Source: a virus
DNA: 35,349 bases
Direction: 5' to 3' (one strand)
IMG/VR virus record: IMGVR_UViG_3300025280_003203
Coordinates: 1 to 35,349 of that record
Under the pieces are notes generated by a model. It saw nothing but the letters and a program-made list of their open reading frames with translations. It did not search any database and was not told where the DNA came from. This document shows, one piece after another, positions 1-35,349 of the stretch. Made by a program: the position numbers and the translations under genes. Positions within the stretch are counted from its first letter, which is position 1; each line of letters begins with the position of its first letter.

Positions 1-132
1 GTGTTGAATGCTCAGCATAGATATAATCTGGCTAAAAACATTGTAACTTCCCTAGATCACCAGAAAGACATGTTGGTTCAGATGTCTGCGAATAAACGAG
101 CAGAGATAAAAATGATTTCTGATTTAGGTTGA
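1..132 (+). CDS. 3' end of an unidentified gene (partial)
   Basis: An open frame runs from the first base (GTG TTG AAT...) to TGA at 130-132, giving 43 residues that end in AEIKMISDLG. The left edge of the window cuts it, so the true start is not seen. The visible piece is polar with regularly spaced hydrophobics (LAKNIVTSLDHQKDMLVQM), compatible with a helix or coiled coil. No family is recognised. Confidence 0.55.
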   Translation: MLNAQHRYNLAKNIVTSLDHQKDMLVQMSANKRAEIKMISDLG

Positions 133-138
133 TTACTA

Positions 139-144
139 TATAAT
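139..144 (+). promoter_or_regulatory. TATAAT box 6 nt before a start codon
   Basis: TATAAT is followed by 6 nt and then the ATG at 151, so a start site 7 nt past the box falls on the A of that ATG. There is no -35 match 17 bp upstream. The same arrangement, TATAAT without -35 close to an ATG, occurs near 13131 and on the minus strand near 21843. Confidence 0.4.
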
Positions 145-150
145 AATGAA

Positions 151-255
151 ATGTGGAAGAGTATAGTAGCTCAATTAAATCGATCAATTTTAAGTAACTG
201 GAAGTGGCTTTTCGCAGGGCTCTCTGGATTGGTTGTAGGCCGATTCTTCCTCTAG
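151..255 (+). CDS. Tiny membrane protein (34 aa)
   Basis: ATG TGG AAG ... CTC TAG encodes 34 residues. The C-terminal half (about residues 17-34, WKWLFAGLSGLVVGRFFL) is one hydrophobic segment with a GxxxG-like pattern, so a single-pass inner-membrane peptide is likely. There is no Shine-Dalgarno site, but a TATAAT box ends 6 nt upstream, consistent with a leaderless message. It lies between a finished gene and the next large ORF. A holin or anti-holin role is possible but nothing specific supports it. Confidence 0.4.
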   Translation: MWKSIVAQLNRSILSNWKWLFAGLSGLVVGRFFL

Positions 256-272
256 CCTCAATTTTATAAATT

Positions 273-1145
273 ATGCCTGGACTTGTACCTGTTGTTAATT
301 CTTCTTTTTCAAATTGGAATCTCTCTGGTGGAGGTGGTGATGGTTGGTGGACTAGTGGGATCTCCCCCGTTTCCAGTGTTTCTGGACTCTCTCCTACTGG
401 TGTAAATACCTCGGGTCCCTGGTTTATTGAAGACCAGACAATGAGTATCTACTATGCACGAGTTCCAATATCTCAACGCGATACGCTTCCTAATAGAGAC
501 GTTACTTTGAGTTCTGTTGATACGTCAGCCTTAGGAAAGGTTGGTAACATCGGAGGTACTTTCGTTCTTGCCAGTGTTATTGGAAGATGTACAGGGACTG
601 TTGTTAAATATGTTTTTGGTGGGCCATACATACAACCCCAAAAATTTCAGCTAGACGCTAATGAAAAGGATTACCAAGGTGTATCGTACGGAAGTGTCTC
701 TGCGGGAAATATGGGACCCGGAGGTAATATTTCCACAAGTCAACCGTTTTATCAACGTCGTTTAGCAAGGGCTGGTGATGTAGACTATACAGAAAATTGT
801 TTTAGGGGGTTTACTTATCAAATAGTCGATAGCTACCCAGTTGGGACAGGTCAGACTATGTTTATGAATAGGCATAAAAAATGGATAGGATGGGGAAACC
901 AGGGTAGTCTTACTACATTCCTTGGTGAGTGCGCCGGAATTGATTTTTACGATCCCGAGTTGGAGAGATCTGGTGCTTACAGTACGTCACAAGATTACCC
1001 AGTGGACGCACGAGTGTTTACAGATAGTTGTGGATCGAGATTGAGGGATGGCAGACTTTGGGATTTTAAACTTAAGGGTATTACCACAGACGGAGCCATT
1101 GTTGCCTTGACGCATTATGATGTTACCCGTCATGATTATAGTTAA
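273..1145 (+). CDS. Hypothetical protein, possibly structural (290 aa)
   Basis: The product is rich in Gly, Ser, Thr and Tyr, starts MPGLVPVVNSSFSNWNLSGGGG, and has no signal peptide, membrane segment or enzyme motif that I recognise. The composition and the many short beta-type segments suggest a virion or fibre-associated protein, but this is inference from composition only. Upstream is TATAAA at 265-270, only 2 nt before the ATG. The gene is followed by a strong terminator at 1171-1203, so it closes its transcription unit. Confidence 0.6.
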   Translation: MPGLVPVVNSSFSNWNLSGGGGDGWWTSGISPVSSVSGLSPTGVNTSGPWFIEDQTMSIYYARVPISQRDTLPNRDVTLSSVDTSALGKVGNIGGTFVLASVIGRCTGTVVKYVFGGPYIQPQKFQLDANEKDYQGVSYGSVSAGNMGPGGNISTSQPFYQRRLARAGDVDYTENCFRGFTYQIVDSYPVGTGQTMFMNRHKKWIGWGNQGSLTTFLGECAGIDFYDPELERSGAYSTSQDYPVDARVFTDSCGSRLRDGRLWDFKLKGITTDGAIVALTHYDVTRHDYS

Positions 1146-1164
1146 AAAAACTATTAATTAGTAC

Positions 1165-1170
1165 TATAAT
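1165..1170 (+). promoter_or_regulatory. TATAAT-type promoter without -35 (candidate)
   Basis: The sequence TACTATAATAAGG matches TCTATAATAAGG at 13130 and TCTATAATAAGT at 21877. A start near 1177 would lie inside the hairpin that follows and give a leader of about 42 nt for the ssDNA-binding protein gene. Confidence 0.3.
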
Positions 1171-1203
1171 AAGGGGGACAGATTTCTGTCCCCCTTAAAT
1201 TTT
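1171..1203 (+). terminator. Rho-independent terminator
   Basis: A perfect 11-bp stem (AAGGGGGACAG, 1171-1181, with CTGTCCCCCTT, 1186-1196) has a 4-nt loop and is followed by AAATTTTT. It lies 26 nt after the stop codon of the preceding gene and separates it from the ssDNA-binding protein gene. Confidence 0.8.
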
Positions 1204-1218
1204 TAACTGTAAATTAAC

Positions 1219-1959
1219 ATGGTAAACTTAGACCAACTTAGAAAAAAATATGAACAAATTAATCGCACTAAATCGGACAACGATACCAGCGATTTTCTCA
1301 AAAAGTTTTTGATGATGAAAGAGGGTACGACTGTAGTTCGTATCCTTCCTTCTAAATCCGAAGACGAAGATTTTTATGCAGAGACTGCCATCCATCGTAT
1401 TGATGGCAGGAATCACCATTGTCCGCGTGTGAAAGGTAATGATTGTCCACTGTGTGATCTCAGCTACCAACTTTGGAATACCAAAGTGGACGAGAATCAA
1501 AATATTGCAAGACAAATTAAATCCAGTAAGCGTTTTTACATTAACGCCGTTGAACGAGATACGGGAGATGTCAAGATCCTTTCCATGGGAGTGAAACTTT
1601 TCAGTAAGATTTTAGACTGCTTCTTTGACGAAGATTACGGAGATATCACCGACGTTAAAGAGGGACATGATTTCAAAATCGTTAAGGATATCCAAGGTCA
1701 ATGGCCTAATTATGATAAGTCTTCTCCAAAGCCCAAGAGATCTCCGGCTGGTTCTGCCCAGGAAATAGCTCAATGGTTCGACGAACTACACGATATCCAT
1801 GGTTTGGTTAGAGTAGCCTCATATGAGGATTTGAAGAAGATGGCTCTTAGCATTATCGGAGAGAGAGATTCTACAAATACACCCGACCCAATGCCCAAAG
1901 AAGACAGTGATGATGAGGGAGACTATCTATCTCATCTGAAAGGGTTAGGGAATGGTTGA
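1219..1959 (+). CDS. Single-stranded DNA-binding protein, T4 gp32-like
   Basis: The 246-residue protein has the layout of phage gp32: a short basic N-terminus (LRKKYEQINRTK), a core with a zinc knuckle at about residues 66-79 (HHC then C and C in a C-x7-C-x2-C spacing, DCPLCD), and an acidic C-terminal tail (KEDSDDEGDYLSHL) of the kind that recruits replication and recombination partners. It would coat ssDNA during replication and recombination, together with the UvsX-like recombinase at 13142. The ATG at 1219 has no clear Shine-Dalgarno site. The stop overlaps the start of the next gene by 8 nt. Confidence 0.78.
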   Translation: MVNLDQLRKKYEQINRTKSDNDTSDFLKKFLMMKEGTTVVRILPSKSEDEDFYAETAIHRIDGRNHHCPRVKGNDCPLCDLSYQLWNTKVDENQNIARQIKSSKRFYINAVERDTGDVKILSMGVKLFSKILDCFFDEDYGDITDVKEGHDFKIVKDIQGQWPNYDKSSPKPKRSPAGSAQEIAQWFDELHDIHGLVRVASYEDLKKMALSIIGERDSTNTPDPMPKEDSDDEGDYLSHLKGLGNG

Positions 1960-3133
1960 TGAGTCTAATGACGATAGCAGGAAACGCAAGCTTAAGATAC
2001 TTGCGTTTCCTGCTAATACGGGTGGATGTAGCTACTATAGAATTATCATGCCAATGGATAAGTTGGCAGAGAAATTTCCAGACGATGTAGAAATTAGGTT
2101 TAATTTTAATCCTTTAAAATGGGATGAGGATACTAGGCAACCACCCAAAGAAGAAGTAGAATATGAGGATTTGGATTGGGCAGATATCATGTTCACTCAG
2201 AATATCGCTAACTATGGTCCTCAGTATATGATAGACCTCTTTAAGAAATGTAAGGAGAAAAATAAATTCATTCATTACGATACTGATGACCTTTTGACGG
2301 ATTTATATGCGGGTCATCGCTTAGAAGGTGTGTATAAGGAACAACGTCTGGATGAGCTTACGAAGGTTCTATATCACAATGCAGATCTAGTCTCTGTTAC
2401 ACAAGGTAAATTTGCGCAGAGGGTCGCTCCGTTCGTGAGAGGGTGTTTATGTGTGATCAAAAATGCAATTGATCATGACCTCCCGTGTTGGAACTTTCCT
2501 AGAGTAAAAGCGCCGAAAAAAGTGTGTAGGGTTGGGTGGGTAGGAGGCATCCATCACGAGCAGGATGTAAAACAAATTCCTACCATAGCCATGGGAGTAA
2601 ATTCAAAAGTAGGTGCAGAGAGAGTTCAATGGGGGTTCTACGGGAGACCAACCCTGGCTCCGGAACAGAAACGAGACTGGCAACAAGATGTGTGGGATTC
2701 TTACGAACGTCTCTTGACAAGGGGGGTCAAACATAGGAATACATTTGTTTTTCCTGCTGCACCATCTCATATGTACGGAGCTATGTACAGAACTATAGAC
2801 ATTTCTATAGCTCCTCTGGAGTGGAATAATTTCAATGACTCTAAATCGGAGATTAAGGCTATGGAAGCGGGTAGATACGGTATACCACTAGTGGCCACTA
2901 ACTGCGGATGCTATGATGAGATAATTGAAAATGGAGTTACGGGGTATCTCATTGATAAAGATAATCCGAAGAGTGAGTGGGTTAATGTTTTGTCTCGCCT
3001 TATCAAAGATAAAAAGCATCGCGTGGAGTTGGGGAATAATTTGAAACTTTTAACAGATGAACGCTTTAATATTAACTCCCATATAGGTGAGAGGCTTAAG
3101 TTATACAGGAAACTATTAGATGCAAAAAAGTAA
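1952..3133 (+). CDS. Glycosyltransferase, GT4/GT-B type
   Basis: This 393-residue protein has an N-terminal Rossmann half beginning KLKILAFPANTGGCSYYR and a C-terminal GT4 donor-binding half. The latter carries the signature SKSEIKAMEAGRYGIPLVAT (about 297-316) and a second conserved Glu in CYDEIIENGVTGYLI (E323), the E-x-n-E pattern that binds the nucleotide-sugar in GT4 enzymes. It probably transfers a sugar in the cytoplasm during assembly of a surface polysaccharide or virion glycan. The start overlaps the ssDNA-binding protein gene. Codons 9-21 contain a perfect 15-bp inverted repeat (listed separately). Confidence 0.8.
   Translation: MVDESNDDSRKRKLKILAFPANTGGCSYYRIIMPMDKLAEKFPDDVEIRFNFNPLKWDEDTRQPPKEEVEYEDLDWADIMFTQNIANYGPQYMIDLFKKCKEKNKFIHYDTDDLLTDLYAGHRLEGVYKEQRLDELTKVLYHNADLVSVTQGKFAQRVAPFVRGCLCVIKNAIDHDLPCWNFPRVKAPKKVCRVGWVGGIHHEQDVKQIPTIAMGVNSKVGAERVQWGFYGRPTLAPEQKRDWQQDVWDSYERLLTRGVKHRNTFVFPAAPSHMYGAMYRTIDISIAPLEWNNFNDSKSEIKAMEAGRYGIPLVATNCGCYDEIIENGVTGYLIDKDNPKSEWVNVLSRLIKDKKHRVELGNNLKLLTDERFNINSHIGERLKLYRKLLDAKK
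1976..2014 (+). repeat. Perfect 15-bp inverted repeat at the start of the GT4 gene
   Basis: AGCAGGAAACGCAAG (1976-1990) and its exact complement CTTGCGTTTCCTGCT (2000-2014) flank a 9-nt loop. The hairpin begins 24 nt after the ATG at 1952 and has no T-tract, so it is not a simple terminator. It could limit expression of the sugar operon or mark an RNA-processing site between the abundant gp32-like gene and the glycosyltransferases. Confidence 0.75.
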
Positions 3134-3953
3134 AATTAAAATTATTTCTGGATTCACAAATGCAGGGGGTTCCACGGTTGCTAATGTTAATTTATGTAAC
3201 CTTTTTAATGAGAGGGGACTGGATTGTACTTTTTACGGTCCTGAGGCATGGCATCTAGACAAATGCAATGGGGATATTCTCAACTCACAGAATACAGCTG
3301 TAAATGAGGAAGGAGAAATTCTTCTCCTGCACTATCTTAAGTTTCCTAGTCGGCCTACTGCTTCTAGAAAGGTTATCTTGACATGCCATGAGAAAGCTTT
3401 ATTTCCCATTTCTTCCATACCCAGATTTTGGGACGATATTCATTTTGTTTCCGAACACCAGAAGAAATGGCACAGGGAGCCTGGTTTTATTATTCCAAAT
3501 GTTGTCTCAAAATTAGAGCACAGCAAGAGGAAGCCTAAGAAAGTGGCTGGAATTATAGGAAGCATAGACAAGAATAAGAGAGTGCATGTCTCTATTAGAA
3601 AGGCTTTGGAGGAGGGTTATGAAGATATTTTGTTGTATGGGTTTATCAGTGATGAGATGTATTTTAACGCACTTGTTAAACCCTACGTAGATGAGGGTCT
3701 CGTCACTATGATGGGTCATGAAGATGATAAGCAGAAAATGTATGATTCCGTTACCAAGGTATTTCATTCTTCTCGCAGCGAAACTTTTAATTTTATAGTG
3801 CCCGAGTGTGAAATGACTGGAACTGAGTACTGCGGGAGCGAATCTGCTAATCCTTTTTCCGATGAGAAAAATCTAAATATATCCTCTACACGTTATGAGA
3901 TGACCAATGATGATATATTCGAGGCGTGGATGAAATGTCTGGGAATCTCGTAA
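3120..3953 (+). CDS. Probable glycosyltransferase, GT4-like
   Basis: The 277-residue product begins KIKIISGFTNAGGSTVANVNLCNLFNERG, a GT-B-type N-terminus, and contains VAGIIGSIDKNKRVHVSIRKALEEG followed by a DILLYGFI strand, as in the donor-binding half of GT4 enzymes. SSRSETFNFIVPECEMTGTEY occupies the place of the usual E-x-n-E region. It is shorter than typical GT4 enzymes (about 350-400). The ATG overlaps the previous stop by 14 nt. The exact sugar cannot be told. Confidence 0.65.
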   Translation: MQKSKIKIISGFTNAGGSTVANVNLCNLFNERGLDCTFYGPEAWHLDKCNGDILNSQNTAVNEEGEILLLHYLKFPSRPTASRKVILTCHEKALFPISSIPRFWDDIHFVSEHQKKWHREPGFIIPNVVSKLEHSKRKPKKVAGIIGSIDKNKRVHVSIRKALEEGYEDILLYGFISDEMYFNALVKPYVDEGLVTMMGHEDDKQKMYDSVTKVFHSSRSETFNFIVPECEMTGTEYCGSESANPFSDEKNLNISSTRYEMTNDDIFEAWMKCLGIS

Positions 3954-4636
3954 CTATCTTATGCTCTAGTTACAACTCAATGGAGTGGGTTGAAGGGTAC
4001 TGTGATGCAGTCAATTCTCAAATGTTGTCTGAGTTTGATCTTGTAGTTTGCGATGCAAATTCTGAGGATGGGTCACGTGAGTTTTTTAAAAATTATAAAT
4101 TTAGAGAGGGGATCAATGTTATCTTCAGAGATTACAAATCTCGTATAGGGGTTTATGATGCGTGGAATGGTGCTCTAGAGGAAACTAGAACTCCATATGT
4201 AATGAATGTAAATACGGATGACAGACTTTTTCCTGGCGCGTTGACCACTATGCTTGGATATGCAGTAACACGCCCTGATATTGATGTTTTTTACTCCAGG
4301 TGTTTAGTTACTGATGATAAAGATCATTCTAATATTGTTCAGTTGTACGACTGGCCTGAGTACTCGCATGAAAACATGCTAGGACAGTGTTTGTGTGGTC
4401 CTTTCCCCCTAGTAAAGAGGGATTCTTTGGTAAAGGCAGGAAAATTTAATCCTAAATATACCATATCGGGGGATTATGAAATGTGGCTAAGGATGTCCAA
4501 GAAAGGTTTCAGGTTCATGAAAGTTAAGGAACCTATAGGAAGTTACTATTTCAATCCTACAGGAGTAAGTACTGACACATCTAGATTTGATGAGCACTTG
4601 AAGCAAGATATAGAAATTCGTGAGATGCACAAATGA
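3935..4636 (+). CDS. Glycosyltransferase family 2
   Basis: The 233-residue GT-A protein starts NLVTILCSSYNSMEWVEG and has DANSEDGSREFF (D40), the nucleotide-contacting element of GT2, and VNTDDRLFPGAL with the Asp pair at about 95-96. ISGDYEMWLRMSKKG near residue 180 matches the acceptor-side ED motif of GT2 enzymes, with GDYEMWLR in place of EDxxLWLR. I chose ATG 3935 because GAGG lies 10 nt upstream; a GTG at 3926 would add three residues. It overlaps the previous gene. Confidence 0.78.
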   Translation: MSGNLVTILCSSYNSMEWVEGYCDAVNSQMLSEFDLVVCDANSEDGSREFFKNYKFREGINVIFRDYKSRIGVYDAWNGALEETRTPYVMNVNTDDRLFPGALTTMLGYAVTRPDIDVFYSRCLVTDDKDHSNIVQLYDWPEYSHENMLGQCLCGPFPLVKRDSLVKAGKFNPKYTISGDYEMWLRMSKKGFRFMKVKEPIGSYYFNPTGVSTDTSRFDEHLKQDIEIREMHK

Positions 4637-5454
4637 TACCTGTGATAATGACAGAAAAGACTATACAATACAGTGAACATCTTAATGTCGCTGTAGAGCG
4701 TTCTAATTTTAAAAATCGTACCATTGTACTGGGAGACGAAGGTAACTTGCAGTGTGGTGCAGAGCATCACATGATGTCTGATTATTCATATAGAGCGAAT
4801 AAGTTTGCGGAAGTGTATACACACCTAAATTTCAATCCCGAGTGGATGGAGCTTTTGTGTTTTAAGAGATGGTTTGTAATACATGATTTCATGGAGAAAC
4901 ACGACATTGATGTTTGTTTTCACTGTGACAGTGATGTCTTGGTGTTTGTTGACGTCAATGAGGAGTATCATAGGTTTAAGCAATTTGAAATGACCTTGAG
5001 TGGACGTGTGAGTGGGCATACTGGGTTTTTTACTCGTAATGGTCTTAAGAAATTTTGTGATTTCATGTTCAATGTGTATTCTGAACGTGGATATTTGTAT
5101 GAGCTTTTTTGTACAATTTATGAGCTTAGGCAAAAGCACCAAGTACAGGGAGGAGTTTGTGATATGACTTTGCTAGGAGAGTATGCAAATCAGAATGCTC
5201 CAACTATTGGTGAAGTCTCTGTTGTTATGGAGGGCAGCGGTCTGTCGCCATTACCGTTTTTTGATCATCATTTACGCTGTGAGGAAGGAGATTTTGAAAT
5301 GGTCAATGGGAAGAAAAATATATTTTTCTTAGACGGGCTTCCCTGGTGTAGGCAAGTTGCAGGACCTCGTGTTCCTTTTGCAACCATACACTTCCAAGGG
5401 GCCTTGATGAAGCCATTAATGAAGGAATTCAATAATAAGGCTCTCAAGACATGA
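4633..5454 (+). CDS. Probable GT-A glycosyltransferase with DxD
   Basis: The 273-residue protein has the strand-plus-metal motif DVCFHCDSDVLVF (D99-S-D101), the DxD that binds Mn2+ and the sugar nucleotide in GT-A enzymes. FATIHFQGALMKPL near the C-terminus resembles the final His-containing strand of GT8-like or DUF-type sugar transferases. The N-terminal 90 residues are not recognised. It overlaps both neighbours by 4 nt (ATGA), so it is translationally coupled in the sugar operon. Confidence 0.6.
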   Translation: MIPVIMTEKTIQYSEHLNVAVERSNFKNRTIVLGDEGNLQCGAEHHMMSDYSYRANKFAEVYTHLNFNPEWMELLCFKRWFVIHDFMEKHDIDVCFHCDSDVLVFVDVNEEYHRFKQFEMTLSGRVSGHTGFFTRNGLKKFCDFMFNVYSERGYLYELFCTIYELRQKHQVQGGVCDMTLLGEYANQNAPTIGEVSVVMEGSGLSPLPFFDHHLRCEEGDFEMVNGKKNIFFLDGLPWCRQVAGPRVPFATIHFQGALMKPLMKEFNNKALKT

Positions 5455-6335
5455 TTTACATATCCTCTGTATTTGATAGAAATTACTTACACTACGGCAT
5501 AGCATTGTTGGAATCTTTGAGATTCACATACGGAAATGATTTTGAATTCCATTGTTTGTGCTTAGATGACAAGTCATTTGAGGTTATGAATGGAGTTTCT
5601 TCTCAGGCTATTCCATATGATATCAAAGACTTAGAGAATTCTCATGAGGAGCTACTGGATGCAAAGATTACACGCCCGTACAATGAGTACTGCTGGACAC
5701 TGGCTTCATGGTTCTCGAATCACCTTCTTGGCTCTGTAGATATTCCCCATATAATCTATATCGATTCTGACATCTGGTTCTTGTCAGACAGCAGAAGATT
5801 TTTTGAAGAATGTCTGGAAAAATCAGTCGGAATCCTAAGACACAGGCACATCTTAGAGGGGCACCCTGACGGTGGGTATAATGTGGGTGTTGTCTCATTT
5901 AGGAATGACGAAGTAGGGAAGAAGACTTTAGGGTGGTGGAAAGATTGTGTGTTGAAAAGGGAACCTCTGCACCTCGCCACGTGTGGGGATCAGAAATTCT
6001 TAGATGCTTTTCCAGATGTGGCTGGTAAAGGAAACATCAAGTTTGTAGATGAGAATTTTTCATATGGAGCGCCATGGACTTACAGGTTATATGGATGGGC
6101 AGACTACTTGCGAAGTGGAGATGTCCTGTGGGGGGGAGTTCTCCAACCACTAGTATTTGTACATTTTGCTAGGATACAGATTGATTATAAAACCAAAGAG
6201 GTAACTCCTGTAAGTGATCCAAGATTTTCAGTGCATACACTTAATGATGGAGTCTTCTCTATCCCAGAAGTTAGTTTGCTTTACCATCAGTATGCAGACA
6301 GACTCTTTAAAATAGACGATGAGTATAACCTATGA
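5451..6335 (+). CDS. Glycosyltransferase, GT8-like
   Basis: The 294-residue product starts MIYISSVFDRNYLHYGIALLESLRFTYG, the typical GT8-like opening strand. It has IIYIDSDIWFL (D105-S-D107), then GGYNVGVVSFRND and a C-terminal VFVHFARI, the His-containing metal-site strand. It probably transfers a hexose to a glycan acceptor at the cytoplasmic face. ATGA overlaps bind it to both neighbours. The order of motifs is complete, so an active enzyme is likely; the donor sugar is unknown. Confidence 0.72.
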   Translation: MIYISSVFDRNYLHYGIALLESLRFTYGNDFEFHCLCLDDKSFEVMNGVSSQAIPYDIKDLENSHEELLDAKITRPYNEYCWTLASWFSNHLLGSVDIPHIIYIDSDIWFLSDSRRFFEECLEKSVGILRHRHILEGHPDGGYNVGVVSFRNDEVGKKTLGWWKDCVLKREPLHLATCGDQKFLDAFPDVAGKGNIKFVDENFSYGAPWTYRLYGWADYLRSGDVLWGGVLQPLVFVHFARIQIDYKTKEVTPVSDPRFSVHTLNDGVFSIPEVSLLYHQYADRLFKIDDEYNL

Positions 6336-7225
6336 AAATTGCATTTGGAATGATTGTATTTGAAGGGGATTACGTCTTGAGACAGTCCCTGGAATCAGTA
6401 TATCCTTTTGCTTCCCAAATATTGATTGCTGAGGGTCCCGTCAAGTACTGGCAAGAGCAGGGTAGGACTACGTCTACTGATTCTACGAATGATATACTAG
6501 AGAGTTTTCCGGACCCTGACAACAAAATTAAAATTGTTCATGGGCAGTTCGAAGGGAAGGATGATCAATGTAGGGCATATATGAAGTTCCTCGATAAAGA
6601 TATTGACTACATCTGGAACCTAGATTCTGACGAGGTATACAAGTCTGAAGATATAGAGAAGATAATTGAATTGCTGGAGAGGGAAAAGTATACGTCCGTT
6701 GGAGTTCAGAGTTGTTCATTTTATGGGGGTTTTACCAGTTACATCGGTGGGTTTGAGGAGAACGTAGATAACTTCCTAAGGATTTTCAAAGTGTACCCAG
6801 GCTGTACATGGGAGACCCATAGGCCTCCAACTATAATAGCTCCGTCCGATGTCGTTACGCTCCCTAAAAAACATTTAGACAGTGACACACTCTGGGACAA
6901 GCACGGTGTCAGAATGTATCACTACTCGTACGTATTTCCCACCCAAGTTAAGAACAAATTAGAATATTACAAGGAGAAGGTTAACAGGTACAATTGTCAT
7001 CCAAATTATTTTAATGAGATTTACCTGCCATGGATCACCGGAGATTCTGTAACAAGGATGAACGTTGAAAAATCATGGCGTGGTGTTCACGAATTCATTT
7101 CAAGAGATGACTCGTATACTAAATTTTTTGTTGGGGATCATCCAGAGCCTATTACTGCTTCCCTGACCGAACTTGAAAATAGAGTACAACATGAACTTAA
7201 ATATTACACTGCGCAACAATCCTGA
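6332..7225 (+). CDS. Glycosyltransferase family 2-like
   Basis: The 297-residue protein opens KIAFGMIVFEGDYVLRQSLESVYPFASQILIAEG, the form seen in GT2 enzymes that begin with a 'nonconverting' first strand. It has YIWNLDSDEVY (D98-S-D100), the metal-binding DxD followed by an acidic residue. Later HYSYVFPTQVKNKLEYY is a conserved-looking acceptor-side helix. It sits in the middle of the sugar operon with a 4-nt overlap upstream and about 35 nt overlap with the next start. Confidence 0.7.
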   Translation: MKIAFGMIVFEGDYVLRQSLESVYPFASQILIAEGPVKYWQEQGRTTSTDSTNDILESFPDPDNKIKIVHGQFEGKDDQCRAYMKFLDKDIDYIWNLDSDEVYKSEDIEKIIELLEREKYTSVGVQSCSFYGGFTSYIGGFEENVDNFLRIFKVYPGCTWETHRPPTIIAPSDVVTLPKKHLDSDTLWDKHGVRMYHYSYVFPTQVKNKLEYYKEKVNRYNCHPNYFNEIYLPWITGDSVTRMNVEKSWRGVHEFISRDDSYTKFFVGDHPEPITASLTELENRVQHELKYYTAQQS

Positions 7226-8120
7226 TCTATACGTAGATTACAAGAAGTGCCAAGAGTTCCTTGCAGATGTTAAGGATGAAGATTTTTCGTACCCTGAAGG
7301 CATCACGTATTTTCATGTCTACACAGAGGTCAGAACCCCCAAGGAGTTGATGGCTATAAAATCGTATGTGGCTACTCAGAACCTGGAGAAAACTAAACTT
7401 ATCGTTTGGTCTGATTATGATATTTCTGATCAGGAAAATATTCAACCTTACAAAGATGCTGTAGATTTCCGAGTATACAACTCTACGGAACTCGCTAAAG
7501 GGACTCCCCTAGAGTCTAGGCATGAATACCTAAACCCACAGGATGATGACAGACATTGGATGAGTAGCGGAATTATGAGATTCCTAGTCTTGTATAAGTT
7601 TGGGGGTATTTATTACGATATGGATATGGTATTGTTGAGAGATTTTAAACCTCTTCTAGGAAGAAATTTTGCATACCAGTGGGGTTCATCAGTTGATTTC
7701 GGTAAAGAGAATGAATTTTCTGGAGACTGTCACGGACCATGTGCAGCCTTATTGGGAGCGAACAGAGGAGAGCAGTATATCGAAGATTGTATAGAGACTT
7801 TGTTGTCTACTCCCATCCGTCCTATGTCCACCTGTTTTGATGAAGATATGATGGCTAAAGTTTATAGAAAGAATCCAGATTGTTTTACCATTTTCCCTTC
7901 TCCTTTTTTTAATACTGAATGGCTTATTAGCAAGACTGACAAGGCATTGGCTACGGAAGTTGAGGATTGCTGGTTTAGCATACCGCTGCGAGATGAAAAG
8001 AATCTATTCCTGGATTCTTTTGCCTGGCACTGGCATAATTCATCTAATAAGAATAAAGATGTAATGGAAGGGTCCAAGTTTTATTTGCTTGAGCAGTTGA
8101 CGGATAAAAGGTTAAGGTGA
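7191..8120 (+). CDS. Glycosyltransferase family 32-like (DxD sugar transferase)
   Basis: The 309-residue protein shows the GT32 (OCH1-like, Gly_transf_sug) core: SSGIMRFLVLYKFGGIYYDMDMVLLRDF at about 125-152, with the catalytic DxD at D143-x-D145. SFAWHWHNSS near the end matches the C-terminal His region of the family. These enzymes add mannose, galactose or related sugars to glycans. I use ATG 7191, since the open frame extends upstream only to a TTG inside the previous gene. Stop and next start are 7 nt apart. Confidence 0.75.
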   Translation: MNLNITLRNNPDLYVDYKKCQEFLADVKDEDFSYPEGITYFHVYTEVRTPKELMAIKSYVATQNLEKTKLIVWSDYDISDQENIQPYKDAVDFRVYNSTELAKGTPLESRHEYLNPQDDDRHWMSSGIMRFLVLYKFGGIYYDMDMVLLRDFKPLLGRNFAYQWGSSVDFGKENEFSGDCHGPCAALLGANRGEQYIEDCIETLLSTPIRPMSTCFDEDMMAKVYRKNPDCFTIFPSPFFNTEWLISKTDKALATEVEDCWFSIPLRDEKNLFLDSFAWHWHNSSNKNKDVMEGSKFYLLEQLTDKRLR

Positions 8121-8127
8121 GTAGAAA

Positions 8128-8730
8128 ATGAAGTACATAAATTCATGGAAAAATAAGAGGGTTTCTGAAAAACAACTCGAGCTTAATCTTGAGGAGTTGG
8201 ACTATCGGTATCCGGAACACTGGAAGATATTTATATCCACGGTTATCCGTATGGATGTGAGCTCTGTGCTCGATATCGGATGCGGGGTTGGATCTTACAA
8301 AAAGTTGTGTTCTCGACATTTCTCCCGGCTTAAGTATACCGGCATGGATTACTCTGAAGAAGCTGTCAAGATAGCCAAGGAAAAGTGGGGGGATCATTTT
8401 TACCAGGGTGACTACAAAAACTTAACGAAGGAGGACGCAAAGAAATACGAGTTGCTACATGCTGGAGCACTCTTGGACGTACTTCCAGACGGAGATGAAG
8501 CATACGAGTTTCTGCTGAGTCTAGGGTTCAAGTACGTTATATTAGGAAGGGTTTTTCTGTGGGAAGAGTTATCATCGTCTTCGCTGTTTCACGGAGCCTA
8601 CGGGGAAATTACCACGTATAAATTTAAACATAACGTAGATAATCTTACTTTGATAGGGGATAAGCAGGGCTATGACCTTAAAATAACTGGAGATTTGAAT
8701 GCGGCTACTGTTCTATTGGTGCGGAGATGA
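8128..8730 (+). CDS. Class I SAM-dependent methyltransferase
   Basis: The 200-residue product contains motif I SSVLDIGCGVGSYKKL (about 45-60), the glycine-rich SAM-binding loop. A second strand YTGMDYSEEAVKIAKEKW has the acidic residue that holds the ribose. LLHAGALLDVLPDGDEAYEFLLSLGF follows as motif IV. Its place between a GT32 and an aminotransferase suggests methylation of a sugar or of the growing glycan. There is no sign that it acts on DNA or RNA. Confidence 0.75.
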   Translation: MKYINSWKNKRVSEKQLELNLEELDYRYPEHWKIFISTVIRMDVSSVLDIGCGVGSYKKLCSRHFSRLKYTGMDYSEEAVKIAKEKWGDHFYQGDYKNLTKEDAKKYELLHAGALLDVLPDGDEAYEFLLSLGFKYVILGRVFLWEELSSSSLFHGAYGEITTYKFKHNVDNLTLIGDKQGYDLKITGDLNAATVLLVRR

Positions 8731-9713
8731 ATATGATAAATCTGTTTGAAATAGAACCTGTCAAGGTAGACACAGCCATGTTTAAGCATGTTCTACACGA
8801 TCCTATAGTAGAAGAATTCGAGAGAGAATTTGCTGATTTTGTAGGGGCAAAGTACGCTTGTGGATTCTCCAGTGCCTCCATTGCTATTTCGATACTGTTG
8901 GAAAAATTTACTCATGCAAGTGAAACTGTAAAAATTCCTAGCATTATCCCCCCAGTTGTACCCAATGCCATCATCCACGCCAGAAGAGCCCTTAGTTTCT
9001 ACGATAATATATCTTGGGTCGGTGGGAAATATCTTTTACACAAAACAAACTGGAATGGGCACCCCATGTCTATATTCGACTCTGCTCAACAGGTAACGAG
9101 AGATCAGTATGGTCAGTCTTGTTTTGGTCAGGATGTTATGATTTTTAGTTTCTATCCTACTAAGCCTGTGGGTGGTGTTGACGGAGGGATGGTTGTTACT
9201 GATGATGAACAGGTGTACAAAACTCTTAAATCATGCGCCATGTATGGGATGGGGTATTCTAAAAATAGTTGGGATCGTGAAATTAGATTTCCAGGTTGGA
9301 AAGGATATCTGTCCTCTATACAGGCCTATGCTGCCAGGAAGAGTTTAAAGTCTTTGGATTCCAGGTACGCCAGGTTGGATGAAATTAGGGATAGGTACAG
9401 TAAGGAACTAGAACTCAATAGTTCCCTCGCTATAGATACTCCTAGCTACCATCTTTATAGAATAGGTGTTAATGATAATAAGGGATTTATTAAGCACATG
9501 AAAGATAATGGGGTGGTGTGTGGAATTCATTATCATAATTTGGATGATCATCCTGTGTATGTCCCCTTTCAAAGGGAACCTACTGGTAAGGAATTTATTC
9601 TCTCCAAGTTTGCAGCCCATAGAACTGTCTCAATTCCGTTCCACCACAAGCTGTCGGTGGAAGATGAGGATTATATAATAGGATTGGTTAAGGAGTGGGA
9701 AGGTGCGTCTTAA
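8727..9713 (+). CDS. PLP-dependent sugar aminotransferase (DegT/DnrJ/EryC1 family)
   Basis: The 328-residue protein has the family elements in order: FEREFADFVGAKYACGFSSASIA (cofactor phosphate region), IFDSAQQ (D118, contacting the pyridine nitrogen), and FSFYPTKPVGGVDGGMVVTDD with the Schiff-base lysine at K146. WKGYLSSIQAYAARKSL gives the C-terminal dimer region. These enzymes transaminate keto-sugars such as dTDP-3-keto-6-deoxyhexose. An FdtA-type ketoisomerase follows directly, with an 11-nt overlap, and RmlA lies at 16916, so dTDP-3-amino-3,6-dideoxyhexose (FdtB/QdtB role) is the likely product. Confidence 0.82.
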   Translation: MNMINLFEIEPVKVDTAMFKHVLHDPIVEEFEREFADFVGAKYACGFSSASIAISILLEKFTHASETVKIPSIIPPVVPNAIIHARRALSFYDNISWVGGKYLLHKTNWNGHPMSIFDSAQQVTRDQYGQSCFGQDVMIFSFYPTKPVGGVDGGMVVTDDEQVYKTLKSCAMYGMGYSKNSWDREIRFPGWKGYLSSIQAYAARKSLKSLDSRYARLDEIRDRYSKELELNSSLAIDTPSYHLYRIGVNDNKGFIKHMKDNGVVCGIHYHNLDDHPVYVPFQREPTGKEFILSKFAAHRTVSIPFHHKLSVEDEDYIIGLVKEWEGAS

Positions 9714-10077
9714 CGAATTTTTGGATCACAGAGGAGTTCTAAGGTCATTGGACTTTGACAGCGTAAGCTTTGACCCAAAACGAATCTTTGTTGTCTCAGA
9801 CGTTCCTACAGGGGTGACGAGAGGAGGTCATGCACATAAGACCACAACTCAGCTTCTTGTATGTTTAAGAGGGAGGATTAGCGTGGAAATTTATACAAGT
9901 CCTAAGTCATTGATGTCTAAAGAGATAAGAGCTGGGGAGAGCGTAGAGGTATCTCCGATGAACTGGGACAGCCAAACATTTTTAACCGAGGGCTCCGTGC
10001 TTTTGGTTTTATGTTCTACGGAGTTTTCCGAGAAAGATTATATACGAAGCTGGTCAGAATGGAAAGCCACCTTATAA
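9703..10077 (+). CDS. fdtA: FdtA/QdtA-type sugar 3,4-ketoisomerase (cupin)
   Basis: The 124-residue protein carries the FdtA/WxcM-type cupin signature TRGGHAHKTTTQLLVCLRG (about 39-57) with the HxH pair H43 and H45 that acts in the ketoisomerase site. DRGVLRSLDF-like opening residues and a C-terminal FSEKDYIRSWSEW are also family-like. The enzyme moves the keto group of dTDP-4-keto-6-deoxyglucose to C3, the substrate for the adjacent aminotransferase. The start is GTG at 9703, overlapping the aminotransferase stop. The fdtA versus qdtA outcome depends on stereochemistry that sequence alone does not show. Confidence 0.8.
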   Translation: MRLNEFLDHRGVLRSLDFDSVSFDPKRIFVVSDVPTGVTRGGHAHKTTTQLLVCLRGRISVEIYTSPKSLMSKEIRAGESVEVSPMNWDSQTFLTEGSVLLVLCSTEFSEKDYIRSWSEWKATL

Positions 10078-10862
10078 ACAAGATTTTTGAAGCTGGAGAT
10101 GCAGCTGCAGTGGCAAAGATAGGGTTTTCTGAGTTGAAAGCTATCGACTCTTATATGCAGAAGACTTCTTTATCGGAGGGAGATCTTCATGATATTTTTG
10201 TCGTCGCAGGTGTTTTTCCCCCTACTGATAATTCCTTGTCTAGATTTTGTGAGGTGTATTTAGAATCAATGCCTAATATAGATGTTTATGCTCGTTGGTT
10301 GGACGAACGAGAAAAGAACTTAATATTAAGTGTGTCGCCCGAATCATCTGCAGTGAACCTGCGTGACCTTGAGCCTTATTACTGGGATTCTCCATGGACT
10401 AAACATCTCAAAGATAGAAATGTCTTAGTTGTATCCCCTTTTGCAAGTTCTATAGAGTCCCAATACAAGAATAGGAAAGGATTATGGAGTGATCGGGATC
10501 TTCTCCCGGATTTTAATTTGGAGACTATCAGATGCCCCCTCTCCTGGTATATTTCTCCTAATGGTCTAGAGACTTGGGAGGATGGCTTGGAAGACTTGAA
10601 AGACAAAATGAACTCCAAGGTATTTGATGCATGCCTGATTGGTGCAGGAGCGTGGTCATTGCCATTAACAGCTTATGCGAAATCTCTAGGGGCAACCTCT
10701 ATTCATCTCGGTGGTAGCCTTCAAATTCTGTTTGGTATCAAAGGAGGTCGCTGGGATGAGCACGATGTAATTTCTAAGTTCTACAACGAAAGTTGGACAA
10801 GGCCCTCTGAAGGGGAGTCTCCCACGGGTAGATTTAGTGTAGAGAATGGATGTTATTGGTAA
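10059..10862 (+). CDS. Polysaccharide-locus protein, possible glycosyltransferase
   Basis: The 267-residue protein has NVLVVSPFASSIESQYKNRKGLW in the middle and FDACLIGAGAWSLPLTAYAKSLGATSIHLGGSLQILFGIKGGRWD near the end. I have seen this second pattern (GAGAY..P.A.YAK.LG..AIHLGG..Q.LFGIKG.RW) in uncharacterised proteins of bacterial polysaccharide loci; some relatives resemble GT-D or DUF1792-type transferases. I chose ATG 10059 over an upstream TTG-like extension inside fdtA. The function is unproven; location supports a role in glycan assembly. Confidence 0.55.
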   Translation: MESHLINKIFEAGDAAAVAKIGFSELKAIDSYMQKTSLSEGDLHDIFVVAGVFPPTDNSLSRFCEVYLESMPNIDVYARWLDEREKNLILSVSPESSAVNLRDLEPYYWDSPWTKHLKDRNVLVVSPFASSIESQYKNRKGLWSDRDLLPDFNLETIRCPLSWYISPNGLETWEDGLEDLKDKMNSKVFDACLIGAGAWSLPLTAYAKSLGATSIHLGGSLQILFGIKGGRWDEHDVISKFYNESWTRPSEGESPTGRFSVENGCYW

Positions 10863-11592
10863 AATGAAACCTATAGAAATTGGAAATGTTGATTTTAGTG
10901 TTGAGGACTTGAAAGAAAGTCTCTCTGAGTTTGCGGAATTGTTCCGACAGAGACCAATCCTGGACAATGCAGGCGGGATGGAAGCTCCTCAGGTGTTTGG
11001 GGCTTGGTTTATGTTAAAACATCTAAAGCCCAAATGTATAATTGAGAGTGGCGTGTGGTATGGACAGGGGACTTGGTTTTTTGAACAAGCTGCACCAGAC
11101 GCTTCTATAATTTGTATTGAGCCCTCTCCGGATAGGATAAAGTATAAATCTCCCAGAGCTCAGTATTTGCCACATGATTTCAGTGTATATGACTGGAGTC
11201 CTTTTCCCCATAGTGAGACGGTGTGTTTCTTTGATGACCATCAGAATGCAATGGAAAGACTTTCAGTGGCTACGAAGTGGGGATTCCAGCATCTCATTTT
11301 TGAAGACAACTACCCCAGGAGCCAAGGGGACTGTGTAAGCTTGAAGACAGTTTTGGAGAACGCTGGAGATGAGGCAGAAACTGCTAGGAAGTTTTTGGAT
11401 GTCTATTATGAGTTTCCTCCCGTAGTTAAGGGTGATAAAACCCGATGGGGTGATGTTTGGACTGATGATGAATACCCCACTAAACCACCCCTTCTTGAAG
11501 AGAAATCAACCAGCATGGAAGATTTTTTTGAGGGGTATGAAAACTACACATGGATTTGCTATGCTAAGTTAAAAGAGAGCCCGAGCCTGTGA
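10846..11592 (+). CDS. SAM-methyltransferase-like / cephalosporin-hydroxylase-like protein
   Basis: The 248-residue product has CIIESGVWYGQGTWFFEQAAPDASIICIEPSPDRI (about 64-98). This is a SAM-binding-type loop (ESGVWYGQGT in place of DIGxGxG) followed by an acidic strand end, as in the CmcI/FkbM-like methyltransferase groups. CFFDDHQNAMERL and HLIFEDNYP add Asp/His/Glu residues typical of metal-assisted O-methylation in CmcI-like enzymes. A sugar or glycan O-methyltransferase is likely. An alternative start is ATG 10864. It overlaps both neighbours. Confidence 0.55.
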   Translation: MDVIGKMKPIEIGNVDFSVEDLKESLSEFAELFRQRPILDNAGGMEAPQVFGAWFMLKHLKPKCIIESGVWYGQGTWFFEQAAPDASIICIEPSPDRIKYKSPRAQYLPHDFSVYDWSPFPHSETVCFFDDHQNAMERLSVATKWGFQHLIFEDNYPRSQGDCVSLKTVLENAGDEAETARKFLDVYYEFPPVVKGDKTRWGDVWTDDEYPTKPPLLEEKSTSMEDFFEGYENYTWICYAKLKESPSL

Positions 11593-12116
11593 AAATTTTT
11601 GGTATAGGAATGTTTAAGACTGGCACCAAGAGTTTGGGTGAGGCGTTATCTATCCTGGGATATCGAACTAATGCAAACTTCTGGGCTGCCGTAGATAACA
11701 ATTGGTATCCGTCTGAAGAGGAATACAGTGATTCCCTGTTAGAGATATATGAAAGGGCTACTGAGTATGATGCCTTCTGTGACGCTCCATGGATGTTTGT
11801 ATATAAGGAGCTGGACAAAGAATTTCCACACAGTAAATTTATATTGACGACGAGAGACTATGAGGGTTTAGCTACTAGTGAATATAAAATGTGGAAGCGG
11901 AGTGGAGCTTCTATTTCGGAAGTCCCATCAAGACACAGATTTATTGAACGTATAAGAAACCATGACAGGTACGTCAGGGAATATTTTGAGGGTAGAGATG
12001 AAGATCTTTTAAACCTCAACATTTGTGAAGGCGAAGGATGGGAAAAATTATGCCCATTTTTAGGAGTAGAAGAGACTCCATCTCATCTTTTCCCCTACGA
12101 GAATAAAGGAGAATAA
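11589..12116 (+). CDS. Small sulfotransferase-family protein
   Basis: The 175-residue protein begins KIFGIGMFKTGTKSLGEALSILGY. The KTGTKSL element (about 10-16) is the 5'-phosphosulfate-binding loop of PAPS-dependent sulfotransferases. KFILTTRDYEGLATSEYKMW (about 83-102) is the 3'-phosphate-binding strand and helix, and NICEGEGWEKLCPFLG is the usual C-terminal element. It would add sulfate to a sugar of the glycan using host PAPS. It is shorter than typical members (200-300), but the motif order is intact. The start is GTG (GTGA overlap with the previous stop). Confidence 0.7.
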   Translation: MKIFGIGMFKTGTKSLGEALSILGYRTNANFWAAVDNNWYPSEEEYSDSLLEIYERATEYDAFCDAPWMFVYKELDKEFPHSKFILTTRDYEGLATSEYKMWKRSGASISEVPSRHRFIERIRNHDRYVREYFEGRDEDLLNLNICEGEGWEKLCPFLGVEETPSHLFPYENKGE

Positions 12117-12118
12117 AT

Positions 12119-13120
12119 ATGGTAAAACAAAAGAAAGCGTTAGTGTGTGGCGCCGGAGGATTCATAGGTAGTCATCTTGTAAGGAAACTAAAAAGGGAAG
12201 GTTATTGGGTTCGAGGTGTGGATATCAAGGAACCTGAACATTGGGAAACTCAAGCTGATGAATTTTTAAAAGTAGACTTACGCTGGCGACATGATTGCAA
12301 AGTGTCTCTCAGTCTGCCAAATGGAGAACAGGGAGAGTTTGACGAAGTTTATCAGCTGGCTGCTGACATGGGAGGGATGGGTTTCATTCATTCGGCTGAG
12401 TGCGATATCATGATTAATAATGCACTTATCAATATTAACATGGTTAGGGAGTTGACCATGCGAAACATAAAAAAATATTTCTACTCCTCTTCGGCTTGCG
12501 TGTACAGGGAGCAAGAACTAAACGAAGACAGACTCACAGAGGATGATGCCTATCCAGCTATGCCGCATAACGAGTATGGATGGGAGAAACTCTACTCCGA
12601 GCGACTTATATCTACTCTTGGAAGACACTCCGACACGGATGTTAAAATTGCAAGGTTTCAAAACTGCTACGGTCCCTACGGAACTTGGGAAGGGGGGAGA
12701 GAAAAAGCTCCCGCTGCCCTCTCTCGTAAAGTAGCAGAGACAGACAATGGCAAGATTGAAGTGTGGGGAGACGGCACCGCAATAAGAAATTTTATTTATG
12801 TTGATGATATGGTAGATGCTATTTATATGCTCACCCAGTCTACTATGGAAGGTCCTGTTAACATTGGTACGGATGAACTTATCACAGTCAATGGTCTTGT
12901 AGATTTGTTGGGCGATATCTCTGGAAAGAGTATCGAGCCAATACACGTGGATGGACCTGTGGGAGTTATAGGAAGGTACGAAACTTTCGACAGAATCACT
13001 TCGCTAGGATGGACTCCAAAATATTCTATGCGGGAAGGTTTAGAAATCACTTACAGATGGATAGCTGAGCAAGTTAGAGAAAGTGAGATGAAAAGTTCGA
13101 TTACTGCCCCTTTCTTTTGA
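12119..13120 (+). CDS. GDP-mannose 3,5-epimerase-like SDR
   Basis: The 333-residue extended SDR has NAD-binding GAGGFIGSH (11-19), AADMGGMGFI (81-90), SSSACVY with C127, the catalytic YGWEK (Y153, K157), RFQNCYGPYGTWEGGREKAPAALSRK (K196) and GKIEVWGDGTAIRNFIYVDD. These match GDP-mannose 3,5-epimerase more closely than UDP-glucose epimerases, including the Cys and Lys acid/base pair of that family. The product would be GDP-L-galactose or GDP-L-gulose for the glycan. In the family the residues after ACVY are usually PE; here they are REQ. It starts 2 nt after the previous stop, with AGGAGAATAAAT upstream. Confidence 0.8.
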   Translation: MVKQKKALVCGAGGFIGSHLVRKLKREGYWVRGVDIKEPEHWETQADEFLKVDLRWRHDCKVSLSLPNGEQGEFDEVYQLAADMGGMGFIHSAECDIMINNALININMVRELTMRNIKKYFYSSSACVYREQELNEDRLTEDDAYPAMPHNEYGWEKLYSERLISTLGRHSDTDVKIARFQNCYGPYGTWEGGREKAPAALSRKVAETDNGKIEVWGDGTAIRNFIYVDDMVDAIYMLTQSTMEGPVNIGTDELITVNGLVDLLGDISGKSIEPIHVDGPVGVIGRYETFDRITSLGWTPKYSMREGLEITYRWIAEQVRESEMKSSITAPFF

Positions 13121-13130
13121 ATTTTTAGTC

Positions 13131-13136
13131 TATAAT
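13131..13136 (+). promoter_or_regulatory. TATAAT-type promoter without -35 before uvsX
   Basis: TCTATAATAAGG lies directly before ATG 13142, with a gap of 5 nt from the hexamer to the ATG. No -35 element is present at the proper distance. A start 6-7 nt after the box would give a leaderless or nearly leaderless recombinase mRNA. Confidence 0.45.
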
Positions 13137-13141
13137 AAGGT

Positions 13142-14116
13142 ATGGACAGTCTAATAAAAGATATATGTAGAGAATTAGAAGGAGCTTCCATGCTCTCTGA
13201 GGAGAGCCAGATCTTTGGGTTTGTGGATTCCGGGTCTTATGCTTTGAACAAGGTTATTTCCGGCGATTACATGGGAGGTTATCCGATAGGTTCAATTACA
13301 GAAATCTATGGAGAAAGCAGTACCGCTAAGACGGTGTTTTTGACTCATGCTTTTATAGGTGCTCAAGCTAAAGGATACTACACTGTTATGGTAGACAATG
13401 AGCATGCTTATTCTCCTTCTTTTGCCGAGAAACTTGGCATAGACTCGACGAGATTAATATACTCGCAGCCAGAGTCATTGGAAGGTTGTTTTGGCTTCAT
13501 TGAGAATTCCATTCTAGCCATTAGAGCTAAGGATGCCAACACTCCAATCCTGATTGGGTATGATTCCATCGGAACATCTCCAACCAAAAAAGAGATGGAG
13601 GAAGACTTTGGAAAAAATTCCGAGATGGGAGGTGCTCTCAGAGCTAAAGTTGCTGGACAGTGCTTGCGCAGAGTAAACCCATTATTGAGGAAACACAAAG
13701 CTGGTCTTCTCATTGTAAACCAAGTTAGAAGTAAGATAGGTATAATGTTTGGTGATCCAAGAACTCGTGCAGGTGGTGGCAAGGCTCTTCTGTATTACTG
13801 CGGAACATCCCTGGAAACCGCATCTGGAAAATCTGATGTCATTTATGATAAGCTCAAAAATCCCTTGGGAATAACAGGTCATATAAAGGCTGTAAAGAAT
13901 AAAATAACTAAGCCATTCCAGGAGTGTAATTTTCAACTATTATATGATGATGGTCTTACCAAGGAATATGGTTTAACTTCGGCATTCGTAAAGGATGGGA
14001 GAGCCTCATCACCATCAAAAGGATGGTATTCTTTGGATGGGAAAACTAAACACCGCTCTTCTGACTTGGACTGTGTAATAGCTGAAAAATTAGAAAAAAA
14101 TGGAATTACTTGCTAA
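13142..14116 (+). CDS. uvsX: RecA/UvsX-like recombinase
   Basis: The 324-residue protein shows the RecA core: Walker A-like GESSTAKT (about 56-63, with Ala in place of the usual Gly before Lys), VDNEHAYSP (the catalytic Glu; DAEHALDP in RecA), a Walker B strand ILIGYDSIG, and LLIVNQVRSKIGIMFGDPRTRAGGGKALLYY, matching L2 and the following segment of RecA (INQLRMKIG..TGGGNAL). It would form ATP-dependent filaments on ssDNA for recombination-dependent replication with the gp32-like protein. An acidic RecA-type tail is missing. It is the first gene after the first sugar block and has its own TATAAT box. Confidence 0.88.
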   Translation: MDSLIKDICRELEGASMLSEESQIFGFVDSGSYALNKVISGDYMGGYPIGSITEIYGESSTAKTVFLTHAFIGAQAKGYYTVMVDNEHAYSPSFAEKLGIDSTRLIYSQPESLEGCFGFIENSILAIRAKDANTPILIGYDSIGTSPTKKEMEEDFGKNSEMGGALRAKVAGQCLRRVNPLLRKHKAGLLIVNQVRSKIGIMFGDPRTRAGGGKALLYYCGTSLETASGKSDVIYDKLKNPLGITGHIKAVKNKITKPFQECNFQLLYDDGLTKEYGLTSAFVKDGRASSPSKGWYSLDGKTKHRSSDLDCVIAEKLEKNGITC

Positions 14117-14294
14117 TGTATTGTGTTTGTTGGTTTTCGGGCCTCCAGCTTTATATGTTATTTTAGCTGTCATTAATTTTTTTCTTACTGATTTTGTTCC
14201 TCAGTCACATGAAAAAGAAAGTAGTAAGGGAGATGGTCTTCCACCACTAGCTCCATCTGACTCATATAAAATAGAAGATAACTTAGGATTTTGA
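14100..14294 (+). CDS. Small single-pass membrane protein (64 aa)
   Basis: The start (ATG, 14100) overlaps the recombinase stop by 17 nt. Residues 1-32 (MELLANVLCLLVFGPPALYVILAVINFFLTDF) form one long hydrophobic segment with a PP kink. The rest is polar and acidic (SHEKESSKGDG...SYKIEDNLGF) and probably cytoplasmic or periplasmic. No family is recognised. Confidence 0.5.
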   Translation: MELLANVLCLLVFGPPALYVILAVINFFLTDFVPQSHEKESSKGDGLPPLAPSDSYKIEDNLGF

Positions 14295-14295
14295 T

Positions 14296-14532
14296 GTGGT
14301 GCTGTGGGGAGTAACTGGAATCGCCAACGTAAGAGCATATTTTACCTCTACTTATAACGTGGTGGCACGTTTCATCAGAGACACAGAGAAAGATGACAAA
14401 AGGGATGTTTTCATGCACATATGTTCTACTTCTTCGAAGGAAACGGCAGAGAGAAAGGCTAAGAAAGCTTTAAAAGAACATGCCAACGTGGAAATTATTG
14501 AATATAAACCTCCCATCGAGGGATGCGAATAG
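14296..14532 (+). CDS. Hypothetical small protein (78 aa)
   Basis: The frame opens at GTG 14296, 1 nt after the previous stop. The second half (TSSKETAERKAKKALKEHANVEIIEYKPP) looks like a basic helix followed by a strand. No clear Shine-Dalgarno site; a later start is possible. It is retained because it fills the space between neighbours without overlap and ends 19 nt before the next ATG. Function unknown. Confidence 0.5.
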   Translation: MVLWGVTGIANVRAYFTSTYNVVARFIRDTEKDDKRDVFMHICSTSSKETAERKAKKALKEHANVEIIEYKPPIEGCE

Positions 14533-14551
14533 TATATAATATAGATATATT

Positions 14552-15043
14552 ATGGATCTATTTCGCAATCATGAGACTCCTCTTTCCAAGAGATTGGATA
14601 GGGGGCATATTGAAGACTCCGAGTTTAAAGCATTTGTAGAAAAGGAGTTACGGACCAATCGTGGAAGATTTTTTGGCTATAGTGATGAGGCTGCAATTCA
14701 AGTTCTTAGAGAGGAATTTTCTGTATACAAGCATGCCACACCCTCCAAGAAAGGAGAAACAGAAGCTAAAAAATCTAAAATCCCTTCCTTCAAGAGTATC
14801 AGTATAGCTCTGAACACAGGGGATTATGGGTTGATTTTTACCACCCCTCAGTCAGATAGGATTTATGTTATAACTCGTGGGACGTGGGGTGGTAAATCAA
14901 AGGATAAAGTTGTAAAAGGTTTCGACTTGGGCACGCCCATGGATAAGATTAAGAAGTTTTCCAAGAGAACTAAGGTTAAGCATGGGGGCACCTCTTCACA
15001 AAGTCTCCCAGCTGAAGAGAGAACTCCCTCTATGAGGAAATAG
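14552..15043 (+). CDS. Hypothetical protein (163 aa)
   Basis: The product is charged and mostly soluble. It has a Lys-rich linker (TPSKKGETEAKKSK, about 67-80), a possible beta-rich middle (ISIALNTGDYGLIFTTPQSDRIYVITRGTW) and a basic tail (KKFSKRTKVKHGG). It might bind nucleic acid, but no motif proves this. Upstream is a TATATAATATAG element about 14 nt before the ATG. It is followed 2 nt later by the next gene. Confidence 0.6.
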   Translation: MDLFRNHETPLSKRLDRGHIEDSEFKAFVEKELRTNRGRFFGYSDEAAIQVLREEFSVYKHATPSKKGETEAKKSKIPSFKSISIALNTGDYGLIFTTPQSDRIYVITRGTWGGKSKDKVVKGFDLGTPMDKIKKFSKRTKVKHGGTSSQSLPAEERTPSMRK

Positions 15044-15045
15044 AT

Positions 15046-15279
15046 ATGAATATTCAAAGAAGAAGATTACTAGAGAATCAATTTAATAAATTTAAGAGAC
15101 AGGGAAAAGCGCCTAACGTTGTAGACCATAAAATCCAAGCACAGTACGCTGAGTGGCTAAGAAATAATGGAGGAGTGGATCTCCTGATGGAACAGAAACC
15201 TGACGCAAAGAGAAACGCCAAAGTAGAGAGCAAAACGGCCAAGAAAAAAGCTTCCAAGAAAAAAGGACTTTTCGGCTGA
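15046..15279 (+). CDS. Small basic protein (77 aa)
   Basis: The N-terminal part is helical and charged (RRRLLENQFNKFKRQGKAPNVVDHKIQAQYAEWLRNNGG). The C-terminus is a Lys/Ala tail (ESKTAKKKASKKKGLFG) typical of nucleic-acid-binding or condensing peptides. It begins 2 nt after the preceding stop, and its last base is the first base of the next start. No family recognised. Confidence 0.6.
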   Translation: MNIQRRRLLENQFNKFKRQGKAPNVVDHKIQAQYAEWLRNNGGVDLLMEQKPDAKRNAKVESKTAKKKASKKKGLFG

Positions 15280-15629
15280 TGGTTTCTAAATACATGCCCA
15301 AGAGACATTTCTTTTCTTCCCAGAGAATACAGCTCACTGGAAAAGAAATTATAAAGGAGTGCATGGAGGATCGTGAGAGAGCATTAGCAGCTTTCAAGTA
15401 TTTTAAGGATAGGGTGGATTCCGATCCTGCTGATGATAAATCTAAATCTGAAATGGTTAAGTGTTTAGAGCTTTCTATGGGTGCTAACGATAAGAAGGTA
15501 AAACTTTTGGATCTGATGGTAAAACTTGCTATGCACAGAGACAAAATAAATCCTAAGAGTTCTAAAGGGGACTTGGTTGGGGAGCTTACTTTCGAAGATT
15601 TTACAAACGTCACGAAAGAAACTAAATAA
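15279..15629 (+). CDS. Hypothetical protein (116 aa)
   Basis: A soluble, helix-rich product: KEIIKECMEDRERALAAFKYFKDRVDSDPADDKSKSEMVKCLELSMGANDKKVKLLDLMVKLAMHRDK. The amphipathic helices suggest a small bundle. In many phages a short helical protein of this kind (for example a terminase-small-subunit-like or loader protein) lies near recombination genes, but I see no diagnostic motif. It directly precedes the Clp ATPase. Confidence 0.6.
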   Translation: MVSKYMPKRHFFSSQRIQLTGKEIIKECMEDRERALAAFKYFKDRVDSDPADDKSKSEMVKCLELSMGANDKKVKLLDLMVKLAMHRDKINPKSSKGDLVGELTFEDFTNVTKETK

Positions 15630-15641
15630 AAGTACTTTGAT

Positions 15642-16871
15642 ATGACTGCCATGAAAGGTGATCATTATATTGTATATTCTCAGCTTTTAGATTGCTTTCT
15701 AAAAGTGCGAAAGTTCGAAAACGAGGAGCTTGAATCAATTTTTAAGATTCTCGATACAAAGATTTCTAACCCATCATTTAAAATTTCTGATTTTTATGAG
15801 TTTGTTGTTGGCAAAAGTGTTGTAAACTATAAAGAGCTACAGAAATCTCATGGAAGTTCTTCAGTCTTTATGGAGTCTTTGTATGAGGGGGTTACGGAAG
15901 CTTATCCCATGTTAACTGCGGAGTTTGCTTGTAAACATTTTAATAATATCGAGGTAGAGAAAAAACAAATTTCTCCTAAAAAATCCTATGATATGAAAGA
16001 TCTCCTCAAGATAAAAAAGGGAATCGAATCTGAACTCATAGGGCAGAAAGAAGCCGTAAGCGCCGTCTTTGATACATTTAAACTTATTAATTCTGGGTTT
16101 GAATCGTTTTCTTCCATGTTCTTCATAGGTCCTACTGGAGTTGGGAAAACAGAGCTGGGAAAACTTATTGCAAAACACTATCTAAAGGATGATAATCGCC
16201 TGTTGAAAATTAATTGCGGGGAGTATTCTAACCAACATGAATACGCTAAATTAATAGGAAGCCCACCCGGGTACGTAGGCTATAACGAAAAAGGAATTTT
16301 GTCTGACAAAGCTGCCGAATCTTCGCGGTGGGTTATTTTGTTTGATGAAATAGAGAAGGCTAGTGATAAATTACATAATCTGTTGTTAGGGCTTTTAGAT
16401 GACGGAACATTATTTGATAGTCATGGTGTGATGCTTGATTTTAGGGATTCTTTGTTTGTATTTACGAGTAATGTAGGGCTTAGAGACGTGGTTGGTAAAA
16501 AACTCGTGGGCTTCAATCACCAGATCGTTAGTTACGAAGAGGTGCGAGAAAATATAAGTGATTCTTTCAAGAGTGAGTTTGCCCCGGAGTTTATCAATCG
16601 CATAGATAACGTGATATTTTTCAATGCTTTGAAAGAGAAAGAAGTTGAGAAGATAATTCGTCTCAACCTTAAAAATCTCCCATTAAAGACTACAAAAAGA
16701 CTTGTTAGTTATATACTTGAAGGTGGGTATTCCGCAGAGTATGGTGCACGTAATATCAAAAGGTTTATAAAACAAAATGTTACCTTGAAGATCGCTGATA
16801 GGATTCTTGAGGGGGATGATAAGACTTTGTTTAAAGCGACATTTTTTAAGGGTGATTTACAAATTTCTTGA
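15642..16871 (+). CDS. Single-ring Clp/Hsp100 AAA+ ATPase with VGF loop
   Basis: The 409-residue protein has one ClpA/ClpC D2-type AAA+ module: Walker A GPTGVGKT (163-170), pore loop GSPPGYVGYNEKG (about 206-218), Walker B VILFDEIEKA (231-240), sensor-1 FTSN (N277), Arg finger EFINRID (R320), and sensor-2 YGARNIKR (about 365-372). KKLVGFNHQ (about 286-294) sits exactly where ClpC carries its VGF loop for binding ClpP. The first 115 residues are not a recognisable Clp N-domain and may bind a phage-specific substrate. Unlike ClpA/ClpC (700-850 aa) there is no D1 ring. It may feed chosen proteins to host ClpP. Confidence 0.85.
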   Translation: MTAMKGDHYIVYSQLLDCFLKVRKFENEELESIFKILDTKISNPSFKISDFYEFVVGKSVVNYKELQKSHGSSSVFMESLYEGVTEAYPMLTAEFACKHFNNIEVEKKQISPKKSYDMKDLLKIKKGIESELIGQKEAVSAVFDTFKLINSGFESFSSMFFIGPTGVGKTELGKLIAKHYLKDDNRLLKINCGEYSNQHEYAKLIGSPPGYVGYNEKGILSDKAAESSRWVILFDEIEKASDKLHNLLLGLLDDGTLFDSHGVMLDFRDSLFVFTSNVGLRDVVGKKLVGFNHQIVSYEEVRENISDSFKSEFAPEFINRIDNVIFFNALKEKEVEKIIRLNLKNLPLKTTKRLVSYILEGGYSAEYGARNIKRFIKQNVTLKIADRILEGDDKTLFKATFFKGDLQIS

Positions 16872-16897
16872 ACATAAGCGAAATTGTAGACTTTAAT
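16868..16897 (+). promoter_or_regulatory. Possible sigma70-type promoter for rmlA
   Basis: TTGAAC (16868-16873) and TTTAAT (16892-16897) are 18 bp apart. A good Shine-Dalgarno AAAGGAG (16901-16907) and ATG 16916 follow. This is the clearest fresh start within the second sugar-nucleotide segment. Confidence 0.4.
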
Positions 16898-16915
16898 TAG
16901 AAAGGAGTTTATGTT

Positions 16916-17644
16916 ATGAAAGCTGTTATTTTGGCTGGGGGTCTAGGTAGTCGTTTGTCTCCGCTGACAAGAGCGACCAATAAGCACCTGTTACCTGTTT
17001 ATGATAAGCCGATGGTGTATTATCCTATACAACTCATGGTAGACGCAGGCATACGTGATATTATGATTGTAACTGGTGGGGCGCATGCGGGTGATTTTAT
17101 CCGTGTCCTTAGGAACGGTGAGGACTTTGGACTCAGCAAATTGCATTACGCGTACCAGGATGGGGAGTCTGGAATTGCGGATGCACTATCAATGGCTGAG
17201 ACTTTTGTAGGATCAGACAAGTGCGCAGTCGTTCTGGGTGATAATATAATTTCTGAGGACATCTCTAAGCACGTTAGGGAATTCGAGAACTCCTCGGGAG
17301 CTAGAATATTTACTAAGACGGTGGAAGACCCTGAAAGATTCGGGGTTGTCTCGTATGTATCCGGAACTGATGTGGTGGAAGATATTGTGGAGAAACCGGA
17401 GGTCCCTCCCTCCACAGATGCCGTCATAGGCTTGTATTTTTATGATAGCACCGTATTCAGTAAGATTAAGGGATTAACTCCTTCTGCGAGGGGGGAACTG
17501 GAAGTTACCGACATAAACAAGAAATACCTCATGGAAGGGAAGTTGGCTGTACATAGAATACTTGGGACCTGGATAGACTGTGGAACATTTGAATCTCTTG
17601 CCAAAGCAACTAGCAAATTCCACCTGGACTCACAGTCTATTTGA
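16916..17644 (+). CDS. rmlA: Glucose-1-phosphate thymidylyltransferase
   Basis: The 242-residue enzyme starts MKAVILAGGLGSRLSPLTRATNKHLLPVYDKPMVYYPIQLM, the RmlA nucleotide-binding signature with Arg and Lys in the usual places. CAVVLGDNII supplies the metal-binding Asp. EDPERFGVVSY, VEDIVEKP and AVIGLYFYDS also match. It makes dTDP-glucose, the entry to dTDP-rhamnose and dTDP-3-amino-deoxyhexoses. It lacks the last roughly 50 residues of full RmlA (about 290), so the C-terminal allosteric region may be missing. RmlB (4,6-dehydratase) is not in the window and must come from the host or elsewhere. Confidence 0.88.
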   Translation: MKAVILAGGLGSRLSPLTRATNKHLLPVYDKPMVYYPIQLMVDAGIRDIMIVTGGAHAGDFIRVLRNGEDFGLSKLHYAYQDGESGIADALSMAETFVGSDKCAVVLGDNIISEDISKHVREFENSSGARIFTKTVEDPERFGVVSYVSGTDVVEDIVEKPEVPPSTDAVIGLYFYDSTVFSKIKGLTPSARGELEVTDINKKYLMEGKLAVHRILGTWIDCGTFESLAKATSKFHLDSQSI

Positions 17645-17647
17645 AAT

Positions 17648-18385
17648 ATGAATCTAAAAAATAAGAAGATATTGTTACTTGGTGGGAAAGGATCTCTGGG
17701 CACTGAGTTCACCTCTATTCTAAAAGCTGCAGGAGCCAGAGTTACAGCCCCAACCAAGAGGGAGCTAGATGTTTCGGACATATTAGCAGTTGTTGAAAGC
17801 GTAGAAGAACAGGAGTATGATCTGGTTATTCACTGCGCAGCATGGACGGATGTACCCAAGTGTGAAATTAAAAAATATCATAAGCAGGTTATTGAGACCA
17901 ATATCTTAGGATGTTCCAACATCGCATACGCTACTGGAGAAAGGAATTCCGTAAAAACTGTTTATATCTCTACAGACTATGTGTATGCGTGTGTTAGTGG
18001 ATCCTACACGGAGAAGCACGCCACTGCCCCGAAAACTTTTTATGGTTTCTCCAAGTTGGCTGGAGAGTCTTTTTTCGACTTAAAGAAGGATTTAATAGTA
18101 CGTACCAGCTTCGCAAAAAGAGGGACATGGGGTCCTGGAAGGAATCAATATTCTGTGGCTTTCACCGATTCTTATACAACAAAAGACTGGGTAGATATTG
18201 TTGCCCCTTTGATAATAGACGCTGTCTGTCAAGAAAAAACAGGAATAATCAACGTAGGAACTACCCGCAAAAGTATCTATGAATTGGCTGCGCAAGAGTA
18301 TCCCGAAGTGATTCCATCCTCCATAACAGATGCTAAAGTTGCGTATGAATATCCGAAGGATTCTTCCCTAGAATCGTCTATATAA
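17648..18385 (+). CDS. rmlD: RmlD-like dTDP-4-dehydrorhamnose reductase
   Basis: The 245-residue SDR has a GGKGSLGTEF nucleotide loop (12-21), LVIHCAAWTDVPKCE (RmlD-typical AAxTxVDxxE region), VYISTDYVYACVSGSYTE and the catalytic YGFSKLAGE (Y and K). With rmlA immediately upstream (3-nt gap) it would complete dTDP-L-rhamnose, provided RmlB and RmlC functions are supplied, or reduce a related 4-keto-sugar. It is shorter than usual (about 290-300), missing part of the C-terminal substrate domain. Confidence 0.78.
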   Translation: MNLKNKKILLLGGKGSLGTEFTSILKAAGARVTAPTKRELDVSDILAVVESVEEQEYDLVIHCAAWTDVPKCEIKKYHKQVIETNILGCSNIAYATGERNSVKTVYISTDYVYACVSGSYTEKHATAPKTFYGFSKLAGESFFDLKKDLIVRTSFAKRGTWGPGRNQYSVAFTDSYTTKDWVDIVAPLIIDAVCQEKTGIINVGTTRKSIYELAAQEYPEVIPSSITDAKVAYEYPKDSSLESSI

Positions 18386-18409
18386 CGTATGAGGGAAGCT
18401 TCGTAGAAA

Positions 18410-18967
18410 ATGTCTGATTCTGTAATCAATGTGTCGGGATCCGATCAAGCATACGCCGTTGATGCTATCAGACCAGGTGCAGGGACCGGTGATTACAGAC
18501 AGGTAATTTGTGTAGGGGACTTCACTAACTCGGGAATAGAGGGCTCAGTAGCTTCTGTATCCACAAGTGCATTGTGCGTATCCGCCGTGGGTGAGAAGGA
18601 AAACGCCAATACAATGAGCTATGCAAGCTGGTCATTCAGTGGCGCCGGAGGCGCTCCTACCAGTAACTCAGTTATAATAGCTGCTCCAGGAGCCAATAAA
18701 GCGCTGCTTATTCAGGGATACCAAACAAATCTTGTTGGCGCTGCTGCTGCCACTGATGGGTATGCCGTGTTGAGTGATGGGGATGACTCCGCCACCGGCA
18801 GGATATATGTTGCGGCTGTCGCGGCTGAGACAACTATAAATCACTCAGTGACGTTGAAATACCCCATCCAGCTTACTACTAATACAGCTTTAAAAGCAAC
18901 CACTACTGAAGCTGCCAACCACATTACGTTTTTTGGTACCGTTTTTTATACTACAGTCGATGTCTAA
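18410..18967 (+). CDS. Putative virion decoration or fibre protein (185 aa)
   Basis: The product is rich in Ala, Thr, Ser and Gly with alternating hydrophobic residues, for example NSVIIAAPGANKALLIQGYQTNLVGAAAATDGYAVLSDGDD and HSVTLKYPIQLTTNTALKATTTEAANHITFFGTVFY. This is what a beta-sandwich decoration or fibre-tip domain looks like. There is no signal peptide. It is an inference from composition; no family signature is visible. It overlaps the next gene by 8 nt. Confidence 0.5.
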   Translation: MSDSVINVSGSDQAYAVDAIRPGAGTGDYRQVICVGDFTNSGIEGSVASVSTSALCVSAVGEKENANTMSYASWSFSGAGGAPTSNSVIIAAPGANKALLIQGYQTNLVGAAAATDGYAVLSDGDDSATGRIYVAAVAAETTINHSVTLKYPIQLTTNTALKATTTEAANHITFFGTVFYTTVDV

Positions 18968-19223
18968 TACAAAAGATAAAAAAATAAGTTATTTCGCTAT
19001 GGTTGTACCTGTGGCTCTTTCTCTGCTAGCAATAGCCGTGTCCGCTGGTTACGCTAATGCCAGGATAGATGAGGCCTTTACACGTATTAGCAGACAGGAA
19101 GAGTCCCTGTACCCGGCTCTTGATAATCTTTTGCGTGATGTTAACGAAATTAAAATTAAGGTAGCTGAAACTGCTCGTGATGTGCAGTGGTTAAAGGAGC
19201 AACAAATTGATAATGGTAAGTAA
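18960..19223 (+). CDS. Membrane-anchored coiled-coil protein (87 aa)
   Basis: Starting at ATG 18960, the protein has a short polar N-terminus (SNTKDKK), one transmembrane helix (about 9-32, YFAMVVPVALSLLAIAVSAGYANA) and then a heptad-like soluble tail (FTRISRQEESLYPALDNLLRDVNEIKIKVAETARDVQWLKEQ). The shape fits a type II membrane protein with an outward coiled coil, as in some phage lysis accessory proteins, but no lysis enzyme is nearby. The ORF overlaps both neighbours. Confidence 0.55.
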   Translation: MSNTKDKKISYFAMVVPVALSLLAIAVSAGYANARIDEAFTRISRQEESLYPALDNLLRDVNEIKIKVAETARDVQWLKEQQIDNGK

Positions 19224-19575
19224 ACTTGTACCTCTAATTTTGTTGTTGTTAGTGGCGTTAGCAAGTGTCCACATAGATTCTGATAAGGTACGCTATGGTA
19301 ACATAAATTCTTTTGACGCAAGCCGCAATGATAGAGTTGCGGTTGTTGATAGCAAAGAGGTTTACCTACACATACCAGCGTACCTACAAATTATTAGAGA
19401 GGGGGTGGAAAAGGGATCTGCCAGGTACGCTCAATTGATGGTGAGAGCTACTAACGATTATAAAAGAGTTTTGAGCAAGATTGGAAGATCCAGGTATGTT
19501 TTGATTGTGGAGAAAGGTGGGATTACGGATTATCCAACCACTGATGCTACAGAATTGTGCATAAAAGCACTATAA
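19213..19575 (+). CDS. Exported Skp/OmpH-like protein (120 aa)
   Basis: From ATG 19213 a signal peptide is clear (MVSKLVPLILLLLVALASVH). The mature part opens NDRVAVVDSKEVYLHIPAYLQ, similar to the VAVVDxQKVF strand that begins Skp, and ends RYVLIVEKGGITDYPTTDATELCIKAL, similar to the LVI..GGV.Y....DIT..VIKAL close of Skp. The long coiled-coil tentacles of Skp are reduced to about 35 residues here. It may be a periplasmic or conjugation-type chaperone relative. This is my reading of motif order only. Confidence 0.5.
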   Translation: MVSKLVPLILLLLVALASVHIDSDKVRYGNINSFDASRNDRVAVVDSKEVYLHIPAYLQIIREGVEKGSARYAQLMVRATNDYKRVLSKIGRSRYVLIVEKGGITDYPTTDATELCIKAL

Positions 19576-19576
19576 T
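19571..19576 (+). promoter_or_regulatory. TATAAT box at the tRNA-Ile gene
   Basis: TATAAT ends 7 nt before the first base of tRNA-Ile, so transcription would start at or next to the mature 5' end. No -35 match is present. It overlaps the stop codon of the preceding gene. Confidence 0.35.
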
Positions 19577-19583
19577 GTAATAG

Positions 19584-19661
19584 GGGAGCGTAGCTCAGTT
19601 TGGTTAGAGCATTCGCCTTATATGCGAACGGTCTCAGGTTCAAATCCTGGCGCTCCTACCA
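19584..19661 (+). tRNA. tRNA-Ile (UAU anticodon)
   Basis: A full cloverleaf can be drawn: acceptor GGGAGCG with CGCTCCT (one G-U at the end), U8 and A9, D-stem GCTC/GAGC, anticodon stem TTCGC/GCGAA with loop CTTATAT (anticodon TAT), T-arm CAGG-TTCAAAT-CCTG, discriminator A and an encoded CCA. It reads AUA, which the neighbouring genes use often. An encoded CCA fits a phage tRNA that needs no host CCA addition. Confidence 0.9.
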
Positions 19662-19673
19662 CTAGATAATAGT

Positions 19674-20006
19674 ATGCAGATGAACCTAGAACTTTCGGGA
19701 AGAGCCATAAAGGAGCTAAAATATCTCTTGATGTTAAAAGAGTTAGATGGCGACTTTGGCGTACGCATAGGCGTTAAGGGTGGGGGGTGTTCCGGATATA
19801 CTTACAACTTAGAATTTGGACGCCGACACAAAGGAGATATAGAAATGAAACAAGATGGTATTCGCATCTTTACTGACCCTAAATCCGTCTTATACATAAA
19901 TGGAACTACACTTAACTACACTGACGGTCTTCAAGGCAAAGGTTTTCATTTTGATAATCCGAATGCCACTAGTACCTGTGGGTGTGGGGAGTCTTTCAGC
20001 GTATGA
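19674..20006 (+). CDS. iscA: Fe-S cluster carrier, IscA/HesB family
   Basis: The 110-residue protein has GGGCSGYTYNLEF (C39) and the C-terminal TCGCGESFSV (C102 and C104), the three cysteines that bind Fe or [2Fe-2S]/[4Fe-4S] in A-type carriers. Length is normal (about 107-120). It would deliver clusters built on the IscU-like scaffold encoded 0.25 kb downstream. It begins just after tRNA-Ile and overlaps the ferredoxin start (ATGA). An alternative start is ATG 19680. Confidence 0.88.
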   Translation: MQMNLELSGRAIKELKYLLMLKELDGDFGVRIGVKGGGCSGYTYNLEFGRRHKGDIEMKQDGIRIFTDPKSVLYINGTTLNYTDGLQGKGFHFDNPNATSTCGCGESFSV

Positions 20007-20263
20007 CATTTGTAATCCAAGAAGCGTGTGTAGGAGTTAAGGATTCTGCCTGTGTACAGGTGTGTCCTGTAGAGTGTATTTATGAGGTGAAACCACAGGA
20101 GAAGTACAAAAACCTTCCCATGTTCATTCACGCTGAAGAATGTATTGATTGTTTTGCTTGTGAACCAGAGTGTCCTGTGGATGCCATCAGAGCTGAGGAC
20201 GAGGCAGAAGAACCTTGGATAACAATCAACGCACAATTATCGGAGGTGCAAGATGGCGTATAG
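20003..20263 (+). CDS. 7Fe-type ([3Fe-4S][4Fe-4S]) ferredoxin
   Basis: From ATG 20003 (86 aa) the cysteine pattern follows Azotobacter FdI/FdxA: C9, C17, C21-P, C25 and then CIDCFACEPECP with C47, C50, C53 and C57. By analogy C9, C17 and C57 hold a [3Fe-4S] cluster and C21, C47, C50 and C53 a [4Fe-4S] cluster. The second Cys of the first motif is Val (CVGV), as in other 7Fe ferredoxins of the CxxV type. It could supply electrons for cluster assembly. It overlaps iscA by 4 nt and the scaffold gene by 11 nt. Confidence 0.85.
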   Translation: MTFVIQEACVGVKDSACVQVCPVECIYEVKPQEKYKNLPMFIHAEECIDCFACEPECPVDAIRAEDEAEEPWITINAQLSEVQDGV

Positions 20264-20624
20264 CGATAAAGTTATGGATCATTACCAAAACCCAAGAAAC
20301 GTAGGTTCTCTGGACAAGGACGATGCAAATGTAGGCACAGGTATTGTAGGCGCTCCTGAATGCGGTGATGTTATGAAGCTACAAATTAAAGTTGAGGGTG
20401 ACACGATTGTAGACGCAAAGTTCAAAACTTTTGGTTGTGGCAGTGCAATTGCTTCTTCTAGCTTAGCTACTGAGTGGCTCAAGAATAAAACTCTTGAAGA
20501 AGCTACGAAGATAAGGAATTGCGATATCGCGCAGGAGTTGGCTCTCCCTCCAGTAAAGATCCATTGCTCGGTTCTAGCAGAAGACGCTATCAAGAACGCT
20601 ATTCAAGACTACCAAGACAAGTAG
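20253..20624 (+). CDS. iscU: Fe-S cluster assembly scaffold IscU
   Basis: The 123-residue protein matches bacterial IscU: YSDKVMDHYQNPRNVGSLD at the N-terminus, GAPECGD (C37 and D39), FKTFGCGSAIASSSLATEWLKNKTLEEA (C62), and the partner-binding LPPVKIHCSVLAEDAIKNAI (H104, C105), including the LPPVK motif read by the HscA chaperone. All ligands are kept, so it should be active. It would accept sulfur from the host desulfurase IscS, for which no gene is present here. It lies between the ferredoxin and tRNA-Arg. Confidence 0.9.
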   Translation: MAYSDKVMDHYQNPRNVGSLDKDDANVGTGIVGAPECGDVMKLQIKVEGDTIVDAKFKTFGCGSAIASSSLATEWLKNKTLEEATKIRNCDIAQELALPPVKIHCSVLAEDAIKNAIQDYQDK

Positions 20625-20630
20625 ACACTA

Positions 20631-20707
20631 GCACCCGTAGCTCAATTGGATAGAGCAACAGACTTCTAATCTGTAGGTTTCAGGTTCGACTCCTGACGGG
20701 TGTACCA
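20631..20707 (+). tRNA. tRNA-Arg (UCU anticodon)
   Basis: Acceptor GCACCCG pairs with CGGGTGT (terminal G-U), then TA, D-stem GCTC/GAGC, anticodon stem ACAGA/TCTGT with loop CTTCTAA (anticodon TCT), T-arm TCAGG-TTCGACT-CCTGA, discriminator A and an encoded CCA. It reads AGA, a codon very common in these genes. It closes the tRNA-Ile to tRNA-Arg cassette that holds the Fe-S genes. Confidence 0.9.
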
Positions 20708-20716
20708 TCAGGAAGA

Positions 20717-21373
20717 CTACTTGTCACCATTTCTTGTGGAAGTCTCAACAACGTTGTCTCCCTGCCTAATAACAACATCATCAGGACGAATGCTTAGGCT
20801 CGTGGGTTGCTTCTCTTGCGCTTGTTTTAGCATAGCTACCATCTCACTCTGCCCGCGTTCAAAGGAAGTTATTAGCTCCACCTGTTGTGTCTGAGAAGCG
20901 TCTATAAGGGCTTTCTGAGACCTCTCTGAGGACTCCACCATCTTTTCATGTTCCTGTTGGCATATCTCAGAATTTTTCTCCGCGATATCGTACATGAGCT
21001 CAATAGGATCTTTCTGTTCTTTTGTCTCAACGATCCCCTTTAGAATGGTGGAAAGGTTGGTTACTACTAGAGTGATAAGACCAGCAACTACAGCTACAGA
21101 TTCAGCTGGTAGAACTGTTACAGACCCGATGAAAGCCAGCACTAAGATAAGGAGATAGATTGCACCTGCTTTTGCTAGGTGCTTACCTGCTACTTCTTTA
21201 GAGGACTCGTGTGCAACAATCTCTTGAACTCGCAGTCTACCTCTCGTGGTTTCTATAGCGATAGCTTCTTTAGTATTTGTTGCTACGTTTAAAGTTTCAG
21301 GTGTTGTCATGTCTACAGCTTTTATTTTATTTTTCCGTAACTCGTCTATAATTTTTTTTCCGTCTTCGCTCAT
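20717..21373 (-). CDS. Membrane protein with long helical tail (218 aa)
   Basis: The leftward gene has a good ribosome site (GTAGGGGGTAGGAAAA before ATG). The order is: a charged N-terminal 70 residues, two transmembrane helices (about 71-90, IYLLILVLAFIGSVTVLPA, and about 93-112, SVAVVAGLITLVVTNLSTIL), then a helical, Gln/Glu-rich tail (EKNSEICQQEHEKMVESSERSQKALIDASQTQQVELITSFERGQSEMVAMLKQAQEK). The two-helix hairpin plus coiled coil resembles some phage holin-like or tape-associated proteins, but nothing is diagnostic. It converges on tRNA-Arg. Confidence 0.6.
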   Translation of the reverse strand: MSEDGKKIIDELRKNKIKAVDMTTPETLNVATNTKEAIAIETTRGRLRVQEIVAHESSKEVAGKHLAKAGAIYLLILVLAFIGSVTVLPAESVAVVAGLITLVVTNLSTILKGIVETKEQKDPIELMYDIAEKNSEICQQEHEKMVESSERSQKALIDASQTQQVELITSFERGQSEMVAMLKQAQEKQPTSLSIRPDDVVIRQGDNVVETSTRNGDK

Positions 21374-21391
21374 TTTTCCTACCCCCTACTA

Positions 21392-21832
21392 CTAATTATC
21401 ATAGTATCCAGCGCGATCCCTTGCCTTAAATTCGTCGTCAGCTTTCTCTATCTTACTTCTAGTGTCTGGCTTCACTGGTGGCCCCATGTGACGTGGCCTA
21501 GTCTCTTTAGCTTTCTTTTTGCTAGATTTTATTCTCTTCCAGGATGTCTTTTTACGCGCCTTCCCTTCAGCCTCCTTACGTCCTAGTCGGCCAGCGATGC
21601 GTACGGCCTCTTTTTGAGCCCTATCTCTTTCCGCTCTTGCCTTGGCGATTCTCTTAGTTTGGGTTTGGACGTTTTCACCTGGACGATTCCAATCGAATTC
21701 TTGGGCTAAAGCCTTGGCGCCTTTTTTAGTAAAATGCTTTTCTTTTCTTTTGAGTCTTTTCATGCCCCCTGACCCTTCACAGAGAGAAGATAACCACTCG
21801 CAAGTCTTAGTAATTTCTTGGATATGATTCAT
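21392..21832 (-). CDS. Basic, Lys/Arg-rich protein (146 aa)
   Basis: The product is strongly basic (KRLKRKEKHFTKKGAKALAQEF, KRIAKARAERDRAQKEAVRIAGRLGRKEAEGKARKKTSWKRIKSSKKKAKETRPRHMGPP) with a short acidic C-terminus (SKIEKADDEFKARDRAGYYDN). It probably binds nucleic acid or is packaged, but there is no recognised domain. A TATAAT box ends 5 nt before the ATG (see promoter), so the mRNA may be leaderless. The gap to the next leftward gene is 18 nt, suggesting co-transcription. Confidence 0.6.
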   Translation of the reverse strand: MNHIQEITKTCEWLSSLCEGSGGMKRLKRKEKHFTKKGAKALAQEFDWNRPGENVQTQTKRIAKARAERDRAQKEAVRIAGRLGRKEAEGKARKKTSWKRIKSSKKKAKETRPRHMGPPVKPDTRSKIEKADDEFKARDRAGYYDN

Positions 21833-21837
21833 GTAAT

Positions 21838-21843
21838 ATTATA
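21838..21843 (-). promoter_or_regulatory. TATAAT box before the basic-protein gene
   Basis: On the minus strand CACTATATAATATTAC leads straight to the ATG at 21832, with 5 nt between hexamer and start codon and no -35. It faces away from the rightward TATAAT at 21878. Confidence 0.4.
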
Positions 21844-21877
21844 TAGTGTTTTCTTTTAAAAATACCGGGTATTGGTC

Positions 21878-21883
21878 TATAAT
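21878..21883 (+). promoter_or_regulatory. TATAAT-type promoter for the 21946 gene
   Basis: GTCTATAATAAGT matches the box before the recombinase gene. No -35 match at the proper distance. A start near 21890 gives a leader of about 56 nt that begins with a small GGATA/TATCC hairpin. Confidence 0.4.
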
Positions 21884-21945
21884 AAGTAGGATAACAAGTC
21901 ATTTGCTATCCATTCAAAATAAACAAAAATTAAGAATTTAGTATT

Positions 21946-22119
21946 ATGGACGAACAAGAAAAAATGATTGAGACTATTAAAAAGGTTTTAGCGGTGCTAG
22001 AAGAATCTTACCCGGGTGTTTTTCGGGAAGATGGATATACTCTCCAGAGTACACAGCTTATGGGGATGTTACAACATATCCTTCAAGGCAACCCCACCCC
22101 GCAACTTCAACCTCAGTAG
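21946..22119 (+). CDS. Small acidic-helical protein (57 aa)
   Basis: ATG GAC GAA CAA GAA ... CCT CAG TAG encodes 57 residues, with a helical start (MDEQEKMIETIKKVLAVLEESYPGVFRED), then LQSTQLMGMLQHILQGN and a Pro/Gln tail. A TATAAT-type promoter lies 60 nt upstream and a clear terminator begins 19 nt after the stop, so it forms a one-gene unit. No Shine-Dalgarno site is visible. Function unknown. Confidence 0.55.
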   Translation: MDEQEKMIETIKKVLAVLEESYPGVFREDGYTLQSTQLMGMLQHILQGNPTPQLQPQ

Positions 22120-22137
22120 TGGTATTTCAGAGGATAT

Positions 22138-22165
22138 GGGGGAGTGAAGTATCCTCCCCCTTTTT
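22138..22165 (+). terminator. Rho-independent terminator
   Basis: GGGGGAG (22138-22144) pairs with CTCCCCC (22154-22160) over a 9-nt loop, followed by TTTTT. An alternative pairing, GAGGATA with TATCCTC, uses overlapping bases, so two exclusive structures exist. Confidence 0.75.
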
Positions 22166-22177
22166 CTCATTTTCATA

Positions 22178-22239
22178 AAAGTCAAAGCAAGTGATTTCTA
22201 GAAAAGTCAAAGCAGTCGTTTTTTATAAAAGTCAAAGCA
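22178..22239 (+). repeat. Three tandem AAAGTCAAAGCA repeats, exactly 25 bp apart
   Basis: GTCAAAGCA starts at 22181, 22206 and 22231, each preceded by AAA or AAAA. The last copy ends just before ATG 22240. The intervals between are not conserved, so the spacing rather than the whole unit is kept. The motif resembles a reversed -35 (TTTGACTTTT) or a MotA-type box (TTGCTTTGA) on the minus strand. Related single copies occur near 22439, 31222, 31360, 31490, 32370, 32604 and 32837. Confidence 0.7.
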
Positions 22240-22428
22240 ATGAAATACAGTATCTATAAATCGTTTCATGGGATGTTAACTTTAACTTCCATGGTTTGTG
22301 TGATTGGAATGTGTTGGGTTTCTTTTGAGACATGGTGGAGTAAAATTTTTATATGGAGTGTGTTATCCTCCGCCCTTGTGGATACTCTCTCGCCTAGAGA
22401 GTCCACAAATAAACACAGTAAAAAATGA
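22240..22428 (+). CDS. Small membrane protein (62 aa)
   Basis: The product has two hydrophobic stretches (about 11-29, GMLTLTSMVCVIGMCWVSF, and about 35-48, KIFIWSVLSSALVD) and a charged tail (SPRESTNKHSKK). The ATG follows directly on the third 25-bp repeat, and there is no Shine-Dalgarno site. It overlaps the next start by 4 nt (ATGA), which supports translation as a pair. Confidence 0.5.
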   Translation: MKYSIYKSFHGMLTLTSMVCVIGMCWVSFETWWSKIFIWSVLSSALVDTLSPRESTNKHSKK

Positions 22429-22769
22429 TGAGTGTAAAAAAGTCAAAAGGAGAAGCCGCCAGTTCGATGTCTGTTTTCGGTTTGTGGGTAAAAAGAGCCG
22501 GAAGGGGAGATTCTAAAGGGGATGAAACTCTCCTCTCAGTTTATAAAAGCCGGAAGGATGCCGATTTTATCGCTAATCTCCTGGTTTCCGAAGGAAAACA
22601 CACCTTCCCCGAATTTAATCTCTCTGAGAAAGATGAATTATTTGTGAAGGAAATTCCAGCGTTTGTTTCCTTTGGTAAAGAACTGCCGTCTGAAGCCGAA
22701 ACTATTTCCAGGCTTGAAGGGGAGTTAGACAAGATTTTGGAAAGCCTTTGCGTCCCGCCTGATGAGTGA
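22425..22769 (+). CDS. Hypothetical protein (114 aa)
   Basis: A soluble protein with a basic start (MSVKKSKGEAASSMSVFGLWVKRAGRG), then a region with helix and strand character (LLSVYKSRKDADFIANLLVSEGKHTFPEFNLSEKDELFVKEIPAFVSFGKELPSEAETISRLEGELDKILESL). The KSRKDADFIANLLVSEGK segment suggests a small alpha-beta fold. No family recognised. It is followed by a 283-nt stretch without a gene. Confidence 0.55.
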   Translation: MMSVKKSKGEAASSMSVFGLWVKRAGRGDSKGDETLLSVYKSRKDADFIANLLVSEGKHTFPEFNLSEKDELFVKEIPAFVSFGKELPSEAETISRLEGELDKILESLCVPPDE

Positions 22770-23052
22770 TTTTTGTTGTCTCAACAACGCCTTGTTATTG
22801 AGAAATTTCAGCCAAAAACACGCATACACCTAGACTGTTCCTGCCATTATAGCAGTATGATCTGCGAAAATAATTCCCAGATAGGTGGTTAAAATACCCT
22901 AAAATGGTGCTATGATATAGTGAAGGAGGGTTGAGTCGCAACTTACTTTTCGATTCACATTGAATTTATTTCAAAAAATCTTTTTATTGAACTTTGGAGA
23001 ATTTTTTCAAAAGACTCTTCTCTCCTTTGTTTTCCAAGTTCAAAAAATAATT
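22770..23052. other. Gene-poor spacer with hairpin and palindrome
   Basis: It holds an imperfect 10-bp hairpin (TCTCAACAAC, 22779-22788, with GTTATTGAGA, 22794-22803), the palindrome CTGCCATTATAGCAG at 22841-22855 (like the elements in the last 3.5 kb but without the GGCCC flank), and a weak TATGATATAGTG box near 22910 followed by AAGGAGG. No convincing ORF was seen; the frame open from TTG 22960 is probably untranslated leader of the next gene. Confidence 0.5.
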
Positions 23053-23343
23053 ATGACCACTACTCACATCACCCCCAAAAGTTTCCGCTATCGGAACGGT
23101 TCTGAGTCTAACCGAATGGTTATGACTACCTCTCAAAATCAAAGCATTTTGCGAGGGTTCGATGTTTCAGACATGACTCCAAAGCAGATTGAGAATCTCG
23201 GAGAGAAATGGAATACAATCAAGAACCAGAACTGGTCGCTTACGGCAAAGGAATCTCACTTGTTGAAGAATTATCGCCCTTCGCAGGGTAGGTTCAAGAC
23301 TTTCAAGATCAGCCGTATTCGTTACTTTCACGAAGGGAACTGA
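23053..23343 (+). CDS. Hypothetical protein (96 aa)
   Basis: Starting at ATG 23053 the product is MTTTHITPKSFRYRNGSESNRMVMTTSQNQSILRGFDVSDMTPKQIENLGEKWNTIKNQNWSLTAKESHLLKNYRPSQGRFKTFKISRIRYFHEGN. It is polar and Arg/Lys/Asn rich, without membrane segments. A strong terminator follows, making it a separate unit. The in-frame upstream extension to TTG 22960 encodes an implausible Phe/Leu-rich leader and is not used. Function unknown. Confidence 0.5.
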   Translation: MTTTHITPKSFRYRNGSESNRMVMTTSQNQSILRGFDVSDMTPKQIENLGEKWNTIKNQNWSLTAKESHLLKNYRPSQGRFKTFKISRIRYFHEGN

Positions 23344-23363
23344 TTTTTTAGATGTTCTTTTTA

Positions 23364-23397
23364 TGGCTGGAGGCTCACGCTTCCAGCCAATTTTTTT
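23364..23397 (+). terminator. Rho-independent terminator
   Basis: TGGCTGGA (23364-23371) pairs with TCCAGCCA (23382-23389) across a 10-nt loop, followed by ATTTTTTT. It closes the unit before the AAA/VWA operon. Confidence 0.8.
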
Positions 23398-23418
23398 GCC
23401 ATTTTACCAAGTTTAGAC

Positions 23419-23447
23419 TTGAATTGTTATCTGATTCTTGGTATAAT
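23419..23447 (+). promoter_or_regulatory. Sigma70-type promoter of the AAA/VWA operon
   Basis: TTGAAT (23419-23424), a 17-bp spacer and TATAAT (23442-23447). The start site would be near 23454, with GAGGAAACCACC then ATG 23474. TATAATGGTAGT is shared with the leftward promoter at 31636. Confidence 0.65.
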
Positions 23448-23473
23448 GGTAGTGTCCTTTTGAGGAAACCACC

Positions 23474-24280
23474 ATGTTCGTAATAAATAATACTAAAAAA
23501 GAAATGCTCACTACCCTAGTCGGGTGTGGAAAAAACTGTTTAATCACGGGTGCGACGGGAGCGGGGAAAACTACTCTCTGTTTCAATGTTGCCGAAGAAT
23601 TGGAAATGAATCCAGTTGTTATCAACTGTGGCTCTACGCAAGATGCTCGTTCATCTTTGCTAGGGTATTTTACTTTGAAAGATGGCAATACTTCTTTTGA
23701 GGATGCCGATTTTCTTCGCGCGGTTCAAGAGCCAAATACTCTTATTGTTCTTGATGAATTGAGCCGAGGTTCTGATGATGCTTACAATATCATTTTTCCC
23801 ATTCTCGATTTTAGACGGAATATCCGTGTTGATGAAAAAGAAGAGGGTAGAATGGTTGAGGTTCATCCCTCGGTTCGTTTTATCGCTACTGCGAATGTAG
23901 GTTTGGAGTATTCTTCAACGCGCACTATCGACAGGGCTTTGTGTGATCGTTTCCGTATTTTCAATCTTGAGTATCTCAGCGGAAAAGAATTAGGCAAATA
24001 CATCACGCATACGGAAGGAGGAGAAGTTTCACGGGCGGCGAAGCCGTTGTTGAAAATTTATGATTATTCCCATCGTTTGTTCTCAGAAGGTAAAATCGCT
24101 ATGAGGATCTCTACGAGAGCGATTTTGGAATCCTTGTGCCTCCTTACCAAATTTAAGATGAAAGATGTGGTGGATCATAGTATTCTTTCTATGTTTGAGC
24201 AGGACAGCACAAACATCGCAAGCGATTCTAACATCCTCCGAGAGTATGCCGATTCTTTGGGAATTTACAATGAAAATTGA
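23474..24280 (+). CDS. MoxR/CobS-like AAA+ ATPase
   Basis: The 268-residue protein is a compact AAA_5-type ATPase: Walker A GATGAGKT (26-33), Walker B LIVLDE (D94, E95), sensor-1 FIATAN (N141), and Arg-finger region TIDRALCDRF (R159). MoxR-type ATPases work with VWA-domain partners to insert metals or remodel complexes; a VWA gene lies three genes downstream in the same operon. It is the first gene after a consensus promoter, with Shine-Dalgarno GAGGA. It overlaps the next gene by 11 nt. Confidence 0.82.
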   Translation: MFVINNTKKEMLTTLVGCGKNCLITGATGAGKTTLCFNVAEELEMNPVVINCGSTQDARSSLLGYFTLKDGNTSFEDADFLRAVQEPNTLIVLDELSRGSDDAYNIIFPILDFRRNIRVDEKEEGRMVEVHPSVRFIATANVGLEYSSTRTIDRALCDRFRIFNLEYLSGKELGKYITHTEGGEVSRAAKPLLKIYDYSHRLFSEGKIAMRISTRAILESLCLLTKFKMKDVVDHSILSMFEQDSTNIASDSNILREYADSLGIYNEN

Positions 24281-25520
24281 AGAATTCTCCCCTCCCGATG
24301 AAGGGGTTGAGATCAAAGCAGAAATGATGGAGAGTTGGCTGAATGGGCGAACCATCTACTCTTTGAGTCCGAAAGTGATGTATGATATACAAACTATTTT
24401 GCGCCACTACAAGGATATTATTGTTCCTGGGGAAAATGTGAAGATCGACTATCCGAATGATGATAATGGTGCTAGGTGTTCTGTGGACAACAAGAAAGTT
24501 TATATCTCTACGGGGCATTTGGAGAAAGGGTATGTTGATGAAACGATTGGACACATGATTCACGAATTGAATCACATTAAAATGTCCGACAGCGAAAGGC
24601 AAACCTGGGCTACCTGTTATCTCATGCTCGAAAAGGTTTTGGACTCTCTCTTTGTTTTGGAAGATCCCGATGATTCGGAATCCGACTACATTTGTTTGAG
24701 GGAACTCGTTATGTGCGATCCCGCTATGTCTTTTGATAATTTATACTCCGAGGATTCGGAGGAGTTGAAGTATGGCAATTTTCTCCGAAAAGCATTGGCA
24801 GACATCGCTTTTTTGTTGAACGCTGTGGAGGATATTAGAATCGACACGCTATGCGCCTATAATCTAAAGAAGTATATTAACGCTGGTGATGTTCGTGTGT
24901 TTTCTGAATGGAATAAACGGTATGAAGAAGGAGAGTTCAACGATAATACTTTGATGAATATATGTTATCGTCTATTATTCCACCACAAGGATTTTATTCA
25001 CGATCCTTGGATTTACAAAGTGTATGGTGATAAGGGGAAGATTGTTAATTCAACTCCCTCCCAATATACTCCGATAGTCCTTGAAACTTTCAAGGACGCT
25101 ATCAAGGATCATGTTGAAAATCTGTGGGGGAATGTTGTTGAAATTCCACGATTTTCATTTGGTTCTACTGCGGGAGATATGTATTTAGGCGGGATGTCGG
25201 AGAGCGGTAATGCTACCCTTTCGGATATTGCCGGAGGCGACTCAAACATAATTGAAAGAGCGCAGTCGGATGTGGGAGAAATTAGATTTGCCGAAAGTGC
25301 TTTACGCGATCCCTCCCAAAAGAAGGACGGAGGGGCAGAATTTAGGATGGCACAAGAACAACATTCTAAACCAAGAATTATCGGCTCACCAATGATGGCG
25401 GCAATTCATTCTTTTCATAAAATTCAAGTCTATGAGACTAAGGAAAAACTCTCCGATAATTGGGGAGAAGGATCTCCCGAAGTAGATTACTCAGTCGTCG
25501 TTTACGACGCATTAAAATAA
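24270..25520 (+). CDS. HExxH metallopeptidase-like protein
   Basis: From ATG 24270 (416 aa) the N-terminal region contains GHMIHELNHIKM, an HExxH zinc motif at 98-102, like the putative metallopeptidase half found with MoxR/VWA partners. There are later acidic and helical parts (LEDPDDSESDYICLREL, RRKALADIAFLLNAVEDIRID) and a Gly/Ser-rich region (GSTAGDMYLGGMSESGN). A third possible zinc ligand is the conserved-looking E/D in NAVEDIRIDTL. The start was moved from an upstream frame that lies inside the AAA gene. It probably forms a complex with the AAA and VWA proteins. Confidence 0.65.
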   Translation: MKIEEFSPPDEGVEIKAEMMESWLNGRTIYSLSPKVMYDIQTILRHYKDIIVPGENVKIDYPNDDNGARCSVDNKKVYISTGHLEKGYVDETIGHMIHELNHIKMSDSERQTWATCYLMLEKVLDSLFVLEDPDDSESDYICLRELVMCDPAMSFDNLYSEDSEELKYGNFLRKALADIAFLLNAVEDIRIDTLCAYNLKKYINAGDVRVFSEWNKRYEEGEFNDNTLMNICYRLLFHHKDFIHDPWIYKVYGDKGKIVNSTPSQYTPIVLETFKDAIKDHVENLWGNVVEIPRFSFGSTAGDMYLGGMSESGNATLSDIAGGDSNIIERAQSDVGEIRFAESALRDPSQKKDGGAEFRMAQEQHSKPRIIGSPMMAAIHSFHKIQVYETKEKLSDNWGEGSPEVDYSVVVYDALK

Positions 25521-25524
25521 AAAT

Positions 25525-26259
25525 ATGGCTACATTTAAGTTTCAGAAGATTGAGCATATGCTCAAAGATTTTAAGTTATTCCCAGATGAGTCTCTTGCCG
25601 CTATAACGGACGAGGATTTGGATACCTATTCTGATGAGTATGATGTCTATAATTCGATAACGCAGGATGATATTCGCGAAAGACAGGTTGTCGCTACACG
25701 GGTTATTGACGATGTAAAGGAATTGTTCGGAGAATGGAGCAACGCTCACAAGTATTTTGAGAGAAATATCAGTAGAGGCGACGATTTGGTTTATGCTCAC
25801 AGTAAAAAATATACGAGTCCTGGGATGGTTAGAAAAAAAGTTTTGGATGCGAGAGAAAAGTATACTCTAGTTTCGACTCCCACCGTGGGATTAGATGAAT
25901 TCACTATGAATAACATAGACGGTTGTATTTCATATCTCTTGAGCAGAGGTTTTGAGTTTGGAAGAGATTTCAACGCACACAACGCAATAGATATTGCGCG
26001 TTGTGAAGGGAAGGACGATATTTTCAAGCAAATATATTCTGATGCCCAACGGCGATCGGTTCGCCAAGACGAGACGATGCCCAGGGACTATACTTTTGGA
26101 TTTGATTCTAACGATAAATGTTTAAAATTTTGTGAAGATAATTCTGATCTGTCTAATATAAAAAACGGCAAAATTCTCGTAGACGACACTTGGTATGAGG
26201 TATCCGTAGATATTCGTAATTCTAAGCCCTCTCTGGTTCTCCAGAAAAAATGTAATTGA
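25525..26259 (+). CDS. Hypothetical protein of the AAA/VWA operon (244 aa)
   Basis: A soluble acidic protein. Residues about 125-160 (TMNNIDGCISYLLSRGFEFGRDFNAHNAIDIARCEGKDDIFKQIY) look like one and a half ankyrin-type helix-turn-helix units. The rest is not recognised. It lies 4 nt after the metallopeptidase-like gene and 9 nt before the VWA gene, so it is part of the same transcription unit and may be an adaptor. Confidence 0.6.
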   Translation: MATFKFQKIEHMLKDFKLFPDESLAAITDEDLDTYSDEYDVYNSITQDDIRERQVVATRVIDDVKELFGEWSNAHKYFERNISRGDDLVYAHSKKYTSPGMVRKKVLDAREKYTLVSTPTVGLDEFTMNNIDGCISYLLSRGFEFGRDFNAHNAIDIARCEGKDDIFKQIYSDAQRRSVRQDETMPRDYTFGFDSNDKCLKFCEDNSDLSNIKNGKILVDDTWYEVSVDIRNSKPSLVLQKKCN

Positions 26260-26268
26260 CCCACGGCA

Positions 26269-27210
26269 ATGAGAAATAAAACAGAAGAATTTATTTTTAA
26301 GGAAGAAAATATCTACCCAGATAGGAAGCCTCCCACATGGATGGTTTCCTATCGAGATAACTTGTATCGTAAGTTTGCCAGAAAGATTGGTTTGCTTTTG
26401 GAGTCCAAGATTCCGCGAGTTCAACATACGAATAAGGGTAGGCTAGACCCCAGAAGGGCTTATCGCTATGCGTTCAATGATAACATTTTCAAGTCTCATG
26501 AGCATATTCCATCCTCGGATACCACTTTTGTTATGTTGATTGACGGTTCTGGGAGTATGGATTGTGGCGTGAAGGAATTTGACTCCTTCCGTCTAAGCCG
26601 TCTGAATGTTGCTAATGCTGTGTGTTCTGCTTTTGGTAAGGCGGTTCATAATGTTGTAAAGGATAAAATAAAAATTGAGGTTTTTGTAAAATCTGCCCCC
26701 TGTGTAGAGTCTAAGAATTCTTTTATAGAGGGGCAATTCGTTACTCTCACAAGAGTTATGAGCAACGCTAAAGGTTTGGGATCAACTTGTCTTGGGGGAG
26801 CCACGGCTCCTCTCGATAGGGTTTTGGGCGTAGATACCTATTCCCCAGTTACGGACGGAGGTGGGCATGCTATGGGAAGCGCAACTGCTGAATATGCCGT
26901 TCTTCCCGGTCTTATGAAATGGATGAAAAAGAATGTGGTTACCAAAAACATTGTTGTCCTCAACTTGACGGATGGAGAAACCTATTGTGCCGTTGGGAGT
27001 AATAATTTTCAATTTCGCGGGGTGAACACCAAGGAGTTGAGAACAAAGTATTTGAGAGGTATCCCCAACACTACTTTGGTTATTGGTAAGGACAGAAACA
27101 GATCAGATTACGAGCAGGTGTATGGGGAGAATGTAATTTTTACTGACGAAGGGTTTGAGGAAAAACTCTTCACAACTTTAATGTCTTTGGTTCAATCTAG
27201 TTATGAATAA
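26269..27210 (+). CDS. VWA-domain protein, CobT/MoxR-partner type
   Basis: The 313-residue protein has a complete MIDAS metal site: VMLIDGSGSMD (DxSxS, D92, S94, S96), a central GSTCLGGATAPLDRVL Thr region and VVLNLTDGETYC with the final Asp. Just before it, GRLDPRRAYRYAFNDNIFKSHEHIPSSDT resembles the linker that leads into the VWA domain of CobT-like chelatase subunits. VWA proteins of this type act as substrate-binding partners of MoxR/CobS-type ATPases. An operon promoter lies upstream at 23419. Confidence 0.8.
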   Translation: MRNKTEEFIFKEENIYPDRKPPTWMVSYRDNLYRKFARKIGLLLESKIPRVQHTNKGRLDPRRAYRYAFNDNIFKSHEHIPSSDTTFVMLIDGSGSMDCGVKEFDSFRLSRLNVANAVCSAFGKAVHNVVKDKIKIEVFVKSAPCVESKNSFIEGQFVTLTRVMSNAKGLGSTCLGGATAPLDRVLGVDTYSPVTDGGGHAMGSATAEYAVLPGLMKWMKKNVVTKNIVVLNLTDGETYCAVGSNNFQFRGVNTKELRTKYLRGIPNTTLVIGKDRNRSDYEQVYGENVIFTDEGFEEKLFTTLMSLVQSSYE

Positions 27211-27967
27211 ATTTAAGAGAAATTCACAAGTTTCCGTATGCGCGAAGTTACCCGCAAGCGGAGTTCTTCCACGGATTGTGTTACTGTCCACATGGCTAAG
27301 GTTATACACCTTCAAAGATCAGAAAAATGATTTGTTTGATAAACATATACATATTCTTTTTGACCGTAGAACTTCTAACCAATCGCGTCATGTGGTCGCA
27401 TTCAGTAATGACCAATCCGCTGTGGTCAGAGAAAGAATCAACAAAGGAGACACGCCAGCATCAAAAGAACTTACTCTTGTCTCGAAGGGTTTTCTATTAG
27501 ATTATGTGTATAGATACTTGGTTTCTTATAAAAAATATGTGGAAGATATAAACGCCAGCCCAAAAAATAGCGACGCGCGTAGCAACTCGTCGGTTTCGGA
27601 AAATCTAAATCCCATTCTTTGGATGGCTTTGGATCTCATAGAGTATATTCACGAATCACCGTGCGACATAATAGAATTGAGATTTTCAGGGAAAGATTAC
27701 GAGGATGCCAAATCCCGAACCCATCACGAATACTATTACGGGAAACCCAAGTGGGACGAATCATGCTTCCCCGCCCTCTCTACTTCTTTTGAGAGGAACT
27801 CCTTTAGGAGTAGAATGAAGTCTCTGTATCACGGGAAACTGGATACGGATACATTAGCCAACCTCAGTCGGTTCGGTGATTTTTACAAAACCACTATGAA
27901 TATCCCCCCCGATGTAGCCATGTGTGAATTCATGCGTGTTAGAGAGAGAGTTCTTGGAAATGGTTGA
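27203..27967 (+). CDS. Hypothetical protein of the AAA/VWA operon (254 aa)
   Basis: The product is soluble with a mixed alpha/beta profile: LSTWLRLYTFKDQKNDLFDKHIHILFDRRTSNQSRHVVAFSND, a helical middle (NLNPILWMALDLIEYIHESPCDIIELRFSGKDYED) and a basic end. No motif recognised. It overlaps the VWA stop by 8 nt and the next start by 8 nt, so it is coupled to both. Confidence 0.6.
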   Translation: MNKFKRNSQVSVCAKLPASGVLPRIVLLSTWLRLYTFKDQKNDLFDKHIHILFDRRTSNQSRHVVAFSNDQSAVVRERINKGDTPASKELTLVSKGFLLDYVYRYLVSYKKYVEDINASPKNSDARSNSSVSENLNPILWMALDLIEYIHESPCDIIELRFSGKDYEDAKSRTHHEYYYGKPKWDESCFPALSTSFERNSFRSRMKSLYHGKLDTDTLANLSRFGDFYKTTMNIPPDVAMCEFMRVRERVLGNG

Positions 27968-28526
27968 TAAATACAGCATTACCTCAGAACAAATTGAGGA
28001 GATAAAAACCAAGTATGGTAATTTGATATATGCCATAGCATACAGGATCGGAGGTGATTCAATAGCCAATTCTTTTGAGGATTCTGTCCAGAATTTGTAT
28101 ATCGCGGCTATGGATGCTTGCGAAACATATAAGAGAAAGGTTGGCAGTCCTTTTCGTGATTTTTTTGGAAGCGACGAGTTTGATAAGTATATCAAATCTA
28201 CGCTGTGGAATAAGAAAAATAATGTTGGGAGCAGGATTACCAAGAAAAGGAATATAACCTCTCATCTGTCCTTAGATGAGAACTTACTCGGAGATGAAAG
28301 TATGTATGAGGGAGCGGATGTTTCCTCTTTGAGTTTCGATGTCTCGCTTGAGGAGGAACATAAGCAAATTGTAGAACTAATTTTAGGGGATTACTCTTTG
28401 ATTAAGCCTAACGGCGATGTAAACATTTCCAAGGCTTCTAGGCAACTGGGAATTGAAAAGAGGGAACTAAAGAACAGGCTTGAGAAATTGCGTTTTCATT
28501 TGAGGGATTACAGTGACGGACTATAA
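27960..28526 (+). CDS. Divergent sigma-factor-like protein (188 aa)
   Basis: From ATG 27960 the protein has a sigma region-2-like segment (YGNLIYAIAYRIGGDSIANSFEDSVQNLYIAAMDACETY...FDKYIKSTLWNKKNN), followed by an acidic linker and a possible region-4-like helix-turn-helix (INISKASRQLGIEKRELKNRLEKLRFHLRDY; the DVNISKASRQLG turn is plausible). The length is typical of phage late sigma factors such as T4 gp55. TATAAT boxes without -35 elements in this window are the sort of promoter such a factor would read. It ends the AAA/VWA operon. Identity is inferred from pattern, not alignment. Confidence 0.55.
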   Translation: MVDKYSITSEQIEEIKTKYGNLIYAIAYRIGGDSIANSFEDSVQNLYIAAMDACETYKRKVGSPFRDFFGSDEFDKYIKSTLWNKKNNVGSRITKKRNITSHLSLDENLLGDESMYEGADVSSLSFDVSLEEEHKQIVELILGDYSLIKPNGDVNISKASRQLGIEKRELKNRLEKLRFHLRDYSDGL

Positions 28527-28527
28527 T

Positions 28528-28794
28528 ATGGGACACCCACTAACGGGGGAAGGATTGGATGAAAATAATGGATACGCTCCGTTTACATTCCACCTGAACT
28601 TGGACACAGAGCAAATTTATTGTATTCGTCAGGTGGCTGAGGATATAAGAGACTTTTTAAGTGATGCCCAATGCCGCGAAGTTATTGACGATCCATACCT
28701 TCCTAGCCAACAAAAAATTGACCACTACACACACATTTTAGAAAAATTAGAAGAAATTGTTAAGCAAGCAGATGAATCTTTTATTGGGAAATAA
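28528..28794 (+). CDS. Hypothetical protein (88 aa)
   Basis: From ATG 28528 the product is MGHPLTGEGLDENNGYAPFTFHLNLDTEQIYCIRQVAEDIRDFLSDAQCREVIDDPYLPSQQKIDHYTHILEKLEEIVKQADESFIGK, acidic and mostly helical. The previous stop lies 1 nt upstream within CTATAATATGG, so a start codon next to a TATAAT box recurs here too. No family recognised. Confidence 0.5.
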   Translation: MGHPLTGEGLDENNGYAPFTFHLNLDTEQIYCIRQVAEDIRDFLSDAQCREVIDDPYLPSQQKIDHYTHILEKLEEIVKQADESFIGK

Positions 28795-28795
28795 C

Positions 28796-28981
28796 ATGAC
28801 CTACACAAAATACAAATCACACGGATCTTTCAGGCTCCAGCATCAGGCTAAATCCGCTCTGGACTCTCTTACTCTTACGCATCCAAATATCACTTTCCGA
28901 CTCAAAACACGGACTTGGAGGGGCAGGGATAAGAAGAGATTTCAAATTCAGGAGATTATCAGAAAAGGATGTAAACGATGA
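28796..28981 (+). CDS. Small basic protein (61 aa)
   Basis: From ATG 28796, 1 nt after the previous stop. The product is Arg/Lys-rich (TYTKYKSHGSFRLQHQAKSALDSLTLTHPNITFRLKTRTWRGRDKKRFQIQEIIRKGCKR), suggesting nucleic-acid binding. It overlaps the next start (ATGATGG). No family recognised. Confidence 0.5.
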   Translation: MTYTKYKSHGSFRLQHQAKSALDSLTLTHPNITFRLKTRTWRGRDKKRFQIQEIIRKGCKR

Positions 28982-29472
28982 TGGACAAGATGCGGCGTGA
29001 TAAGATGAGGAAACACTTAACTAAGGGAGAAATGAGGGATATTATGAGTAAAATTAAAAGCAAGAGGAGAAAGGAATGTGTGGTGATGTTCGCTTTGGTA
29101 GCGATCCTCACTACCACTCTCATGCTTGTGACGAGTTGCGGTGTCGGGAAAACTGTTTCGATGGGGGGTGGGCAACATCAGGAGGTTGAGGAACGAACAA
29201 AGAACTTTTTGCCAAGTGAATTTGTTTCCCAAATTTGGTGGGACGAAGGAGACATAGATTTTATTAACCAACAACTAGAGGGGACTGGGGTTACTGCTTT
29301 TGTTGTGGATAAAAACAATCTAGAACATCAGCGCAGGTATCGGAGACATCTTTCTGGTAACCTAAATCCACCCCCACTTAGCGGTTGGGATAAACACCGT
29401 CGGCATTTCTCTAAAAAAATAAATCCGACTGGTTGCCAATACTGTGTTACTTATTGGACTATCATCCCATGA
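28978..29472 (+). CDS. Lipoprotein-like exported protein (164 aa)
   Basis: A very basic N-terminus (MMDKMRRDKMRKHLTKGEMRDIMSKIKSKRRKECV) is followed by a hydrophobic helix and the lipobox LMLVTSC-GVG, so it is probably a lipoprotein. A later start at ATG 29043 would give a normal-length signal peptide. The mature part has FVSQIWWDEGDIDFINQQLEG and ends with a Cys pair (GCQYC). It overlaps the HIT-protein start by 4 nt. Confidence 0.5.
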   Translation: MMDKMRRDKMRKHLTKGEMRDIMSKIKSKRRKECVVMFALVAILTTTLMLVTSCGVGKTVSMGGGQHQEVEERTKNFLPSEFVSQIWWDEGDIDFINQQLEGTGVTAFVVDKNNLEHQRRYRRHLSGNLNPPPLSGWDKHRRHFSKKINPTGCQYCVTYWTIIP

Positions 29473-29879
29473 AACAATCTCGTATTCCTTGTGAGTTCTG
29501 TGAGTTTGTGGGAAATACGGAAGCCCAGACAGATGACCACATTATCATTTTTGATAAATACCCTGTTACGGGGTATCATACTTTGGTTATCCCCAAGCGG
29601 CACATCTCTACTATTTCTGATTATAATTTTGCTGAATGGGTAGATTTACGGAAGGCAATAAAGAAGGCGCGAGACATTATTACTATGCTTTATGAGGGGC
29701 AAGAAGGTTGGATTGACTTTAACATTGGAGTAAATGACGGAGAACACGCAGGACAAACTATTAAACACGCACATTGGCATATCATCCCACGATGGAAAGG
29801 GGACGGTGGGTGGCCTTGTGGTGTAAGAAATGTTTTCCCTGCTGACGCAGATTATAGAAAAAAATTACCCCAAAACTAA
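29469..29879 (+). CDS. HIT-family nucleotide-binding protein
   Basis: From ATG 29469 (136 aa) the protein carries the HIT motif KHAHWHIIPRW (H100, H102, H104), preceded by GYHTLVIPKRHISTISDYNFAEW, the conserved pre-HIT strand, and CEFCEFVGN with a possible zinc Cys pair near the start. HIT proteins hydrolyse dinucleotide polyphosphates or AMP-linked adducts. It overlaps the upstream gene by 4 nt. Substrate unknown. Confidence 0.8.
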   Translation: MKQSRIPCEFCEFVGNTEAQTDDHIIIFDKYPVTGYHTLVIPKRHISTISDYNFAEWVDLRKAIKKARDIITMLYEGQEGWIDFNIGVNDGEHAGQTIKHAHWHIIPRWKGDGGWPCGVRNVFPADADYRKKLPQN

Positions 29880-29911
29880 AACTTTTATAAGTGACTCATA
29901 AGGAGAAAGAA

Positions 29912-30190
29912 ATGAAACATTTAGAAATACTATTTATAATTTTTCTATTTTTCGTATTGCTTAGTTGTAGCAGTCATAAAAATAGAAACTGTCCTGTTTG
30001 CCCACAAAACGCAACGCTATGGACTCTACTCAATAAGGAAGAAGAAACAACGGTGTCTAACCATGTCGATTGTTTTGTAACACCAGAAACAGGTAAAACT
30101 TATTGGTGTTTTGAGCATGAAGTTAGCGTGGTGTGGCATTTCCCCCCACTAGGAACCCCCTTGGAAGAAGGAGAGAATAGCGGAGAGTGA
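29912..30190 (+). CDS. Lipoprotein (92 aa)
   Basis: ATG 29912 follows a strong Shine-Dalgarno (AAGGAGAAAGAA). The signal peptide MKHLEILFIIFLFFVLLSC ends in a lipobox LLSC-S. The mature chain (SHKNRNCPVCPQNATLWTLLNKEEETTVSNHVDCFVTPETGKTYWCFEHEVSVVWHFPP) has four further Cys that may form two disulfides. It could lie in the inner or outer membrane. Phage lipoproteins may act as superinfection-exclusion or lysis factors, but this is only analogy. Confidence 0.6.
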   Translation: MKHLEILFIIFLFFVLLSCSSHKNRNCPVCPQNATLWTLLNKEEETTVSNHVDCFVTPETGKTYWCFEHEVSVVWHFPPLGTPLEEGENSGE

Positions 30191-30191
30191 A

Positions 30192-30467
30192 ATGGTTAAA
30201 GCAACCAAAGGAACAGAAAGACCTCCTTCCTGGTGTATGGATTCTGGATTCCAGATTTTTTTTACATCTGATAGTAAATGGTTTGGATCTTCAACTGGAT
30301 GGGTTCCTGTAAGTTCTTGTTATGGTTTGCCCTATAGTCGGAAAGGAACTGCCATTAACAAAGCAAGGAATATGGTATCGTCTCGTTGGCATAAGAAAGC
30401 CTCCGCTTTCGTGCTAGAGTTAAAATCCTCAATTGTAGTCTGGAGATCCTGGAAGGAAGAAGAATGA
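30192..30467 (+). CDS. Hypothetical protein (91 aa)
   Basis: A Trp/Ser/Lys-rich soluble protein: MVKATKGTERPPSWCMDSGFQIFFTSDSKWFGSSTGWVPVSSCYGLPYSRKGTAINKARNMVSSRWHKKASAFVLELKSSIVVWRSWKEEE. It starts 1 nt after the lipoprotein stop and overlaps the next start (ATGA), so it belongs to the same run of small genes. No family recognised. Confidence 0.55.
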   Translation: MVKATKGTERPPSWCMDSGFQIFFTSDSKWFGSSTGWVPVSSCYGLPYSRKGTAINKARNMVSSRWHKKASAFVLELKSSIVVWRSWKEEE

Positions 30468-30634
30468 CTACACCAAAAATGATTGAGTGTCCTATATGTA
30501 AAGGGAACGGTATTCAAGAAGAAAAACTAAAAGGTTTTAGAAGATACCCATGCTTCCTCTGTGATGGATCAAAAGAGATAATTTCCCAAACATGGTTAAA
30601 TGAACGAATACAAGAAGAAGATGAAAAAAAATAG
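30464..30634 (+). CDS. Small zinc-finger protein (56 aa)
   Basis: MTTPKMIECPICKGNGIQEEKLKGFRRYPCFLCDGSKEIISQTWLNERIQEEDEKK has two CxxC knuckles: CPICKGNG (9-16) and CFLCDG (30-35). This is the DnaJ-type CxxCxGxG layout of a single zinc finger. Shine-Dalgarno GGAAGGAAGAAGA lies just upstream and overlaps the previous stop. It ends inside the next ORF. It is too short for ordinary gene finders. Confidence 0.6.
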   Translation: MTTPKMIECPICKGNGIQEEKLKGFRRYPCFLCDGSKEIISQTWLNERIQEEDEKK

Positions 30635-30785
30635 TATCGCCGAAAAACTTAGAGAACAGCAACGACATTACTATAATAGCCTATACACCCAGCAAGATAA
30701 ACAAAAATACAAAAACTCTAAAGTAATGGGTTTATCATTACTATTAGTTGTATTCGTTACGACGCTGATTGTAATAATGGTATGA
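30621..30785 (+). CDS. Small membrane protein (54 aa)
   Basis: From ATG 30621 (AAGAAGAAG upstream) the protein has a basic-polar start (MKKNSIAEKLREQQRHYYNSLYTQQDKQKYKNSK) and one C-terminal transmembrane helix (VMGLSLLLVVFVTTLIVIMV). It is a tail-anchored type. A longer version from ATG 30600 would lack a good ribosome site and overlap the zinc-finger gene further. Function unknown. Confidence 0.5.
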   Translation: MKKNSIAEKLREQQRHYYNSLYTQQDKQKYKNSKVMGLSLLLVVFVTTLIVIMV

Positions 30786-30834
30786 CTCTGATATTAACTA
30801 AACGAGTGAACCATCCTCTTTAACGATAATTGTT

Positions 30835-30951
30835 ATGATTAAATTCTTAAATAAAGTGGTTAAGTTGTTTGAAACCAACAGCCCGTTTACATCATCCGAA
30901 GTTCTGTTTATGTTCGGTTTTGCTTTGCTTTTGTTTAGCCTGATGGTATAA
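30835..30951 (+). CDS. Tiny membrane protein (38 aa)
   Basis: ATG ATT AAA TTC ... CTG ATG GTA TAA encodes MIKFLNKVVKLFETNSPFTSSEVLFMFGFALLLFSLMV, a basic start then a C-terminal hydrophobic helix. It is the last rightward gene before the terminator pair at 30962-31025. No Shine-Dalgarno site is clear, so confidence is moderate. Confidence 0.4.
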   Translation: MIKFLNKVVKLFETNSPFTSSEVLFMFGFALLLFSLMV

Positions 30952-30961
30952 AACATCCTTA

Positions 30962-30988
30962 AAAACTGACCCGCTTTAGGGTAGTTTT
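30962..30988 (+). other. Hairpin, first of two at the end of the rightward unit
   Basis: AAAACT-ACCC pairs with GGGT-AGTTTT with one bulged G and a 6-nt loop. A second hairpin with a T-tract follows at 30991. Confidence 0.6.
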
Positions 30989-30990
30989 GG

Positions 30991-31025
30991 CACACGATTC
31001 TTTAGGTAGGGTCGTGTGTTTTTTA
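30991..31025 (+). terminator. Rho-independent terminator
   Basis: CACACGA (30991-30997) pairs with TCGTGTG (31012-31018), followed by TTTTTTATTTTA. It ends the rightward block of genes. Confidence 0.8.
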
Positions 31026-31452
31026 TTTTATGTTATGGTTTACCATAAGGATTTGTAGTAAATCACCATAAGTCTTACACATCTCTTATTTTTCTTTTTT
31101 TCTCTATACTTTCTTTTTGTAGAAAAAAAGAAAAAATAACATGAAAAAAAGGAAAAAAGAAAGGGAATTCCCCCACGCAAGATGCGAATTTTGCTTTTAT
31201 TTTTTTTTCTTTCATAGTAAAAAAGTCAAAGCAAGGTATAAAAAAAAATAGCCCACCCTAACAACAAAGTTAGAGCAGGCACAAGATGTAGTATATGTAG
31301 GTAATTATTTACGGGGTTTTATAGAAACACACCACAAGATGTAGTGTTACCCCCGAAAAAGTCAAAACAGCATATATAATTTTTCTCTTAAACCCATAAT
31401 ACCATAAAATTCCCTGAACTGCCGGGGATTCCTCGGTAGTTGCCGGACTTAT
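31026..31452. other. Converging spacer without convincing genes
   Basis: It holds the palindrome TTATGGT-TT-ACCATAA near 31033, a long A/T inverted repeat (31087-31104 with 31121-31139), two copies of CACAAGATGTAGT (31280-31292 and 31333-31345), single AAAGTCAAA motifs, and a strong hairpin AACTGCCGGGG/CCTCGGTAGTT (31417-31441, two G-U pairs as + RNA). A 36-codon ORF from ATG 31141 is Lys/Phe homopolymer-like and not believed. Confidence 0.5.
31280..31345 (+). repeat. Direct repeat CACAAGATGTAGT, two copies
   Basis: The 13-bp copies are at 31280-31292 and 31333-31345, 53 bp apart, start to start. The second is embedded in an imperfect hairpin (ACACCACA/TGTAGTGT). No gene occupies this stretch. 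Confidence 0.5.
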
Positions 31453-31599
31453 TTATTTTTTTTGGCTGCCAGACCATATGTCTGAAAAAGTCAAAATTAG
31501 AAAACCGATCCCTAATACAATTAACACAGTAAAGAACAGTAATATAGCAGTAACAGACTTCAGAATAGGAAATAGTATTTTATCCCATGTAATCCACAA
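31453..31599 (-). CDS. Small membrane protein, TTG start (48 aa)
   Basis: Shine-Dalgarno AGGAGG lies 10 nt before TTG 31599, and a consensus promoter precedes it (TAGACA, 17 bp, TATAAT). The product is MWITWDKILFPILKSVTAILLFFTVLIVLGIGFLILTFSDIWSGSQKK, with one long transmembrane segment (about 9-37) and a basic end. No ATG exists in frame. The gene is missing from ordinary ORF lists because of the TTG start and short length. Function unknown. Confidence 0.55.
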   Translation of the reverse strand: MWITWDKILFPILKSVTAILLFFTVLIVLGIGFLILTFSDIWSGSQKK

Positions 31600-31630
31600 A
31601 GTATTTTCGCCTCCTATATTATATACTACC

Positions 31631-31659
31631 ATTATAGCATGGTTTTAACCCCTTGTCTA
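31631..31659 (-). promoter_or_regulatory. Sigma70-type promoter (TAGACA-17-TATAAT)
   Basis: On the minus strand TAGACA (31659-31654), 17 bp and TATAAT (31636-31631) precede the TTG-start membrane gene, giving a leader of about 25 nt that includes AGGAGG. Confidence 0.6.
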
Positions 31660-31747
31660 GTAGTAACTTAGGTTATATTTTTGTTATTTTCATGCTATTT
31701 TATTTTTTTGTATCTTGTTTTATATAAAGGACTTAGGGACGCTTGGC

Positions 31748-31771
31748 GGCCCAAACCTGTCAATATGGCAT
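31748..31771 (+). repeat. Bipartite palindrome element, copy 1
   Basis: GGCCC, 4 nt, then CTGTCAATATGGCAT (31757-31771). It lies 1 nt after the stop codon (31773) of the leftward zinc-ribbon gene. The right arm GGCA is kept; the left arm has one change (GTC). Confidence 0.75.
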
Positions 31772-31772
31772 G

Positions 31773-32006
31773 TTATTCCTCCAAATAGAGCGGTTTGATG
31801 TTTGAGTAGTCTATTCTATCCAGCGTCCAGCCGTCAGACTTGATCGCCCATTCCCCCTCACAATGCTCACAAGTGATTGTGACGGGTTTTCTTTCGGCAA
31901 GCGACAGACTTACGGTTCTACACTCAGGACAGAACCTAGAGCCTAGGGACAGGCTTTCAAGAAGCCTATCCCTTTTAGCGTAGTAGCCTCTAGCCCTCAA
32001 GTTCAT
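31773..32006 (-). CDS. Zinc-ribbon protein (77 aa)
   Basis: The product carries CPEC...CEHC (FCPECRTVSLSLAERKPVTITCEHCEGEW), a four-Cys zinc ribbon, followed by LDRIDYSNIKPLYLEE. I chose ATG 32006 because it overlaps the upstream gene by only 17 nt; ATG 32051 would add 15 basic residues (SRRKRPFLPGNFLR) and a 62-nt overlap. The gene probably shares the promoter of the coiled-coil gene at 32340. A bipartite palindrome follows its stop directly. A small zinc-ribbon protein in this setting could be a transcription or host-takeover factor. Confidence 0.55.
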   Translation of the reverse strand: MNLRARGYYAKRDRLLESLSLGSRFCPECRTVSLSLAERKPVTITCEHCEGEWAIKSDGWTLDRIDYSNIKPLYLEE

Positions 32007-32340
32007 CCGTAGAAAGTTGCCCGGCAAGAACGGTCTTTTCCTTCTGGACATTTTCCAGTTGGTCGGTCAGTTCGGACTTGATTTCTGCGGCGTTTTCGAG
32101 ATTGTGCTTGGCTACCTCGATTTGCGTGGTGAGTTTCGCAATACGCATTTCGAGTCCCTTTTCAGGGTCAAGCCATTTGGCGGCTTTTACAAGTTCTGCC
32201 TTGATCTCCTTCTCACGGGTGAGCAAGGAAGCCATCCGAGGATGGTTTTTCAAGTTGGTTTCAGCAACCTTTCGGCGCAGGTTAGCCACCTTTAGCAAGG
32301 CTTCGGCAAGGAGTTGATCTGGTGTTCTGTGATGTCCCAT
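31990..32340 (-). CDS. Coiled-coil protein, leaderless gene (116 aa)
   Basis: MGHHRTPDQLLAEALLKVANLRRKVAETNLKNHPRMASLLTREKEIKAELVKAAKWLDPEKGLEMRIAKLTTQIEVAKHNLENAAEIKSELTDQLENVQKEKTVLAGQLSTDELEG is almost entirely heptad-patterned helix. The promoter -10 box ends 7 nt before the A of the ATG, with no ribosome site, so translation would begin on a leaderless mRNA. Function unknown; an adaptor or inhibitor of a host protein is a fair guess from the region. Confidence 0.65.
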   Translation of the reverse strand: MGHHRTPDQLLAEALLKVANLRRKVAETNLKNHPRMASLLTREKEIKAELVKAAKWLDPEKGLEMRIAKLTTQIEVAKHNLENAAEIKSELTDQLENVQKEKTVLAGQLSTDELEG

Positions 32341-32346
32341 GTAGGT

Positions 32347-32375
32347 ATTTTACAGTAGCGGGGTGAAAAAGTCAA
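32347..32375 (-). promoter_or_regulatory. Consensus promoter giving a leaderless mRNA (32340 gene)
   Basis: TTGACT (32375-32370), a 17-bp spacer, then TGTAAAAT with -10 TAAAAT (32352-32347). The expected start, 7 nt past the -10, is 32340, the A of the ATG. The -35 overlaps the T-tract of the small-RNA terminator upstream. Confidence 0.75.
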
Positions 32376-32487
32376 AAGAAAAACAGGGAAAAGGGAATGG
32401 CTCTCACAAAGCCTTTGCGGTTGACCGTTCATCAGTCCAACTAGTTCTCGCTGAATGGGTGACGATCTCCCTTCCCCCTGAGTGTGA
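32375..32487 (-). ncRNA. Candidate small RNA with closing stem and T-tract
   Basis: A promoter (TTGTAA, 18 bp, TATAAT; -10 at 32499-32494) predicts a start at about 32487. The RNA's 5' part CAGGGGGAAGGGA (32480-32468) pairs with its 3' part TCCCTTTTCCCTG (32396-32384) over 13 positions (two G-U), followed by TTTTTCTTTTG. A stem that joins both ends of a roughly 110-nt RNA next to a T-tract is typical of structured small RNAs. No convincing ORF occupies it on this strand. Confidence 0.5.
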
Positions 32488-32493
32488 GAATAC

Positions 32494-32523
32494 ATTATAC
32501 CCTCGCGCATATAGGCATTACAA
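32494..32523 (-). promoter_or_regulatory. Promoter of the candidate small RNA
   Basis: TTGTAA (32523-32518), 18 bp and TATAAT (32499-32494). No start codon lies near the predicted +1 (32487), unlike the other promoters of this region. Confidence 0.5.
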
Positions 32524-32568
32524 GCATAAAACAAGAAAAATGGGGTATTTTCTAAAAAACTTTTTATG

Positions 32569-32592
32569 CTGCCATTATGGCAGACTTGGGCC
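32569..32592 (-). repeat. Bipartite palindrome element, copy 2 (reverse)
   Basis: Reading the minus strand: GGCCC, 4 nt (AAGT), then CTGCCATAATGGCAG (32583-32569), a perfect 15-bp palindrome around its central base. It lies between the structured-RNA terminator and the small-RNA promoter. Confidence 0.8.
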
Positions 32593-32599
32593 CGCAATG

Positions 32600-32760
32600 A
32601 AAAAGTCAAAGGGGATATGGGGTTTTTCAGGTATTACCTTGGCTTTCAAAACCCCATGAAACCTTACTACCGTCGTAGTTTGGGACGGTAAGGTGGGGAT
32701 TTTAGAGCACGCGTCTTATCGACACGGCTCAAGGCTCCCCGAGACCTTCGAATAAAAACC
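32600..32760 (-). ncRNA. Candidate structured RNA with terminator, after the 56-aa gene
   Basis: The minus-strand sequence folds into three strong parts: AAGGT-GGGGA (32748-32736) pairs with TCCCC-ACCTT (32699-32690) around an inner hairpin GAGC-CGTGTC / GACGCG-GCTC with one bulge and a GATAA loop; TACCGTC/GACGGTA (32668-32690); and a terminator stem ATGGGGTTTT / AAAACCCCAT (32657-32617). TTTGACTTTTT follows. It begins right after the stop codon at 32761, so it could be a 3'-UTR RNA or a separate one. No ORF accounts for it. Confidence 0.45.
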
Positions 32761-32931
32761 TCAAGCACTCATATATTTTCCGACCTGGCGGGTGTTCCGG
32801 CGCACCCAGGAGCGAGCGCGGTTGAGGGACGAGAAAGTCAAAGTGTAGGTGAATCCACTCTGCGAGTAGTTCACAGCGTATTTGTGGGTGCTAATTTTGT
32901 TGATCGAGACAGAACGGGTGCTAATTTTCAT
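32761..32931 (-). CDS. Small leaderless gene (56 aa)
   Basis: ATG AAA ATT AGC ... ATG AGT GCT TGA encodes MKISTRSVSINKISTHKYAVNYSQSGFTYTLTFSSLNRARSWVRRNTRQVGKYMSA. The consensus promoter TTGACT, 17 bp, TAAAAT sits so that the start falls on the A of this ATG. The first 15 codons contain a 13-bp direct repeat (KIST...KIST). Residues 18-40 look beta-like with a basic helical end. It was too short for ordinary ORF lists; promoter geometry is the main support. Confidence 0.6.
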   Translation of the reverse strand: MKISTRSVSINKISTHKYAVNYSQSGFTYTLTFSSLNRARSWVRRNTRQVGKYMSA

Positions 32932-32937
32932 GCTAGT

Positions 32938-32966
32938 ATTTTACCAGAGTTTAGAGTCAGAGTCAA
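32938..32966 (-). promoter_or_regulatory. Consensus promoter giving a leaderless mRNA (32931 gene)
   Basis: TTGACT (32966-32961), 17-bp spacer, TAAAAT (32943-32938). The expected start, 7 nt past the -10, is 32931, the A of the ATG. Confidence 0.75.
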
Positions 32967-33060
32967 GAGAAAAATGGGTTTTCTGTTTGTGAGGTGAAAA
33001 CCCATCGGAAAAATCTCCTCCCACCCCTCTTACACTGTAGGCGGGGACGGCTAGCCTTGA
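32966..33060 (-). ncRNA. Candidate small RNA with its own promoter and terminator
   Basis: The promoter TTGCTT, 16 bp, TATAAT (33072-33067) predicts a start near 33060. About 55 nt later comes ATGGGTTTTC (33005-32996) paired with GAAAACCCAT (32983-32974), a perfect 10-bp stem with a 12-nt loop, followed by TTTTTCTC. An overlapping 25-codon ORF (ATG 33005, AGGAG upstream, stop joined to the next ATG) is an alternative reading. Confidence 0.5.
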
Positions 33061-33066
33061 GTGTAT

Positions 33067-33094
33067 ATTATACAGTCGCGCAAAGGAAAAGCAA
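33067..33094 (-). promoter_or_regulatory. Promoter of the second candidate small RNA
   Basis: TTGCTT (33094-33089), 16-bp spacer, TG-TATAAT (33072-33067). No start codon is near the predicted +1. Confidence 0.55.
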
Positions 33095-33160
33095 GTAAAA
33101 AAATAAGAAATTGTGCTGCGGTCGCTCTCCATTTGAACTGTTGCATTTTTTGCAAAAGTT

Positions 33161-33184
33161 GGCCCGACCATGCCATTATGACAG
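33161..33184 (+). repeat. Bipartite palindrome element, copy 3
   Basis: GGCCC, 4 nt (GACC), then ATGCCATTATGACAG (33170-33184). On the minus strand it contains the stop codon of a possible 21-aa ORF (33241-33176). Confidence 0.75.
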
Positions 33185-33241
33185 CATAATATAGAATAAT
33201 TTACATACCCCAAGGCATGTTAATATCCCTAGGGATATCAT
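33176..33241 (-). CDS. Possible micropeptide (21 aa)
   Basis: GGAG lies 9 nt before ATG 33241; the ORF reads MISLGILTCLGVCKLFYIMLS and ends inside the copy-3 palindrome. It is one short hydrophobic helix. The start region contains the perfect 16-bp palindrome at 33223-33238. Support is only the ribosome site and the hydrophobic sequence, so this is a weak call. Confidence 0.25.
   Translation of the reverse strand: MISLGILTCLGVCKLFYIMLS
33223..33238. repeat. Perfect 16-bp palindrome
   Basis: ATATCCCTAGGGATAT is its own reverse complement. It lies just inside the start of the possible 21-aa ORF and about 50 nt after the previous gene's stop. Confidence 0.7.
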
Positions 33242-33287
33242 GCCCGTATTCTCCAAACGTTTATACATGGATCGCATTGTCCACATT

Positions 33288-33482
33288 TTAGGAATTCCGA
33301 ATCAAGATATTTTGAACCCAGTTATCAAAAATATCTTCATTGAAATTGGAGTTTGAACTTTTACAAACTCGCATGACCTCTTTCATGATTTTATCGGTTT
33401 GGCTTGCCGTAGCGTTGATTTCAATGATGATTTCTGCGGTCATGTCTGCGAGTGCTTGGAAGTGTTGGCGAGTCATCTTCAT
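33288..33482 (-). CDS. Small leaderless gene, paralogue A of MKMTRQHF family (64 aa)
   Basis: The gene begins MKMTRQHFQALADMTAEIII and ends NFNEDIFDNWVQNILIRNS. A close paralogue lies at 34025-33807, sharing MKMTRQHFQALAD and the ending xxSNPNFxExxFxxWV. The -10 box puts the start on ATG 33482; an ATG at 33488 lies too close to the -10. Helical, mostly soluble. Such small duplicated proteins are common in phage early regions and may act on host enzymes. Function unknown. Confidence 0.7.
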   Translation of the reverse strand: MKMTRQHFQALADMTAEIIIEINATASQTDKIMKEVMRVCKSSNSNFNEDIFDNWVQNILIRNS

Positions 33483-33488
33483 AGACAT

Positions 33489-33517
33489 ATTTTACAGGAG
33501 CGAAAGGGTTTCGTCAA
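33489..33517 (-). promoter_or_regulatory. Consensus promoter giving a leaderless mRNA (33482 gene)
   Basis: TTGACG (33517-33512), 17 bp, TG-TAAAAT with -10 at 33494-33489. The expected start, 7 nt past the -10, is 33482, the A of the chosen ATG. Confidence 0.75.
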
Positions 33518-33535
33518 GCATAAAATGGGAAATCC

Positions 33536-33559
33536 GGCCCATCTATGCCAAATTGGCAG
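33536..33559 (+). repeat. Bipartite palindrome element, copy 4
   Basis: GGCCC, 4 nt (ATCT), then ATGCCAAATTGGCAG (33545-33559). It starts 18 bp upstream of the -35 of the promoter at 33489-33517 and lies 3 nt after the stop codon of the 33775 gene. Confidence 0.8.
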
Positions 33560-33562
33560 GGA

Positions 33563-33775
33563 TTAGAACCCCTGCGTGGCTCTCCAGGGCTTGTATCCCA
33601 ATTTGGGCTGGTTGCCGTAGTGGTTACAAGTGAAGAAGGTGGGGACATAGGGAAGCCTACGCCGCAAGAAGCAGTAAGTATCCAGCCAGAATCCTTGTAG
33701 AGAAGATTCTTTGGAGTAAGCGGAGGCGAAACGCCTACCCGCCAGAATGGAGAGGTAGTTTATGAGGTATTTCAT
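33563..33775 (-). CDS. Small leaderless gene (70 aa)
   Basis: MKYLINYLSILAGRRFASAYSKESSLQGFWLDTYCFLRRRLPYVPTFFTCNHYGNQPKLGYKPWRATQGF is Tyr/Phe/Arg-rich with two Cys and a His, but no clear domain. The promoter places the start exactly on the A of ATG 33775. It lies between the two MKMTRQHF paralogues, and a bipartite palindrome follows the stop. Function unknown. Confidence 0.6.
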   Translation of the reverse strand: MKYLINYLSILAGRRFASAYSKESSLQGFWLDTYCFLRRRLPYVPTFFTCNHYGNQPKLGYKPWRATQGF

Positions 33776-33781
33776 CAGAGT

Positions 33782-33810
33782 ATTTTACAGGATCGGAAGG
33801 GTTTCGTCAA
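33782..33810 (-). promoter_or_regulatory. Consensus promoter giving a leaderless mRNA (33775 gene)
   Basis: TTGACG (33810-33805), 17 bp, TG-TAAAAT with -10 at 33787-33782. The expected start, 7 nt past the -10, is 33775, the A of the ATG. The -35 includes the TGA stop codon of the upstream gene (33809-33807). Confidence 0.75.
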
Positions 33811-34025
33811 GCATTTTCTTGGATTTTTTTCTCAACCCAAGACACGAAGCGGGATTCATCGAAATTTGGGTTTGACGCGTGGCACAAGCGCAGGAACTCG
33901 CTAGTGATTTCGGATTTTTGCCATTCGAATGATTCTGGGGTGGGTGCGCAATCTTGGACAATGTTTTTTATAATCGTAGCGCATGAGTCAGCAAGTGCTT
34001 GGAAGTGTTGGCGGGTCATCTTCAT
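33807..34025 (-). CDS. Small leaderless gene, paralogue B of MKMTRQHF family (72 aa)
   Basis: MKMTRQHFQALADSCATIIKNIVQDCAPTPESFEWQKSEITSEFLRLCHASNPNFDESRFVSWVEKKIQENA shares its first 13 residues and its NPNFDESRFVSWVE ending with the gene at 33482. A GATAGT box at 34037-34032 puts the start 7 nt later on the A of the ATG, but no -35 is evident. The stop codon forms part of the next promoter's -35. Helical, soluble. Confidence 0.65.
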   Translation of the reverse strand: MKMTRQHFQALADSCATIIKNIVQDCAPTPESFEWQKSEITSEFLRLCHASNPNFDESRFVSWVEKKIQENA

Positions 34026-34031
34026 ACTATT

Positions 34032-34037
34032 ACTATC
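34032..34037 (-). promoter_or_regulatory. Weak -10 box (GATAGT) before paralogue B
   Basis: GATAGT is 6 nt from the ATG, as in the other units, but there is no -35 match at 17 bp. It is kept because the spacing to the ATG is the same as in its neighbours. Confidence 0.35.
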
Positions 34038-34081
34038 GGCAGCCCACAGAAAAACTTTCCCCTAAAATGGAAAATATTTTC

Positions 34082-34105
34082 ATGCCATTATGGCAGCTTC
34101 TGGCC
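34082..34105 (-). repeat. Bipartite palindrome element, copy 5 (reverse)
   Basis: On the minus strand: GGCCA, 4 nt (GAAG), then CTGCCATAATGGCAT. It is 27 nt after the stop codon of the 34801 gene and upstream of paralogue B. Confidence 0.8.
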
Positions 34106-34132
34106 ACCCCCAATCGGCGAATAGAGCAAGCC

Positions 34133-34801
34133 TTAGACCCCTATCAGCAGTTTCTCGAATTTCTTGGGGCTTACTTTATTTCCATGCGCGACATACGCTA
34201 CGGTTTCCACAGCCGTAGACCAACACGCCCGACAGGTTCCACACTTTCCGCCGCGCTCACCCGCTCGGCATAACGCATAACCTTTCTCGGCAACAAAATC
34301 ATCCTTGGATTGTATGATTGTGCTATTTAGTCCAAAATCCAGGCGTTCACCATCCAGGCTATCACTAGAATAGCGCACTGCCACGTTAGGAAGCAACGCT
34401 ATCATATCCAACGCCTTACGGATATGCGGGAGTTTGTATGACCTACTCGGAAGCCAATGTTGGCAATTAGGCGTAGACTTTATAACGGATTTTATTTTGA
34501 CGGCAAGCGTAGCCGAGTAAACATCCCCAGAATCAAACCAGCGAAAATACTTAGATTTGCCAATAGCCTTGACCATAGCATTCACCCAGCCGGGGGATTT
34601 CCAGTCTACTAGATTATGCTCGCGGCTGGCGATTGTATTAGGAAAGTTATACGCTCCCGTTAGGGCATAACACCGGGAGCAAGCATCCACAGGCTCACCG
34701 TTACCCTTTCTCGCACCTGGACAGGTTTCCCAAGCGGGAAGCGACCAAGATTTTCCAGGCATTTTGGAAGTATTGGAGAGTTTGGGAGAGGCGTTATCCA
34801 T
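34133..34801 (-). CDS. Cys-rich GP88-like phage protein (222 aa)
   Basis: Starting at ATG 34801 the protein has LPAWETCPGARKGNGEPVDACSRCYALTGAYNFPNTIASREHNLVDW, then KYFRWFDSGDVYSATLAVKIKSVIKSTPNCQHWLPSRSYK, and a C-terminal YALCRAGERGGKCGTCRACWSTAVE. This matches what I recall of the gene product 88-like phage family (Cys clusters around CYAxxGxY, RxFDSGDxxS, and CGTCxxCW). No enzymatic role is known to me for that family; the Cys clusters suggest metal or Fe-S binding. The promoter at 34808-34837 sets the start. Confidence 0.65.
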   Translation of the reverse strand: MDNASPKLSNTSKMPGKSWSLPAWETCPGARKGNGEPVDACSRCYALTGAYNFPNTIASREHNLVDWKSPGWVNAMVKAIGKSKYFRWFDSGDVYSATLAVKIKSVIKSTPNCQHWLPSRSYKLPHIRKALDMIALLPNVAVRYSSDSLDGERLDFGLNSTIIQSKDDFVAEKGYALCRAGERGGKCGTCRACWSTAVETVAYVAHGNKVSPKKFEKLLIGV

Positions 34802-34807
34802 GGGCAT

Positions 34808-34837
34808 ATTATAGCGTAGCGTAGGGGTCAGCGTCAA
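34808..34837 (-). promoter_or_regulatory. Consensus promoter giving a leaderless mRNA (34801 gene)
   Basis: TTGACG (34837-34832), 18 bp, TATAAT (34813-34808). The expected start, 7 nt past the -10, is 34801, the A of the ATG. Confidence 0.8.
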
Positions 34838-34872
34838 GTAAATACTTAGGATGTTGCTAAACGATTCGGGAT

Positions 34873-34896
34873 GGCCCGACTATGCCAAATTGGCAG
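34873..34896 (+). repeat. Bipartite palindrome element, copy 6
   Basis: GGCCC, 4 nt (GACT), then ATGCCAAATTGGCAG (34882-34896), identical in its 15-bp core to copy 4. It is 1 nt after the stop codon of the leftward gene at 34898. Between it and the promoter lies TAGGATGTTGC (34847-34857), repeated at 35200-35210. Confidence 0.8.
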
Positions 34897-34897
34897 A

Positions 34898-35143
34898 TTA
34901 TTCGAACAATTCGTCCGCCGAGTTCCAGTCCATTTCCTCATCCCCACCGACAGCGTATACATCATCCTGGCATTTCTGGCACATTCCAGAGATCGAGTAT
35001 TCCGCGCGACCGAGTGCGTCCCTGAAATCGTTATTTGTGATCTTGGGGCTGGCACAGGTTACACACAATCCACACATCACGCGGTCAGCGGCGATGGGGT
35101 ATATGGAGAAGGCGGGTTTCGAGAGGTCGGGAGGGAGAGGCAT
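34898..35143 (-). CDS. Small zinc-knuckle protein, near-leaderless gene (81 aa)
   Basis: MPLPPDLSKPAFSIYPIAADRVMCGLCVTCASPKITNNDFRDALGRAEYSISGMCQKCQDDVYAVGGDEEMDWNSADELFE has CGLCVTC (24-30) and CQKC (about 55-58), a likely zinc site, and a strongly acidic tail (GDEEMDWNSADELFE). The -10 box sits 7 nt before the ATG, so the transcript would begin at or 1 nt before it. A longer in-frame start (35167) lies within the promoter and is rejected. Confidence 0.6.
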   Translation of the reverse strand: MPLPPDLSKPAFSIYPIAADRVMCGLCVTCASPKITNNDFRDALGRAEYSISGMCQKCQDDVYAVGGDEEMDWNSADELFE

Positions 35144-35150
35144 GATGTAG

Positions 35151-35180
35151 ATTATACAGTAGCGCATATGGATAAATCAA
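35151..35180 (-). promoter_or_regulatory. Consensus promoter for the 35143 gene
   Basis: TTGATT (35180-35175), 18 bp, TG-TATAAT with -10 at 35156-35151. The expected start is 35144, one base from the ATG. Confidence 0.65.
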
Positions 35181-35225
35181 CTAAATCCACACAAATATAT
35201 AGGATGTTGCAAAATAATATCGGCT

Positions 35226-35249
35226 GGCCTAAGACTGCCACTATGGCAG
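35226..35249 (+). repeat. Bipartite palindrome element, copy 7
   Basis: GGCCT, 4 nt (AAGA), then CTGCCACTATGGCAG (35235-35249). It is 1 nt after the stop codon of the partial gene at the right edge. The TAGGATGTTGC sequence (35200-35210) lies between this copy and the 35151 promoter, as beside copy 6. Confidence 0.8.
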
Positions 35250-35250
35250 G

Positions 35251-35349
35251 TCAGAAACTATCATCTCCCCCATAGCAGGAAGCCCACGCCTCAGCATCAT
35301 CAGAGAAATCATCCACGCTAAGATATGAGCACTCCTCATCCAAAGCATC
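35251..35349 (-). CDS. Partial small acidic protein (right edge)
   Basis: The minus strand reads ...DALDEECSYLSVDDFSDDAEAWASCYGGDDSF then TGA at 35253-35251. The start lies outside the window. The tail is very acidic. No family can be given from 32 residues. Confidence 0.5.
   Translation of the reverse strand, partial: DALDEECSYLSVDDFSDDAEAWASCYGGDDSF

Follow-up and report, generated by a model that had tools for sequence, protein, structure and literature searches.

Seven copies of a bipartite palindromic element, GGCC-N6-TG(C/T)CA-N3-TG(G/A)CA, lie between positions 31748 and 35248 of the viral DNA analysed here (an IMG/VR virus record of 35,349 bases, itself a fragment and called the window in the following), and none is found elsewhere in the window. 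With a probability of roughly one half, these elements are boundary cassettes between the separately promoted units of a shuffled array of early-type genes, similar to the promoter early stem-loops (PeSLs) of T4-like phages. Each cassette would comprise one or more palindromic sites and a GGCC linker directly after the end of one unit; the strong sigma-70 promoter of the next unit would usually come next and drive a leaderless small gene. A symmetric (dimeric) DNA-binding protein, encoded by the phage or its host, would bind the palindromes as duplex DNA and thereby separate or shut off the adjoining units, and the repeated cassettes may double as junctions for gain, loss and reordering of whole units, as has been suggested for PeSLs. 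Among the points against this reading are that no binding protein was identified and that two of the window copies are reversed.

The element and its gene array

The exact core is present in five of the seven copies, and a single mismatch is found in those at 31748 (TGTCA) and 33161 (TGACA). An earlier note on this DNA had described seven sites of constant spacing, five on the plus and two on the minus strand, that coding does not explain; a pattern scan reproduced coordinates, form, spacing and orientation, and coding indeed does not account for the element. Chance frequency, which the same note had considered, does not apply either: a relaxed pattern (GGCC-N6-TGYCA-N3-TGRCA) was counted seven times after position 31700 and never before it, it did not occur in 2,000 second-order Markov simulations of the region, and the observed element count was reached by none of 100 shuffles. 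As had also been noticed, four copies are close to a stop codon, the gap between element end and minus-strand stop being 2-4 nt (31770/31773, 33558/33563, 34895/34898 and 35248/35251), and the partial copy reported near 22841 is real, a half-element without the GGCC flank at 22842-22854. An Rfam search found no family at the window elements.

All seven elements fall within an array of small minus-strand genes (Table 1). In six of these genes, the ATG lies 6-7 nt after the -10 of a near-consensus sigma-70 promoter; leaderless mRNA would be expected to show this spacing, and the six genes are therefore probably leaderless. A promoter scan of the region revealed 17 promoter-like sites, compared with 8.6 in shuffles, and the minus strand holds all of the top eight, which score 10 or 11 of 12. 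The same promoter-ATG layout recurs in other viral records, at nine promoters in G025 and ten each in G013 and G001. The array promoters are presumably early ones. Since the distance between element and promoter is not constant (three window copies have 28, 45 and 55 nt, others far more), direct contact of the element with RNA polymerase is unlikely.

Several smaller features of the window may be mentioned. Two units between elements, at 32385-32494 and about 32980-33062 (both minus strand), contain a promoter-like sequence and no clear ORF; they may encode small RNAs, a point on which Rfam is silent. The MKMTRQHF gene start is duplicated (33444-33483 and 33987-34026, 93% identical over 40 nt), and a near-identical promoter pair is found at 33488-33521 and 33781-33814 (94% over 34 nt). 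Outside the array, an Fe-S biosynthesis protein (PF01521), a 4Fe-4S ferredoxin-like protein and a NifU_N/IscU-like protein (PF01592, E=1e-52) are encoded together at 19584-20707, a group flanked by tRNA-Ile and tRNA-Arg genes and unusual for a phage.

Table 1. Elements, A-boxes, array genes and their promoters in the window
Feature	Position	Strand	Remarks
Element 1	31748..31770	+	GGCC-N6-TGTCAATATGGCA; 2 nt beyond stop of 92-aa minus-strand ORF
Element 2	32570..32592	-	Reversed orientation; pattern match
Element 3	33161..33183	+	One mismatch (TGACA)
Element 4	33536..33558	+	4 nt beyond stop of 70-aa gene
Element 5	34083..34105	-	Reversed; 27 nt beyond stop of gp88-like gene
Element 6	34873..34895	+	2 nt beyond stop of 81/89-aa gene
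Element 7	35226..35248	+	2 nt beyond stop codon (35251-35253); open frame runs off window end
A-box TATCTTGTTTTATATAAAGGACTTA, degenerate	31711..31735	+	GGCC side of element 1; best score within 60 nt of a profile from other phages, shuffle p=0.002; DNA match to G001 composite
A-box match TAACCCCTTGTCTAGTAGTAACTTA	31646..31670	+	Highest-scoring A-box match in whole window; beyond element 1
Gene, 81 aa, MPLPPDLSKP..	34898..35143	-	Relatives in G025 and G013
Gene, gp88-like	34133..34801	-	PF17338, E=7e-30; relative in G025 at 70% identity
Gene MKMTRQHFQALAD.., copy 1	33807..34025	-	Relative in G025 common to both copies
Gene MKYLINYL..	33563..33775	-	Relatives in G025 and G013
Gene MKMTRQHFQALAD.., copy 2	33288..33482	-	Relative in G025 common to both copies
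Gene, 56 aa	32761..32931	-	ORF with promoter
Gene, 116 aa	31990..32340	-	ORF with promoter
Promoter of 81-aa gene	35151..35180	-	TTGATT-18-TATAAT; -10 to ATG 7 nt
Promoter of gp88-like gene	34808..34837	-	TTGACG-18-TATAAT; -10 to ATG 6 nt
Promoter of 70-aa gene	33782..33810	-	TTGACG-17-TAAAAT; -10 to ATG 6 nt
Promoter of 64/66-aa gene	33489..33517	-	TTGACG-17-TAAAAT; -10 to ATG 6 nt
Promoter of 56-aa gene	32938..32966	-	TTGACT-17-TAAAAT; -10 to ATG 6 nt
Promoter of 116-aa gene	32347..32375	-	TTGACT-17-TAAAAT; -10 to ATG 6 nt

A composite element in other viral records

A scan of viral contigs with the exact core retrieved G001 and G002, with several copies each. Every copy in G001 has TAAGTCGTTG-N5-CAAGnACTTA, varying at one or two letters, ahead of it, along with a G+C-rich linker that includes GGCC. 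Judged by these sequences, the window element represents one form of a broader composite, in which a 25-bp palindrome termed A-box (TAAGTCnTTG-N5-CAAnGACTTA) is followed by a G+C-rich GGCC linker and a second palindrome, either another A-box or TGCCAwwwTGGCA. The order A-box, linker, B palindrome is found in four copies in G001, also in G013, and in copies in L280. The earlier note had taken the one-sided GGCC flank as a hint at a protein that reads both halves. It was right that the two halves belong together: in the three records, the flank is the linker to the second, 25-bp palindrome. The independent arms described below and the mostly fixed pair spacing favour recognition as duplex DNA, by a protein that would presumably bind there.

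In the window, only element 1 has an A-box above chance (Table 1); a profile scan detected none above chance beside the other six copies, which consist only of the GGCC half-linker and the TGCCA palindrome. The link of the window elements to the A-box therefore rests on the copy at 31748 and on G001, G013 and L280. Remnants of A-boxes that had been read by eye beside elements other than 31748 were rejected as not above chance.

A-boxes are abundant in 21 other viral records, with 6-28 in each when up to three mismatches are allowed, compared with 0-1 for a reversed control. In most of these records the boxes are paired, with a single commonest start-to-start spacing in each, which is 41-42, 48-50 or 52-53 nt; some pair spacings deviate from it, and G013 showed no pairs. 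The boxes are intergenic in 204 of 269 cases, the intergenic share of the DNA being 17%. Outward promoters are found at 99 of 564 box sides versus 158 of 2,640 random positions; beside boxes, the ATG is most often 5-7 nt after the -10. Conceivably, the sites are operators or enhancers by which a phage regulator switches the array promoters as a regulon, with gene shuffling being incidental: they are located upstream of promoters, their half-sites vary independently, and two of the mostly fixed pair spacings (41-42 and 52-53 nt) are close to four and five helical turns. The variable distance between element and promoter, the weak periodicity of the box-promoter distance with the helix, which is not at a clean period, and the fact that no regulator gene was identified nevertheless make this explanation improbable.

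When 50,697 phage records were searched with two composite queries of 66 and 77 nt, the composite was not matched; at this query sensitivity, the element appears to be absent from isolates or unrecognisable in them. In a literature search on the palindrome letters, only unrelated papers were among the matches listed. A-box-like palindromes adjacent to tRNAs in bacterial genomes were first read as attachment sites; several precede T-runs and may be tRNA terminators, and the bacterial hits were left out of the analysis. The element-bearing G001 also contains a Pistol ribozyme match (L132:1735-1785, minus strand; 39.1 bits versus an Rfam gathering score of 34.5), and sigma-54-like sequences (TTGGCAC-N5-TTGC), which were seen by eye and are few by pattern count, adjoin some A-boxes in L227, L248, L271 and L285.

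Gene order and homology breaks

By the gp88-like gene, the nearest relative of the window is G025. G025 carries relatives of five of the array genes (a single one for both MKMTR copies) and arranges them differently; A-box elements are located between its units in place of the window element. Three of these gene families are also present in G013, with which G001 has units in common, and gene order differs among the window, G025, G013 and G001. Across phages, the DNA upstream of orthologous units is no more alike than shuffled DNA (similarity 8.6 versus 8.3). In gaps of 100-300 bp, the ratio of homology ends to read-through is 140:11 with a box and 46:17 without one (Fisher p 2.4e-4, a value that overstates the certainty because the stretches overlap and the ends are not independent events). 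In the closest element-bearing pair compared, G013 and G050, 98% is collinear and no cassette swap or junction was caught.

A further concern of the earlier note was that related phages might keep the genes and not the element. Literally, this is the case, since G025 and 80 gp88-like loci are without this sequence, and a tie of the element to the gp88-like gene was rejected on the basis of these loci; an analogous element nevertheless occupies a comparable position in G025, a finding that points to lineage-specific turnover of the element rather than to a meaningless repeat.

The array of small units and the homology breaks at boxes, together with the imperfect palindromes and their short centre, might also be expected of site-specific recombination sites, between which a dedicated recombinase exchanges cassettes. 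This is very unlikely: the box centre differs between copies, and an unsystematic look found no recombinase gene linked to the elements. As boundary cassettes, the elements would instead be places where units are joined anew, and recombination at them would account for the breaks. In a more far-reaching and rather doubtful version, a dedicated cassette system would be common to uncultured phages from two or more gene-content groups: paired palindromes, set at fixed spacing around a G+C-rich linker and recognised by one conserved protein, would insulate leaderless early genes and also direct how these are exchanged. If the boundary-cassette reading is right, the limits of exchangeable early-gene units could be searched for by their DNA signature in uncultured phages, most small genes of which are unannotated, and the search for the reader protein would have a defined target.

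Duplex sites, hairpins and known analogues

In 145 A-boxes from seven records, a mismatch-limited collection that is biased toward the consensus, the pairing of the two arms is approximately that predicted for independent arms (0.40 versus 0.39 at position 7 and 0.57 versus 0.53 at position 4); one record, G071, does show arm covariation. RNA folding of the window elements is no better than that of shuffles (z -1.5 to -0.05), U-tracts are absent from them, and no terminator-like hit was obtained at any of the seven. Because the arms vary independently and the RNA folds match shuffles, recognition as duplex DNA is favoured: the palindromes more probably serve a symmetric DNA-binding protein as sites than act as terminating hairpins. 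A role as RNA structure at mRNA 3' ends, whether as transcription terminator or as hairpin, as in canonical PeSLs, would fit the four copies that begin directly after a stop codon, the ability of the palindromes to form short hairpins and the GGCC segment of G025, which is part of an A-tract/T-tract hairpin adjoining the A-box; in RB49, which served for comparison, U-tailed terminator hairpins immediately precede two or more of the early promoters, most of which have leaders. Given the folds and missing U-tracts of the window elements and the lack of overall covariation of the A-box arms, such a role is nevertheless unlikely. The G+C-rich hairpin and T-run of an intrinsic terminator likewise have no match at the seven elements.

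The stoperators of mycobacteriophage L5, with which the earlier note had compared the sites, are asymmetric 13-mers whose orientation follows transcription and to which the repressor binds as a monomer (PMC9283540). Like these L5-type sites of cluster A mycobacteriophages, the window elements are many, short, repeated and intergenic, but their core is palindromic and two of seven are reversed; the analogy is only loosely apt, and no repressor gene was seen in the window, which is a fragment. In the archaeal virus HGTV-1, a promoter-like and inverted-repeat motif precedes most left-side ORFs and has been likened to PeSLs (PMC3950731). The conserved TATA-box and inverted repeat before these ORFs resemble the arrangement in the window; the promoter, however, is archaeal, and the likeness is drawn from the description rather than from the sequences.

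By analogy, PeSLs are the nearest known counterpart of the elements. As reportedly described by Arbiol in 2010 and Comeau in 2014 (both cited in PMC4503421), the PeSLs of T4-like phages are repeated intergenic cassettes of a sigma-70-like promoter and an inverted repeat, which are said to occur in regions dense in small genes and to be tied to modular shuffling. The window likewise has repeated intergenic cassettes with an inverted repeat and strong sigma-70-like promoters, located where small genes are densely packed. In contrast to PeSLs, its elements have neither a U-tract nor excess RNA fold, so that the terminating stem-loop is missing from the sequence; moreover, the palindromes of related phages occur in spaced pairs, and the window genes appear leaderless, whereas leaders are found in RB49. 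Because the layout and, apparently, the link to shuffled small genes are shared but the terminator feature fails, the elements are called PeSL-like rather than PeSLs.
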